Shown: in pieces, positions 1-64,000 of the stretch | Numbering within the stretch: the stretch's first letter is position 1 | How the letters are laid out: each line of letters starts with the position of its first letter | NCBI RefSeq assembly: GCF_018873765.1 | Contig: NC_057917.1 | Coordinates: 55,176,464-55,240,463 of the forward strand | Direction of reading: 5' to 3' | DNA: 64,000 nt | DNA from: Telopea speciosissima | Lineage: Eukaryota; Streptophyta; Magnoliopsida; Proteales; Proteaceae | Notes under the pieces: generated by a model | What the model saw: only the letters and a program-made list of their open reading frames with translations | What the model was told of the DNA's origin: nothing | Database searches by the model: none | Program-made: the position numbers and the translations under genes

Positions 1-20
1 CGTTTATTTGGGTTGTATTA

Positions 21-240
21 AATTAAGGGAAAATTTCTTAGATCTACTAGATTAAAAAAAGAATTATAAGATAAGTAGATTTTAAATTTATTTTACATCT
101 ATAAATTTATATTTTAAAAAATTTACCTAATCCCCAAATTAGTTAGTTTCTGTCCCGTCCAACAAAAAAACTTTCTAATATATCTTTTGACCCAATTTTT
201 TTCCTTAAAAAAAAACTAAAGATAATGCTTTAGTGTAACC
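21..240 (+). repeat. Left terminal inverted repeat of the large MULE
   Basis: This matches the reverse complement of 6224-6442. Shared landmarks are 'TTAAGGGAAAATTTCTTAGA' at the outer end and 'AATGCTTTAGTGTAACC' at the inner end. A TIR longer than 200 bp is typical of Mutator elements. Confidence 0.88.
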
Positions 241-1104
241 GTTTACACTCTGGACAACTCATTAAGTTCTCTCTTATTTCTATTTGGCGGGACACTTGCA
301 GAAACTAGCAATAGTGGTGCTCGACTAGGTGCGTCTCTCTTCTCGTTATCCCTCTTTCACTCCCTGTTTTAATCCTCTAGTGGTTATCACATGCAAACTT
401 GGTAAGTATTGGCTCTCTTTCTCTACCCCAGTTGTAGCTTTTTTTTTTTTGTACCATTTTGACTGGCTCCATTTAGAGTTGCGAGTGGTGTGTTGAATCA
501 GGTTTTTATTGGTGGTATAATTGGTTGAAGGGGGGAAGGTGTTTGTTGTTTCATCCGCTTTCAATCTCTTGCCAATCTCTGGTTTTATTTTCTTATTCCT
601 CTTCTTTCATTGTTCATCACAGAAAATGGGTCCTGGCCAAAAGGGGAATACTATTATATTAATGTAAGCTTCGCTTTGTTGCTGCTCTTTTGCTTAGCTT
701 TTTAGTTCCCCTGTGTTTGAGCAATGGGTTTGAGGAATGCTAGCATTGGGCGTCTATGAACTAGTTAATTGAAAGACGGCTGGTGGTGGGTTATGTTTAT
801 CTTTCTGGATTTCCTGAGTTTCTCTTTGGATTTTTTTTTTTTTTTTGTTGGAACTCCAGATAAGAGTCTTAAAAATTCTAAATTACAATGCAAGTCTCAC
901 CAATTTAGCAATCATTTTAAGTTTTCCTTTTCCTACTCGGAAGTAAGAAGTGTCAATGTCTGCTTTACATTACATATCATAGGCTGAAAGAAGTAAACAC
1001 TGCTTTTGAGTTCTGACCATGTATTTCCTCTCCTCTGGACCGAGAGACAATTTCCAACAAGCACACCTAGCCATCATATTTGTTTACTTTATTGGATAGA
1101 CAAT

Positions 1105-1326
1105 TTAGTTGTAGTAGAGTTCGAGGCCCATGCCGTCATGAATCTCATAGTTTTTTAGGGTGATGTGATCCTTCTAGATGTTGTACCACGTCTGAATCCT
1201 GATCTTCTCAGCTCTCGTTCCCTTCTGAGCGGCAACGAGCTTCTTCAAGTCTCTGATGGTGTCATCGTCGTTGCACTTCACTCTAACTTTCTTTCCCAGA
1301 CGATCGTTCAACTACACTTCAATCAT
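1105..1326 (-). pseudogene. UBL5: Captured full-length copy of ubiquitin-like protein 5 (UBL5/Hub1)
   Basis: Read on the minus strand from ATG (1326-1324) to TAA (1107-1105), the copy is exactly 73 codons plus stop, the normal length of UBL5. It reads MIEV, then [14 protein letters not shown], a diverged middle with DLKKLVAAQ, and ends KNYEIHDGMGLELYYN, all hallmarks of the family. Codon 5 and codon 51 (the Y after WYNI in plant UBL5) are stop codons, so no protein can be made. Known UBL5/Hub1 binds spliceosomal proteins non-covalently and is not conjugated through a C-terminal di-glycine; none is present here either. Sequence upstream (1327-1410) resembles a 5' leader. The copy lies inside the MULE, opposite to the transposase, so it is most likely a captured host gene. 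It has no introns. Confidence 0.9.
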
Positions 1327-2324
1327 CTTTCCCTGCTCTTCCTCCGCCTCTTTCTTTCTCTGCAATTCACCTTGGGAAGCAAGCAATCGAGAATTACTCA
1401 CTCAGACCCAAAGACTGGGTGAGTTTCTCTTTGGATTGGTTGTAATTATTATTCTTCGTATGGATTTCTTTCTTTGAATGTCTCTGTTTAAATCTTATAG
1501 GAATCCCAAAGTCACGTATTTCTATAAGTACTTACTTCTTTGCATGGTGCCTTTGTGATATGTGTGGAAGGAGAGTATTTATAAGATTTGGTTGTTGGAA
1601 TATCCCTTTAGCTGAAGAATTGATTATATATTTGATTAGACATTGATTAAATATCTATTTCTTGTACTTTTTTTTTGGCATGATCTATTTCTTATAATAG
1701 TCAAACTAGTTAGTTTCTATTTCTTTGTTTTTCTTCTTTTATCTAAGCATGTACTGCTGTAATTGAGGATGGGATGAAATGAATGAGTTACTGGTTTATG
1801 CCTTTGAGTGTTCTGTGGTGATTTGCAACTTGTTGCTGTCGTGATGCAGAGACAGTCTTGTTGTGGTGAATCAATAGATTGGGATTGGTAGTGATTCCAT
1901 TCCTGCAGATTTTGGTGGTGATTCTAAAGTCATATATATGCTTTTATTTCTTCTTTCATATGTAAACAAGCAAAGAAGAAGAGAGTGCTAGAGATTCTAG
2001 TATCAATATTAGTTTGTCCCTATGTGCGATCTTGTTGCAATTGATATCTCGTTGGCTTCATTGTTTCGAGATCAGTTTTGTATTAGTGGCAGTAGTCTTT
2101 TATGTTAATGTTGTTAAATGGTTCCATATTGATATTCCCAAGTAAAAAGTGAATGTTGTCTACCTTGCTTTGGATGATTGGATGTGAAACCTCATCCTCA
2201 TTTAATAAGCTTTAATTGTTGCGTTGCTAGTGCTTACAATAGTATCTCTTTGAAAATGTATTTAGTATATTTTTTCTTCTTCCTTAACTTTCTTCAAAAT
2301 TTCCGTGCTACAAAAGAACTTTAT

Positions 2325-4651
2325 ATGCGTTCTCCATACGCAATGGAAACTGGTAATAGTGTTCTTGTGTTATGTACAGCTAGAGGAAATGCAGAATCTG
2401 ATTTGGGTATCATGGAATATTCTAGAGGTGATTCATTTGCTTTGAGAATTGATCAGAGTATCACATATGATCGCTTTGTGGCTGAATTATCAGCCTTGAT
2501 GAACACAGACCATCACTCTTTTAGGCTAAAGTATACTCTTCCTTGTGCCACACCAATGATGCTCACCATGTCACAAAATGAGGACATATAGAACCTCATT
2601 GATTATCCGTTTGAGTCTAAGATTGCAAAGGTATTCATTTTCAAGGAAAATGCAGTTATGCATGGGTCCTCACAAATGGCAAAGTAAGTTAAATGCACTT
2701 TTGTTTTTTTGTTGCGATATAGACAATTCATTATTGTTTATAGGTTAAGATGAATTCCTTAACATAGGACAAATATTTTTGTTTTGTAAATACAGTACAT
2801 CATCACAGGAATTGGGTCAAAGAGATGGAATCATGCAAAGATCATCGATTATGGCGACATCTGATCAAGTCCATAGAATGGCTACATTTTGGTCCAATGT
2901 GCTTGAAGGTGATGGTCAGATTTTTGACAGTGCAGCTGATTTCAAGAAAGCCATTGCTAAATATGCTATTGCCCATAAATTTGGGTATCGTATGAAGCGG
3001 ACTAACCCAAACATGGCCAAGGCAGTGTGTGACTTACATAGTTGTGACTGGTATATTTGTGCAAGTGTTATTCACGATACAGGCTGTTTTCGGGTGTACA
3101 AATCCAACTTGCAACATTTTCATCTAGCTGGTTATAGCACCCAACACAAGACAAAGGCTTCAAAGACAGTTGTCGCTGATGTAATACTTGATAAATTATG
3201 TGATTGTTCGAAATATCGTCCTATGGAGATCGTTCGAGACATAAGCAGGGAGTATGGTGTTAGATTATCATACCAACAAGCGTGGAGATGTAGAGAATTG
3301 GCCACAAGTTTGTTAGTTGGCTTACAAGAGGACTCATACAAGACCATTCCATGGCTTTGTCGTAAGATTAAGGAGTCCAATCCAGGAAGTGTAGCCGAGT
3401 ATACTTTTGAACAGGATGGAAGTTTCAGTAAGCTCTTTATAGCATTCTCTGCATGTTTGCATGGATTCACTGAAGGTTGTAGACACTTGCTTGTGCTTGA
3501 TGGGACGTTCATCGCTTCGAAATACAAAGGTACATTGCTTGTTGCTTCTGCATATGATGTAGACGATGGTATGCTACCGATTGCATTTGGTGTTGTCCCG
3601 TCTGAATCAATTGATAATTGGGAATGGTATTTGACTCAATTGAGACATGCATTGCAATATGAGATTGGAGATGAACTGGCTTTCATATCCGATCGACACA
3701 CTGGTATTATACAAGGACTACACCATGTCTTTCCTGGTTGTCCTCATGCACATTGCCTACGCCACTTGAAGGAGAACTTTAAAAAGTACCTAAAGGGTCG
3801 CTACAATCAGTCGTTTAAGGCAGCTATGGAAGCACAACTGGACAAAATTGCTTATTTACGCACAATGCATGATTATGAGAAAAATATGGAGGTCAGGCAT
3901 AAAATGAATCGTTCTGCTCATGAGTGGGTGATCCAAGCACACCCGGAAAATTGGGTAATTGCTTTATTCAAAGGAAACAGATATGATAAGCTAAATTCAA
4001 ATTTGGCTGAAACTTATAATGCATGGATAAAAGATGCCCGTGAGTTGCCTATATGTCACCTTATTGACACAATTCGGTTGAAAACTGAATGATAGGAGGA
4101 CTGAGTGCTCCAAACGGCAAGATGTTGTTGGCCCTAGGATTGCAAAGAGGTTGAAGGAATTGGTAAGCGCTTCTCATAAGTTTTTAGCCTTTCAATCAGG
4201 TGAAATGTTGTTTGAAGTTCATGAGAATGATCAATATTGGCATGTTGACCTTGGACATTGGACATGCTCATGTAAGGCATGGAGCACGAGTTCGATAGTA
4301 TGTGTACATGCTTGTGCTTGTATTAGGACCTTTGGGCTGGACGTGTATATGTTTGTTGATGATCACCATAAGACTTTTGCTTATAAAGTCATATATAGTC
4401 AAGGAATTAACCCAACGGACACAAGTGATCGACCCACGATACAAGAGTTGGTTAGTTATGGTGATGACAACGGTGATTTGCATGCAAATGAAGTTAGGGA
4501 GGGGCATATTAATCCACCTCATACTAGGCGACCTCCCGGCAGACCCCGCAAGAAACGTATAGGGTCTCAAGAGATCCCTAGACGTACCACCCACTGTAGT
4601 CAATGTCTTGAGGTTGGTCATAACCGGCAACGGTGCACTGTACCAATATAA
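2325..4651 (+). pseudogene. MuDR-type MULE transposase, broken by a stop and a frameshift
   Basis: There are two exons. Exon 1 runs from the ATG at 2325 (another at 2343) to 2683 and exon 2 from 2796, joined by a 112-bp GT-AG intron that keeps phase. Exon 1 encodes a PB1-like N-terminal domain. Exon 2 begins with the Mutator DNA-binding domain (around 2920-3070). The DDE transposase core follows, with the first Asp in LVLDGTF (~3500) and the second in FISDRHTG (~3690), followed by HCLRHLKENF. Near the C-terminus are a SWIM zinc finger (CSCKAW...CVHAC, ~4265-4320) and a CCHC knuckle (CSQCLEVGHNRQRC) before the stop at 4649-4651. One in-frame stop lies in exon 1 (2589-2591). A frameshift near 4083-4090 separates the core from the SWIM part. 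The domain order is otherwise complete, so decay is recent or slight. Confidence 0.88.
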
Positions 4652-5036
4652 ACTCCCGATGGTATGTTTTTAAATACTTATTAGTTTATTAAAGTTTCTT
4701 ACCAAAAAAAATTAGTTTATTAAAGTACTAATGAATTTGTAATTTTTTATTGACAGGTGACATTTTTTATCACCCAAGTTGTTGATGAATCCTGGGTTCC
4801 TTTAACCAATGGAGTTTAGTTTAGTATTTTGTTTAATTAGTTCCCCTACTTATATGAACTTTGGTGATGTTTGATCGTTGGACATTTTTATTTTTTAGTA
4901 TTTTATTTGTATTAAAATACCTACATTGTTTTGCCCTCCTTACAATGTTATTTCAAGCTCATTTTGCTTGAGTCTCGCTTTTGTTTACACACAATCATCA
5001 ATCGTCATTGTTAATCCAGACATATTGGGTTATTAA

Positions 5037-5067
<31 letters not shown>

Positions 5068-5325
5068 ACCGAGGTGAAATTAAGACTAGAAAATCTATAT
5101 ATGTAATACTATTGATCTGATCGGTCTCAATGGAATCGCGTCTTCCATATCTTCCCTTCCATTTGTATTTTCCAATCTTTATCACATGTGATATAGAATC
5201 CTCTTCATATGGGAACTTTATATCACATGGGATACACTTTATCTCCTTCTTCTTTTATCTCATTGTATTCTTTGTATAAATATCCCTTTGAATATTAATA
5301 GAAAACACAGCAATATTGCATCCAA
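4652..5325. other. MULE interior downstream of the transposase; no gene seen
   Basis: This is AT-rich 3' flank of the transposase. The one notable feature is a CT dinucleotide run at 5038-5067. No open frame of note is present on either strand. Confidence 0.5.
5038..5067. repeat. CT microsatellite
   Basis: A run of about 14 CT units with one interruption (CG), inside the MULE between the transposase and the SOFL-like fragment. Confidence 0.9.
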
Positions 5326-5631
5326 TCAAAGGGAATTACCGTGAAACCTTTGGCTCTTGTTGAAACCTTCAATAGACAAATCCTCTTCTTCTTCTGCTTC
5401 AACATCATCCACTTTTGCATCTTTTCCTCTGTCAAGTTTAACATTGATACCCAGGCGTGGATCACCAATTCTACCACCTACATTGTGATAAGGATTAGCA
5501 GAGGGGGAAGAGTGGTCCAAGTACATTGTCCAACCAGACTCACACATACTACGGCACTCCTTCGAAGCCCAACCAATATTCATCCTCCTCAGCTTCTTTA
5601 ATTCTCCAAAGGATCCTAGAATTTTGGTCAT
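5326..5631 (-). pseudogene. Captured fragment of a SOB-FIVE-like (SOFL) gene
   Basis: The minus-strand frame contains KECRSMCESGWTMYLDHSS, which matches the conserved SOFL domain A (a Cys/Ser-rich lead followed by ESGWTxYL). An acidic stretch (VEAEEEEDLS) follows, like the region leading to the second SOFL motif, but the expected SDASSGP-type motif is absent. The reading frame instead ends after FHGNSL. The upstream part, around 5600-5631, changes frame relative to a neighbouring open frame, so the copy looks incomplete. In Arabidopsis, SOB5/SOFL genes affect cytokinin levels. The piece lies between the transposase and the right TIR, so capture by the MULE is the simplest reading. The assignment rests on one strong motif. 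Confidence 0.6.
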
Positions 5632-6223
5632 GCTTTTTCTTCCTGGGAGCTGCTTTATTTATGAACAAAAATTTGATGAGATTGAAATTCCGAGTTACTG
5701 GCCTTGGCCTTGGTTGGTTGGTTGGTTCCCTCTCTAAGTAGCTGGGTAGGAGGTAGTACTTAGGGAGTGTGAGTGTAGTAGGATTGTGGGGGACTATGTG
5801 AAGGAAGAAAACGCCAATCAAATTTTCACATACAAATCTTAGACTACTTTTGTCCAGGTCCTCCTCGTCTCTTCTTTCCCCAATTTTTTTCCTATTCTTA
5901 AAAATTTTCCGTTTTCTTCTTAAGAATGCATCGAAACTGCCACTTGGATTGGTTTTTATTTGGGTCGACTGAGGGAGGGGACAAAGCAAGTGAGAGAGAG
6001 AGAGAGCCAATACTCACCGGGAGTAGTGAAGATTAACGAGTGGAAGAGGGATAATGAGATAGAGATAAGTGAAGATGATTAAGAGTGGAAGAGGGATAAC
6101 GAGATAGAGATAAAGGGAAGCACCTATCCGACTTCTATTAGTCTTCCAAATTTCTCCCCAAATAGATAGAAAAGGTAATTCAATAAGTTGTGCAAATGTT
6201 TTTTTTTTTTTTTAAATGCAAAT

Positions 6224-6442
6224 GGTTACACTAAAGCATTATCTTTAGCTTTTTTTAGGGGAAAAAAGTGGGTCAAAGGGTATATTAGGAAGTTTATTTG
6301 TTCGGGGGACGAAAACTAACTAATTTGGGGATTAGGTAATCTTTTTAAAATATAAATTTATAGATGTAAAACAAATTTAAAATCTACTTATCTTGTAATT
6401 CTTTTTTTAATTTAGTAGATCTAAGAAATTTTCCCTTAAATT
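6224..6442 (-). repeat. Right terminal inverted repeat of the large MULE
   Basis: This is the inverted partner of 21-240, differing by scattered substitutions and small indels. Its outer edge lies within ~7 bp of the next element, which starts at 6449. Confidence 0.88.
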
Positions 6443-6639
6443 AAACAAGGGTAATTTACACATACCACCCCTGAGGTTTGACGAAAGTATGATTTTACCT
6501 CCCAGTTTTGAAAAATTCTGTGTACCCCCTGAGGTTTGCAACTATTAACAAATACACCCATTCCTTCAGTTCATTACTAACTGCGTTAAAATTTTGATTT
6601 GAACTGACAGAATTGCCCTTGCAAAAAACAAAAAAAAAA

Positions 6640-6688
6640 ACCTGCAACTCATCTTCCCCAAATCGATTGGGGAAGATGAGTTGCAGGT
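6640..6688. repeat. Perfect 22-bp-arm hairpin at the inner edge of the left TIR
   Basis: The left arm ACCTGCAACTCATCTTCCCC plus AA and its exact reverse complement are separated by a 5-base loop (ATCGA). The arm sequence also occurs in the right TIR (near 7705-7725), so the hairpin looks like a local inverted duplication of the TIR's inner end. Confidence 0.85.
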
Positions 6689-6780
6689 ATGGAACACATA
6701 CACATACCTGCAGGTGTGGAACACATACTTGCAATCGGAGGATTAGTCAATCATTTGGAGAAGGACGAGAAGAGACGACA

Positions 6781-7052
6781 ATGGCGATGGCGATGATGCA
6801 ATCTGGATTTCAAGCAGCATTCGTAGAGGTACGAGAACAGCTCCTTCTAAGAGGGGATGATGCTCATGAAGCGGCAAAATGGGAACAGTTAACATATGCT
6901 GGCATAGTATCGTGCACAATTTTAGCTATTGCCAATTTATCGAGGGTCATCCCCACACTGAAGAGCCTCCTGCATACCCATATTTGCACATCTGTAACAA
7001 GGAGTTTCCATGGGGTCCAGATGGCCTTTTCGAGATGAAGGAACACCATTAA
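6781..7052 (+). pseudogene. COX6A: Captured, intron-free copy of cytochrome c oxidase subunit 6a
   Basis: The copy starts at an ATG (6781, MAMAMMQSG as in plant COX6A presequences). It then encodes DDAHEAAKWEQLTYAGIVSC, the start of the membrane helix. After a frame change around 6945-6955 it reads EEPPAYPYLHICNKEFPWGP, DGLFEMKEHH and the stop TAA at 7050-7052, the typical C-terminus. The mitochondrial presequence region looks shortened and altered. COX6a is a small inner-membrane subunit of respiratory complex IV. The copy has no introns and cannot encode a normal subunit because of the frameshift. It is enclosed by the Pack-MULE TIRs, so it is a captured gene and not the resident locus. Confidence 0.85.
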
Positions 7053-7912
7053 TGGGCAGTCACAAGTTGATTTTTTTGAAACATTAAGATCTGTTCGAAC
7101 ATTCCCCTGGCTTCCTCAAGCAAGGTGATTTTAAACTTTGGCAGTGGGTAGTTGTGTTGGTTTTTATCTTACTCTGTAGTCCAATAAGAACTCTAATTAG
7201 TTATGGCGCAATTTCCCCAGTTTGTCATCTTAGTTTCTTGCTTGCTTTGACCCTCTCTCATTAATGGCGTGGTCAAACCCTAAATTGAATTTTCAACCTC
7301 TTCTTCCCAAACCCTTCTTTTGTTCTATCAAATCACTTTTGGCTCTTTGCATCCATCTGGGTTTCCCTCAGATTGCTTTTCCTACGCGGTGGAATTTGAA
7401 CATCTTGGTGGGTTTCTGTCTGTTTAATCTCTCGTGTTCTGCTTCGTTCCACCAAGGTTTTTATTTCTCTTCGTTTCTCTAGCGTTTATCCCTGCAGAGC
7501 TGTGAGAGTTCTTACACAAAATTGGGTTCTTGAGGTTGGGCATGGATTCCAACAATTTTACAAGAAAAAAAAAAATCTGCAGCCTTAGATTGGATTTCCC
7601 TCTCCCCCCCCCCCCCCTCTTGATCCCCTTTCAAATCTTGGGTTTTGATTTGTTCGGAGATCAGAAGAATTGAAAAATTATAAGTTATGATTCATGGAGA
7701 TCAGAAGATGAATTGCAGGTTTTTTTTTTTTCCCCAAGGCAATTCCATCGGTTCAAATCAAATTTTTAACACAGTTAGTAATGAATTGACGGAATGGGTG
7801 TATTTGTTAACGGTTGCAAACCTCGGGGGTACACAGAATTTTCCAAAACTGGGGGGGGGGGGGTAAAATCATACTTTCGTCAAACCTCGGGGGTGGTATG
7901 TGTAAATTTCCC

Positions 7913-9083
7913 ATTAAACAATTTCACTTTGAAATTTAACTTTTGTAATATTTCTATGGGAAAAGGATGGGCACAAGATGTATTATAAGCTAGCTAGCAC
8001 CCTTTGTCTATCTTTCTCTTCCCCCATTTGAAATGACCTCCATGCCCCTCCTGTATGATGCTCCGTCCTACATCTCTATTGGGGTCACCTGCTAGCTTAC
8101 CGCACAAGGGCAGTGTGCCTATCCCTATCCCTAATTCTATAATGGGGCTTATAGGGTACCTTGCTCATGAGGCAAGGGTTTTGGGTTTGAGATATGATAT
8201 ATATATCTATGGGTGTTCGTTACTAATTATATTCTCAAAAGTATTCTCTTATTTCTTAAGTTTTTTTTGCATAAAAAATGGAGATTAAAAATTTTACTCG
8301 ACATTCCATTTAAGGCTTCTCATTAATGATTGCTAGTCATTGTATATAGTTGTATATAGTTGGGCCCTTACTTGTTTCCAGAGTTTATGGTGTTACTGTG
8401 TTAGGCGTAACAAGTCTTTCAAGGAGGATGGGATAGAAGGAGATTCAATAAACAAATAGTGATGTGACCATGTGATTGGACTTTTGTGTCATCGTTAAAT
8501 TCCCCCCTCTATTGTACCGAATAGTTTCTATACTCATGACGTGATTCCCTCTTCACCATGGGTGTAGAGAAACTCTCCATTAAGATTCAACTCTTACACT
8601 TGAAAAGAAGGGACTAATACATGCATCAAAAGGTCAAAACATGAATCATCCAGAACTAGAACTAGCACAACCCATTTAGTCTTTGTTTCAGCAATGATTT
8701 TTGATTCATGGCCAATTCAAATGCTAAAAACAATTGATTTCCATAATAAGCAAAGGAAATTAGGAAAACATGGCTAGAATTTGACAGGTTGTTTGTTTAC
8801 CCAAATTGATCAATTCCTGTTTTGGCTCAAGAGATGAGTAATTTTTTAAGGTATACATTTGGATCTTTCTGAAGCAAATTATGAGAACATGTAGCTTTTG
8901 TTAATTCTTCTTCCAAAAGAATACAATCATATCTCTCTCTGGTAAAAATCAACTAAACAGTGATTACTCACAGTATCTCACCAAAAAAATATTCTTTCTT
9001 TCCCTGCAAATGCAAAGACTAATTCTCTCACCTTCTAAAACAGGAGAGCACATACTACATAGACATGGCTTTGTTCAAGTCGA
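7913..9083. other. Intergenic DNA downstream of the first PADRE gene; no gene seen
   Basis: AT-rich sequence between the Pack-MULE and the first PADRE gene. The part nearest 9083 is probably that gene's 3' UTR. No convincing frame or repeat was recognised. Confidence 0.5.
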
Positions 9084-9614
9084 TCACCTAGAGCGCAAGG
9101 GCTCCTCTGTTATGGTCTCTAACAAAGGCTTTCTCGACCTGGACACTGACAATCTGTGCTTGAATTCCGAGAGAGAGAAGTCTTCAACATCATCCAATTT
9201 CAATCTTGGCAACGCTTCTTCACTTCCCTGCAAATTATTAACGACCGGCGCGACCCGATTTCCACCGGACTCAGGCAAGATCCTGACTTTTCCACCGGAA
9301 GCCCGTCTGGCGGTCATCAATAGCACTCCCATGTCGACCGCAGTGACAACGGAATTCAGTCTCTTCATGGGGAACAAGACGTAGACGTTGCCCATCTCTA
9401 ATTCCTCATCAGCATTGAGCGCAGAGAATCTACGGCCAATCTTCAGCGACCGTGAATTCACTAGGAAATGATTTGGGTTCTCGAACATGAGCTCAGCAGC
9501 GTTGATGGGTCCGTCGAATCGCCTGATTTCTCCGTTGGGTAGGATTACCTTAGCACATCTGGAGTGTTTGCCGACTGGAATTGTAGATAGAGTGCACGAG
9601 ATGTAGTTCCCCAT
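9084..9614 (-). CDS. PADRE-domain (DUF4228) protein with N-myristoylation signal
   Basis: A single-exon frame of 176 residues. Two ATGs are adjacent; the second (9614-9612) is chosen because it starts the protein with MGNYISC, a Gly-2 myristoylation signal with a nearby Cys for palmitoylation, as in most of this family. The PADRE core follows (roughly residues 18-100: AKVILPNGEIRRF, AAELMFENPNHFLVNSRSL, YVLFPMKRL). A disordered middle and the C-terminal motif KPLLETITEEP complete it. PADRE proteins are plant-specific and respond to pathogens and abiotic stress; their biochemical activity is unknown. Membrane anchoring is inferred from the N-terminus. It has a diverged paralogue at 25168-25659 in the same orientation. 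The frame is intact and of normal length. Confidence 0.9.
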   Translation of the reverse strand: MGNYISCTLSTIPVGKHSRCAKVILPNGEIRRFDGPINAAELMFENPNHFLVNSRSLKIGRRFSALNADEELEMGNVYVLFPMKRLNSVVTAVDMGVLLMTARRASGGKVRILPESGGNRVAPVVNNLQGSEEALPRLKLDDVEDFSLSEFKHRLSVSRSRKPLLETITEEPLRSR

Positions 9615-9732
9615 CACAGACGAACGAGAAGAAGGAATTGCAGACGACGTGCTTGAGATAAAGACTGAAAGAACTTAACTGTTTTAAATGTTCTCAATTT
9701 GAATGTTTAGGGGATTGTGTGTTGGGGGGAGA

Positions 9733-9744
9733 CATTATAAATAT
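9733..9744 (-). promoter_or_regulatory. Probable TATA box of the first PADRE gene
   Basis: On the minus strand the sequence reads ATATTTATAATG about 120-130 bp upstream of the chosen ATG. That leaves room for a leader of ~90 bases. No other TATA-like motif is closer. Confidence 0.45.
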
Positions 9745-10320
9745 GGGATGGATGGAGATGATGGGAAATTCGAGCCAGTTGTGTTAGTTTGACATGGTGG
9801 TGGAGGTGGTGGTGCGTTCCTTGGTGGATCCGCGTCTGGATTTGAGGATTTGGGAATTGGTAGGTAAAGAGAGTAAGACAGAAGCAAGGAGAAAAAAAAT
9901 ATTATATTATGGAAAGGAAATGGTCGTGTTTTGAACTTTTGATCTGTTTTGCAAATATTTCGCTGTCAATGCGTGTGGGCCTGTGAGGCCTACCGTTGCT
10001 TTTGTTCTCAAACTCCTTCCCGGCAAAGGGGGCCACGGCCAACCAACGGTGAGGGAGCGGGAAGCCCTTTTTGGAGTGTTCCCTTTTTTTTTTTTGGGTA
10101 AAACTTTGTAGTGTTCATCTTGTTTTGAGAGAGATTGTCCACCCGTTAGTAGTTAATAACAGTCGAATCATGAAAGATTTTATTTTTTTGTACTAGAATC
10201 ATGAAATTTTTATCAATTATTAGAAAAATATTTTCTAATGTTTATTTTAAAAAAAATAAGAAAAATGAAAATATAAAAGGGCACAATAGTAGCAAGTTTG
10301 GTGGTGTATACGAGGGAATG

Positions 10321-10564
10321 ATCCGGCTCCTATGTAGTGTGGCACCTGAGCTTGCCACATGGATGAGCTCCCATTTGGACGGTGCGGATTGAGTTGAAAA
10401 TCCGATTTCAAAATTAAGAAATCCTCCTGTCCCTTGCATGTGTACCACGCTCAGGATTTCCAACTCGATTTGTGCCGTCCAAATGGGAGCTTGTCCACGT
10501 GGGTGAGCTCTGGTGCTGCGTCACAAGATATGTAGCGCATCCCTGTGCTACAAAGGAACCCGAT
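10321..10564. mobile_element. Foldback MITE
   Basis: The two halves are near-perfect inverted repeats. The left arm (ATCCGGCTCC... CTCCCATTTGGACGG) pairs with the right arm (CCGTCCAAATGGGAG... GGAACCCGAT) around a centre near 10410-10440. It is ~244 bp with no coding capacity. The superfamily is uncertain because no clear target duplication could be made out. Confidence 0.7.
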
Positions 10565-13256
10565 TTGTAACTCATGTACCTAAAGGTGTCAAACGAGATA
10601 TAGTTGGTTCGATTTAGTTTTGATTGATTTTTTTTCTTCGGTTTCTCTATGTATTGTAAAAGCCCAATTTGATAGCTATCAGTCCAATCAGTTTTGGTTA
10701 ACTATTGGTTTTTGCTTTTTTTTTTTTTGTTTTGGTATCAATTGGTTTTTGGTTTTTTCAATGCTCCCTTACTAGTCAGGTCTCATTTTTCACATATAAA
10801 AAAAATCTTGAATTTTATCGGTTTTTTTTCTTTCTCAATTTCAGATTTTTTTGTATTTTAAAAAACAAATTCAAATTTAAGACCCTAATTCAATCATATG
10901 GTCATCTTATATTGTTCACTTTCTCTAGTATTTTTCAGTTATACACAATTTTCAAAAGAAAAATTTTAAGTCATTTTCTTTTGCTATCTATTTACACATG
11001 CAAAGTCAGCTTGAGTCCAAAATTGACACATAGGTTCGAGAGAATAGGGCATACTTCTCACCAAAATTTAGATTACATGGCAAACCACTAACCTTGTTTT
11101 AGAAGGCATGCTAATTTAAAAATTATAGACAACATTCTATTATTAATGATTACATCCTCCACTAACTTAGTTGATGTGTTGTCCATATCATCACTAATTC
11201 ATATATTAATATTCACTTCAATGTGTACTATTCTCAAATTTGCATAAAAAGAAAATTTCTCTTGGAGAAGAAATAAAATTAACTATTGATATAATGACCT
11301 ACTAATTGATTGAGATGGACTAGTAAATTTAATTGAAATATGAATACTTTAGAAAACTTCTTCATCTATCAATCAATCAAAACAACTAAATCATCTCTAC
11401 TTGTAGCAAAAGTAACTTATGGTGGAGTCTTTTTATCATTGTCAATGTCAAAAACCCTTTTCCCAAATTATTATAACTTAAGGCAAAAGTTTCTCTAGAT
11501 GGCCGTTGGGTGCATTTAGAAACATAAGTAATTAGTATACACCTAATTCTGTTAAATCAAAGATGATGCTGCCGTTTTGACCATTGATATATTGGGAATG
11601 CAATGGATTAACCATATTTATGATTCCAATTATAAATTCAATCACTAAACCTAATTGGTATGTTCGCTCACTCCTAACTAATCCAAACATTCTTGTACAT
11701 CCTTTCGGCAATCCTTAATTTTGTAATGTTTTAGGCTGTGTTTGGTATGCATCCTCGGAATAGATTTTGGGTCTGGAACCCATTCTAAAATCCGATTATT
11801 ATCTACTTTTTTCGCTTTCAAAATGTGTTTAGAACTAGAATCTATTCCAAAAATATATGCTAAACAGCCTTCATGTTAGTAAGGGACTTGGGGTATACTC
11901 ATCCACAAAATTTCAACCTCATTCGATATACCACATAATAGAAAATAAGCGTTCGTCCAGCTATTTTTCTAAGCATATCCAGTGAGAGAACCTGGACACA
12001 ATTTGAATATAACTATTGTCATCGAGGAAAAAATGGTTCTTAACTGCTTATAGCTTTCAATATAAGATTTTTATTTTTTTTAATATTAATTTTCTAATCA
12101 AGTAAACCCATTTTACTTTTATTTTACTAAAAATAAGTGCATGCAATGCTGGTAAAACCAATATTCAAACACAGTTTTAATTTAGTTATTAGTTAACATC
12201 TTCATATAATTATTGAGTTAGTAGGTGATAGAGATCATTAACTATGCACCATAAACTATAATTCTTTGTAAAATTGTTTGCTATTTAATACCATAGCCTT
12301 AGGTAGATGTTGACAATGGAGCCAACCATAGAAACATGACTTCTAGGGCTGATCGTAATATAGATAAATCTTGCTTAATGGAACATTTCTACCTCTAAAC
12401 AACTTGAGTGGACTAAGTTGTTCACGTAATGCACATACAAAGACCATTGCCACCACACAATCCCTTGCCCCTATAGTAAGGTAAGGTGCACATGAGTTGA
12501 CTCAATTGAGGGACTTGAGGGTAGCAAGTTATAGGTTGTTATTGTCTTCATGAACCAGCCTTCGAAGTAATTTTCACTTGAATTTGAACTGCATAAGTAG
12601 GGAGGATGGGAATATAACAGAAATTTAATTTTTATAGCCACTATTGTGTTTCCTTGTTAGTCTTTTTGAAATTTTTTTTTTTTAATCTTGTGTTTATTTA
12701 AGAAAAGAGAAAAAGATGACTACGCAGATGATGTGGGGATTTCTTTTCACAAGTTTTCACATAATGAGCTGTGGACCTACACTGATACTCTCTCTCACAT
12801 CAAATATCATGTGGTACTCTCTACTGAATGAAGTCGTTTCCATGTAGTGATTGATGTATTGTCAAAGATTTCTCCTACATGTTCACATGGCAACATGGTA
12901 AAGCCGTGCTCACATGAAAATGTTAAAAATATAGATAAATATTGATTTTGAATTCCAACCCTAATCATGTTATCACATTATAGTTATATTCATGGTTTGA
13001 GATATCGGTGTCGGATCACTTGTATCTGGCGATTCATATTGGTATTGCTAGCCATCTATTCCCAATCAGAATTTTTAGGAAAACCAAGGGCTAACCTGTG
13101 TGATGTGGGCTAATCCGTGTCAATATAAGTGACCGATACCTGATTCGATACCATGCACTAAAACCATGGTTATATTTGGGGTCCAAACCAAAAGGAAAAA
13201 GGGAATAGGAATTACATGTTATTTTACCACAAAAAAAAAAAAAGAAGTACCAATTT
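10565..13256. other. AT-rich intergenic DNA; no gene recognised
   Basis: The first part (10575-10760) has the GGTGTCAAA start and 'TTGGTTCGATTT'-rich composition seen in plant hAT-type repeats, but no matching right end was found. The rest shows no frame above background, no clear repeat and no RNA gene. Confidence 0.5.
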
Positions 13257-13432
13257 GGATCCTCTACTGTTGAGCTGCCCGGCAGGATGGTACTGCCGAG
13301 ACACAGTGAGGCAGTGAATGACCGCCTTACCCCTGCCCGAGTGCCTTGCCCAAGCAAGGGTGAGGTGGTCATTCCCCGCTTTATTGTGTCTCGACAGTAC
13401 CGTCCTACCGGGCAGCTCGGCAGTAGAGGATC
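13257..13432. mobile_element. Foldback MITE, family A copy 1
   Basis: An inverted-repeat hairpin. The left arm GGATCCTCTACTGTTGAGCT (13257 onward) pairs with the right arm ending GGCAGTAGAGGATC (~13432). The inner arms share a GGTACTGNCGAGACACA segment and its complement. A second copy lies at 32251-32418, which confirms a dispersed family. Confidence 0.8.
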
Positions 13433-13539
13433 TGAATCAAGGAAGTACACGTTGTTAGTGTGTCCTACCCCCTCTCACAATCCTTTTTTATTCCTCGTTA
13501 AATGTATGAATTCCTTTCTCTCTGCTCATTAAACTTGTG

Positions 13540-13735
13540 GGAAAAAAGAACACTGCCCGGTAGCAAGGCTCCTACGTCCAAACATAAAAGTATGTGAAAT
13601 TACTACCCCGTCCCTTGTGAAACCAAAAATCTCATCCATGTTGATTCCCCTGTGCACGTTCTCATTGACCCCCTCACTTGTGCAAAGCTACACGAGCTAC
13701 ATGACCAGGCAACGATCTCTTGCCCCTTTCGTTGC
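13540..13735. repeat. Dispersed MITE-like repeat, family B copy 1
   Basis: Shares the segments CCAAACAT, 'ATCTCATCCATGTTGAT' and 'GTGCACGTTC(T/C)CATTGACC' with 22600-22760, and related segments with 61815-61965. It is non-coding, with ends less well defined than the foldback copies. Confidence 0.55.
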
Positions 13736-13739
13736 CTAT

Positions 13740-15440
13740 GACAATATACATAAGGATTTAGTTCATAACCAATACCGTTATGTATCGGTTCAATTCTAGA
13801 TCAAAATACTATTTTTTTCATAATACAAAAACCCAATATCCTTATTAAATCGGGCTACCGATATCAATCAGGTACACAAACCGGCCGATCCAAAACTGAT
13901 TCCAAAAACCATGAATATAAAGAGGCAAAATCGCATTTCTTTTCTTGTGCAGTCAGCATCATTTCCGGCTGGAGTACACAATGAAGGCTTTATGGGTGGG
14001 TCAGTGGGTTACCGTGTGACTTAAAAGGGTAGTGAGAAACCATTCTTTATAATTCTTTGCACTTGTTTTTCCACTTTCCATACCATATTATGTGAGTTAG
14101 CTTCGTCCAAGTCTTTCTCATTCTTTTTCCCATTATAAAAGCCCCATGATTTTGCTTCCACTCTATTCTTTTAAACTCTTTCACATGTCTCACATTGTCC
14201 CATGCACTCAAAAACAATTTGTATCTTAATCATCATCTTTTATTTGTGATTAACAAGTTAAAGGACCTGTTTTTTTTTTTTTTTTTTTTCTTTTTCCTTT
14301 TCATCTGAACACCTCTATGTTGTTCCCATTATGTGATCCACCAATTCGTCCATCTGAACTGATTAACATTAATTTGAGCGGATTGGCAACGGGATCAGTC
14401 TCAATTCCAATTTTGCGAGAATCGGTCAAAATTGGCCTAAACCCTAGAAATTTAATATAAATTACTTGGAATCAGAATCGGATTTAGTCGATTCCAATCC
14501 AATCACCTATCGTTTAAAAAATCGGAGTTAGATCAGATTGGTCGAATCAATTGATTCAGATCAAAATCGTCCATGATCGATCATGATTCCGATTGATTTG
14601 ACACGATTGATTCTTGAGTCCAAACCCTAATATCACTGAGTTTTCAGATCTAAGGGCCGATTCTAAGGTTTTCTAGGATTGATTTCGACTTTTCAATGCA
14701 ATGCCTGATTTAGAGTGGAATCAAGAAAAACCAGACCTAAGAAATGAGAGTTATGTTATTTCAAGTTATAATCCAATCCAACATTTGAAAAAGGGAGGGG
14801 AGCCTCCTCATGTGAAGCATTTTACAATGAATCACAATCCACAACCCTTCTTTGATTAAGAGAATTGAACAGCTAAGGGTCAAGCTAGTTCGTGGGGGCA
14901 TGTGAATGAATAAAGACAAAAGTAGGGGGGAAATGTATATTTTGTGTAATTAATTTAAGATAAAATGATAAATTATATAAAAAGATAAAGCACTCATGCT
15001 TTCATGGCCTAGCTAGTCAAACGTTTGGTTTGATCTGGTTTCGATTGAGTTACTGAACCAATCGTAACCAAATCATTAAGGAAGTTTTCGGTTTCAGATC
15101 GATTTGGTTCGATTTCTTATTTGTTTTTTTATAATCATGATATTATCAGGTTCGGTCTGGTTTATTTTCAGGTTTACATGTATACATTAGGAAATTAATG
15201 GGAAAACCTTGGTTTTTTCCCCTTATTGAATTGCAAATGATCTGGTCTTGGTATTTAATTGGGTTTCGTCTAATTTTTTGTTTGGTTCAATTCAGTTTGA
15301 TTTCCATTTCTACCGGTTCCATAAACTTCAGATGGGTCCGAAACTTTAACAGAAAGGTCATTCTAATAGGTAGGTTAGACATGCAAAGTTTGATCCAATT
15401 CTGACAGTTGGATCTTAAGTTATGGAGAAAATGAATGTTG
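13740..15440. other. Intergenic DNA with degenerate repeats; no gene seen
   Basis: Contains stretches rich in 'GATTCGGATT/GGTTCGATT'-type sequence (14340-14640 and 15010-15380), which resemble the interiors of plant hAT-like repeats. No ends could be assigned. A poly-T run is at 14270-14290. Confidence 0.45.
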
Positions 15441-15830
15441 CTCGATCGAGTAGCCCTAAGCCTATACACAATGTTGGTGAAATAACCACCCTGCCCCATG
15501 TTGGATGCGTAGACGGGCGCTTCCCTTGGCCATTGTGCCAACGCAGGGGTCACGCGATCAAACAATGTTCTATCTCTCTTAAGTAAATCTTGTATTCTTA
15601 ACTCCTACTCTTATTCTAGGCCCTTTAAAATGGCGTATTACGATGAAGGAGAAATATTCTCTACGGGGGAATATATCAGTCATGCCCAGACACAATGGGG
15701 GCAAAATGACTACCCTACCCCCCCTCTGAAAGGCAAAAATTCCAACCCCAAGATGCTTACATGCATGTTTTCATTGGCCCACACATGTAAGGACCACGCT
15801 CTCCTTACAATGAAAACCCAAAAAACCATA
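15441..15830. repeat. Probable family B MITE relics
   Basis: Two stretches, about 15446-15560 and 15665-15805, carry diverged versions of the family B core (TGCCCAGACACA, CATTGGCCCACACATGTAAGG and CCATTGTGCCAACGCAGGGG). The resemblance is by eye and partial. Confidence 0.4.
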
Positions 15831-16049
15831 GATGTAACATGTATAGAACCCAACTCAAGCCTTATTTCCACTAAAATAAACCCCTTTCTAAGGTTTTCAT
15901 GCACCAAATACCCCTTTTTAAAGGGGATGCTCCAAGACCAAGGGCTCAAAGCTGTTGCGTCAAGAACTCGTCGAGTGGTCCTACGAGTGCTGTCACCTGC
16001 AAGAGGACCAAGTAAGTCACTAGAGAGAACTGGTGTGGTTCCGACCTAG

Positions 16050-18103
16050 GGCTCTCCGATGCCAAAGTGAGATCTTCTGAGCAAACAGATGAATAGAGAT
16101 TATTCAAGATGAGTTGAGGGTGTGAGATACTTCTCTTTTATAGTAGTGCATGGCGGAGTGGAGAGTCCCTAGTTGATGTGGAGTCTTCTTCGTAGGTGGA
16201 GGTTTTCCTGAGTAACAAGGCTCCTCTCTGGTTGGTCGTCTTCCGGCGAGATTTAGAGTCCCAGTAGGGTTGTCCTTCTAGATGGATAGATCCTTCCGGA
16301 GGGATAGATCCTTCTGGATGACTAGGTCCTTCTTGAGTCCATATGGGTTACGTGAGTAGTAAGCCAGGCTCCGGAGTCCTGCAGAGGTGGTCATCTTGTT
16401 GTTGATCTAACTCGTATTTATATCCCGTTGGAATACGTTGCCTTGGAGGAAAGGACGTCCAGGTGGATCTTCTTTCTTAGGGACATGTGGCATTTTCCGA
16501 TTGGTGGGGATGATTTATGGTTCATCAAAGCCAATTAAAGTTAATGGGGGTACCTAAAAGCTATAATGGGGTTATTCATGAAATCGTAATATAGTATTTT
16601 TATTAGGTTAATGGGTACTTTGGAACATTAAAGTTTTGTAGCAGGTGAATGGGAATGTTAAAACAGGTATCTCCACCCTTGTATGTTTGGTCTGGACATC
16701 CTTCCTATTTTTACGGAGAGACTTTGGAAAGCTGTGTGATTTCAAACATATCCCTAAAAGACATGCCTTTTCATACAGACAAACTTAGTGACCTTTTAAT
16801 ATGTCTCAGTGGAAAAGACAAAGCCCATCTCTCAAATTCTTGAACACTCACTCCTTGGATGATGAGAGAGAAAAATGTTCAAGAAACTCAAATATTGTAC
16901 TTTGTTAAAACAAAATACTCAGGACATAATGGCAAGCCCTGCGTATATACGACCCCACAGACTCATATTAGTATTTGAAGTTCACGAGAACAGAGAAATA
17001 CTTAATATTATAAAGGGAGAGGGTTCTTTGGGCAAGCACTATAGGAGAGAAATGGTAGGGCAACAAAGTCATTTTATATGAAGAGGATAGAGATAAAAAA
17101 ACAAAAGAGCTACTGTATCCTCCCCTAGCTGTTTTTTTCTATTATAAAACCCACCTTTTCATTTGAAACCTCATAGTGCTTTAAACATATATAATTCGAT
17201 TGAAACCTTTTCAAAATTCAAGTATTCTGAGCTATGCTGATAGGGTCCAAGAAACATGCATCGCCTTTGTACACATTCTTTTATACTCTTCTCACATAAT
17301 AAACAGTGGGACTCACACTAGCACTCTTTCCTATTCTGATCATGTGGACCTCATATGAATGATACCATTCTCTAACCCCTCAGTATTTTAGCATACAAAT
17401 TCCTTCTTACACTGCCCCAATAGAGAAATCATCCCCCATAAACTTAATAGATTTCATGGGAATTCAGACATTTGTATCTTTCCATCAAACAAAAAAGAAA
17501 AAAAATTCAGACATTTGTATCTAGAGAATGACAATAGGTTATGTCGATATGGGAAGACAATTGAATATATATGTATTAGGGCTTAGAGTTATAAGACTTC
17601 TCTTTCTTCTACTGTTGATCGAGAAGCTTTCCTTGTACAAAGTGAGATGATGTTATTGAAAGGATCTGTGTAGGAAAGTGTTGCCAATGTTGAAACAGAT
17701 GGAATAATATTGGTTGAGTCGTATCTAAGTAGACAGTTTCCTTAAGGTCTGAAACCCCCCCCCCCCTTGTAATAGTGCAATCAAGGATTTTTTGTGTTTT
17801 TACCTCCAAGATAAATTAACCACAGAATCTCAGTTTTGATGCACACAGACTTTGATTATTAGGGAGCACAAGGCTAGGCTCACTAAATAGATTTTTAAAG
17901 TAAACTTTTAATGCAAATGAGAACCAGAGAAGGCAAATCAAAACTGGTAGTAGATCATTGCACAAAACAGTATGTATATAGTGGTATACTATTATTCACC
18001 ACTGTTTTAGAGAGGACAGTAACACAAAACAATAGCAGAGGGAAAAAATATGGGCATGGTTTCTTTGGGTTGTTTTCACAAGCAAAAAGTGTTTTTTTTT
18101 AAA
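16050..18103. other. Intergenic DNA; no gene recognised
   Basis: The part 16060-16500 is less AT-rich than its surroundings and has short direct repeats (GATAGATCCTTC twice near 16280-16310). This suggests decayed transposon sequence of unknown type. A poly-C run lies at about 17755-17766. The remainder shows no coding or repeat signal. Confidence 0.45.
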
Positions 18104-18206
18104 AATGTATGTATGGGTGCTATCTGTATGTGTATAGGTGCCTATACATGTATGGGTACATCTATACAAATATAGATGTGTACCTGTATGTATGGGTACT
18201 CTCATG
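18104..18206. repeat. Degenerate minisatellite of GTATGGGTA-like units
   Basis: Imperfect repeats of GTATGGGT/GTATAGGT/TACATCTATA run up to the hAT insertion point. Similar sequence resumes after 18794 (TATCTATATATGGTATCTTT), so the hAT element split the array. Confidence 0.6.
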
Positions 18207-18786
18207 TAAGGGTGTCAATTTGGGACTAGAATTGGGAACCGTCCTGCTAAAACCCGGTACCGGATCGTCCTATTCATAAACAGAACGGTACTGAGATCTG
18301 ATTTTGGTACCGAATAATAAATGGAACTAGATGGTTCTGGGACGGGATTCCCAAGGGTACCAACACCGAAATATCAATTAAGTCTCAAAACCATTTGTAC
18401 TCTTCCAAAGGGTCTATTTCATGTTATTGTATTGAAGGTATATGGCAGTAGTTTGTCCTCACTAAGTCTTAGACTTCGTTTTGAGAAACTTACATGTGAT
18501 CTTAGCGAGTTTGAAGAAGTAAAACAATGAAATTCATCTTGGATTTGTACTCTAAGTTGCTTTCTAATAATGGAACCATCTCGCAACCATTAAATTTCTT
18601 CTCCCTTTTTTGTCGGGCTTAGAACCGTTTAGGAATCGGTACCGTCCTGTCTCGTTAATAATCGGGACTGAGACTTAGGTTTGGTCACGTTTACTAAATG
18701 GGATGGTACTGGGATTGGCACCTTCGATACTGATACCAGTGTGGACCCGTCCCGAATGTTAAGAACCATCCCAATTGACACCCTTA
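18207..18786. mobile_element. Non-autonomous hAT element with 8-bp TSD
   Basis: The ends are TAAGGGTGTCAATT and its complement AATTGACACCCTTA. Both sides carry the 8-bp duplication CTCTCATG (18199-18206 and 18787-18794). An 8-bp duplication and a T(A)AGGGTGTCAA end are diagnostic of hAT. At 580 bp it has no transposase. Confidence 0.9.
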
Positions 18787-19365
18787 CTCTCATGTACTTA
18801 TAACTAGGTATCTATATATGGTATCTTTACATATGGATACTTTACATTGTAATTTGAACACGGAGCCAAAACTTACAATATAGAAAAAGATAAATTTGAC
18901 TTGACCCACACCAGACTTCAGCTTGACGAGCGCATGTGAAAAGCACCCCGGACCAAACCCCTCACCCCAGAAGAGAGATACCTCTGTTACCAAAACAAAA
19001 AATGAGATAACTCTAAATTACAATCATTAATTTCTTCATATGCCAGTTCCTTTATTATATTTGATGCTTAGCGCGCAACCTTCTCTTGTGATAAATTAAT
19101 ATCAGACTTGCTTTGTAATCAAGCAAAATCATTGCATTTCATACTTTTTAACTCTCTCTCTCTCTCATGTTTGTTCTTATAACTTAGTTCTTAACTAATT
19201 TAAGGTATCAGCAAAGGATCACCAACGGTTTCAAGCTTCTAATGCCATTATTTTCAAGGCCCACATACATGCATTAAAGAAGTGGGGCCGGAAAGAAAAG
19301 ACAAGATGAAAGCTGTAGAAAGTGATAAGAAATGAGTAGAGACCGTGTTGGGCGTTACTAGAAGA

Positions 19366-19859
19366 CGACAACAACAACAACCATAACCTTATCCCAATTA
19401 AATGGGGTCGGCTACATGGATCCTATAGAGGCTAAGATAGTAGAAGAGATAAGAGAAGTAAAAGAAAGTAGAAGGAAGTAAAAAAAAGTAAAAGGAAGAA
19501 GAATGGAAAATAGGAAAGGAAAAAGTCGAAGCAGTAGTCAAAGCAGCATCCCAATGAACATTCCCCTACAAAGGGTCGGCTACACGGGTCTTTGTCTTCC
19601 AAACAACTCTATCTGCGGTCATATTAGGGTCGAGCCCTACCACATGCATATCATTTCTTACCATTTCTCCAATAGTCATTTTAGGTCCGCCCTTACTTCT
19701 TTTAGCTCCGTCAAACTGAATCTGGTCACTCTTTCTTACCGGTGCATCCCAAGGTCTCCTTTGGACGTGACCATACCACCTCAAGCGGCTCTCACGAAGC
19801 TTGTCTTGGATTGGTGCAACTCCCAAAGTGGTTCTAATACAAGTATTCCTTACGCTCAA
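19366..19859 (-). mobile_element. 5'-truncated L1-type LINE, 3' end
   Basis: The minus-strand frame (19859-19566) has GVAPIQDKLRESRLRWYGHV and QRRPWDAPVRKSD, the conserved C-terminal tail of plant L1 reverse-transcriptase proteins. The 3' end reads GGATCCATGTAGCCGACCCC, then ATTTAATTGGGATAAGG and a TTG-repeat tail (19366-19385 on the plus strand). Most of the LINE upstream of this is missing. ACTAGAAG at the tail side and ACTAGAGA beyond the truncated end may be the remains of a target duplication. Confidence 0.85.
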
Positions 19860-19905
19860 GCGACTAGAGACCTACTAAAAATATGTATCAATATTTTTAT
19901 TTAGG

Positions 19906-20314
19906 AAAAAAGGCGGGCATGAGACTGTAGTTTACATTTCCCTTTGCAGACTCAATCTTTCTCATTTCTCCTCATTTGATGATGTGAGTCCTCATATATA
20001 CGAATTGATACCCACCAAAACTCTTTTCCTATAAAGGCAGACATGAGACTACAGTTTGCATGCCCCTTCGTAGATTCAATTTTTCTCATCTTTCCTCATT
20101 TAATGATGTGAATTCTCATACATACGAATTGACACCCATCGAAACTCTTCTCCTAAAAAGGCAGGCATGAGATTGCAGTTTGCATGCTCCTTCACAAACT
20201 CAATCTTTCTCATCTCTCTTCATTTAATGATGTGAGTTCTTATTCACCAAAAAAAAAAAATGATGTGAGTTCTCATGTATACAAATTGACATCCACCGAA
20301 ACTCTTCTCCTTCT
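19906..20314. repeat. Tandem repeat, three to four ~125-bp units
   Basis: Units starting at about 19910, 20034 and 20157 each contain AGGC(A/G)GGCATGAGA, a CAATTTTTCTCAT-like middle and TTTAATGATGTGA, then CGAATTGACACCCA(C/T)CGAAACTC. The last unit has an A-rich insertion near 20248. No coding. Confidence 0.85.
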
Positions 20315-20375
20315 CTAGGCGTGTATGATGTCAATATAAGGGGGTGATGTGTTGATTCCTCTCCCATTTATTTAA

Positions 20376-22094
20376 GGGAAAATTACACTGCCACCCCCTG
20401 AGGTTTGTATTAAATACAGAGCAACCCGCTGTGTTTCTAAATTATACAGCCACACTCCCTGAGTTTTGGTTAGTTGTTACAGTCAGCCCCACTCCGTTAT
20501 ATCATTCCCGTTAAGTGGTAAGGTGTTGATAATTCATGACATAAAATGACTAATAAACCCCTATTAGGGGTGAGCTTACCACCCCCTTCCTATCCTCTCA
20601 TTACTCCATCTCCGTTGCTCACATTTTGCAGTTTTGATTCTCCATCTCCATCAGTTTCTCGCCCATTCCCTCTTTCTTTCTCTCGTTCACACCCTTTGCT
20701 ATTGAAGCATAGTGTCTCTTGCAATTTTTTAATTCAACATTCTGCAGAACTGATGTATAAATGAATACCTGCAACTCCATCGCTAACCTGCAACTCCTCG
20801 CAGAACAGAGGAGTCCCTCACCACTTCTCTCCCCTTCCCATCCTCTCATTACTCCATCTCCGTCGCTCACATTCTGCAGTTTTGATTCTCCACCTCCATC
20901 AGTTTCTCGCCCATTCCCTGTTTCTTTCTCTCGGTCACACCCTTTGCTATAGAAGCATAGTGTCTGTTGTTGAGACTTAGGAGAAAAGCCGTTGCAATTT
21001 TTTTATTCAAATTCATTCTCCTCTTTGATGAATCTGACCAAAAACCTTACCCTTCAAATGACTGATATCATTGGGCGAAGTCTTTGGGATTGTTTACTCA
21101 TCAAATGCTCCAAAAGTTAAGTTAAAAGCGGCATGGAGTTGGAGAAGAACTAAATCTCTTCCGGTAATTTGTAGCAATCGATACTGCTCTTACGACTTCA
21201 TTCCCTTACCCTGCCTATTGTCAAAAACTTTACCCCATGAATCATGATAAGACGAGTTTCTCAGATTAAGATTTTGGTTAGTAGAAGGGAAGAGGTGAGG
21301 TCTGGTGGGGGTGTTCTCATGTAGTGGAAGGAAAATGGAAGAAATAGAAAAAGAGAAGGAGAGGGTTCGGTGGTGATGATTGTTGGGAGTTAAAGTGGGA
21401 AAGCAAAATCAGATAGACGGTGAATGAGGTTCTTGTTAGTGGAAGGAAAGAGAAGAATATAAGAAGGGGATGGATTAAAGGGTTAAATTAGTGGAAGGAA
21501 AGAGATGAAGTGGGTAGGTCCAGAGGCAAAAGGAAAATAAGAGGTTTCGGTTTGGACTGTGAAATAGAGAATGGGATTGGATGATTTCAGTTATGAAATG
21601 GAGATGGTGAATGACCGATTGAGTTTCAGAGGGTGGATGGAGATCTGAGATTGGAAGATTTGGCTGGGATTTCAAATAGGTTCAGGTAATTGAATTTCAC
21701 GGTCGTAGTTTGACCTGAAGACTAGGGCATCTAGATGGGTGAAAGTAATAGCAGATTGGGTTTGCAAGTTTTTTAGGGCTAGCAGCGAATGAATGAGAGC
21801 GGGGAAAAAAATCCGAGAGAGAATAGAGGGAGAAGAGATGAGGGAGAGATGACATATGTGGTGGAGTTGTAGGTAGCGATGGAGGCAACTTCAAATTTGG
21901 GGAAGAAGACAACAGTAAAAAGGGTTTGTCTTGCAATAGGTTTTGGTTTATAATCTTAGAAGAGGGTAAAGTTGGTATTTAAAATGTATTATTTAACACC
22001 GTCCACTCATGGGGGTGTGGTTGTATAATTTAGAAACACAAGGGGTCATTTTGTATTTAATACAAACCTCAGGGGGTAACAATGTAATTTTTCC
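20376..22094. mobile_element. Non-autonomous Mutator-type element with 9-bp TSD
   Basis: The TIRs (about 20376-20468 and 22000-22094) begin GGGAAAATTACACTGCCACC and match in inverted orientation. The 9-bp duplication TTTATTTAA lies at 20367-20375 and 22095-22103. The TIR type resembles that of the element at 6449-7912. The interior has no transposase and no gene recognised; it is pyrimidine-rich on the left and holds a duplicated segment (20585-20718 and 20833-20966). Confidence 0.87.
20585..20966. repeat. Internal direct duplication in the Mutator-type element
   Basis: The segments 20585-20718 and 20833-20966 are nearly identical (CATCCTCTCATTACTCCATC through AGCATAGTGTCT), with a period of 248 bp. 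They may come from a captured 5' leader or promoter, but no gene could be named. Confidence 0.8.
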
Positions 22095-22330
22095 TTTATT
22101 TAAAAGTGTCTCTGATTAATTGCTATAATCCGTCCTAAAAAGGCTTATAGGTTGTATTTAAAATGTATTGTTTAATACCGTCCACTCATGAGGGTGTGGC
22201 TGTATAATTTAAAAATATAAGGGGTCATTTTGTATTTAATACAAACCTCAGGGGGTGGCAATGTAATTTTTCTTTTATTTAAAAGTGTCTCTGATTAATT
22301 GCTATAATCCGTCCTAAAAAGGCTTATAGG
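21971..22330. repeat. 180-bp tandem duplication spanning TIR, TSD and flank
   Basis: 21971-22150 and 22151-22330 are alike throughout, from GTATTTAAAATGTATT to CCTAAAAAGGCTTATAGG. Each unit contains the right TIR, the TTTATTTAA duplication and ~45 bp of host flank, so the duplication happened after insertion. Confidence 0.87.
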
Positions 22331-22599
22331 TTGTGTGGCCTTTACGTCTCTCCCTCCTCATACCTCCCCCTATATATCCACATGACCCCCCCCCCCCAAC
22401 CAAGCGTATTGCAGTTGAGTTGTGGAAATCATTTTTCAAGCCTGAACTATTTATGATGTTCCAAAATGAAGCTTTTGAAAAATTGTTGAAAAGTCAGCTT
22501 TGGCAAGATGAATGAAGCAAAAATGTAAGTAGTGGATTGCGTTTTTTTGTAGCATGTTAACTACTGAAGAGAAGGAAATAAATCCAAATGAGGAAAATG

Positions 22600-22760
22600 A
22601 ACCCTTAAAAGTCAGCGCGGTCCTTGTGCCCAAACATAGAAAGGCATGAAATGATCGTCCTGCCCTCATGAAAGGTTGAAATCTCATCCATGTTGATGTT
22701 TTTGTGCACGTTCCCATTGACCCTCGTAGTGGCACAGGGGCCAACACTGTCTTTTAGGAA
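22600..22760. repeat. Dispersed MITE-like repeat, family B copy 2
   Basis: Carries the family core CCCAAACATAGAAAGG, CTCATCCATGTTGATG and GTGCACGTTCCCATTGACCC, matching 13540-13735, and ends with a GGGGCCAACACTG segment like that at 61920-61935. Confidence 0.6.
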
Positions 22761-22859
22761 ATCCTCTCCCTAAAAAAATATTGAAAAATAGATAACGACA
22801 CTCTTTCTCTCCTTTTGGCATTGGACACGTGCTGTCTTACATAATACATGAAGAGTAAT

Positions 22860-23012
22860 TACTCTCCATGTACATAGAGATGATCTGGACTTGCTACCTA
22901 ATTGAATGGGTTCGCGTCGAGAAACAGCCTCTCCACGAAGTGGGGGTAAAGTTGTGCATACACAATGACCCTCCCCAAACCCCATAGTGGTGGGAACCTC
23001 GTGCGTTGGGTA
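22860..23012 (+). mobile_element. SINE-type repeat
   Basis: Ends in the segment GACCCTCCCCAAACCCC, then GGGAACCTCGTGCGTTGGGTA, a 3' motif shared by a common plant SINE family. A related 3' end is at 44580-44665. The 5' tRNA-like part is not clear. Confidence 0.5.
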
Positions 23013-23049
23013 CGTCCCTATCCAAATAGACTAGTTTGTCATACCCCCA

Positions 23050-23521
23050 TGTTATTGGTGAAGCCTGATTTCAATCTAAAATGTGCAGTTGAGATCTTCG
23101 GAGGGCCATTTTGACCTCGAAACGATCTCGGATTGCCGAAAAATGGCGTACATCACCACCAAAGCTAAAGGCGATGAGTTGTGTTGGGCTCGTCGAGACC
23201 TTCAAAACGGTATATTTTGGGATATATATTATATTTTGGTCCGACCCTGTCCGATTTGTCAATTTCTAGGTCCAGGGGTATTTCTGTACTTCTACGGGTT
23301 AGGACTTCTCTATATAATGTTCTTATCTCTGAGAGGGCTGTAAGAGAGGTTTTGTAACATTTTCAGAGAATAGTAAAATTTATTCTGATTGCTCGGCCGT
23401 GGATGTAGCTTCCATTTTGGGGGTGAATCACGTAAATCCTGTGTGTTTGTGTGTGCTTGCTCTTCTCTGTTTTTTGTATTGCTTCTCCAAATCGCCACTT
23501 TTGGGCCTTGTTTTCTTAACA
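23050..23521 (+). mobile_element. Solo LTR, 472 bp, with 5-bp TSD
   Basis: Starts TGTTA and ends TTAACA, with the 5-bp duplication CCCCA on both sides (23045-23049 and 23522-23526). It contains a TATATAAT-like promoter (~23312) and an R-U5-like stretch with the motif GCTCGGCCGTGGATGTAGC. No internal region remains. It is a fossil LTR retrotransposon left by LTR-LTR recombination; the family (Copia likely) is inferred only from LTR size. Confidence 0.8.
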
Positions 23522-23984
23522 CCCCAAAGTTGATATAATCTAAATGAAATATCAATTTGGAACAAATCAATACCGTAGCACCTCCGTAACACCATCCACC
23601 TCCATGGTTCCACTTCCTCCATCACCACTCTCACATTCCCATCCCCGTTCGTACCTCCACCACCACCCACCTCCTCCCCATCCTCTGCCTCATCCGCCAC
23701 CACTGCCCAATCCTCATCCATAACCTCCCCTTCCTCTGCCTCCACCTATTACCACCTCCAACCCCGTGACCTCTTCCTTTTCTTCCAACCCTATGCCCAT
23801 TCCCTTCCCCTTTCCCACTGCCACTGCCACTTATTCCAGCTCCTCCTCCATCACTACCACCACCCCCCCTCCTTGGGCTTCACAATGATAGGATCAGGTT
23901 TACTTTTTTGCCCTCACCTAAACGTGGGTCTTCATTTAGCATGAATTTTGAATTATTATTAAATTACTCATTTATCCATATAGT
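23522..23984. other. C-rich, G-poor intergenic tract
   Basis: Plus-strand 23580-23880 is almost only C, T and A (CCACCTCC-type triplets). The minus strand therefore gives an acidic open frame, which is a composition effect. No gene is assigned. Confidence 0.5.
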
Positions 23985-23992
23985 ATTCTGAC

Positions 23993-24493
23993 TAAGAGTG
24001 TTAAATGGTTTATTTTGGTTCGGTGCAAATTTTTTAGGTAAAACCAAAATTGAACTATTTAATAAACGGTTTCATATGTTAAAATCGAAACCATTTATTA
24101 ATAACAGTTTCGGTTGAATCGGTTTTATAAGGTTTTTTTAATTTTTTTTATTCAAACAGCTACTTTCCATTACATGTCTTTTAAATTTTTTTTTTATTGA
24201 AATAGGAGTAAGAATTGAATATTTATATGTTTGTTTTTTTAAAGTTTATTTGTAATATTACATATTATTAATTATTAATTTATCACTACCATTAATGCTT
24301 AATTATTGCCACTACATATTACTAATATTTGTTTCAGTTTTAAATGGTTTATCATCAGTTGAAATGATTTGGTTCGGTTTAAACCGTTTAACTAAAAGGT
24401 CTCAATTTTAAAACCAAAACCAAATCATTTATTCGGCGTAAACAGCTTGGTTTGGTTTCAGTAAAAGATTTCAGTTTGATTCTGACAACCTTA
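23993..24493. mobile_element. Non-autonomous hAT element with 8-bp TSD
   Basis: The ends TAAGAGTGTTAAA and the complement-like TGACAACCTTA are flanked by the exact 8-bp duplication ATTCTGAC (23985-23992 and 24494-24501). The 501-bp AT-rich interior repeats 'TTTGGTTCGG/AAACCGTTTA' and has no coding. Confidence 0.87.
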
Positions 24494-24581
24494 ATTCTGA
24501 CCCATAAAATCATAATAAATGAACATTCAGATGCAGTTTATGATGGCCTATCCATTTCATCTCTGGTTAGCCCCTGATTGA

Positions 24582-24750
24582 AAGATTATCACCTCAATTT
24601 ACCTGCCCGTCAATTTCCTCAATTTCCTCTAATAGAGGGTGGTGGACCTTATCCGGGCAGTGTGTTCAGGCAGGGGGTAGGGTGATCATTTCCGTCCCCT
24701 ATTAGATGGAATTGAAGAAATTGAGGGCAGGTAAATTGAGGGGATAAAGA
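24582..24750. mobile_element. Foldback MITE, family C copy 1
   Basis: The inverted ends TTATCACCTCAATTTACCTG and CAGGTAAATTGAGGGGATAA surround a centre with CCGGGCAGTGTGTTC(A)GGCAG. The same centre occurs in the element at 32439-32752. Confidence 0.75.
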
Positions 24751-25121
24751 TCCAAACTCTGAAAGCCCAAGCTCTCTCATGGTAGTTTGAAATTCAAATG
24801 GGCTTTTATCATCCTAGCCCAAGTTACTGTCAGCCCATGCCCGTCCCATAAACCAGTATCCAAGATCAATTACTCAAAATTACTACTGCCTACGTGCCTA
24901 CATTAGGAGTAAAAAAACAAAAAAGCCCATAACATATTTTTAACATTGGAAAAGTATTCTTTATTAAACATCTGAGGTCAAGGGTTCAACCTGAATCTGG
25001 GTAGCCACAAAACTACACCGAAATTCACAAAAATAAACTATAGAAATTAAGACATCTGTCCTACCACCATTTTCCATATGAAAACTAAAACAGATTTGGG
25101 TTCTCTGAAGAGCAAAGCTGA

Positions 25122-25149
25122 TAGTAGCTAGCTAGCTAGCTAGCTAGCC
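25122..25149. repeat. AGCT tetranucleotide repeat
   Basis: About six TAGC units just downstream of the second PADRE gene, likely in its 3' UTR. Confidence 0.85.
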
Positions 25150-25167
25150 TAGAATCTTCACCTTCAA

Positions 25168-25659
25168 TCAGAGCCAATATGGAGTTTCAAGTATGGTATC
25201 CAATGCAGGCTTCCATGATCTCTCTCTGAAGTATCTTTTTGTGGGCTGTGGCTTTCTGTCTGGTGATTCCAATGTCTTAACTTCTGAAGGGAACATACAG
25301 AAATCACCCAAAACAGGAAATATCCTTCCAATGTTCTTAGAGCTTCCATGCTTTACAGCTCTGGAAGCTTTGTATGAGATAGATAACAACTCCTCATTAG
25401 TAAGAACAGAGTAGAGCAAATCCATGGGAAGAATGAAGTAGAGCTGGCGCTTTTCCAGTTTTTCATCTGCTGCTAGGCCCGGAATCCGGTGACCCACCTT
25501 GAGATCTCTGGAGTTACACACGAATTGCCTTGGGTTCTCTAGCATCAGCTCAGCTACTTTAATTGGTCTTGTGTACATCTCTAATCTCCCATCACTGAAC
25601 AAAACCTTCACTGCTCCACCTGAGATAATTGTAGGAGCACAAGATGTGCTATTCCCCAT
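25168..25659 (-). CDS. PADRE-domain (DUF4228) protein, second paralogue
   Basis: An intact single-exon frame of 163 residues starting MGNSTSC at 25659, again a Gly-2 myristoylation signal with a neighbouring Cys. The PADRE core spans about residues 16-105 (VKVLFSDGRLEMY, VAELMLENPRQFVCNSRDL, LYFILPMDLLYSVLTNEEL). The tail holds the conserved KPALDTILETP motif, corresponding to KPLLETITEEP in the 9-kb paralogue. Family members are plant-specific stress-responsive proteins of unknown activity. Core similarity to the first copy is modest, so any duplication is old. The leader contains long GA runs (25673-25692). Confidence 0.9.
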   Translation of the reverse strand: MGNSTSCAPTIISGGAVKVLFSDGRLEMYTRPIKVAELMLENPRQFVCNSRDLKVGHRIPGLAADEKLEKRQLYFILPMDLLYSVLTNEELLSISYKASRAVKHGSSKNIGRIFPVLGDFCMFPSEVKTLESPDRKPQPTKRYFRERSWKPALDTILETPYWL

Positions 25660-25672
25660 GATTTTGTGTTGG

Positions 25673-25883
25673 AGAGAGAGAGAGAGAGAGAGTAGTGAAA
25701 TGGGTATTAGTCTGAAATTCTGATTTGATGCTGATATATATGATGTAGAAGATGGTGACTGAATTTGAGAGAGAGAGAGAGAGTAGTGAAATGATTATAA
25801 GCTTGAATTGAGATTGATATGAGTGTGTAGAAGGTTATGAATGAATTTAAGAATGAGAGAGAGTGAGAGAGAGAGAGAGAGAG
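25673..25883. repeat. Three GA-repeat tracts upstream of the second PADRE gene
   Basis: GA runs lie at about 25673-25692, 25768-25783 and 25854-25883, in the leader and proximal promoter (CT-rich on the coding strand). The two nearer tracts lie in a repeated segment (GAGAGTAGTGAAATG twice), so the promoter has a local duplication. A TATATAT stretch at 25733-25743 could be the TATA element. Confidence 0.7.
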
Positions 25884-26978
25884 ATCCCATTCAAGTGGGT
25901 AGTGTACGTACTATTTTAGTAATGGAAGCACATGGTGAGGCATGGACAAAGGTTTAGGCAGTGTAGTATAGTTCACTTAAGGACACAGCCAACCAAATGA
26001 TAAGACATGGAAACAAGGATTTTCTACAAGAAAATGATTCATATTTCACTCTTGCGTGGGTCACCTAACCCTAATTTAGTGCTTTCTAACAAGAAAAAAA
26101 AAACAAAAAAGAAAAAATAAAAGGGAATCGGTTAAATGGGTCCCACATTGAACTTATTTTCAAATATGTGAGAATAGCTTCTCACTAGCTAGGTAGCAAA
26201 ACCCTGCCAGATCTTCTCTAGGTAGAGGGTCTCTTTCAAAGATCAGCTTGGTGTTCCTGGCTTAAACTTCAAATTAAACCATCCTTAGATTAGAGAGATT
26301 ACAGATCGATCTGTTCCTTATAATGGCACTCACAGTATCATTGCCCCTGTTATAACATGGGAGATATTGTTGCAAGTCAGTGGTTGTAACTTCCAAAGAG
26401 ACCTTAATATTGCTTGTTTATGAAGAATCTCTCATCTAGCTAGCCTAATTCAATTATTAACATCTAGGATTTGTTAATTTATTGTGATGGATTTAGCTTT
26501 TGGAAGTTAAGGGCTGGATTAATGAATATATATATTTTGTCATCTTGAGATTCGAAGACAATAAATTGAAGGGAAGGACAGGAATTGCAAGAGAAAAAAA
26601 AGCATAAACGGTAGTTAGGTTGTTGGTTAGCAGACTCGATCAACATAATCTTGGTATAGCATCAAGAGCCATTCATTGAGGGTTTTGACAATTTTGTAGC
26701 TTTGGCAAATCATCTAACCACCAAAATCCTTTTTTGAAGGAGGGGAAGAGAGATGTTTTTTTTTTAAAAATTTATGGGGGAGAGGTTTTCTGATGACACG
26801 AGAGTTTAGTTTCTCACCAATAGATGTCGATGAAAGGCATTTAATGTGGAGAGAGAATGTGGGGTCCATGGCATAGAATGTAAGGGGTCCTTCTAGCATG
26901 TGGGGGTGTTCTTTATTTTTCTTTCTTTACTTCCCTTTTTTGAAAAACTCAAAAAGAGAAAATAAAAATAGGAAAGCA
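25884..26978. other. Intergenic DNA upstream of the second PADRE gene
   Basis: AT-rich, with no frame of note and no repeat recognised. The proximal part presumably holds the PADRE promoter. Confidence 0.45.
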
Positions 26979-27132
26979 GTTCTCTGTCAGGGAGTGTGGC
27001 CTACGCCAACACTCCCATGAGTCTATCTCTCTCCTCCTTAAAACAAGGGAGCAGAAGTGTCTTTTCACATGGGGAGGAGAGAGATAGACTCATAGGAGTG
27101 CTAGCGTAGGCCACACTTCCGGATAGAGAACT
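26979..27132. mobile_element. Foldback MITE with long near-perfect arms
   Basis: The left arm (GTTCTCTGTCAGGGAGTGTG... GAGTCTATCTCTCTCCTCC) pairs with the right arm (GGAGGAGAGAGATAGACTC... GGATAGAGAAC) over ~56 bp with few mismatches and a ~35-base loop. The outer ends resemble those of the repeat at 61815-61965. Confidence 0.82.
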
Positions 27133-28753
27133 TTTTCCCATAAAAATATATGGAGAGCCATGACTGATGTACCCGTGAACATGACACCTTGACCCTGTTG
27201 AAGGCTCCCTCTTCATTTATAAATCACATTTGAACAAAATTCTAGTATACATATTGTGATTGCAGTTTTTTAAGGTCGACCAGGGCAAAGCCCTTTTTTA
27301 TGGCAATCCTCAGCCCCACTTGAACCCAGCCTGCAGGGTAAGAAAAGGTTTGTTGATGGGTATCTGATTATCAATTGAGGCGAGGCTTGGCTTGGGTAAG
27401 CATTTCCCTTCCAATTCATCAAATTTCTTGGCTAACATGTTTAGAAAAACTCATTCTCATGGACCCATTTAGCTAGGAGGCCATTTTGAATCACATACGC
27501 AGTTAGTTTTGGCAAACTAACCATTTGATTAATTGCACACTTTATGGATTAATCACGTGTCAAATTTCAGACTTGCATTCAATCAAATCTTCTCATGTTA
27601 ATGTGTGCACCGTCCAGGTTCCTAAATTTCTAAAGCTTTGTTTTGCCACTTGGTGAATTCCATTTGAATTGAAACTTGAATGTAAGCATGATCTTGGGGT
27701 AAAGTAATTTCCATATGATTGCCTTGTAGAAGTAGTCTACCATGTCGAACCACATAAATTTTGTATCTTTGCAGCTTATTCTTTTCCGTGTTTATGTTGA
27801 TTTTTTTGCTTTGGATTCATATGTGCCGATTGCATGGGATGATTATTTGCCACAGATATTACCCCTTGTGTCCCACCCATTGCAGAGAAATATCAAAACC
27901 AAAGTTTCAATGATGAAAAAGGAATGAGCATTCCTTCAGCCTCGGTGAATGGGAATTCGTTCATCGAAGCAGTTTCAAATGCGTAAGGGATATCAGAGGC
28001 AATTTTGGGGAACATATTAAAACCTATAAGGATTTGAACCCTAAAATGTATGGTGGCACAACATTCACCGGTTGGTGAAGGGAAACTTAGTCCAATGAAA
28101 AATATAATAAATCCAGTCAAAGAATTTTATCACTACTCCATGCATGTGGCATGGTTTAAAGTAGCGGGATTGGATTGCCCGTATCAGGTGATCCCTATCG
28201 GCATCACTAACCATCAATCCTAATACTTAGTGGATCTTGTATCGCTGGAATGATACAGACCAGGGTAAACTGTTAAAAAATCCCCACATTGCTTCATTCC
28301 TCCAAGAGTTCCACCACCACAACAAGCACTAGATGTGTTTAAGAAACCTGTTCAATGAAAAATAGTAACGCTAGCTCAAACAAATGCAAAGGGATCCAAA
28401 AGTATGGACTACCATTAAAAGCGCTTATGAATTTGAGCCAGCTTAATATTATTAATCTACTTGGTAAATATTGAATGGTGTTGTTAAATAAAGTGAGGTA
28501 GTCTACAAAATACCACTTGGGGATCCAACCCTAAAACCTTAAGGCATATAGATGGAGATGACCCAATGGTAAGGACATCTTAAGAAATACAATAACAAAT
28601 GGACATGGTTGTAATATCATGTTAAATAAAATGAGAAAACTCACAAAATACCAAATAAGGTCTGACCCAAAAAGGCATAGAGATTTTTATTTTTTAGGTA
28701 AAATGAGATAGAGATTGACCCAGGGTATATTAAGACACATCGAAGGTCCTAGC
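27133..28753. other. Intergenic DNA downstream of the GDSL gene
   Basis: No intact gene. It contains a short GDSL exon-3 relic (27840-27925). Around 28480-28720 there is an imperfect duplication of a segment with 'ACAAAATACCA' and 'CCCA(A/G)'. The missing last exon of the GDSL gene would be expected here and was not found. Confidence 0.5.
27840..27925 (-). pseudogene. Relic of a duplicated GDSL exon-3 acceptor region
   Basis: On the minus strand, GAAACTTTGGTTTTGATAT, then TTCTCTGCAATGGGTG and GGGGTAATATCTGT match the 3' end of intron 2 and the start of exon 3 of the GDSL gene (29955-30025) over ~75 bp. The rest of the exon is not recognisable. This suggests a decayed partial tandem copy. Confidence 0.5.
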
Positions 28754-29448
28754 TAGGGGTGTAAGTTTGGCCCTGTCGGCCCGGGCCCATCCTGAGCCCG
28801 AACAGGGCCTGAGCTGGATTTTTCAACCTTGAGGGCAGGTTAGGGTTGAAATTTTCGGGCCCTAGGTCAGGGTTGGGCTGGGCCAATGTTAAGGCTTCGG
28901 GCTAAGCCCAACCTGACCCAACCCTGTGTTAGGTTATGCTTTACAAGTTATTGTTTACATTTTACAATTTTTGTTTAGTATCTAATTATCTATTGGTTTT
29001 ATAAAAAAAAAACTAATTATCTATTGAATGAAAATATTTACAATTTTAAGATTGGGCTAAGTTTTTTAATCCAAAGAAAAGTCTAATAGTCAATTGAGTA
29101 TGGAACAAACCAACACCCTATCACATGTGTCTCATTTTTATTTTTTTTTTATGAAAATTTGTCTTATTTTTTAATGCATAGGATGACGTAAATGACAAAT
29201 AAGGAGGGCACGTCAGGTCCAACCAAACCCTAGCAAAAATCAGGGTCAACCTAGCCCTTGGGTCAATCAGGGCCGACCCGATCAGGGTCAATTAGGGTCG
29301 AGCTGGGCTGGGCTAAGGCCGACAGGGTTAGGCCCGGCCTGGGCTGAGATATCTCAATTCGGCCTAGGGCCGGGTTGGGCTTGGGTTGAGCTAGGAGGAC
29401 TTAGGGTTGGTCTAGGATTTTAAAAAACCCGACCCTATTTCACCCCTA
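28754..29448. mobile_element. Non-autonomous hAT element with 8-bp TSD
   Basis: The ends are TAGGGGTGTAAGTTT and ...ATTTCACCCCTA. The flanking duplication is GTCCTAGC (28746-28753) and GTCCTAGT (29449-29456), 7 of 8 matching. The 695-bp interior is rich in GGGCC/GGGTTGGGC repeats and has no coding. It lies 54 bp beyond the last visible GDSL exon. Confidence 0.85.
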
Positions 29449-30244
29449 GTCCTAGTGTTGATAACGGATATGGGACTATACCTCTATAACTTTATATCTT
29501 ACCGTAGCGTTTGGTAGTTGCACGGAATAGTTGCACAATGTCATAAACTGCTCCATATACACCCAGGGTGCCAGAACATTTACGAGGCATGCCCTTAACA
29601 ATACCTTCAAGGTCCAAGTTGTTTCTTATGGCCATCTGGTTCATCTTCTCATAACACTGATCTATGGGTGCACCAGGCAAAAGTGCTCTTGCTGGAACAC
29701 AACCAACACAGCCGAGTGAAATGATGCCAAACCTGCGAGCCCCAAGCTGGTAAGTCTGATTGATCCACTTCTCTACTTCCACCAACATGGCATCTGAAAA
29801 AGCTTCAGGACTGAGCTTTGTGGTTTTAAAAGGTGAAAAGTAGTTGAAGATGTCATTAGACCCAGCTTCGAAGAGGAAGAGAGACTTCTGGACAAGTTTC
29901 TTATCCATTTGGTTCGACTTCATCAATGTCTCGAACTGTTCTAGTTGATCGTTGATAGATATCACCCCCTGCGGACACCCATTGTAGAGAAAGATCAAAA
30001 CCAAAGTTTCAATATTGATAAATAACAAAGCAGGCCTAAGACTAAACTACATTAATAATAATGGCTTAAATATCGACTGCAAAACGGATCATTGTGGCCG
30101 AGGCTGGCCTGAAAGTGAGATGCCGTGTATTGATTAGGGTTTTAGGTATCAGTATTGTATCAACAAATATGTATCGGTATTGACGGAGATCAATCAATGC
30201 CAATAAGAGTAACGATACTTACTGATTGTATCAGCCAAAAGATG

Positions 30245-30434
30245 GGGAAAAATTTTGCTGCTACAAGGCTAGCAGCCTAGGAAATGAAATAATTCATTTT
30301 TCCTTTGGGTTCATAAATACCCTCCTAGGTTTTATTGTTTTCTAAAATACCACATCCCGTTTCCCTTGGCTGCCAGTCTTGTAGCAGGTACATTTTTGCT
30401 GATGTGCTACAAATGTAGCAGCAAATTTCATCCC
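30245..30434. mobile_element. MITE with 8-bp TSD in GDSL intron 2
   Basis: The ends GGGAAAAATTTTGCTGCTAC and GTAGCAGCAAATTTCATCCC are inverted. Exact duplications AAAAGATG flank it (30237-30244 and 30435-30442). The 8-bp duplication suggests hAT. Confidence 0.82.
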
Positions 30435-30451
30435 AAAAGATGTATTTTTTT

Positions 30452-30606
30452 GGGAAAAAGATCTCTACTTGGTGGTGTTTCCTACACCCTCTCATAGGGC
30501 ACTGTGAAATGATGCCTCTGCCCCCTAGGTAGATGCCCAGATGTGCTCCCCCAGTGGCCTAGATGCTTGTATAGAGACCATGCGACCAAGTAGAGATCTC
30601 TTACCC
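30452..30606. mobile_element. MITE in GDSL intron 2
   Basis: The ends GGGAAAAAGATCTCTACTTG and CAAGTAGAGATCTCTTACCC are inverted. The 155-bp centre contains GCCCCCTAGGTAGATGCCC. The flanks are T-rich, so the target duplication is ambiguous. Confidence 0.78.
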
Positions 30607-32250
30607 TTTTTTTATTATTATTATTATCATTGAAAATTGGTTTTTTTATTTCAAATTAATCTAATATAGCCGATTATTACCAATATCAGCATTAGTAGCA
30701 ATAATGACCGATATGGTACTGATGTTCTGTTATATAACCTAGGTAACATTGAAAATTTGCTGTCTTGAATTATGAGATACCATGCCGATAATGTATCGGT
30801 GACAAGGTACGAACAAGTAATAAATAGTTAAAAAATCCATTTTTAAAGGAGAATCAGGGGCAAAATTATTTGATACTACCGATCCAATATCATGTCGGTT
30901 TCCGAATTGACTGATACCCATTCTGATACCGTTATTAAAACCATGGTGGAATCACATGATCCTGATTCAAGAGCGATCTCATATCGATGGATCGGTTTAG
31001 GCCAAAGGTAGAAAGATTAAAAAAACCTGTTTTTTTAATGGAAACCAGAGGTATATATGCCTGACCCAAACCGAGAAGGGTCGATTCAGATTGATACTGA
31101 TCCGATATGATCCCTAAAACAATGCTGGCTGGACTTAAGATTGGGGGGAAAAAAAAATCTTCTGCACTGCCATCACTGGTGTACGTCGAGCTCAAGAAGA
31201 AAGAAAAAAAAAAACTGGGTTAATTGAGCTCATATTGTTGGATAAAACATTTTTCATGTGTCGAGCTCTCAAGCCCAACCTGCAAGGCATCGCAAAATGA
31301 AGGAATTGCAGAGGATTTCAATCCTAAGATTGAAACCTGCAATGCAAATATGCAATATAAGGAGAGAGAGAGAGAGTGTATTGAAGCTTACATGCATATT
31401 CTTTGTTAGTTTCCCGAAAGACACCGCTGCCGGCACTGGCGAAGTTGATGCCGTTGGACGGATAATCCTTCTGGCTGCCATTAACGACTTCCATCTCTAC
31501 TTGCAGATATGGTTGCTGAAGATCGATGCCCAGGTACTCCGCTGCATGCATAACATTTGCTTAATTATATAACTTTATTTTTATTTTTTATTTTTTTTAT
31601 ATATTTGATTTGATCATGAGAACATATATAAGCAAGATCACATTCATGTATCAAAATTCAAATTAAATGAACTAATTAATTAAAAAGATTGGATTTATTA
31701 ATTAATTAATTAAATGGGTAACATACGTACAGAGGAAGTCGACCACTGTTCTGCCATTAGTGAATCTTCCAGTGGGGTGGTGGAAGAAACTGGACCCGTA
31801 AGGTGGAAAATCGGCCTGCATTGTGCAGTTCTTTATGAAATGATTGTTTCCGGCGTCTAAAATGGAGTCTCCAAACGTGAAAATTGTCTCAACATTGTAT
31901 GAAGATGCCATAGATGATGATGATGATGATGATGAGGCGATGATCAATAAGTGGGTTAGAAGAACTAGCAAGAGAGAGATTGTGAGTGAAACCAGCTTTT
32001 CCATCTCTACTCTTTTTCAACTAAATAATCTTAAGTTTGGCTTTGGCAGTTCGAAACACAAGTCTCTATTAAAGAGCTACAAAGAGAGAGAGAGAGAGAA
32101 AGAGAGTTAAGGAAAACGCGAGCAAAATGGAAGCAGGGGTGTACGGTGGTGAGTGTGTTTGGTAAAGTTTAGAAAAGGTTTCAGCCTTTCAGGGACGAAA
32201 GTTGGGATCTCTCAGGGATAACCCCTGCCATGTTGCAAGGGAAGCAATTT

Positions 32251-32418
32251 GGATCCTCTACTGTCGAGCTGCCCTGCAGGATGGTACTGTCGAGACACAG
32301 CGAGGTGGTGAATGATCGCCTTACCCCTGCTCGGGCAAGGCACTTGAACAGGGGTAAGGCAGTCATTCTCTGCCTAGCTGTGTCTCGGCAGTACCGTCTT
32401 GCCGGGCAGCTCGACAGA
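32251..32418. mobile_element. Foldback MITE, family A copy 2
   Basis: Same hairpin as at 13257-13432: GGATCCTCTACTGTCGAGCT, then GGATGGTACTGTCGAGACAC, with the arms inverted around a GGGGTAAGGC centre. It lies ~250 bp upstream of the GDSL start codon, in its promoter region. Confidence 0.8.
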
Positions 32419-32438
32419 AAAGTGAAAGAGAAACGGAA

Positions 32439-32752
32439 AATTATCTCCTCAAGTTCTTTGCCCTGTCCAGTTCCCCAATGCCTCTAATAAGGAGTGCAGC
32501 CGTGCAGGAATTGTTCACATAGGTGAACGTACGTGAACAACTTACAGCCGTTCAGATGGAATCTATTTTGTGGGAATATTCCATCTAAACAGCTGTGAGT
32601 TATTTACGTACGCTCACATATGTGAACATTCATCCCCTCTCTTATAAGGTGGGTGGGCCCCACCCGGGCAGAGTGTTCGGACAGGGGTCATTGTACCCCC
32701 TTTTTAGAGGCACTAGGGAACTGGGCCGGGTAGGGACCTTGAGAGGATAAAT
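32439..32752. mobile_element. Nested foldback MITEs (family C copy 2 with an insertion)
   Basis: The outer inverted ends are ATTATCTCCTCAAG and CTTGAGAGGATAAAT, with inner CAGTTCCC(C/T)A(A/G)TGCCTCTA arms and a GCCCCACCCGGGCAGAGTGT centre like 24582-24750. Inside, 32493-32643 is a second hairpin (TGTTCACATAGGTGAACGTA with its partner, arms of ~55 bp), flanked by ATAAGG on both sides, so it inserted into the first. Confidence 0.75.
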
Positions 32753-32999
32753 TTGCATTTCTTGTAATATATAGCTCTCCTTTAGAGAATTTTCTGTATT
32801 TCCCTTGCAATCAATTATTAAAACTGATTTTTCTTGTAAAATATATTTTATTTTTTAGGAAAAAATATTTGTATTTCTCTCGTAACCAAACATAATAGTG
32901 ACATACATCATTGCAACGAGATGGATGTCAAAAAGCAAGGGAATATTTAGGACCTTCAACAAGTAATAATGACCTTAGCTCTCATTTTCCAAATGGCAT

Positions 33000-33817
33000 C
33001 ACATGACATTTGGGATGCAGCGACGTTTATGAAATATTTACAGGTGGTCAAATCACTTCGATAAAATTTTACTCCTCGACCTCCCTCTAGGATTCTTTAA
33101 GTGATTTGAAAATGCCCTCCCATCCCTTGGCTTAAACTAAATGTTGATGGATGCTCATTTAGGACCCAGTGCACGCAGGAGCGGGAGGCTTCCTTCAGGA
33201 TCACCATTGTACAATGTTATGTGGTTTCTCTTCCTACATTGACGTCTCATCAAACTTCTTTGAAGAACTTTCAATTATACTTGAAGGATTAGAGATTGCT
33301 TGATCCAAATCCATTACTCATCTCTACGTTGAATGTGATTCTATGTCTTGTGGTTCAAGTTGTTCGTGATGGTACTCTTCCTTGGCAGCTTGCTCAATGA
33401 TGGAGGGACCTCTCAATTTTCCTTTTTCTCTATTCAATGGCATATCTCACCCACTATTTTAGAGAAGGGAATTCTGCTACTGATTATTTGGCAAAATACT
33501 CTACTCACTATCACTCCTCTGTGGGTTGGAGGCTTTCCTCCCTAGCATTACGGTAGACATTGCCTGCAATGCTAATGATCAGCCAAGATACAGATTTATG
33601 TAGATTTTTGTGCAATCCTCTTGCCTTTCTTGTAGTTCCTTTGATGACCATGTTGAAGGAGGTTCAATAAGTTGGGTTGGATTCTCCTTCTTCCCTGCTA
33701 CTGATGGCCTTGCCGAAGGTGGTGGGGTTTTCAGAGATCCTTTTCGTGTATTTTTTATTCTTTTTGTCTTTCTTCATCTGTATATCACCCTTTTACACTA
33801 TATCTAATAAAAAAAAT
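33000..33817 (+). mobile_element. LINE 3' end with RNase H-like domain, 5'-truncated and decayed
   Basis: Across 33120-33545 the plus strand encodes, in shifting frames, the plant RNase H (RVT_3) signature: WLKLNVDG near 33125, a GAGGFL-like turn near 33185, EELSIILEGLEIA near 33260, ITHLYVECDS near 33315 and REGNSATDYLAKY near 33465. Several stops and frameshifts are present. The downstream part resembles a LINE 3' UTR and ends at an A-rich tail (33804-33817). Non-LTR elements with a C-terminal RNase H are common in plants; a decayed host RNase H-like gene is the alternative. Confidence 0.65.
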
Positions 33818-33840
33818 TGCTGACCTCTAGCAAATAAAAA

Positions 33841-34195
33841 CCTAAACTAATATCTAGTTACATTAGGAAAGAAATCTAGACTATGTAGACTAAACCCAAT
33901 TCTCGCAGTACGGAGGTCCATGAACACCCATAGACACCCAACCGAGACATACACAATCTAACATTTCTCCACCATATATATATAAAACAAAACTGACAAA
34001 AGGAATTAGAACCAGAAGGGACCAAAGATAGCCAAGAAACAGAAGTAGAAGAACCTCATAATTTTATCTGAATAATTCAAAATGTCTCCTATCAAAAAGT
34101 GGTATGTAAAAATTACAATAGTAATTTCTTCTTCTCATAAGATTATAGCTATTGCTCTTACTGATACAAGAGTCTAATTAAATTGTATTCAAGAA

Positions 34196-34241
<46 letters not shown>

Positions 34242-35832
34242 CATCAAGAAACACAATTTTTTTTGGTAAAAGAGAAACACATATTGAAACAACGCCATTA
34301 TGAACATGAACATAAACGTTTGCAGCAATTTATGTCTGCTTCAAATCATCTCACACTCCATTTGCGATATGGTGGAATATAACGTTTGCAACAATAGCAT
34401 GATCTTGCCATTCCACAGCCATATAAGGAGGGTATCATTCTCACGTATTCACTCCTCATATGCTTTTAACTCAAAAGTTCCTCGGAATCTGTAGGGGGAG
34501 GATCAGATTTAAGATATTTTAAATTCCCTTTGGCATTAATATAAATCTTGACAGCCTGAGCCCATAACAGATAATTAGCACTCCATTAAGTTTTTTTTTT
34601 TTTTTGGTAAAAAGCACTCCATTAAGTTTGATAGTGGTAATCTGGACATTGACGTTATTTGTGATAAGTTTGAGATCAACCATCATGCACAATGATCCTA
34701 ACAGAAGCTAACAATTGCAATCTTCAACAGTTCTGTAATGATAAAGAAGTTTAACCAATCATTTTTTATCAGAACCCTCAATAACCAATATGTAAATGGG
34801 TCTGGATTGAACGCATAACCCAGTAAATATATGAGTCTGATATCAATTGAAAAGGAGAGTATAATCTAACAAATCATATACGGAACTATAAAATCTAATA
34901 ACACAGTAGATGCAGCAATAACTGATCACACTATCAAGAGGGGAAAAAAAAAGAGAGAGATTTCAAGAAGAAAGGGATCAGAGGATCTGATCTGGCCTAT
35001 ACTTAGATCAAACGTCACCTTAGGGCTGACCAATAAATCCCCAAAAACTTGCAATGATTTGAAGGATAGATCTCTTCGTAAGGAAGAATCAAACCTGCCC
35101 ACAAAATAGAGAAAAACAGAGTACCGCCAAGTTGTGTGGAGAAGATAAATAACACCGCATAAAATTTAGAATCGGCTTGAAATCATTGCCGAAGAGCCTT
35201 TGCATAAGGATTTATGCAACCCCAAAAACGGGAACCGAACATGTGATTGGATATAACATAAGATCATATCTCAAGTCCAATAAAAGAAAACAGAGTATCG
35301 CTATAAGAAGATCTTACCGCAAGCTTTAATATGTAGAAATTTAAATCCAAATGCAATCCATAGGAGGAAGGGGCCCTAGTTTATCATCATGACCATCAAC
35401 TAGGGCTTAAGATAAGTATCAAGCAGCATAGGTTGTTGCAACCCTCGAACGAAAAACTTTTTAGACTTTCAAAACCATATTCGATAGTAGAGATCGATTA
35501 ATAAAAGAGCTCTGATACCATGTAATTATTTAAGGACTTGAGAAACTAGAACCAAAGAAGAAGAAGGGAGAAGAGAGATGAGAGAAACCGAAAAGTGAAA
35601 GAAAAAGAAGGGTTGTGCGATAAAATATAACCCCACTATCGGCTCAAAACTACTAAAGATTACATTGTCCAACTGAAACTCTTAAGCACAATAGGAAACT
35701 AACCCTATTTACAGTATGAAAGAAATCAAGACTACGTAAACTAAACCCAATCTCATATTATTCACATATTCCCAAGGTATGGATATCCATGGACACCCAT
35801 GTACCCTCAACCGAAATACACACAATCTAACA
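33841..35832 (-). mobile_element. Small LTR-retrotransposon remnant (Copia-like or TRIM-like), broken
   Basis: On the minus strand the 5' LTR is 35521-35832 (TG...CA ends, 312 bp). It is followed directly by a primer-binding site complementary to initiator Met-tRNA (plus strand GCTCTGATACCA at 35509-35520). The 3' LTR is partial (about 33841-33972), preceded by a purine-rich tract. The ~1.5-kb interior shows no gag or pol. It is a fossil non-autonomous element; its LTRs differ clearly, so it is old. Confidence 0.72.
34199..34238. repeat. TA microsatellite
   Basis: About 20 TA units inside the LTR-element interior. Confidence 0.92.
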
Positions 35833-36188
35833 TAAACGATAGCAAGTACAAATCTAATAGCAACACAGCTACAATTCTTTTTTTCTGAACATTTTTTTGG
35901 GTAAATTTTCTTTCGCTTACATGTAGAAATTTTTGAGGAGACACCCACATCAATCTCAATCAAAAGGCAGAAAATATTTCTAATACAAAATCTATATACA
36001 GCATTATATTAGACCTGCAGGGCAGCAGCGTGTACATACAAAGCTTTAGAGTCTAGGTAGATTGCCATGTCGGCCATAAGGGCACTGGTATGGCAAAATA
36101 GGGCACTGGAGGAATATAATCCAACTTACAGGAAATGGCAAAAAGTGAAAAAGTTAACACATAGTAAACAATCTAATCAAATGCTACA

Positions 36189-39100
36189 CTATTGGTGCTT
36201 GTAGTAACCACTCTGATGAGGAGGATAAGGAGGTGGAACAGAATAAGGAGGAGGAGGATGATATCCAGGATGCTGTGAGTGTGTGTTGTAGTATGTACCT
36301 CGCCAACCAGGATAAGCAGGTTGCCCATACTCAACTGGCTGTTGCTGAAGCTGGGATGGGTAAGGACTACTGGCAGCTGGAACATTGTAAGGCGATGGAG
36401 GCAGTTGCTGCTGTGAAGAGGAATACAGCGGATGCGGATGACCATATCCAGCTACTGGAGGCTGCTCTGCCGGGTGGTAGTAAGGGATCTGGGGCCGGGA
36501 AAGATGCGGCGTGCTCTGAGGATCTGGCTGCTGTGGAGAAGCAGTCCTCTGAGTTTGGTGCATTTGCCCAACTGAAGGGTAGTTACTGGGATAGCCACTG
36601 GGACCCTTGTCTTGGAAGTTGAAACCTGCCATTTGCCTCTGCACATCTTCAATCATTTCTTGACATTGGATGTTCCTTGTCATCAAAAAATCACTGCACT
36701 GCTGCTTTACATTGGTAATAGCATCCTGATTAACAATCGAAAAGTCTTTCATTAATATCCCCTTTTATTCATCAAAATGAACAGATTGCCAAGAACAATG
36801 CTCAGAAATAATACAATACTTCACTCTTTCTACTGTTTCTGAGTATATCCTGTGAGACAAATATATCACATGCAGTCTACTCAAAACATAACCTAGGATA
36901 TGCCTACATGGTTAGTTTAACTTGGTTAGGACTCTTCACAGCAACATCAGAACCAATAAAGTGAAGCAATGGTCGAAGGCATCAAAGAGTCTAATGATTA
37001 CCATTCATTAAACAAATACTAAATAAAAGAAGCAGGTACTCAAGTCCAGGAAATTAATGGACATGCTATGCTACATTTTAGATGCTAAGAAAATTAGCTT
37101 CAACATTTTCCATTTTGGATCACAATTCACGAAGGACCCAGTTTCTTTAAAAATTCTTCAGCATGCCAACATTTTCAGCTTGGATCACATTTCACGGAGG
37201 AATGAGTTTCTTCACATCAGCATGTCAAAGTTTGATTTGTTGAAATTTGCGGGGAAGGAAAAGCAATTATATCAGTATCTGTATTCACATGATCACATCA
37301 GAATCAGCAGTCAGAGGGCACCTCAATGAAAAGCCATCTTGAGCCTCTATAATCATATTTTAGAAATCACACTGCCCAAAACAATGACTCTTTTAGCAGT
37401 GGTCTTTGCAGAACATGAAGCCATCCATCTACTTTCTTTTCCCATAAACAAAAGTGCAGACATTCTATTTGGCTTTCCCCCTTTAAAAAAAATAAAATAA
37501 AAGTAAATAAAAAACTCTTCATCCATCTCTTTTCTTTTCCCCATAAAGTGTGGAGGTTTTCTTTGGGTTTTCCCTACAAAAGATCTTTTGATCACCGTAA
37601 GGCATTCGTTTTTCTTGTCTTAGGGTTAATAATTTAAAATTTAAGTATCTACATTTTTGCCAGAACATTTGGACAGACTGACTTTAATCCATGTAGTTTC
37701 AAGTTGAATCTTCTTTACCATGAGATCAGAGAAATTGTGCAAGTAAAATTATCCCACTGATGAATAGAGAGAAACTTGTGTAATGAAAATTGTAACAATT
37801 CAAACCTCCGAGAGAATCACAGTACAGGTAATTGTTATCAAGACATTAAAATAGCAAGGGAAAATAAAAGAAATACAGAGAACAATTTGTTACCTGAAGA
37901 GTGACATAAAACTTCAGTCCCTCATTAATGTTCTCCTTGATTTCTCGGTACTTTGCTATGGCAGCTGAAATCTGTTTATAGCACTTCCCCCGAGAAGCTG
38001 AAACAGAGAGATCTTACAAAATAAGGCACAAAAAATTCTAAATTTGAATCAAAATAATAATGTTGGCCCATGGGAACACCAAAAAACTGGGTATAAACTC
38101 CATGAAATTAAGACAACTTTTCCATTGCCAACCAAATTGGAGGAACTCGTAAAAACAAAGCCAAAACAAACAATATTCACTAGCTCAAATACATCTCAAA
38201 AATATGATACCAAAACCCATGAAAACCCTGGGGAACTAAAAACTAACACAGCAAGCAAAACCATGACCTTTTTCAATGAACATATGTAAAGCCTGTTAGT
38301 AAAATGGCAAGAACCATCACAAAGGAAAATTATATGAAAGAATCAGAACTACAATTCTCTTTTGAGAACTGAATAACGGGCTTCAAAGAATGTGAGTGGC
38401 ACCACTTAGCTGAAAAGTACTGAATCACATTTATTATTATTTTTTCAAATTCTTAGCTTGGGCCATGGGTTATGTACAACAACAACAACAAACTCAGCCT
38501 TATCCCAACTTAATGGGGTTGGCTACATGGATCCAAACAAAACATGGGCCATGGGTTACGTATTCTCAGTTAGTTCTGTAGTGTATAATTTAATAATATT
38601 ATAACAAGTTAGAGGGCTCATTGAAGGGTTCCTTTTATATGCTTTGAATTTCTAACACGATACTGTAAGGTTTTAACAACCTTACCTTGTAACCTTGCAG
38701 GTAAATCGGCCAACAAGAGTAAATCCTATATAACGTAAGGTTTGAAATAGGGCTAACAAGGGTGAAAATCTAAGGGTTAAAACAAGATTATCAGGAAAAA
38801 AAACTCAACCAACATCAAAGAGAGAAAGAAATAGGAAAGAAAAGGTATAAGCAATACGAGTACAGGGTTGTGCAGGAGAAATCCTATCGCTTGGAAGTTG
38901 GAGCAAAATTTGAAATGCTAATATGTCATAGACCAAATACACCATGTGGCAAAGGAGGACAAGTTTTTTCTCCAGCTAATTGATGGTTCGGAAGGTATAG
39001 GTAGGGATGTTAAGAAAGAACAAATTCTCATTGGACTAGAATAACTGGCCAGCAGTAACTAACTTGAGTAAAAGAAAATTAATAAAGAACAAATAGAACT

Positions 39101-42100
39101 GAAGAAAGATCCAAAGGAAATCAACAAAGAATAAATAGAACTTGAAGAAAGATTAAAGATCTGACTGGGAACTGCAAAATTTGATAAATAAAGAAACTGT
39201 TCATGAATCTTTATAGAACAAGTAACCACGAGTCCAGATTCAAGTAAAGAATGCAAAATAGATCCAACAAATATGGTAATTATGGATTAAAAGTGGGACG
39301 AAACCTTAGCAACCATCCAGAATCTGAAGAAGAAGAGAACTGAGAGAGAGAGAATGGAGATGAAAATTGTGTTGAACCCACTATAGATGCATTATACCTA
39401 TCGTGGGCAGTCTAAGTTGTATTTATAATAGAAAATCAAATAGTCTTAGTAGGACTGCTACTAAGACAATACATTGTTCAAGACTAAAAGTAATTATAAA
39501 CTAACAAGGAAACTGAAAGACATAAGAAAATATGGAAACTAAGACTACATCACGATAAGGACAACCCCCCTTATCGTGACACATCTTAACACTCTCCCTC
39601 AAGCTGGAGTATACACATCACAAGGCTCCAGCTTGAAACAAGAAGAATAGATATTAAAGGCAACACCAGTCTTGAATAGCAGTTGTTGACACTAGTGACT
39701 ATGGAGAACTTCATTCAGGTAGCAATAGCATCTCAAGTACACTAATAATTAGCAGCATCAAGCCATCAAGTAGATAATAATCTTTGTGTCGAATAGGGGC
39801 CTCTTTGGTATCACTTTTCATTTTCATTTTCTGACACATAAAAGTTTTTACAAGTGTTTGGTACAATTTATGGACCCTATTTCTATTTACAAAACATCAA
39901 AATAATAGAAAAACCATAATAGAGTTGAGACCTTATTATGGATTTTGGCCAAAAATCATTTTCAGTCATTTTTTTGGAACTTTAATGAGCATGTGCTTAT
40001 AAAGTCCCAAAGTCGAGGGTAGAGGAGTCATTTCCTCCTTTAATTAGAAAAGCAAGTCCCGACCTCCTCTTTCTTCTTCCTCCTCTTGCAACCACCCTTT
40101 CCCACCCCTTGCATTCTTCTTTTTCTTCCTCCTCCACCAGCCTCTCTTCTTCTTCTTCAATAAACCCCAACCGCCTGCTGCAACCCAAATCACCCCAGCC
40201 TCCTCGCCCATCCCTTCCCTGCTACCCTACTGCTCCGACCCATTTTGGAAAATGGAGAGAGTGCCTTCCTAGTTCCTATAGTTCCCTAGTCCCTCCCTAC
40301 TCTTCTCAGTTCGCAGTTTCTCACCCCCTCAATCAACAAAAATAGAAAACGAATCCATTATTCAATGTAGTTGAAATTTGAAAGCCCCAAATATAAACCG
40401 TAGAAAGACTTCTGCAACTGTGCAACCACGTCAAATTTTATTATTTTTAGTATCTGGCAGAAAGCCTATGGACCCCACCTATGGTGGTGGTGGTGGCCTT
40501 CCACGGATTTAGGAATCGGTAACAGATCAATCGTATCCATCGATTTGTATAAATATCAGTCGGACGATGGTGGAGGAGCTTCAGGGTTCCGATCTGGTCG
40601 ATCCGCTACTCGACTGTTCTACCTTCTCATTATTTCCTCGAACATTTGGAGATTTGACGAAAGCTGCAGATTCACAGGAATGATTGGTTTGAGAAGGTTT
40701 CACTTTTCACTTTCAAGAATGATTGTCTGAAAGTTATTGGAGAAAAGCATAGATGAGGAAGTGAATGCGTTTTTCACTTTTCACTTTCAAGAATGATTGG
40801 TTTGAGAAGGTTTTGACAACTCTGGTTGTAGAGGGAGAGTAAAGTTAGGCTGGGTTTCGATTCAAGAAGAAAAGAAAAAGAAAAAAGAACATGAAGAAGA
40901 TGAAGAAGAAATCAGGTGAAGAAGTGAAGAGAACAAAGGGGGTTTTAGATTGGGGAGGAAGATGGGTGAAGAGATGCACTCTTAAACTACTAGTACATAT
41001 GGGCTTTGGGCCCTTTCTTAAAAAATTGTTATAAAAATCATTTGCCCCAAACCTATTTTTCATTCTACAATCAATTATGTTTAGAAGCTACCAAACAGTT
41101 TTTATGTTTTGATAAAAAATGGTTTTCAGTAATGATTTTTTTAAATAGCCCAAAAACAAAATGAAAAGTGATACCAAAGAGGCCCTAAAATAAATCAGCA
41201 ACAAGCAAAATAAGCAGTAGTGAACACCAACCGCAACCTACAATATCATAGCAGCAACAGCACCAAAAACACTTTTCAAAGAAGGCCGAGAGTAGGTAGT
41301 AATCTTCATAAAGAAAGATAAAAGTACAGCATCCACCGACTAAATCATAAGCCTTTCTCAAGGAAGGCAGGTAGAAAGTAGTAATCTGCTCAAAAAAGAC
41401 AAATAAAGTGTAGTATTACAAGCATATAATAGCTACAATATAAGCTCTTCTCAAAAGAAGGCAGACAAAAGTGCAGTATAGGTTACTGTAAACAAAAGAT
41501 CTGATTAGTAAAGATCAAATTCATTCCTGAGCCTCAAATAGAGGTCTCAAATAAAATCCAATGATAAATATGTCGTATAGGTTACTGCTAACCAAGTAAC
41601 AGCATCAGGTTGTTGGAGACCAGACAACATAAGGTGGTTGTAGACCAAATACCATCTTTATAGATAAAATTGTTGTTAAGGCTACAAACAAATAAATAAT
41701 ATAATCCTTACTGAAATAATCTTTGAGAAAATGACACGAATAAATTAATCTTCAACTAATGACTTGAGCAGATAAGAATCTCCAATCTCCTCGTAACGTG
41801 TAGCACATGCGGACAAATAAGGCATAATTTACAATAAATAATATTTAACCAATATGTAATAATAAGCATCATCAAGGGTAGGGCAAATAATCTCCAAAAA
41901 AAATTTAATTGTCAATCTCCCCCTTACAATAGCAAATAATCTCCATGCAAATACTAATCTTAAAAAATTTTAAATCCCAAACTGATGTGATCGAGGGCCC
42001 ATCAAATCAACATATGGAGAATATATAAGCCCAATGGCAATTTTATAATTACTTCATGCAATCCCCAAGTGATGCAGAATTCGGGTCAAAATACCAAATT

Positions 42101-45100
42101 GGGTTCAGTGTGGACCCACCCAAGTATACAATAGGCAATAACAAGGGTTAATGGCAGAACCGTAATTAACTAGAATGTACAAGGGGGCTTGGTAAGTAAC
42201 AGGGTGAAATCTGGTAAATAATGGCTACACTAAAAATATATCAAAGGTACAAGGGAGAGTGGAAATCTGATAATAAACCACCAGAATACTCAAGGGGTCA
42301 ATTTGGTAGTTAAATAAGGAAATGGACAAGAGAAGAATTAGGATTTATTGAGTGAGGGAAAACTTGGAAGTACAACTAATAAAAGGATATAAATGAAATA
42401 GAGAGGATGGGAGGGGTAACTATGGAAAGTAGAAATAATTGGATTGAAACATACCCACAGATGAGGTTGAAGAGGTTGTCTTCAACCTCATGACTGCCAA
42501 AAGCCAGAGAAAACCTTTCTCCTTGCGGAAGGGAGATCTCTCTTTAGAAAGCTTCAATTAACCTGAAATTTCAGGTTTAAAAACACAACTATCGGTATCA
42601 AGGCGGCAAGGCGACCAAGGCGTTGGAGAGGGTCCCAAAGTCTAGACGGACTAAGGCGTCCGCTTAGGCGCCCAAGGCGACAAAGGCGTCCGCCTAGCCG
42701 CCCAAGGCGTCCAAGGAGCCTGGACACCTAAGCGACGCCTTGATAATTATGATCACAACTCCACATCCTATTGATTCCACGCAAGTAGCACTTAATGTAA
42801 GACTAGAACCTGAATAGGTCTAATCCCAGGCAAGATCAAATAAAAAAACCCTCCAATAAACAAGAATCATATGAGGGATCCAAGAGAACAATAACCAAGA
42901 ATAAGGGAAACAAGAGAACAATGGGAACTAAAATCATATGAGGGAACCAAGAGAACAATAACTACGAATAAAGGAAACAATAGAACAATGGGAACTCAAA
43001 TGAGGGAACAATTTCCTTGGTTGAAGTAACAAATAAAAACCCACAAATTTGTAACCTGTTGAAGCAGCAATGATCTTGATGTAATAAACTTCAAGAAATC
43101 AATGTGACAATCAGTTGAAAGAAATCCCAACAGCTTGTAGCACTCTTGAACTCGATTTGAACAAAATCAGGGTTTGGATTCAATAAATGATGGAAGGGGA
43201 TGGGGAAGGGAATGGGCATCTCACCCAACCTATCTCAGGATTTTAACAAAAGCTAAAGCCAATATTTCATCAATCAAATTCGTGTACCACGCTGGCCTCC
43301 CTTACAAACTTATATAGAAGACTCGAAAATAGACTCAGACACTAAAAAGGAAAGGCCTAACCCTATCCTTAACTAATAAGGTAACCCAAATTGACTAAGA
43401 AAGTGAAATAATAAAGAAAACAAACTCAATATAGGACTCTAACTAAACTAAGGAAGTAAATCTCGTTTTCCTATGTTCTACCCATATTTTAGGCCCGTTA
43501 AATTGGCCAATTACAAAATAAAACCATGGGATCAAAAGCACAACACAACCCAAAGCTTATTTCCACTAAAATAAGCCCCAAGTGACTCATCTACGTCAGC
43601 ACTCCAAATAGAAGGTCAAAGAATAAATAAAAATCCTGCAACTCCAATCTGGCGGTAGGGCTTAGAACCATATCTGAGTTCCAACTGGTTTCTCACAACA
43701 AAGGAGGAATAGGGGGAGCTGTCCCCAACCTTTGGACTAAAAGAAAAACAAGAGCAAGAACGGATCTTAGCCAGACATTGACCATCCGCGCGGGACACTA
43801 TAGTTCCTCGAATGCTTGGCACTTTGGGCGCTGCTTTCTCGATCTACTATCACACTTGAAGCGACGCAATCAACCTTTGGACTAAAAGAAAAACAAGGGT
43901 AGTAACCAGTAGCTTGCAGGAGTTCAAACTCATTCCATTTACCTCAATCGAATGATCTCTGCAACTCAAATCTAACGGTAAGAGTGTGACCAGATATGTT
44001 CTTCCTCGAGAACTCACAGTTCCAGCAAGGGCTCGATAAACTCCTCGAATAAAAGCAGCGGCAAACAAGATATCAGCAAATCAGAAATGAAAATAAATCA
44101 GAGAGAGCAGCAGGTATGATCAAATTAGCAGAAAACTCAATTTTTTATTTTCAGGCTTGCAGAAATCTTTCCTCTTCTCAAACTTGTAGATTTTTTTTTC
44201 TTCTTCTTCTTCTTCATGATGGTTCTGACATCATGTGACGAAACCTTAGCAACCAACCACAATCTGAAGAAGAAGAAGAGAACTGAGAGAGAGAGAGACA
44301 GAGAAGAGACACAATGGAGACAAGAATTGTGCTGAACCCACAATAGATTCAGTCTATCTATCGGGGGCAGTCTAAGTTGTATTTATAACAGAAAATCAAA
44401 TAGAGTATTAGTAGAACTCCTACTAAGACAATACATTGTGCAAGACTAAAAGTAATTATAAACTAACAAGGAAACTTAAAGACATAAAAGAAAATAAGGA
44501 AACTAAGACTACATCACAATAGGGACAACCCCCTTAAAAGCAAGATATATATATATATATATGTATGTATGTATGTATGTGGAAACAGAGGTAAGGCTAC
44601 GTACATTTGACCTTCCCCAGACCCTGCTAAACGCGGGAGCCTTGTGCACTAGGTACGGCATAGATATATACATAGAAGAAACATTGCCTCTGACTAAAGG
44701 CAATGTCAAACAATTAGTCATATAAATAAGCAATCTGGCCAAAAGATAGGAAAAATGCTCTTTCAAATAAAAAAGAGCACAGAGAAAAAGTGAAGGAATG
44801 TTTTGCGCCCAACTTATTGATTAACATACACAAAATTTCACAGTTTAATAATCACATTTAATGAGAAATTCATAAAATGGAAAACAACAACAGGCATTCA
44901 GTAAATTCACCATATTCAAGAAAAGTAGTTTCCATGAAATTTGTCTTTTTGAAAAATAATTGCTCCCGTGAAAAAGTTCTGGCTACAGAAAATTTTACCT
45001 TTATAATCTTCAAGATTAAAGACAGCAGAAAACTCTTCATTTTGAACCTGGTAACAAAGAAAACAAAACATATCAGTGCTATTACATCTCTTAATCAGAG

Positions 45101-48100
45101 ACTGTTCTTATCTTAACCATGGCTACAGGTTACACTAACTGGGAATCATTTGGGGTGGAGGGGGGGGGAGAGAGAGAACATTAATCAAGCAATAAAAATA
45201 GAAGAAATGCAATTGATTGTTAACCCTTTGATATACTCAAAATGTTTCTCAATTAATTCTCTATGCATAATGGCCAAGTAGGAAAAGTTCTGAGGTTTAT
45301 GTTTTTGACGTGATCCATCATCACAAAGTTGATGGCTGACAAACATAAGGAGAAAGGAAATAAAGACTAACTGAACTAATGATGAAACATTCTCTATAAT
45401 GAATATAAGATCGAGTGATACCTCAAACATTTCTCCCAGTAAATCACAACAGGAAAGTCTTAACTAGTCCACCCAAGGGTGCAAATAATAAAACTAACCA
45501 CATACAAGGAGACAGACATTTTAAATACCAAGAGAAGGAATAACTTGACCTGAATCTGCATCAATAATTGTTCTTGTGCCTCAATATTCTGAGAAATTTC
45601 CTCACAAATATGATCATATTTTGCTAGCTCCTTCCTGAAAAGATCCTCATATGAGCCAGTAGATGTCATCAATTTGGGCAGAATGTCATCCTGCAACCAA
45701 ATACAACAAAAGCATAAAGAGCAGAGTAAAGTCACCAGCAACATAGTAATAGTAACAACAAATTGATGAGCCTCCTTTCTAATTTAACATGAGATGCATA
45801 AACCACTAATAAACATACAACCACACAGAAACAATAAACCTGTCCAAAATTTGCATAATGAAGACAGTTTACCTCACTAGGTCAGCTAAAAGTAAGAATA
45901 TGGGCTCATTTTCAATTGGGAATTGTGAAAATGGTGTTCCATCCTTCATCTTGGTGGAGATGGAAAAGGTTTTCGACTTTTCGTACAAGAGAGAATAAAA
46001 CCATAGATTATGTCACTGCCATACAAGTGCATACCCAACTACAATTGGAAGCACGCCAACCACAAACTGCATTTTTTTTTTCAATTGAATTACAGGTTTA
46101 TACAACCGCAACTGCTTTCATAAAAAGGAATCTGATATAAACTGAAGAGCATAAATTTCTTTTATCCTTTTTTTCTTTATTTTATTTTGTTTAACAAAGT
46201 TTCAACTTCAATGAAGCTTCACAAAATTTCAGGGAATTTATGTTTCAGATCCACAGGTACCAAGAAATACTAAAAGTAAAGGGTAAATATGTTAATCGAA
46301 ACTTTAAGAGATAAATAAATAACAAGTAGAGATATTTTGGTCACAAGTCCAAATTTTTAACTGATATAGCCAACAGTCTTTCCACAAACTTGTCTTTTCG
46401 TAGGGACTAACTTAACAACTTCAAGTACAAAGACGATAGTCAGGATTTTTCCAAGACTACTCACAGAAAAGATAATATTAGAGCCCGCCTTTTATTCCAA
46501 GACTAAATATTATTATTATTTTCTTTTTCCTTTTTCTTTTGCTGATTGAGTAACTCTGGGACTGAAGGCTCTGATTGGGGATCAAAACAAAACATGGCCA
46601 GCTGGTTGCCCCTTGCAAATCTTTGCTGAGGACGATGAGAGCTTGCTAATCCCAAAATAACATATAGAAGAAAGCCATGCAAATCTTTCTGTTCAAGAGA
46701 ATTTTCACAGAGAGAGAGAGAATCCCTTGCCGTTGTTGGATACATCATACAAATTAGAGAGACAGAGAGCTCCCAGTACATACTTTGTTGACAACAACTT
46801 TTAAGAGAGCCCGGTGTAGATCATTTGTTGAAGTCTTGAAGATGACCCAGTAAATCCGTGGTTGAGAGAGATGTACCTTAGCTTTTGACTTTATTGCAGC
46901 TATGCCATTTTGTAATAATCTTGTTAACCTCTTTTTTCAGTTAAATGACATGCCTGCCAACATCTAGTCTTGTACAATGCACTTTATCTTTTCACTTAAC
47001 TCCAGTCAACCCTTACATTATAATTCCCTTTTCCATCATACACACTGAAAAATTACCAAAATACCCATACCAAATGACGTATATCCGAAATTTTCAGTTT
47101 GGTCCCTAAACCTAAATGGCCAAAGATACACAATTTACAACTAAGATAAAACCAGCTCAGAAGACTATCCAAAAAAAAGTTCAGCGGAATAATCACTAGA
47201 CATTGAAATAACAGCTTCACAAAGAGCATGGTTTCTTCACATAAAAGACATGCTGGGAATCCCACCAAAATGGCTTCTTCCTTCCCATGCAAATCCAACA
47301 AGAATTCACCAAAAATCTCAGCAAGATCAAGCATTAAAAGTTGAAACACTGGTTGATACCACATGATGCAGTAGCGCTAGCGTGGTTGGACCAACCTGAT
47401 TGGATTTGGCAGCCAAAACCAAGGCGAACCGGACCTAAACCATTTGGTCCAAAGGGTGCTGATAGAGATTTATTTCTATGTTGGAAGAAGCAATGTAATC
47501 ATTTATTTTATTTGGTTTTATTTTGGTAGGAAATAGCTATTTAGGATGGTAGTAATAGATTGAGTCCAATTCACTTTATATTTCTGATTAGTTGCTATAA
47601 AAGGAGTTTGTCTTCTTTTATATATGTAAGAAACCATTACGTAGAAGAAGATTGGAATGAAATAGAATGATTTCAGTTGTTATTGGAGCCAAAGATTGGC
47701 TTTACGTTTCTCCTCCCTTTCCTCTTCATTGAACCAGCCCTCCCCAGCCTTATTTCTCTTTACTGTTCTCTTGCATATTTCTTCAATCTAAGGTACAAAC
47801 TATTCCGTTCTCTCTCTTTTTCTTCCTCTCTCTTTCGCATTTTCTTTCCTTATTCTGTTCATTGTTCTTTATTTCTCTTTCCCTGATGTTAATCCCCACA
47901 CTTTGTTAAGTTTCTTGCTACTAGCAATGAAACAGAAACACACGGAAGAGTTCATAGACTTAGCTTACCTCATTGGTTTGGTCTGAGATGGGGCATAAAC
48001 CCTCCTTCCTTGAGCTATCAGAACCCTAGAAGACCAGATCTGAAAGTGCCCTCTGTTTTGAGAACCAAACTGCAACAGGAACCTGGTTCTCCTTCTTCCG

Positions 48101-51100
48101 CCAGGTTCAAGTTCATTAGTTAAAATCTATTTTTTATTATTATTATTTTTTTACCTGTAACCTTGGATGCTCATTAGTTGCATTTAAGAAGGCCTTGCTT
48201 GAGAACCATGTTCTAAATTTCAACTTAAACTGAGTTTAGATGAAAGAGTTATCTCCATCGAAGAGTACTCTGGTCCACTGCCCCATTTTCTATCATTGGC
48301 TAAAGAAGGCACTGTTCATTAAATTATAATCGTGCCCTTGTCTTTATAGAGTTATTTCTAACTTATCCCTGGCCACACTAAATATCAGATTGCTCCCTTT
48401 TCTTTCAATATTAATTACTTATCAGCCTCCACTCTTGTTTGCCTTATCAATAGGGTCATCATTGTGTTGTGAATATACGAAATTGCCACATTCATTTATA
48501 GTTGAGTTTTATTCACTTAGGTGGGCCCATAGCGACCGAAAATAGGGTTTTCGAACCCATGGTTGCATCACCACATCCATAGGGATGAAGCAGAATTGGA
48601 AATACTGATCAAACTGCAGTAAAGCAATTATATAGAGCAGTTTACATCATCCTAGATGCAGGCAGTTCAACCTAAAACTGAGTTTGAACAAACACTCCTG
48701 AACCAAACTTTACCCAGCTCACTTAGGCCTGAGATCCAACGCAGCTTGGACTCTTGGCAACAACTTTTTCTGGTGTATATACCAGGCTCATTCTCAATTT
48801 AAAAGATAAATCAACAATCAAACCTTATCTAAATAACTAAATAAAATTATGACCAAAGTTAAGGTTGCAAACCGCTGACCAAGATCAAGCTTGTCTTTTA
48901 CAGCACTACGTACAACATATCCACAAATCCATCTTTCCAGAATATGGAGACAAGGAAAAACAGTCGGACATGTGAAGTAGCATGAGCAAAGATGGTCACA
49001 AAAGGGAATCATGATTGCAGATGATAAAAAATGCTTCATGCACTCAAAATATAGCGTACATATTTTCAGATAAAAATAGCCATTCAGAACAACCTGGAAA
49101 AGTGAAAACAGAATAATACGAAACAATCTCAATCACATATCACCATACCTTCCTTTTCATCTCTTTAAGCATGTCTTCAAGACCAGCCCTTTGTGCACCT
49201 AGAGTCTCCAATTGCCTCTGCAGGGATCAGCATGTCATAGCAAAAGATCTAAAAGTAGTGCAAGACCCTGTAGTGTAATTAAATCGTCACCAATAAAAAG
49301 GTTCGGAAAATTATTTAGTAGAACACTAATCCTTTCCCTGTTTCGCATATGTCTTTCCCATGCAGAAAGAAAGCTAAGAAATAATTAAACATCAATTAAA
49401 ATTAACGGTAAAAGAATAAAAAATGAAAAGAAAGGATTCCTTATGAACAGGCACAGCATGCAAAAGAACACATGTTTGGGACAACAAAGAACTGTATGCT
49501 TTGCTGGGGAATTATTATCGAAGTTCAGTTAAAATTCAAAGCAAGAGAATGTAAAACCAAATCTGCTTTCTTTTTACTCTTCTAGCGTGTTTACAATCAC
49601 TGCTTCCTGCCTTGGATCTTGTTCCCCAAATGTACAGAAGAAAAAAAAAACTGATTGCATGGATGCATGCATGCATATAACAAATTGAAAGAAAACAGAA
49701 TTTTTTTTTTTTGGGGGGGGGGGGGGGGGTTGGGGGGAACTAAAGAAAACAGAGATATTATATGACATATAGACATAACCACAAAGCAGGAAAGCGCAAA
49801 TCTAGGGTCAATAATTTGGAAGAACTTTGTAAGCATATCTTTGATATAGAAGTCAAAAGGATCTAATTGGAACAAGTTTCAACAAATCTAAAAGGAAATT
49901 TTGTTGGAGTTAGTAAAAGATTTTTGACCAAAAATGTATCACTCGGAATCAATCATTCCTATGCTTCTTGGATAGAAAGAAATCACAAAAGGTATAGCAG
50001 AGAGAAGTTACGTAACAGGAGACATCTTAACAGAACTAGATAGGCATGTAAGCTAAACAAAAGCAGTAGATAATAAATATTAAATAATAGCATAGCATAT
50101 TGCAAGCTGATTATGGAGGACATCTATATCCATACCAGTGCACAATTAATTTATGCACAAGCATGGGGGACATATGAAATGTATCAACAATCTACACTTT
50201 GGAATACTGGAATAACCTTAGTTTAAAGTTCAAACATGGAAGGCATCTAGACGTTTTTTTTTTTTTGGATGAATGCATCTAGACATGTTAAATACTCAAA
50301 AGAGGCAGTCTGACTTCATTTGAATGTTAAACATGTGCATTTTATGATTTAAAGAATATCAGTCATATAAGCTTAAAAATTAGAAGAGACGAAGGAGATA
50401 AAATTAAAAAGAACAGACAACTGATTAAAAGAAACAATCATATGACAATTCAAGTTGGCATGGTCTTAAAAGATCAAATTACCAAGCTCTGCTTCAGGGC
50501 TCCCGCAATGGCATCCTCATTGGCATCCAAAGACATTATTGGCTTCGCCAGAGTTGGAAGAGCAGATTCTATCTGATGCAGTGAAGAATCCAATTAAGAT
50601 GGGTTAGGAATTCCCGCACTTCCAAGGATATATATTGCACCAAAATGAATCTGAACTTACCATATGGACAGATCAGCAATATAAGGTGTAGCTCAAACCA
50701 TAAATCATGTCAAAGAATACTAGTTTTCCAAAAGAAAATCCCGGTTATGATTTATCCAGAAAAATAAAGAAATTAAAGTAGCATGCCAGTTAAGGGTCAA
50801 ATTACTTTGTTAGGTAAAAAATAAGGAGTGGGGAGGAAGAGTTGAAAAACCAAGGTAACCAGAGAGGAGGAAAGAAGTTCAACATGGCAAAAGCAAGTTC
50901 TAAAAGAACTGTAAAATAACATAGAAAACAATGAATACTTCCATAATTGAGGGAAATAATAATAACAAAAAGACAGATTTTGAGTAGCTAAGATGCATAG
51001 TGATAAAAATAAGATAATTTATGATTTTCAGCAAGGAAATGAGTAACAGAGAATGGGTGCTTCATTTATATTCTCTAATTGATAATTCATATCCCAGTTA

Positions 51101-54100
51101 TGATTTATCCAGAAAAATAAAGAAATTAAAGTAGCATTCCAGTTAAGGGTCAAACTACTTTGTTAGGTCAAAAATAAGGAGTGGGGAGGAAGAGTTGAAA
51201 AACCAAGGTAACCAGAGAGGAGGAAAGAAGTTCAACATGGCAAAAGCAAGTTCTAAAAGAACTGCAAAATAACATAGAAAACAATGAATACTTCCATAAT
51301 TGAGGGAAATAATAATAACAAAAAGACAGCTTTTGAGTAGCTAAGATGGATAGTGATAAAAATAAGATAATTTATGATTTTTAGCAAGGAAATGAGTAAC
51401 AGAGAATGGGTGCTTCATTTATATTCTCTAATTGATAATTCATATCCCAAGAGAGAGATTCAGATCGAGAGTGAACTTGGCAAGAGAGGCAACAAAAAAA
51501 TTGAAATATTCAGGAAAAAAAAAGAAAGATACAGATACTTTAAGACGAGAGTTGCTGAAAAAGTTTCTCATAGAAACAACAAAATAAATAAATACGTAAA
51601 GTCATATAGCCCAAAACTACAATAACTTTGGAGTTCAACATCACACAAATTCAAACTTCAAAAATATACCCCAACCAAATAAATAGGGTTAGTGATGCAG
51701 ATCCAAGCACCTGCAAGAAGAAGAAGAAGCCCTAAGATTTGGGCCTAGTATTTGGAGCCTTAGTTTATTTCAGCTTTAGTTATTTCCCATACTTAGTTTA
51801 TTTTTCAGTTTAAATGTAACTTAAATTGAACCGGTTCAGCCTTGGTTCAATTTAAGTGAATTGATCCTATAGGCTGTAGCTTCTTATTTCCCATACTTAG
51901 TTTATTTTTCAGTTTAAATGTAACTTAAATTGAACCAGTTCAGCCTTGGTTCAATTTAAGTGAATTGATCCTATAGGCTGTAGCTTCTTATTTCCTATTG
52001 GTAGTTAGAATCTTTTGTTTTAAGTGTTTTAATTCCATTCCTCCATGATTTTTAGAGGAAGAGCTTTTTAGATTTGTAATAGGATTGGGCCTTAGGCCAT
52101 ATTATTTATTAATAAAATCGTGGGAGGCACCCCCACAATTTAGACTTTAAAAAAATTGTTTTCTGTTGCTGCCTTTGCTGCTGCAGTGTTACTCCTTTGA
52201 GAGTGCTGCCTTGTGAGTAATATCAAGGTGAAGGGATTGGTAGATCTCCAATCGACTCCTTGTGTCTGATAGACTGGGAGGATCTTCTTCACAACTCCTT
52301 GCATCTTGTAGATCGGGAGACATTATCTTCTTCAAGCTGCTGCCATTGAAGTTTTTCAATTCCAGTAAGTACTTTACAGTTTTCAGCATTAAACCTTCTT
52401 CTTCTAATCCTCTAAACCTAGTCCATCAATTCCCAATCTCATCCCCTCCAATTAATCCCAATCGATCCATACAAACCCTAACCTCCATAATTCTGTCCAG
52501 CCCAATTCCACCACCCAAACTCATTCAAACTTCAACCACAACTTCCCCATTAACCCTTGCACTCGATCCAGCTTACAACCCCATCCCACCATTAAAACCC
52601 TAATCCCCCTCAACTCTATTAAGCCCTAAACCCTAAAACCTACCTAGAACAAACCAACCATCAAAACCCACCCAAATTACACTCGAATCACCCCCTCACT
52701 GCCTATAACACTCGATCCAAAGCCCTCTCCAAAAATCCAATCCTAAACCCTAATTTCACCAATTTCCCTATTTCCCAAAACCCGAACCCTAACCCTAATT
52801 TTCTAAAAACCTCAATCTAACATCATCAAACCTAGTTCATTAGACTTATAAAAATCTGCCTAGCTTTACTAAATAAGAACCCACCCCATTACCCTAAGCC
52901 TAACCCTAGTTTTGACCTAATTTCCTCAAATTTGTCCCAATCGGCCAGCTGTTTTAGGAAGGTCCTGGTTATTGGTTCCTCGTAGACCTACCATCTATCT
53001 AGGACTACATTAGTTATCCAGCCAGCAAATCTTGAATTAGTTGATTCTATATCATTGATTAATTATGCTATTAGTTGTTTTCAATCTTCAATCAAATGCA
53101 ATGAGTTGTTTAGACTTGATTGCATGTGGAAGGCTCTGTAGGAGTTGAATCCAAGATTAGCCAATACTGCTGTACCGATGAGTGCTTGGAGCCTTTTTTC
53201 TTTTCCCTGACGTAGCACATGATTGACAACAAAGCACGGCCACGATTGATTGGACAACTGCGGAAGCACAATCGATTGGACAACCAGGAAAGCTCAGCCA
53301 TGATGATTGATTGGACGACTAGGAAAACAGATAGGATTGATTGATCTAGGACCGTGATTGATTGACCAAGATCCCATTTATAAAAATCAACTGACATTGG
53401 TTCCTAACTCCAAAAAATTTTTATTTCTCACAAAGAGCTCTCATTTCGGTCTTGAACATATTTAATATGCTTCCACAGTTCCACTTTGGGATGCAACTTG
53501 GGACAAAAAAACACAAGCCCAACTTGCGCTGGAATTTTCAGCCATGGTTGGGCTAAGCTAGGTTAGGGAGCCCAATTTACATGCATGTATAACACTAAAT
53601 ATAAATAAAGGGCTCGAATGCCATGATGATATTGTCGATCTACTACCATACGTCCATACCCCAGTCCAAAGTTCAAATCTCCTCTAGATCTCCTATACAA
53701 TAAATTTATTTTAACATTTTTTAGATGGGCTTTTCAGACCGGGCTGGGCCTGGTTGGGCTGAGCCTTGATGGGCAGGGGGTGCAGTGCAAGGGTTGGGAT
53801 TTCCCAGCCCGAGGTCAGGAGGGACCAGGCTAGGGCGGGGACAGGTGACCTCACATGGCCCAGCCTGCACTAGCACCTCTACTTCCCTTGTTTAATATTT
53901 ATAACAATGCAATATATATAAAAATAAAAATAAAAAGAAGAAAAATGTTAACTTCGTGTTTGAAAACAGGCTAGCCAACATCCTGAAATACACATAAATA
54001 AGATGGTACATGGTGAAGGGAAGCTAAGTGAGGGTCTAATCAGACATGTAGCTTGTGGTGTTTGGCGAGTCTGATCGGCCAGGAGTAGACAATATGCAAA

Positions 54101-57100
54101 ATAAGTCAAAGTTTTAGGGAAAATAAGATTCAATGTATTATGGAAAATATGATGGCCCAAATTTCACTTTTGAGTAATAGGCTATGTAACACTTTTCGAA
54201 AATCAATCAAGAGATTCTTCTTGGTCCACCTTAGGTAAGCGCTAGAGAAGAAAAACCCCTAGCGACAGAAAGCAAAACCCAGCGCCGCCGCTAAGGAGCA
54301 GCCCGGCCGCACGGCCAGACTGCTCCTCCCCCCCCCCTTCTTCCTCCCTTCTCCTTCTCCCATTCTCCCCCCCCCTCTCGCCCTACCTTTTTTCCTCCTC
54401 CTTTTTCTTTTTCCTCTTCTTCTTTAGGTTTTGGAGTCTGGCAGCATAGTTATCAAGGCAGGAAGGCGACCATGGCATTTTAAAGGGCCAAAAAGCAAGG
54501 TGACACCGCCATGGCGTCACCTTGATAACTATGTCTGTCAGTGAGGTCGGGTTCCTCCTTCCCCCTTCTCCTTCTACTTCTCTCCATCCCTTTCTTCCTC
54601 CTCCTCTTTCTCCTCTTCTTCTTCGGGATTTGGAGCCTGGTCTTCTCGTTTGGACCAGCGTAGTGCTACTGTGCTAGTGGCCATCATCCTTGCTCAGTCT
54701 GCAGTTATGCTTGTTGACAGCCCTCTTGGTTTGTCGTTTTCGTGGCTGTCTGCCTTGTCTAGTTTGTTGGCTCGCAAGTTGCCTTCCCGCTATAGTTCGA
54801 GAACTCGTGAGATCTCTCGAGACGAGTCGTTATACGATTTCTCGAAGTGCAATTTCTCGGTCGAGATCTCGACATCTCGACCCAATCTCCTTTATATGAG
54901 TGCCAGATCTCGAGTTCTGGGCGAGATCTCAGTGGGAAATCTTGGTATACAGACACCTATCTGAAATGTTTTTGTATTTGTATTTCATTAAGATATTATT
55001 CATAAATAAGCAAATAACCCCTATTTGAATCAAATAAAAATAGTTAAAAATCAAATTCCAAAAGGAAAAAAAATCAACCCCCCAGTTCAAGAACAAAAAC
55101 TGGATTTTCGGCGGTAGGTGCAATTTTTAACTTTCTAATGCTAAGTTTTTTCTCAAATCTAAAAACTCCATGAATCTTAATATGGTTCAACATTGCTAAA
55201 AACCAAAAGTGCGGTAAAATATTCATTTATGTTCTATATGGGTATTTCAGTAAATTTCCTGTATAGGGTTTCGCTATAAATCTGTAGCGAGAGTTCTTTC
55301 TCTGTATTGAAAATCTGAGAGAGGTGTGAGGAACGAGTGACTGTAACCCTATTCTCCATTAATAGAGAAACAGATCTCATCTCACCGTGGACGTAGGCAA
55401 CCTTGCCGAACCACGTAAATCTTTGTGCACATTGTGTGATTGTGTTTGCGATTTCCATTCTTCTCTGCATCGTGTTAGGTTTTACACCATTCAACAATGA
55501 TACTTCTTTTCAATATTATATAATATAAAAAAGCATGACTCATCTTGACCATGTTTGACTCATCCGAGTCACCAGGTTTTGAAAAAGACGACTCAAATCA
55601 AAAGGCCTAATTCTCCAACTATGCTAATTAGAGCCTAAATTTTGTCCTATCAGCAACCTATTTATAGACAATATTGGGCAACCAAATGATAAGCTTGATG
55701 AACTTCTTTTGATGGATTGATTTACTTCCTGAATACACAAAAGAGAAAAAGATGGGGAGGGGGGAGTTCCAAACTTTGGACTCTTAATTCTGAGTAAGAA
55801 ATCCCATAACAGAATACATATGTTGTCATAATGAGGGTGTAACTTTCTCATCACATCCATATAGCATGATCTCGGGTCCATTGGATGGTTCATCAAACAA
55901 CCAATTTAGTTTTACCAAAATCAATGGTTCTGGACCATTGGACTATTTTTTTAATGGAAAATTCAGGCAAGACTTGAGACTATCATCAAATTGGGATTGT
56001 GGCCACTTAACAGTGCCACAAATTTGAAAATGAGGTGTTTTGAATTCTGCAATATAGTAAGCTCAAAATGGGAGGTCAAGGTAAGTTGTTGATTTTGATA
56101 ATGAGATTCTTAAAATTGGAATATGATGCAACTAAGAAGGGGGAGCACTCATGATGAGCAACCGACCCACATCATAGATGTTGTCCTCGTTGAATTTGGC
56201 AACATCCAGAAAGTAAACTTATTCATAACAAAACTTTAGTAGACCAGTTAAGGTCAACTGAGATTAGATGGTAACATAATATTATAACTAAGGGGTCATT
56301 TGTCTAGGCTTGATTTAAGATGAGTTCCTATTCAACAAGGACTTAAACCACTTATTTCAAGCACTTATTTATGCTTAAATATGTCATTTGGAAACATGTC
56401 AAAAGAGCTTTTTGTCAATTTGAAATGGAATAGTTAAGTTTCATTTAAAGCATGTGCTCTTTTCCCTCTAAGGAGCTTGTGCAAATAAGAGCCTTTGAAA
56501 GCCTCCCTTTATGCAAGCAAAAAAAAATTAGCTTATTGCTTAAGAAAATAAGCATTTATTTGAGTTTATCAACAACACAAATAAGTGGTTTTATTCTGTT
56601 TTTTCAGCACTAAGCATAAGAAGCAATAAATTTAAGCTTAGCCAAATGGCCACTGAGAAAATTGTTTGATTTAGTAGTTAAAGTGTAGACACTGAATTTT
56701 GTCACCCCCCGGCGAAGATGACAACAGGACACGGACAGACATCGATATCTCTCTCAAGAAGGACTCTTGCCCCTACATCTAAGCCAAATCATCTCGACAT
56801 CCTTAAAAATGACTTATAAGACCCTTTTACCAAATGATGAAGGAGGTACTGCTCACCTTCCCTGACCACAACGGTTTATGGAGAGTCAAAAGGGAGAGAA
56901 AAACCTAAAAAAAAAACCTAATAGACCCAAACCAGCCCAAAAATGCCTGGTGATGTCATGCCCAGAGCACGGCGCCGTGAGAAGGCATTCCACGGCGCTG
57001 TGGAAAAGGACAGACGTCACCAAAGTGACATCATCCAGGGCGTTGTGGAAGGGTGTGGAGGACCATCACGGCGCTATGATCAGTGAGTCACCCCCTATAA

Positions 57101-60100
57101 ATAGGGAGGCCTCCCTCCTTCATTTTCAAGGAAGAGGAGAGTGGGGAGAGGGTCCCAGCCCCTTTTTTTGGCCTTTTGCCTCCATTCAAGCCCCTTTTAG
57201 TGATTTTTGTGAGGTTTCTCTCAAGTCGCGGGTAGATCCTTCGATTACCTTATTTGAAGAGGGAGTGCTCCCATCTCAGGTTAAGCCGTTATTCTGTCTG
57301 CATACGGATAACGAAAACCCCTTATACAACCGTTGCTCTACCCGAAGTAACGAAACTCATCTCATATAGCCCTTACTCTGTCCGACAAGAGAGAGGCAAG
57401 CCGATCATCCGTCTCCACCTGAGCCGTGGGACATCGCATATTTCTCATTTGGTATATTTCTTTTTATTTTTTTAATTTCTTGACAGGTGTTTGTCTCTTT
57501 CCTTTTTATTTTGGCATAATGTAGACCATTAAAGTAACTCGCTTTAATGTATATAGTAGATGATTTTTCCTTTTCTTTGTCATGTTTAGTGCATCATAAT
57601 CTAGTCTTGCATGTTGATATAGGACATATTATTAAGGGAGAATTTTTGAAATCTCGCATCTAGCAGAAAGACCGGTTTAACTGGGCGAGATGGGGTGCTA
57701 ATACCTTCTCACGCTCGTAACCTGACCACTTACCCATAATCTCTTACTAGACCATATGGAATCACATAACCCTTTCCGCTAACTCCGGATGGGGCTACAA
57801 CCATTGGGTCCTAGGCCCTAATCCTAGGTGACGACTCCATTTCTATGAAGCATGATCCCAATCCTCCATAATGATGTATCGAAATGATACGCGACAATCC
57901 ATGAAAGGCAAATCTTGTCGCCATAAGGCCGAGGAAACCCCCCTCACGAGGACCACGGTACTTGCATAAAGCAACATTTATCTTTCCTTCATAGATTTAT
58001 CCAAGCACTTTTCTTATTTAAATTGAAGATTGGTCTGTAGGGTTGGCTTTGGTTCCCTCTTCTACTCATAAACCAAGTACAACTAAATTATTTCCTTGTC
58101 CCCCCCCCCCTTTTTTCGGGATTCATTCCCAAAGGAAAATTCTGTGCAACGGCTATAAGGATAGCAATCTTGTATGGAGCTGAATGGTAGGTGAGAAATA
58201 AACAAGACAATAAGTGTAGCTGAGATGAGGGTGTTGAGATGGATGAGTGGAAAACAACAAATCAAAAATTTGACATGGTAATATGATATAGGAGTGACTC
58301 CAACAGAAGATAAATGGAGAGAAGACATTTAATGTGGTATGGGCATTTGCAATAGAGACCTTTGAGAACACCGGTAAGGAGCCATTTGCAACGAAAGCCT
58401 TTAAGTGCACCAGTAAGGAGGAGTGATATGATGCAAATTTAAGGAGTTGAAAGACGAAGTAGTAGAGCAACAATTACTTGCGAAGTGGTGAGAACTCTGG
58501 GTTGACCACAAACATGACTTTAAACAAGGTGAAATGGTGAAACAGATCCATTTAGTTGGGAAAAGGGTTAGTTCAGTGAAGTTAATCCAAGTTCATTCTC
58601 TAAGTCTTTGGATCTCAATATCAGTTGAACTGATTTTAACCGATATCTGTATTAGTTGCTTATGTTAAGGACTTAAAATTGGATAAGCAGGGCCCACAAT
58701 CCATGTGGTCAAGGCTTGGGCATAAGCTAGGTTCTTTTGTTATTATTAAATCTGTAAGAGTAATGAAAGGAAATCATCAGCAATTATTCGTTTGTCACCT
58801 AAAAACCCCAGCTCACCCAAGATAAGATTCTAGGCAAGAGATGAAGACCATTCTACGAAAGTAACAACAGTACATGCACCGACCAGTAAGACAGATTTGG
58901 ATAGATGAAAAATGAACAGAAACCAAAGAACAATCACTGCAAGCTCTCAGTATAAGGCACAAAACATTCAGCATAAAGTCAAAAAAACATACCGGCTGTC
59001 GATCAAGGATTGACATAAGGGCCGAATGATCCCTCACAGCACGTTCAATCCGTGAATCACTTTCTGTAGCTTGCTTAAGGTTTGCAACAAATCTGTTCAG
59101 GCGATCCTGCAAGTTCTTTGTTAGAGTGCTGGACTGAGGTCGAGTCCATCGTGTCCCAAATTGACTACGAAATTGAGCATCTTCTCTTGCTTCTTTCTGC
59201 AATTGCTCTTCAGTCTGGACCAGCAATTCTTGGTTCACCCTTCTCAAATCCCTAAGTTGCTGCAACTCAGCTTCCAAACCAGATGGTCCCCCACTAATTT
59301 GAACTGCCTCAACATCTTCTTTAAGATCCATTGGTAGAGTAATATTCCCTTCCAATGCAAGAATGGAATCAGGCAGGTCCATTTCTTTCAGCCTTACCCG
59401 AGCTATCTCACTACCTTGTTGCAATTTCTCAGCTTGCATCCGAATGATGTCATCAAGCATTTCAGTATACCTCGATAAAGCCTTTGCACTGCTGTCAGGA
59501 ATAAGACTCGCAAATAACTTCTCTTTGCTCGCATCCAAGATGTCAGTCATCGGTGTGGACTTGACCAGTGAAGCAGCTGGAAGAGGCGGTAAGGTATTAG
59601 CTCCAGGAACCCTCATTAGATATACTCGATCATTCTCCTTCAAGGCCCTCTCAAGATTGCGATTGATATTAGCTTCTAACCTATTTACTGCATCTATAAG
59701 TTGTGCTGCAACCCCTTTAGTCGATTTCTTGGCATCCACCAGTGCGGTAATCCCACTCCTTAGCCGTGCAATTTCCTCAGCAATCTCTTCTTTCTCATGC
59801 AATTCCAAACCATAACGGTAGCAAGCTTCAGCATAGAACTGAGCGACCTTCAGCTGTACATGTGATATCCAAGTACGGTCAAAATGCTGGTTCAAAGGAG
59901 CAACGTTTAAGGCAGCAAAAGCTTCTTCATAGTATAGTCCAACCTGCAATCACTCCTCATACAACCGACTGATTTCAGGATAAAAAACAGATATTAAAAG
60001 TAAACACAGAGCAAAATCACTTATAAAATAAAAAATCCAACATGATTACTTGGATTCCTGGTGAAACTACCAACACAATTTCAACCAGTCAATCGAAGGG

Positions 60101-60913
60101 AAACTTCCATTTGATCTTGAAGAACCACTGTTTCAACCCAACCCAAATTTTCAATATCCCTACTTTTTAAATAATAATTCAGCCCAAAGTTTGCTGAACT
60201 AATCTCCGTGGAGGAAAAAGAATAAGAGTTTACTGCCTCACCTGCCTGGATATCTTGGCGCAAAGACCAGGCGATTTGCCTTCCGCAACAACCTTCTCAA
60301 AGACGCACTCCTGGGCTTGAGCAAGCATAAGCCTCTCAAGCATTCCGGCGCACTCAGCAGAGATATCAACCGTCGATTGCCCAATCGAAGCTTTCATCGA
60401 TGCGTTGTCCCTGAGAAACGCAAAGGCCCCAGCAGATGCCATAAAGGAGTGAGAAGCCTGCATGCGACTACTTGGAGTGGATCGATCAACAGAGAGAGCG
60501 ATTTGGCTGTGGACAGCGCCGAGATTGAAGAGCACAGCGGCCTTCTCCAAGTGTATGTTCTGCTGAGAGGCCTTGTTTTTATTCTTGAAGGCGTCGTACC
60601 AGGTGAAAGTGATGGTGTTGATGTGCTCTTTCTCGGGAGAGATAGGAAAGCGAGACTCCATGACGCAAAGGGCCTTATAGTATTTCTGAAGGAGGTTACG
60701 GCGAATGTCGGGAGAGTCGGAGGGGCGTTCGAGATCAGACCTCATCTGCTTCACATCTTGGAGGTCATCTTCGAGGTTCTGAGCTTCGCGTTCGGAGTAG
60801 TTGAAGGCGATGAATTGGCAAAGGGGACGGTAAAACTCCACGGAATTGGTTTTCTTCTCGTGAATCGCCAGCATCAAGTTCGCGGCCGCTGACGACGACG
60901 CCGGAGCGGCCAT
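36189..60913 (-). CDS. ALIX: ALIX/BRO1-domain protein, ESCRT-associated
   Basis: Eight exons with canonical GT-AG ends: 60242-60913, 58993-59943, 50483-50572, 49149-49217, 45550-45690, 44999-45047, 37894-37997, 36189-36725. They join in frame to 870 residues, close to Arabidopsis ALIX. The start MAAPASSSAAANLMLAIHEK leads straight into the BRO1 domain (about residues 12-390, with YSEREAQNLEDDL and EKAAVLFNLGAVHSQIA). The coiled-coil V domain follows (about 395-700, with SILDRQP, KRKDDILPKLM and AITNVKQQCSDF). A Pro/Tyr/Gln-rich tail ends in GYYKHQ. ALIX binds the ESCRT-III subunit SNF7 and the deubiquitinase AMSH3, and sorts membrane cargo such as phosphate transporters to the vacuole. Introns 2 (8.4 kb) and 6 (7.0 kb) are filled with transposons, yet every exon is intact. 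Confidence 0.95.
38476..38540 (-). mobile_element. Very short LINE 3' tail relic
   Basis: On the minus strand, GGATCCATGTAGCCAACCCC, ATTAAGTTGGGATAAGG and a TTG-repeat tail match the end of the LINE at 19366-19859. Only the last ~65 bp are present, in ALIX intron 6. Confidence 0.75.
39796..41186. mobile_element. Non-autonomous DNA transposon nested in the LTR element
   Basis: The ends GGGGCCTCTTTGGTATCACT and its inverted partner AGTGATACCAAAGAGGCCCT enclose ~1.39 kb. There is no transposase. Inside, TTTTCACTTTCAAGAATGATTG occurs twice (40700-40725 and 40775-40800). Ends of the form GGGCCT(C/G)TTTGGTA are common among plant hAT-like and related elements, but no target duplication could be confirmed. 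Confidence 0.72.
42588..42752. mobile_element. Foldback MITE, 'AAGGCG' family copy 1
   Basis: Begins ACTATCGGTATCAAGGCGGC and ends CGACGCCTTGATAATTATG in inverted orientation, with many short GGCGNCCAAGGCG repeats between. A shorter relative is at 54444-54533. Confidence 0.7.
42864..43010. repeat. Two ~75-bp tandem units
   Basis: The unit AATCATATGAGGGA(T/A)CCAAGAG with AACAATGGGAACT occurs twice in a row, in the LTR-element interior. Confidence 0.75.
44580..44665 (+). mobile_element. SINE-type 3' fragment
   Basis: GTAAGGCTACGTACATTTGA, CCTTCCCCAGACCCTGC and GGGAGCCTTGTGCACTAGGTA form the characteristic 3' half of a common plant SINE family, related to 22860-23012. A GTAT/TA microsatellite (44546-44579) precedes it. 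Confidence 0.55.
45691..49148. other. ALIX intron 4
   Basis: No gene. The stretch from about 47362 to 47700 (starting TGATGCAGTAGCGC, with a CTATAAAAGGAGTTTGTC promoter-like motif) looks like LTR-derived sequence, but its far end and target duplication were not found. The rest is AT-rich intron. Confidence 0.45.
50739..51446. repeat. 353-bp tandem duplication in ALIX intron 2
   Basis: 50739-51091 and 51092-51446 match almost base for base, from CCCGGTTATGATTTATCCAG / CCCAGTTATGATTTATCCAG to GATAATTCATATCCC. Only about ten differences are visible by eye, so the duplication is recent compared with the other repeats in the gene. Confidence 0.92.
51780..51987. repeat. 104-bp tandem repeat, two units
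   Basis: Two copies of TTATTTCCCATACTTAG to GGCTGTAGCTTC differ at about one base. A third copy starts at 51988 and diverges. Each unit holds an inner palindrome (CTTAAATTGAACC / GGTTCAATTTAAG). Confidence 0.9.
52380..52930 (+). repeat. Strongly G-poor tract with CCCTAA-like motifs
   Basis: For ~550 bp the plus strand is almost free of G. It contains many AACCCTAA/CCCTAAACCC motifs, irregularly spaced, so it is not a telomere array. It may be part of a decayed LTR-element leader. Confidence 0.6.
54444..54533. mobile_element. Short foldback MITE, 'AAGGCG' family copy 2
   Basis: CATAGTTATCAAGGCAGGAA and the inverted CACCTTGATAACTATG form a 90-bp hairpin whose ends match those at 42588-42752. 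Confidence 0.75.
54788..54935. repeat. Cluster of CGAGA/TCTCG motifs
   Basis: Within ~150 bp the motif TCTCG or its complement CGAGA occurs more than ten times, several as the palindrome CGAGATCTCG or near it. No gene is associated. Confidence 0.7.
55250..55496 (+). mobile_element. LTR-like fragment in ALIX intron 2
   Basis: Contains CACCGTGGACGTAGGCAACC and CCGAACCACGTAAAT, an R-U5-like signature related to that in the solo LTR at 23050-23521, after a TATAAAT-like motif (~55274). The ends and a target duplication were not found. Fossil fragment. Confidence 0.45.
56684..57966 (+). mobile_element. Solo LTR, 1283 bp, with 5-bp TSD in ALIX intron 2
   Basis: Starts TGTAGACACTGAATTTTGTC, a start seen in plant Ty3/Gypsy LTRs, and ends ...CTTGCA. 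The 5-bp duplication TAAAG lies at 56679-56683 and 57967-57971. It contains a TATA box (CTATAAATAGG, 57097-57107). No internal region remains. It is a fossil left after LTR-LTR recombination. Confidence 0.85.
58140..58570 (+). mobile_element. L1-type LINE 3' fragment in ALIX intron 2
   Basis: In broken frames the plus strand encodes the L1 C-terminal tail: AVAEMRMLRWMSG-like near 58215, IGVTPTEDKWRE near 58290, MWYGHLQ near 58335 and RTPVRR near 58365. It ends near ATCCATTTAGTTGGGA (~58548), as in the LINE at 19366-19859. Several stops and frame changes are present. Confidence 0.75.
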
Positions 60914-61140
60914 ATTAGGTTCACAGGCGAATGGAAAGGAAAGCTTTCAGAATGGAAATTGCTTAGAACAATATGAACGAACAGTATGGAGCAGCTTTGG
61001 AGGAAAAAAACTGTCCGAAACCAAAACATTAAACGGCAATTCGTCTTTCTTCCATAACTTCCATACTTCCACCTATCAGTTGCGCGGTTTGCACGGTTGC
61101 ACCCAAACAACGGATACATCCTTATGCTTCGTTTGGTGGC
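60914..61140 (-). promoter_or_regulatory. ALIX leader and proximal promoter
   Basis: The bases just upstream of the ALIX ATG. No clear TATA box is visible, which is common for housekeeping genes. The boundary is arbitrary; it is set where transposon-like sequence (61130 onward, GCTTCGTTTGGTGGCACTG) appears to start. Confidence 0.35.
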
Positions 61141-61814
61141 ACTGAAAATAAAGGAAATTCTAAAATAGAAGAAAAATATTTAGGTTCTGCTTGATATACA
61201 TTCTTACAATAGATTGTGGGTCTCAAACGCATTATGCAATGAGAAAATAAAGATGAATCATGTTTCAGAATGGGCTCAACACAAAATTTATTCCAATAAT
61301 ATATACTAAAATTACCTTAAAAAATATAGGGCAATGGTTCCCAAAAATTGGCTCTCTCGCGTGAAACCAATCAGCATGTGGAAATCGATTTCATCAATAG
61401 GAGAGAGTCATAAGGTTGGGAGGAGAGAAAAATGTAAGGGGGAGAGAGATTGTTAGTTATGTGAGAGGAAATGTGAAATGATCCCCACACTATTGCCATG
61501 CGGATCTCCTTCGCAAAGATATATATGAAACTATAAATAATTAAAAATTCTTTATTTGGGTAGGTTTTTTTTTTTTTTTTTTTTTGATAACCAAATAGGT
61601 GGTGTTAGAATGGTTGTTTTTCTATGTTTAGCAAAATTAACTATTTTACATTTCTCACATGGTAGTTCACCTGACAACCAAATTTTATGTATAAGTAGAC
61701 TTCACGATTCCCATCTACATATAAAATTTCAATTCAGTATGAATTATACACAAGGAAAAAAGTAGGTAAAAAAAAAGGGTTAAAAGTTCAATAATAGCCA
61801 ATGGAGAAAAAGAA

Positions 61815-61965
61815 GCCTATCCAGGAGTGTGGTTTTTGTGCCTAGACACAGGCCCCATGAAAGGTAGAAATCCTGCCCTTATTTATGCTTCTGCACCGTT
61901 GCCATTGGCCTCCCACATTTGTGCAGGGGCCACGCTTCCGAACGGAAAACTCTTCCCCTAGTAAA
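61815..61965. mobile_element. MITE-like repeat, family B copy 3
   Basis: Begins CTATCCAGGAGTGTGG and ends CCACGCTTCCGAACGGAAAAC, inverted relative to each other, with the family core GTGCC(T/C)A(G/A)ACACA and CATTGGCCTCCCACATTTGTG between. The ends also resemble those of the hairpin at 26979-27132. Confidence 0.6.
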
Positions 61966-62856
61966 AAATATGATCTATTGAAAACACACAAAAATAATTC
62001 ACTGCAAAATAATCATACAATTTAGTTTGACCACCAAATTTTACCTGTAGCTAATTCAAGATAGACCCCTCCTTGACATACGGTTGGAAATCACCATGTC
62101 GCTTGCCATGTGGCTAAAAGGATGTGGGTTATGGTGCAAGGAGAAGCAAAACATTTGTTGTACTACCTTTTCGCCAATTTGTCTACATTAGGCAATATGA
62201 GAAGAAGTATGAAGAAGTTGCATATAAAACTAGGCAAAAAGTGCCCTATGCAGTTATTTGTGATGCAATCTCATTGATGCACACACCTAGTTTTGCTACG
62301 TGGAGGAGTGATGCGACAAAACCAAACATTGGAGATCTAGTGAATGGTCTAAATAGTATACATGCCAAATTCCAATCTCAGATTCAATCATATATCACAT
62401 TATGTAATGCCATGCCCTTCCATGAGTGTCCATGAACCCAGCTAGTCCCATGCACCTTCTTGGTAATCTTAAATTTATTCAATGGTTCGTCTTGCCTTGT
62501 GGCCAATTCTATTTGTATTGAAACTTGACGTGTGAGCAAGGACCTTGGGTTTACCTCTATCCATGGAGTATTTGACACATTCACTTAGCCATGTGACAAA
62601 TATGTAGACCACCAAGAGACATTTTTTAAGCAAGTCACTGATAGAAAACGGCTCAAAAAATTTGTGGTCAACCAAATGCCATAAGGAACATGGTGATTTT
62701 CTTCTACTTTCCTTCACTTTCACCACATGAGACTATCACTTTGTTTCATTTCACTTCACTAACCGACTAGCCAAACATAACCAAAGGATGCTTATAAGAT
62801 TTATGAAGAAAGTAAGGCCCTAAAATGTGTCTCACTGCATTCCATTGTTTTTTAGG

Positions 62857-63027
62857 GACAGGGTTCTCTGAGCCACTATGGCAGTATATGTTAGCACCTC
62901 TGCGTCTATCTCTTTCATCCTCACATGAAATGATGTTGTTACCCTCTAAATTCCAATGTATGATACTTTTTTTCCGCACCTCATTGGTGCACTCCTCTAT
63001 GCCACTTGCTTAGAAAAATCTCTCCCA
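62857..63027. mobile_element. Possible MITE
   Basis: GGGTTCTCTGAGCCACTATGG and the inverted CTATGCCACTTGCTTAGAAAA are imperfect partners ~170 bp apart. No duplication is clear. Confidence 0.4.
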
Positions 63028-63063
63028 ATTTTTTATTATTAAATAAAAATCAATATTTTTTTT

Positions 63064-63200
63064 ATCAAAGGGGTTGCTCAATTGGCAAAGCCCAGCCACT
63101 CAAAGAAGAGGTCTTGTGGTCAACTCTCCTTGGGGCCTAAGTGCCGAGCTATCCAAATAAATAAATAATTTTTTTTTGATAAAAAAAAAAAAGTAATGAA
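63064..63200 (+). mobile_element. tRNA-derived SINE-like repeat
   Basis: GGTTGCTCAATTGGCAAAGC resembles a tRNA start with box A. GTGGTCAACTCTCCTTGGGG, ~45 bases later, resembles box B (GGTTCAANTCC). T-rich and A-rich tracts follow. The spacing fits an internal RNA polymerase III promoter, but it does not fold as a true tRNA gene. Confidence 0.5.
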
Positions 63201-64000
63201 TCACTTATTAGTATAGTAATTTATTATCTTTTTTCCTCACTTTTTGTGGTAATTAAGTGGAATGTATAATATTTTCTCCTCCTCTTGAGCTGGTGCAAAG
63301 TGTGATGAAATATGGGTGGATCTCAAGCACTTATTAGTATAGTAATTTATTATCTTTTTCTTTTGTATATTTACATGGGATGGAAGGTTTTTTAGTTTGG
63401 CGATCCATATAATGAAGCTATGATCAGGTGCTTACTTTTGTTATGCGATAGATTGGACTGCGATGAAATTTTATGAACAATGAAAAACCAAGGTTTCTAG
63501 TTCACATATCAAGTTTCAACACAACAAAAGTTGGCCACGTGGAAAAACAAATGATTGAAAAATTTAGGAATTTGACATGGATGTGAGGGACTATGTGGAA
63601 TATTTCATTGAGGATAAATGTTAAATTTGGATTTGAAATTTGACATGTGGTTTAACCATTTCTTCTTCTAGATAGCCCATAGCTAGATTTACCATTTGAT
63701 CCTTCCACGTGATGGAATGAAGTGTCCAAACCAGAGACTCCCTTACTTGGTCTACCAACCAGGGAAACTTTTGGTTATCTATATTTGTGGTACAAAATAT
63801 ATTTACATAATTTCTACCAATTAAATTTTATTTTAAAACTATACTTAAATTGTCATCTCAAGCATAACATGTATGGCATATCGTAAAATGAAATTTAACT
63901 CTATTAAGATAGAACCTACTTAAATGATACAACTATTTTTCATAATGGAAAAATGTAGTTACCACTTAGGGACTTAGGGTAGGGACCTTTTTTTGGAGGG

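Follow-up and report, generated by a model that had tools for sequence, protein, structure and literature searches.

The window, i.e. the whole 64-kb stretch of DNA analysed (C2:55176464-55240463, part of an 823-Mb genome), has close to its left end a MULE in which a decayed copy of the ubiquitin-like gene UBL5 and a broken transposase are on opposite strands (Table 1). An inverted-repeat search of the window returned arms at 18-156/6306-6444 (94% complementary) and 192-247/6217-6272 (86%), and because the outer arms open with the 9-base target site duplication, the element proper spans 27-6435. Its TIRs are about 220 bp, with 19 differences per 219 aligned bases between left and right. All three features by which a MULE is recognized, i.e. 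TIRs, a 9-bp target site duplication and a MULE-type transposase, are present. The transposase is in two plus-strand frames, 2749-4092 and 4082-4651. Translation of 2749-4089 yields matches to the Pfam MULE domain (PF10551, 1e-18) and to DBD_Tnp_Mut (PF03108, 6e-14), and that of 4082-4648 a SWIM match under Pfam's cut-off. Two lesions break the transposase, an in-frame TAG at about 2589 and a break of the frame at about 4089; relatives on C7 and C10 (32.9 Mb), with 91% amino acid identity, are stop-free over the matched stretch. Only the best candidates were scored in the genome searches, so the copy counts given here are lower bounds.

Table 1. Features of the MULE and its inserts, in window coordinates
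Feature	Coordinates	Strand	Basis
Left 9-bp target site duplication TTAAATTAA	18..26	.	same 9-mer again at 6436
Left TIR of MULE	27..247	+	inverted repeats; many matches across genome
Captured intron 1 of p23-like (CS-domain) gene, left part	574..832	+	93% to C9:55778096-55778356
First 18-bp direct repeat TGAGTTTCTCTTTGGATT	815..832	.	exact repeat at 815 and 1420
A-tail of retrocopy	833..846	-	T run on + strand
Retrocopy UBL5 3′-UTR exon 2	847..1086	-	853-1085 vs C10, 91.9%
Retrocopy UBL5 exon 1 (5′ UTR, CDS, 3′-UTR start)	1087..1419	-	1087-1418 vs C10, 94.9%
UBL5 frame, 73 codons, ATG to stop	1105..1326	-	TAG at codons 5 and 51; translation, Pfam, PDB
Second 18-bp direct repeat TGAGTTTCTCTTTGGATT	1420..1437	.	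exact repeat, adjoins retrocopy 5′ end
Captured p23-like intron 1, right part	1438..2092	+	~89% to C9; 1554-2085 also like dispersed repeat
Broken MULE transposase region	2311..4651 (start approximate)	+	Pfam MULE, DBD_Tnp_Mut; C7/C10 relatives
Right TIR of MULE	6217..6435	-	inverted repeats; alignment to left TIR
Right 9-bp target site duplication TTAAATTAA	6436..6444	.	same 9-mer as at 18

When the UBL5 frame is translated with X at its two stops, its best hits are PDB chains that carry the name Ubiquitin-like protein 5 (residues 1-72, E 7e-32), and it matches the Pfam ubiquitin family at 2e-6; the resemblance is therefore above chance. The original prediction, made from this sequence alone, was of a complete 73-codon, start-to-stop UBL5 copy with two stop codons, sharing one MULE with a transposase on the opposite strand. 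The frame, its identity and its enclosure with the transposase by the same TIRs are all borne out. Its extent was underestimated: the 73-codon frame is real, but the unit to which it belongs is an mRNA copy, 833-1419 (815-1437 with its repeats), and at least three elements carry UBL5.

Designation as an mRNA copy comes from comparison with the UBL5 gene on C10, in which exon 1, ending AAG|GT, and exon 2 are ~6.3 kb (~6,281 bp) apart. The window has the two exons contiguous, and this 6.3-kb 3′-UTR intron is missing from all three retrocopies, i.e. those in the window, on C11 and on C6, with the acceptor side being inexact. Past the repeat there are 14 Ts in the window, and on C11 an A-rich tract of ~50 nt, with an A-rich tract also on C6. 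The 18-mer TGAGTTTCTCTTTGGATT occurs nowhere else within the 64-kb window. Hallmarks of processed pseudogenes are intron loss, an A-tail and direct repeats (PMC7692494, in the part of it that was accessible). The UBL5 copy has the same hallmarks as LINE processed pseudogenes, with the parent's introns absent, a 3′ poly-A tract, and a flanking duplication for which there is an empty site; it differs from them in its later mobilization by a DNA transposon.

The fit to C10 is close without being perfect. The retrocopies retain some 7-8 bases (AAAACAG) that in present-day C10 directly precede the closest canonical splice point, a misfit implying either that the parent's splice site has since altered or that a close relative served as parent; the last ~6 bases ahead of the A-tail also differ from C10. 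We infer that the parent was the C10 UBL5 gene or an ancestor of it. Recent insertion of the intron in C10 is ruled out, since the C1 paralog has the same donor and three short pieces of intron in common with it, and the intron is therefore old. The C10 and C1 genes have open frames and a Ka/Ks of 0.01, as expected of two working UBL5 genes.

The sequence on which the retrocopy landed has its own origin. Window 574-832 and 1420-2092 match a p23-like gene on C9 (88.7-93.1%), a match confined to intron 1; the MULE took this intron as DNA. The C9 gene opens with ATGAG|GTGAG and continues with TTTTAG|CCGACATCC, giving M-S-R-H-P, which we take to be the start of p23-type co-chaperones, and there is a CS domain (PF04969, 4.6e-9) in the product of its exon 2. 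Within C9 intron 1 the surrounding sequence is uninterrupted, free of UBL5 and with a single 18-bp repeat (one mismatch); this is the empty site. The left part of the intron is present in at least four MULE copies in addition to C9, and the C7 and C10 relatives retain more of its 3′ part (82-83%). A C5 relative is without 548-2097, which fits the state that would have preceded capture of the intron. With the intron acquired as DNA and UBL5 as retroposed mRNA, one element combines two acquisition routes.

Several other properties of the captured stretch and of the related elements were noted. Across the MULE copies compared, the stretch begins ~10 bases inside the donor and stops ~14 bases short of the acceptor, and from C9 set against window 574-2092 and the C7 MULE copy it is almost exactly one intron. 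Some 530 bases of it (window 1554-2085) have dozens of other matches, at ~70-83%. The MULE at C7:28.76 Mb, and that at C10:32.93 Mb, have ~258 bases with a terminal A run of ~30 that recur in other places at 75-94%; this A-ended stretch in the C7/C10 lineage is a candidate SINE or second retro-derived insert.

In the original prediction UBL5 was taken for an ordinary Pack-MULE capture, a view that has to be abandoned as the repeat, the A-tail, the spliced join and the empty site point to a retroposed mRNA. Put at its strongest, it would have UBL5 captured from genomic DNA by gap repair with the intron being lost later, and two facts lend it some appeal: the same element did take p23-like intron 1 as DNA, and on C3 another TIR family took UBL5 as DNA. 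Yet the 18-bp repeat, the A-tail placed where an mRNA copy should have it and the junction between exons separated by 6.3 kb in C10 would all go unexplained, the C9 empty site with its single 18-bp repeat contradicts it, and the DNA-level C3 copy retains intron sequence. We regard gap-repair capture of UBL5 from genomic DNA, followed by intron loss, as extremely unlikely.

The C3 case deserves attention in its own right as an internal control for separating the two routes by which UBL5 has been acquired. At C3:72.16 Mb a 760-bp copy, 95.8% identical, consists of ~60 bases upstream, exon 1 and ~365 bases of intron, and is between inverted arms of ~380 bp (C3:72162196-72163727). These arms have at least 38 further matches in the genome among the best 40 of 3,495 candidates, some being the two arms of one element, and the flanks of the C3 element agree at 8 of 9 positions. 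Since the C3 copy is of DNA with part of the intron and the MULE copy is spliced, two TIR families have acquired the UBL5 host gene, each by a route of its own. Of those two families, as read from these sequences, intron-free UBL5 is only in the MULE of the window.

Among the nine matches (eight loci) listed for window 980-1440, the splice join is matched only in the window (C2), on C11 and on C6, and the elements carrying the retrocopy are thus on three chromosome-sized contigs. As at least three elements at different sites share the retrocopy, it is the MULE that has mobilized it. The possibility had been raised at the outset that the copy is an unrelated pseudogene caught between repeats, to be recognized by related elements lacking UBL5 at the site together with TIR homology ending before 1105. 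Relatives on C7, C10 (32.9 Mb) and C5 do lack UBL5 there, but a TIR-bounded element encloses the window copy, and with at least three elements sharing UBL5 inside their own TIRs an unrelated pseudogene is ruled out. For the C6 element the 9-bp flank AATTAAAAA is exact if one TIR end is taken one base shorter, and the C11 flanks, which are in a T run, are identical at 8 of 9 bases. The tail-side 18-bp repeat is common to all three, with a few mismatches in C6.

The C11 and C6 forms are shorter. Right after window 1414 their sequence jumps to the right TIR, so that the 5′ end of the retrocopy abuts the TIR, with ACT shared at the join; it is because of this internal deletion that they keep the tail-side repeat only. 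The bases directly past the join are slightly unlike between the two. However, I44T and D64G are common to both, and in a tree in which the three retrocopies group together (modest support, 75; the C1 and C3 rows being exon 1 only) C11 and C6 pair with support of 84, which makes one deleted ancestor likely, i.e. the two forms likely go back to a single deletion. The left TIR of C11 is additionally interrupted by 637 bp of sequence, and C6 contains a nested insert of ~5 kb. In the parts of the C11 element compared, transposase is absent between the match to window 168-1416 and the TIR.

Whether the retrocopy arrived before or after the intron entered the MULE bears on a second alternative, namely that a further copy of the p23-like gene received it and that the MULE then captured intron and retrocopy jointly from there as DNA. 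UBL5 is in 3 of the 3 MULE copies that cross window 815-832, and among the matches listed there is no MULE copy spanning the insertion site without it. The p23-like part is also in a fourth MULE copy, at C6:37.2 Mb, which ends at window 807, short of the insertion site, and 527-2007 is deleted from the relatives on C7 and C10 (32.9 Mb). While all of this suits joint capture, only one host locus with the intron part is among the matches listed, and it is empty, so that a lost second locus must be assumed. Joint capture is accordingly rather unlikely.

Very probably, then, a retroposed UBL5 mRNA entered the MULE inside an already captured intron and subsequently spread as passive MULE cargo. In outline, a MULE would have taken p23-like intron 1 as DNA. 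A spliced and polyadenylated UBL5 mRNA would have undergone LINE-type reverse transcription, and its copy would have been inserted into the captured piece of intron, making the 18-bp flanking repeat. From its hallmarks, the source of the reverse transcriptase would be an L1-type LINE; the target site bears only a weak resemblance to the usual LINE endonuclease motif. MULE transposition then brought the retrocopy to other chromosomes, and internal deletion joined its 5′ end to the right TIR in C11 and C6, with a related intact MULE presumably supplying transposase to these deleted forms. As protein-coding sequence the retrocopies are now in neutral decay.

That last step draws on comparison of substitution patterns with resident UBL5, for which the original prediction had called. 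Changes on the retrocopy branches, assigned by hand from a codon comparison table, are 17 replacement and 6 silent, where 21% silent is expected (one-sided p = 0.36), a neutral pattern; three more substitutions, which account for the two stops, were counted apart. The silent changes are three in C11 and three in C6, with none own to the window copy. Pairwise Ka/Ks against C10 is 0.36 for C11, 0.43 for C6 and 0.53 for the window, values that by themselves might suggest constraint but rest on just 5, 5 and 2 silent differences, respectively, and include C10's own silent changes. Selection on a MULE-borne protein is unsupported, as the branch-assigned changes are neutral and the low Ka/Ks comes from few silent differences. 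Neutral decay as protein-coding sequence is the best reading of the present state. Measured against spliced C10, the retrocopies have diverged by 0.069-0.082 (K2P).

A contrary view would be that MULE-borne UBL5 acts now, either as a protein from C11 or as antisense or small RNA on resident UBL5. The C11 frame is open over its 73 codons (with seven replacements relative to C10), its 5′ end abuts the right TIR and its pairwise Ka/Ks is the lowest of the three. Of the 551 21-mers of the spliced C10 reference, 121 are exact in the window, 175 in C11 and 142 in C6. Weighing against these are the neutrality of the branch-assigned changes, the stops in the window copy, loss of the start codon in C6 (ACG) and replacement of the conserved D64 (D64G) in both C11 and C6. 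Present action, by either means, seems quite improbable. Nevertheless, since exact 21-mers are shared with C10, a small-RNA effect on the parent, and so an RNA-level role for the retrocopies, is possible.

A further thought in the original prediction was that a MULE with a captured ubiquitin-like gene is the mirror of Kaonashi MULEs, which are non-TIR elements with a conserved ULP1 domain (PMC13317346, in its accessible part). The likeness is of a MULE having a gene of ubiquitin-like biology. By contrast, the window MULE has long TIRs and a ubiquitin-like gene that is decaying, and in a Pfam scan of seven proteins, five of them frames of the element, ULP1 was absent. A Kaonashi-mirror theme is unsupported, given that substitutions in the coding region look neutral and that the second captured piece derives from an unrelated p23-like gene.

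Pack-MULEs are the nearer comparison, the window element being TIR-bounded with a 9-bp target duplication and carrying and moving host gene sequence (p23-like intron and UBL5). It departs from them in having transposase frames, albeit broken, where a Pack-MULE is non-autonomous, and in that copying of a piece from genomic DNA holds for the p23-like intron but not for the spliced UBL5. The C11 form, lacking transposase in the parts compared, is more like a Pack-MULE. According to the accessible part of the packFinder report, an element with a transposase hit is classed as autonomous (PMC8903248).

Processed copies in DNA transposons have precedents, to judge from partial texts of the reports concerned. 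In the fungus Pseudocercospora fijiensis an amplifying hAT element has spliced histone H3 copies that were ascribed to a transcript or retrocopy (PMC6710886). The window MULE is alike in that a spliced transcript or retrocopy is within an amplifying DNA transposon; the fungal element is RIP-mutated and the case was made from exon-exon joins, whereas here the evidence extends to an A-tail, a repeat and an empty site. A possible human precedent is the ARF6 retrogene in MER20 (a Pack-TIR), likewise a retrogene within a DNA transposon, for which the authors allow recurrent retroposition (PMC8277862); the same animal Pack-TIR screen, as described in the accessible text, dropped intronless captures of multi-exon genes. 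A word search of the available portion of a 2026 review of plant gene capture (PMC13317346) returned none of retrogene, processed, spliced and intron. By title and start of abstract, with subscription journals thinly covered, the literature yielded neither a UBL5-bearing MULE nor a retrocopy inside a plant MULE. The UBL5 case is a strongly documented variant among plant MULEs, and nothing in it points to a function.

A single plant transposon here brings together gene duplication by way of RNA and by way of DNA, and MULE transposition then spreads both pieces. There is a small chance, which we put forward as speculation, that MULEs may act as landing sites at which reverse-transcribed host mRNAs become cargo of a DNA transposon, and that deletion, as in C11 and C6, could set a retrogene behind a TIR promoter, giving a mobile TIR-driven intronless gene or a source of siRNA against the parent. 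If so, screens would overlook this class wherever any element with a transposase is counted as autonomous or intronless captures are discarded. Two published screens, in those parts of their descriptions that were accessible, filter out portions of the class (PMC8277862, PMC8903248), the frequency of which would be countable.

Other UBL5 loci were also noted. At a locus at C2:8.8 Mb, MULE sequence was not found within 1.5 kb. Two further decayed copies, C3:38912442 and C3:39018198, are ~106 kb apart and were matched over the coding stretch only, a match that does not reach the splice join. At C10:53.06-53.17 Mb and at C1:31.29-31.67 Mb, each UBL5 gene has a long open MUDR-like frame 0.1-0.4 Mb off, these frames being 34-35% identical to the window transposase, and the arrangement suggests that the C10 and C1 UBL5 regions are paralogous chromosome segments.
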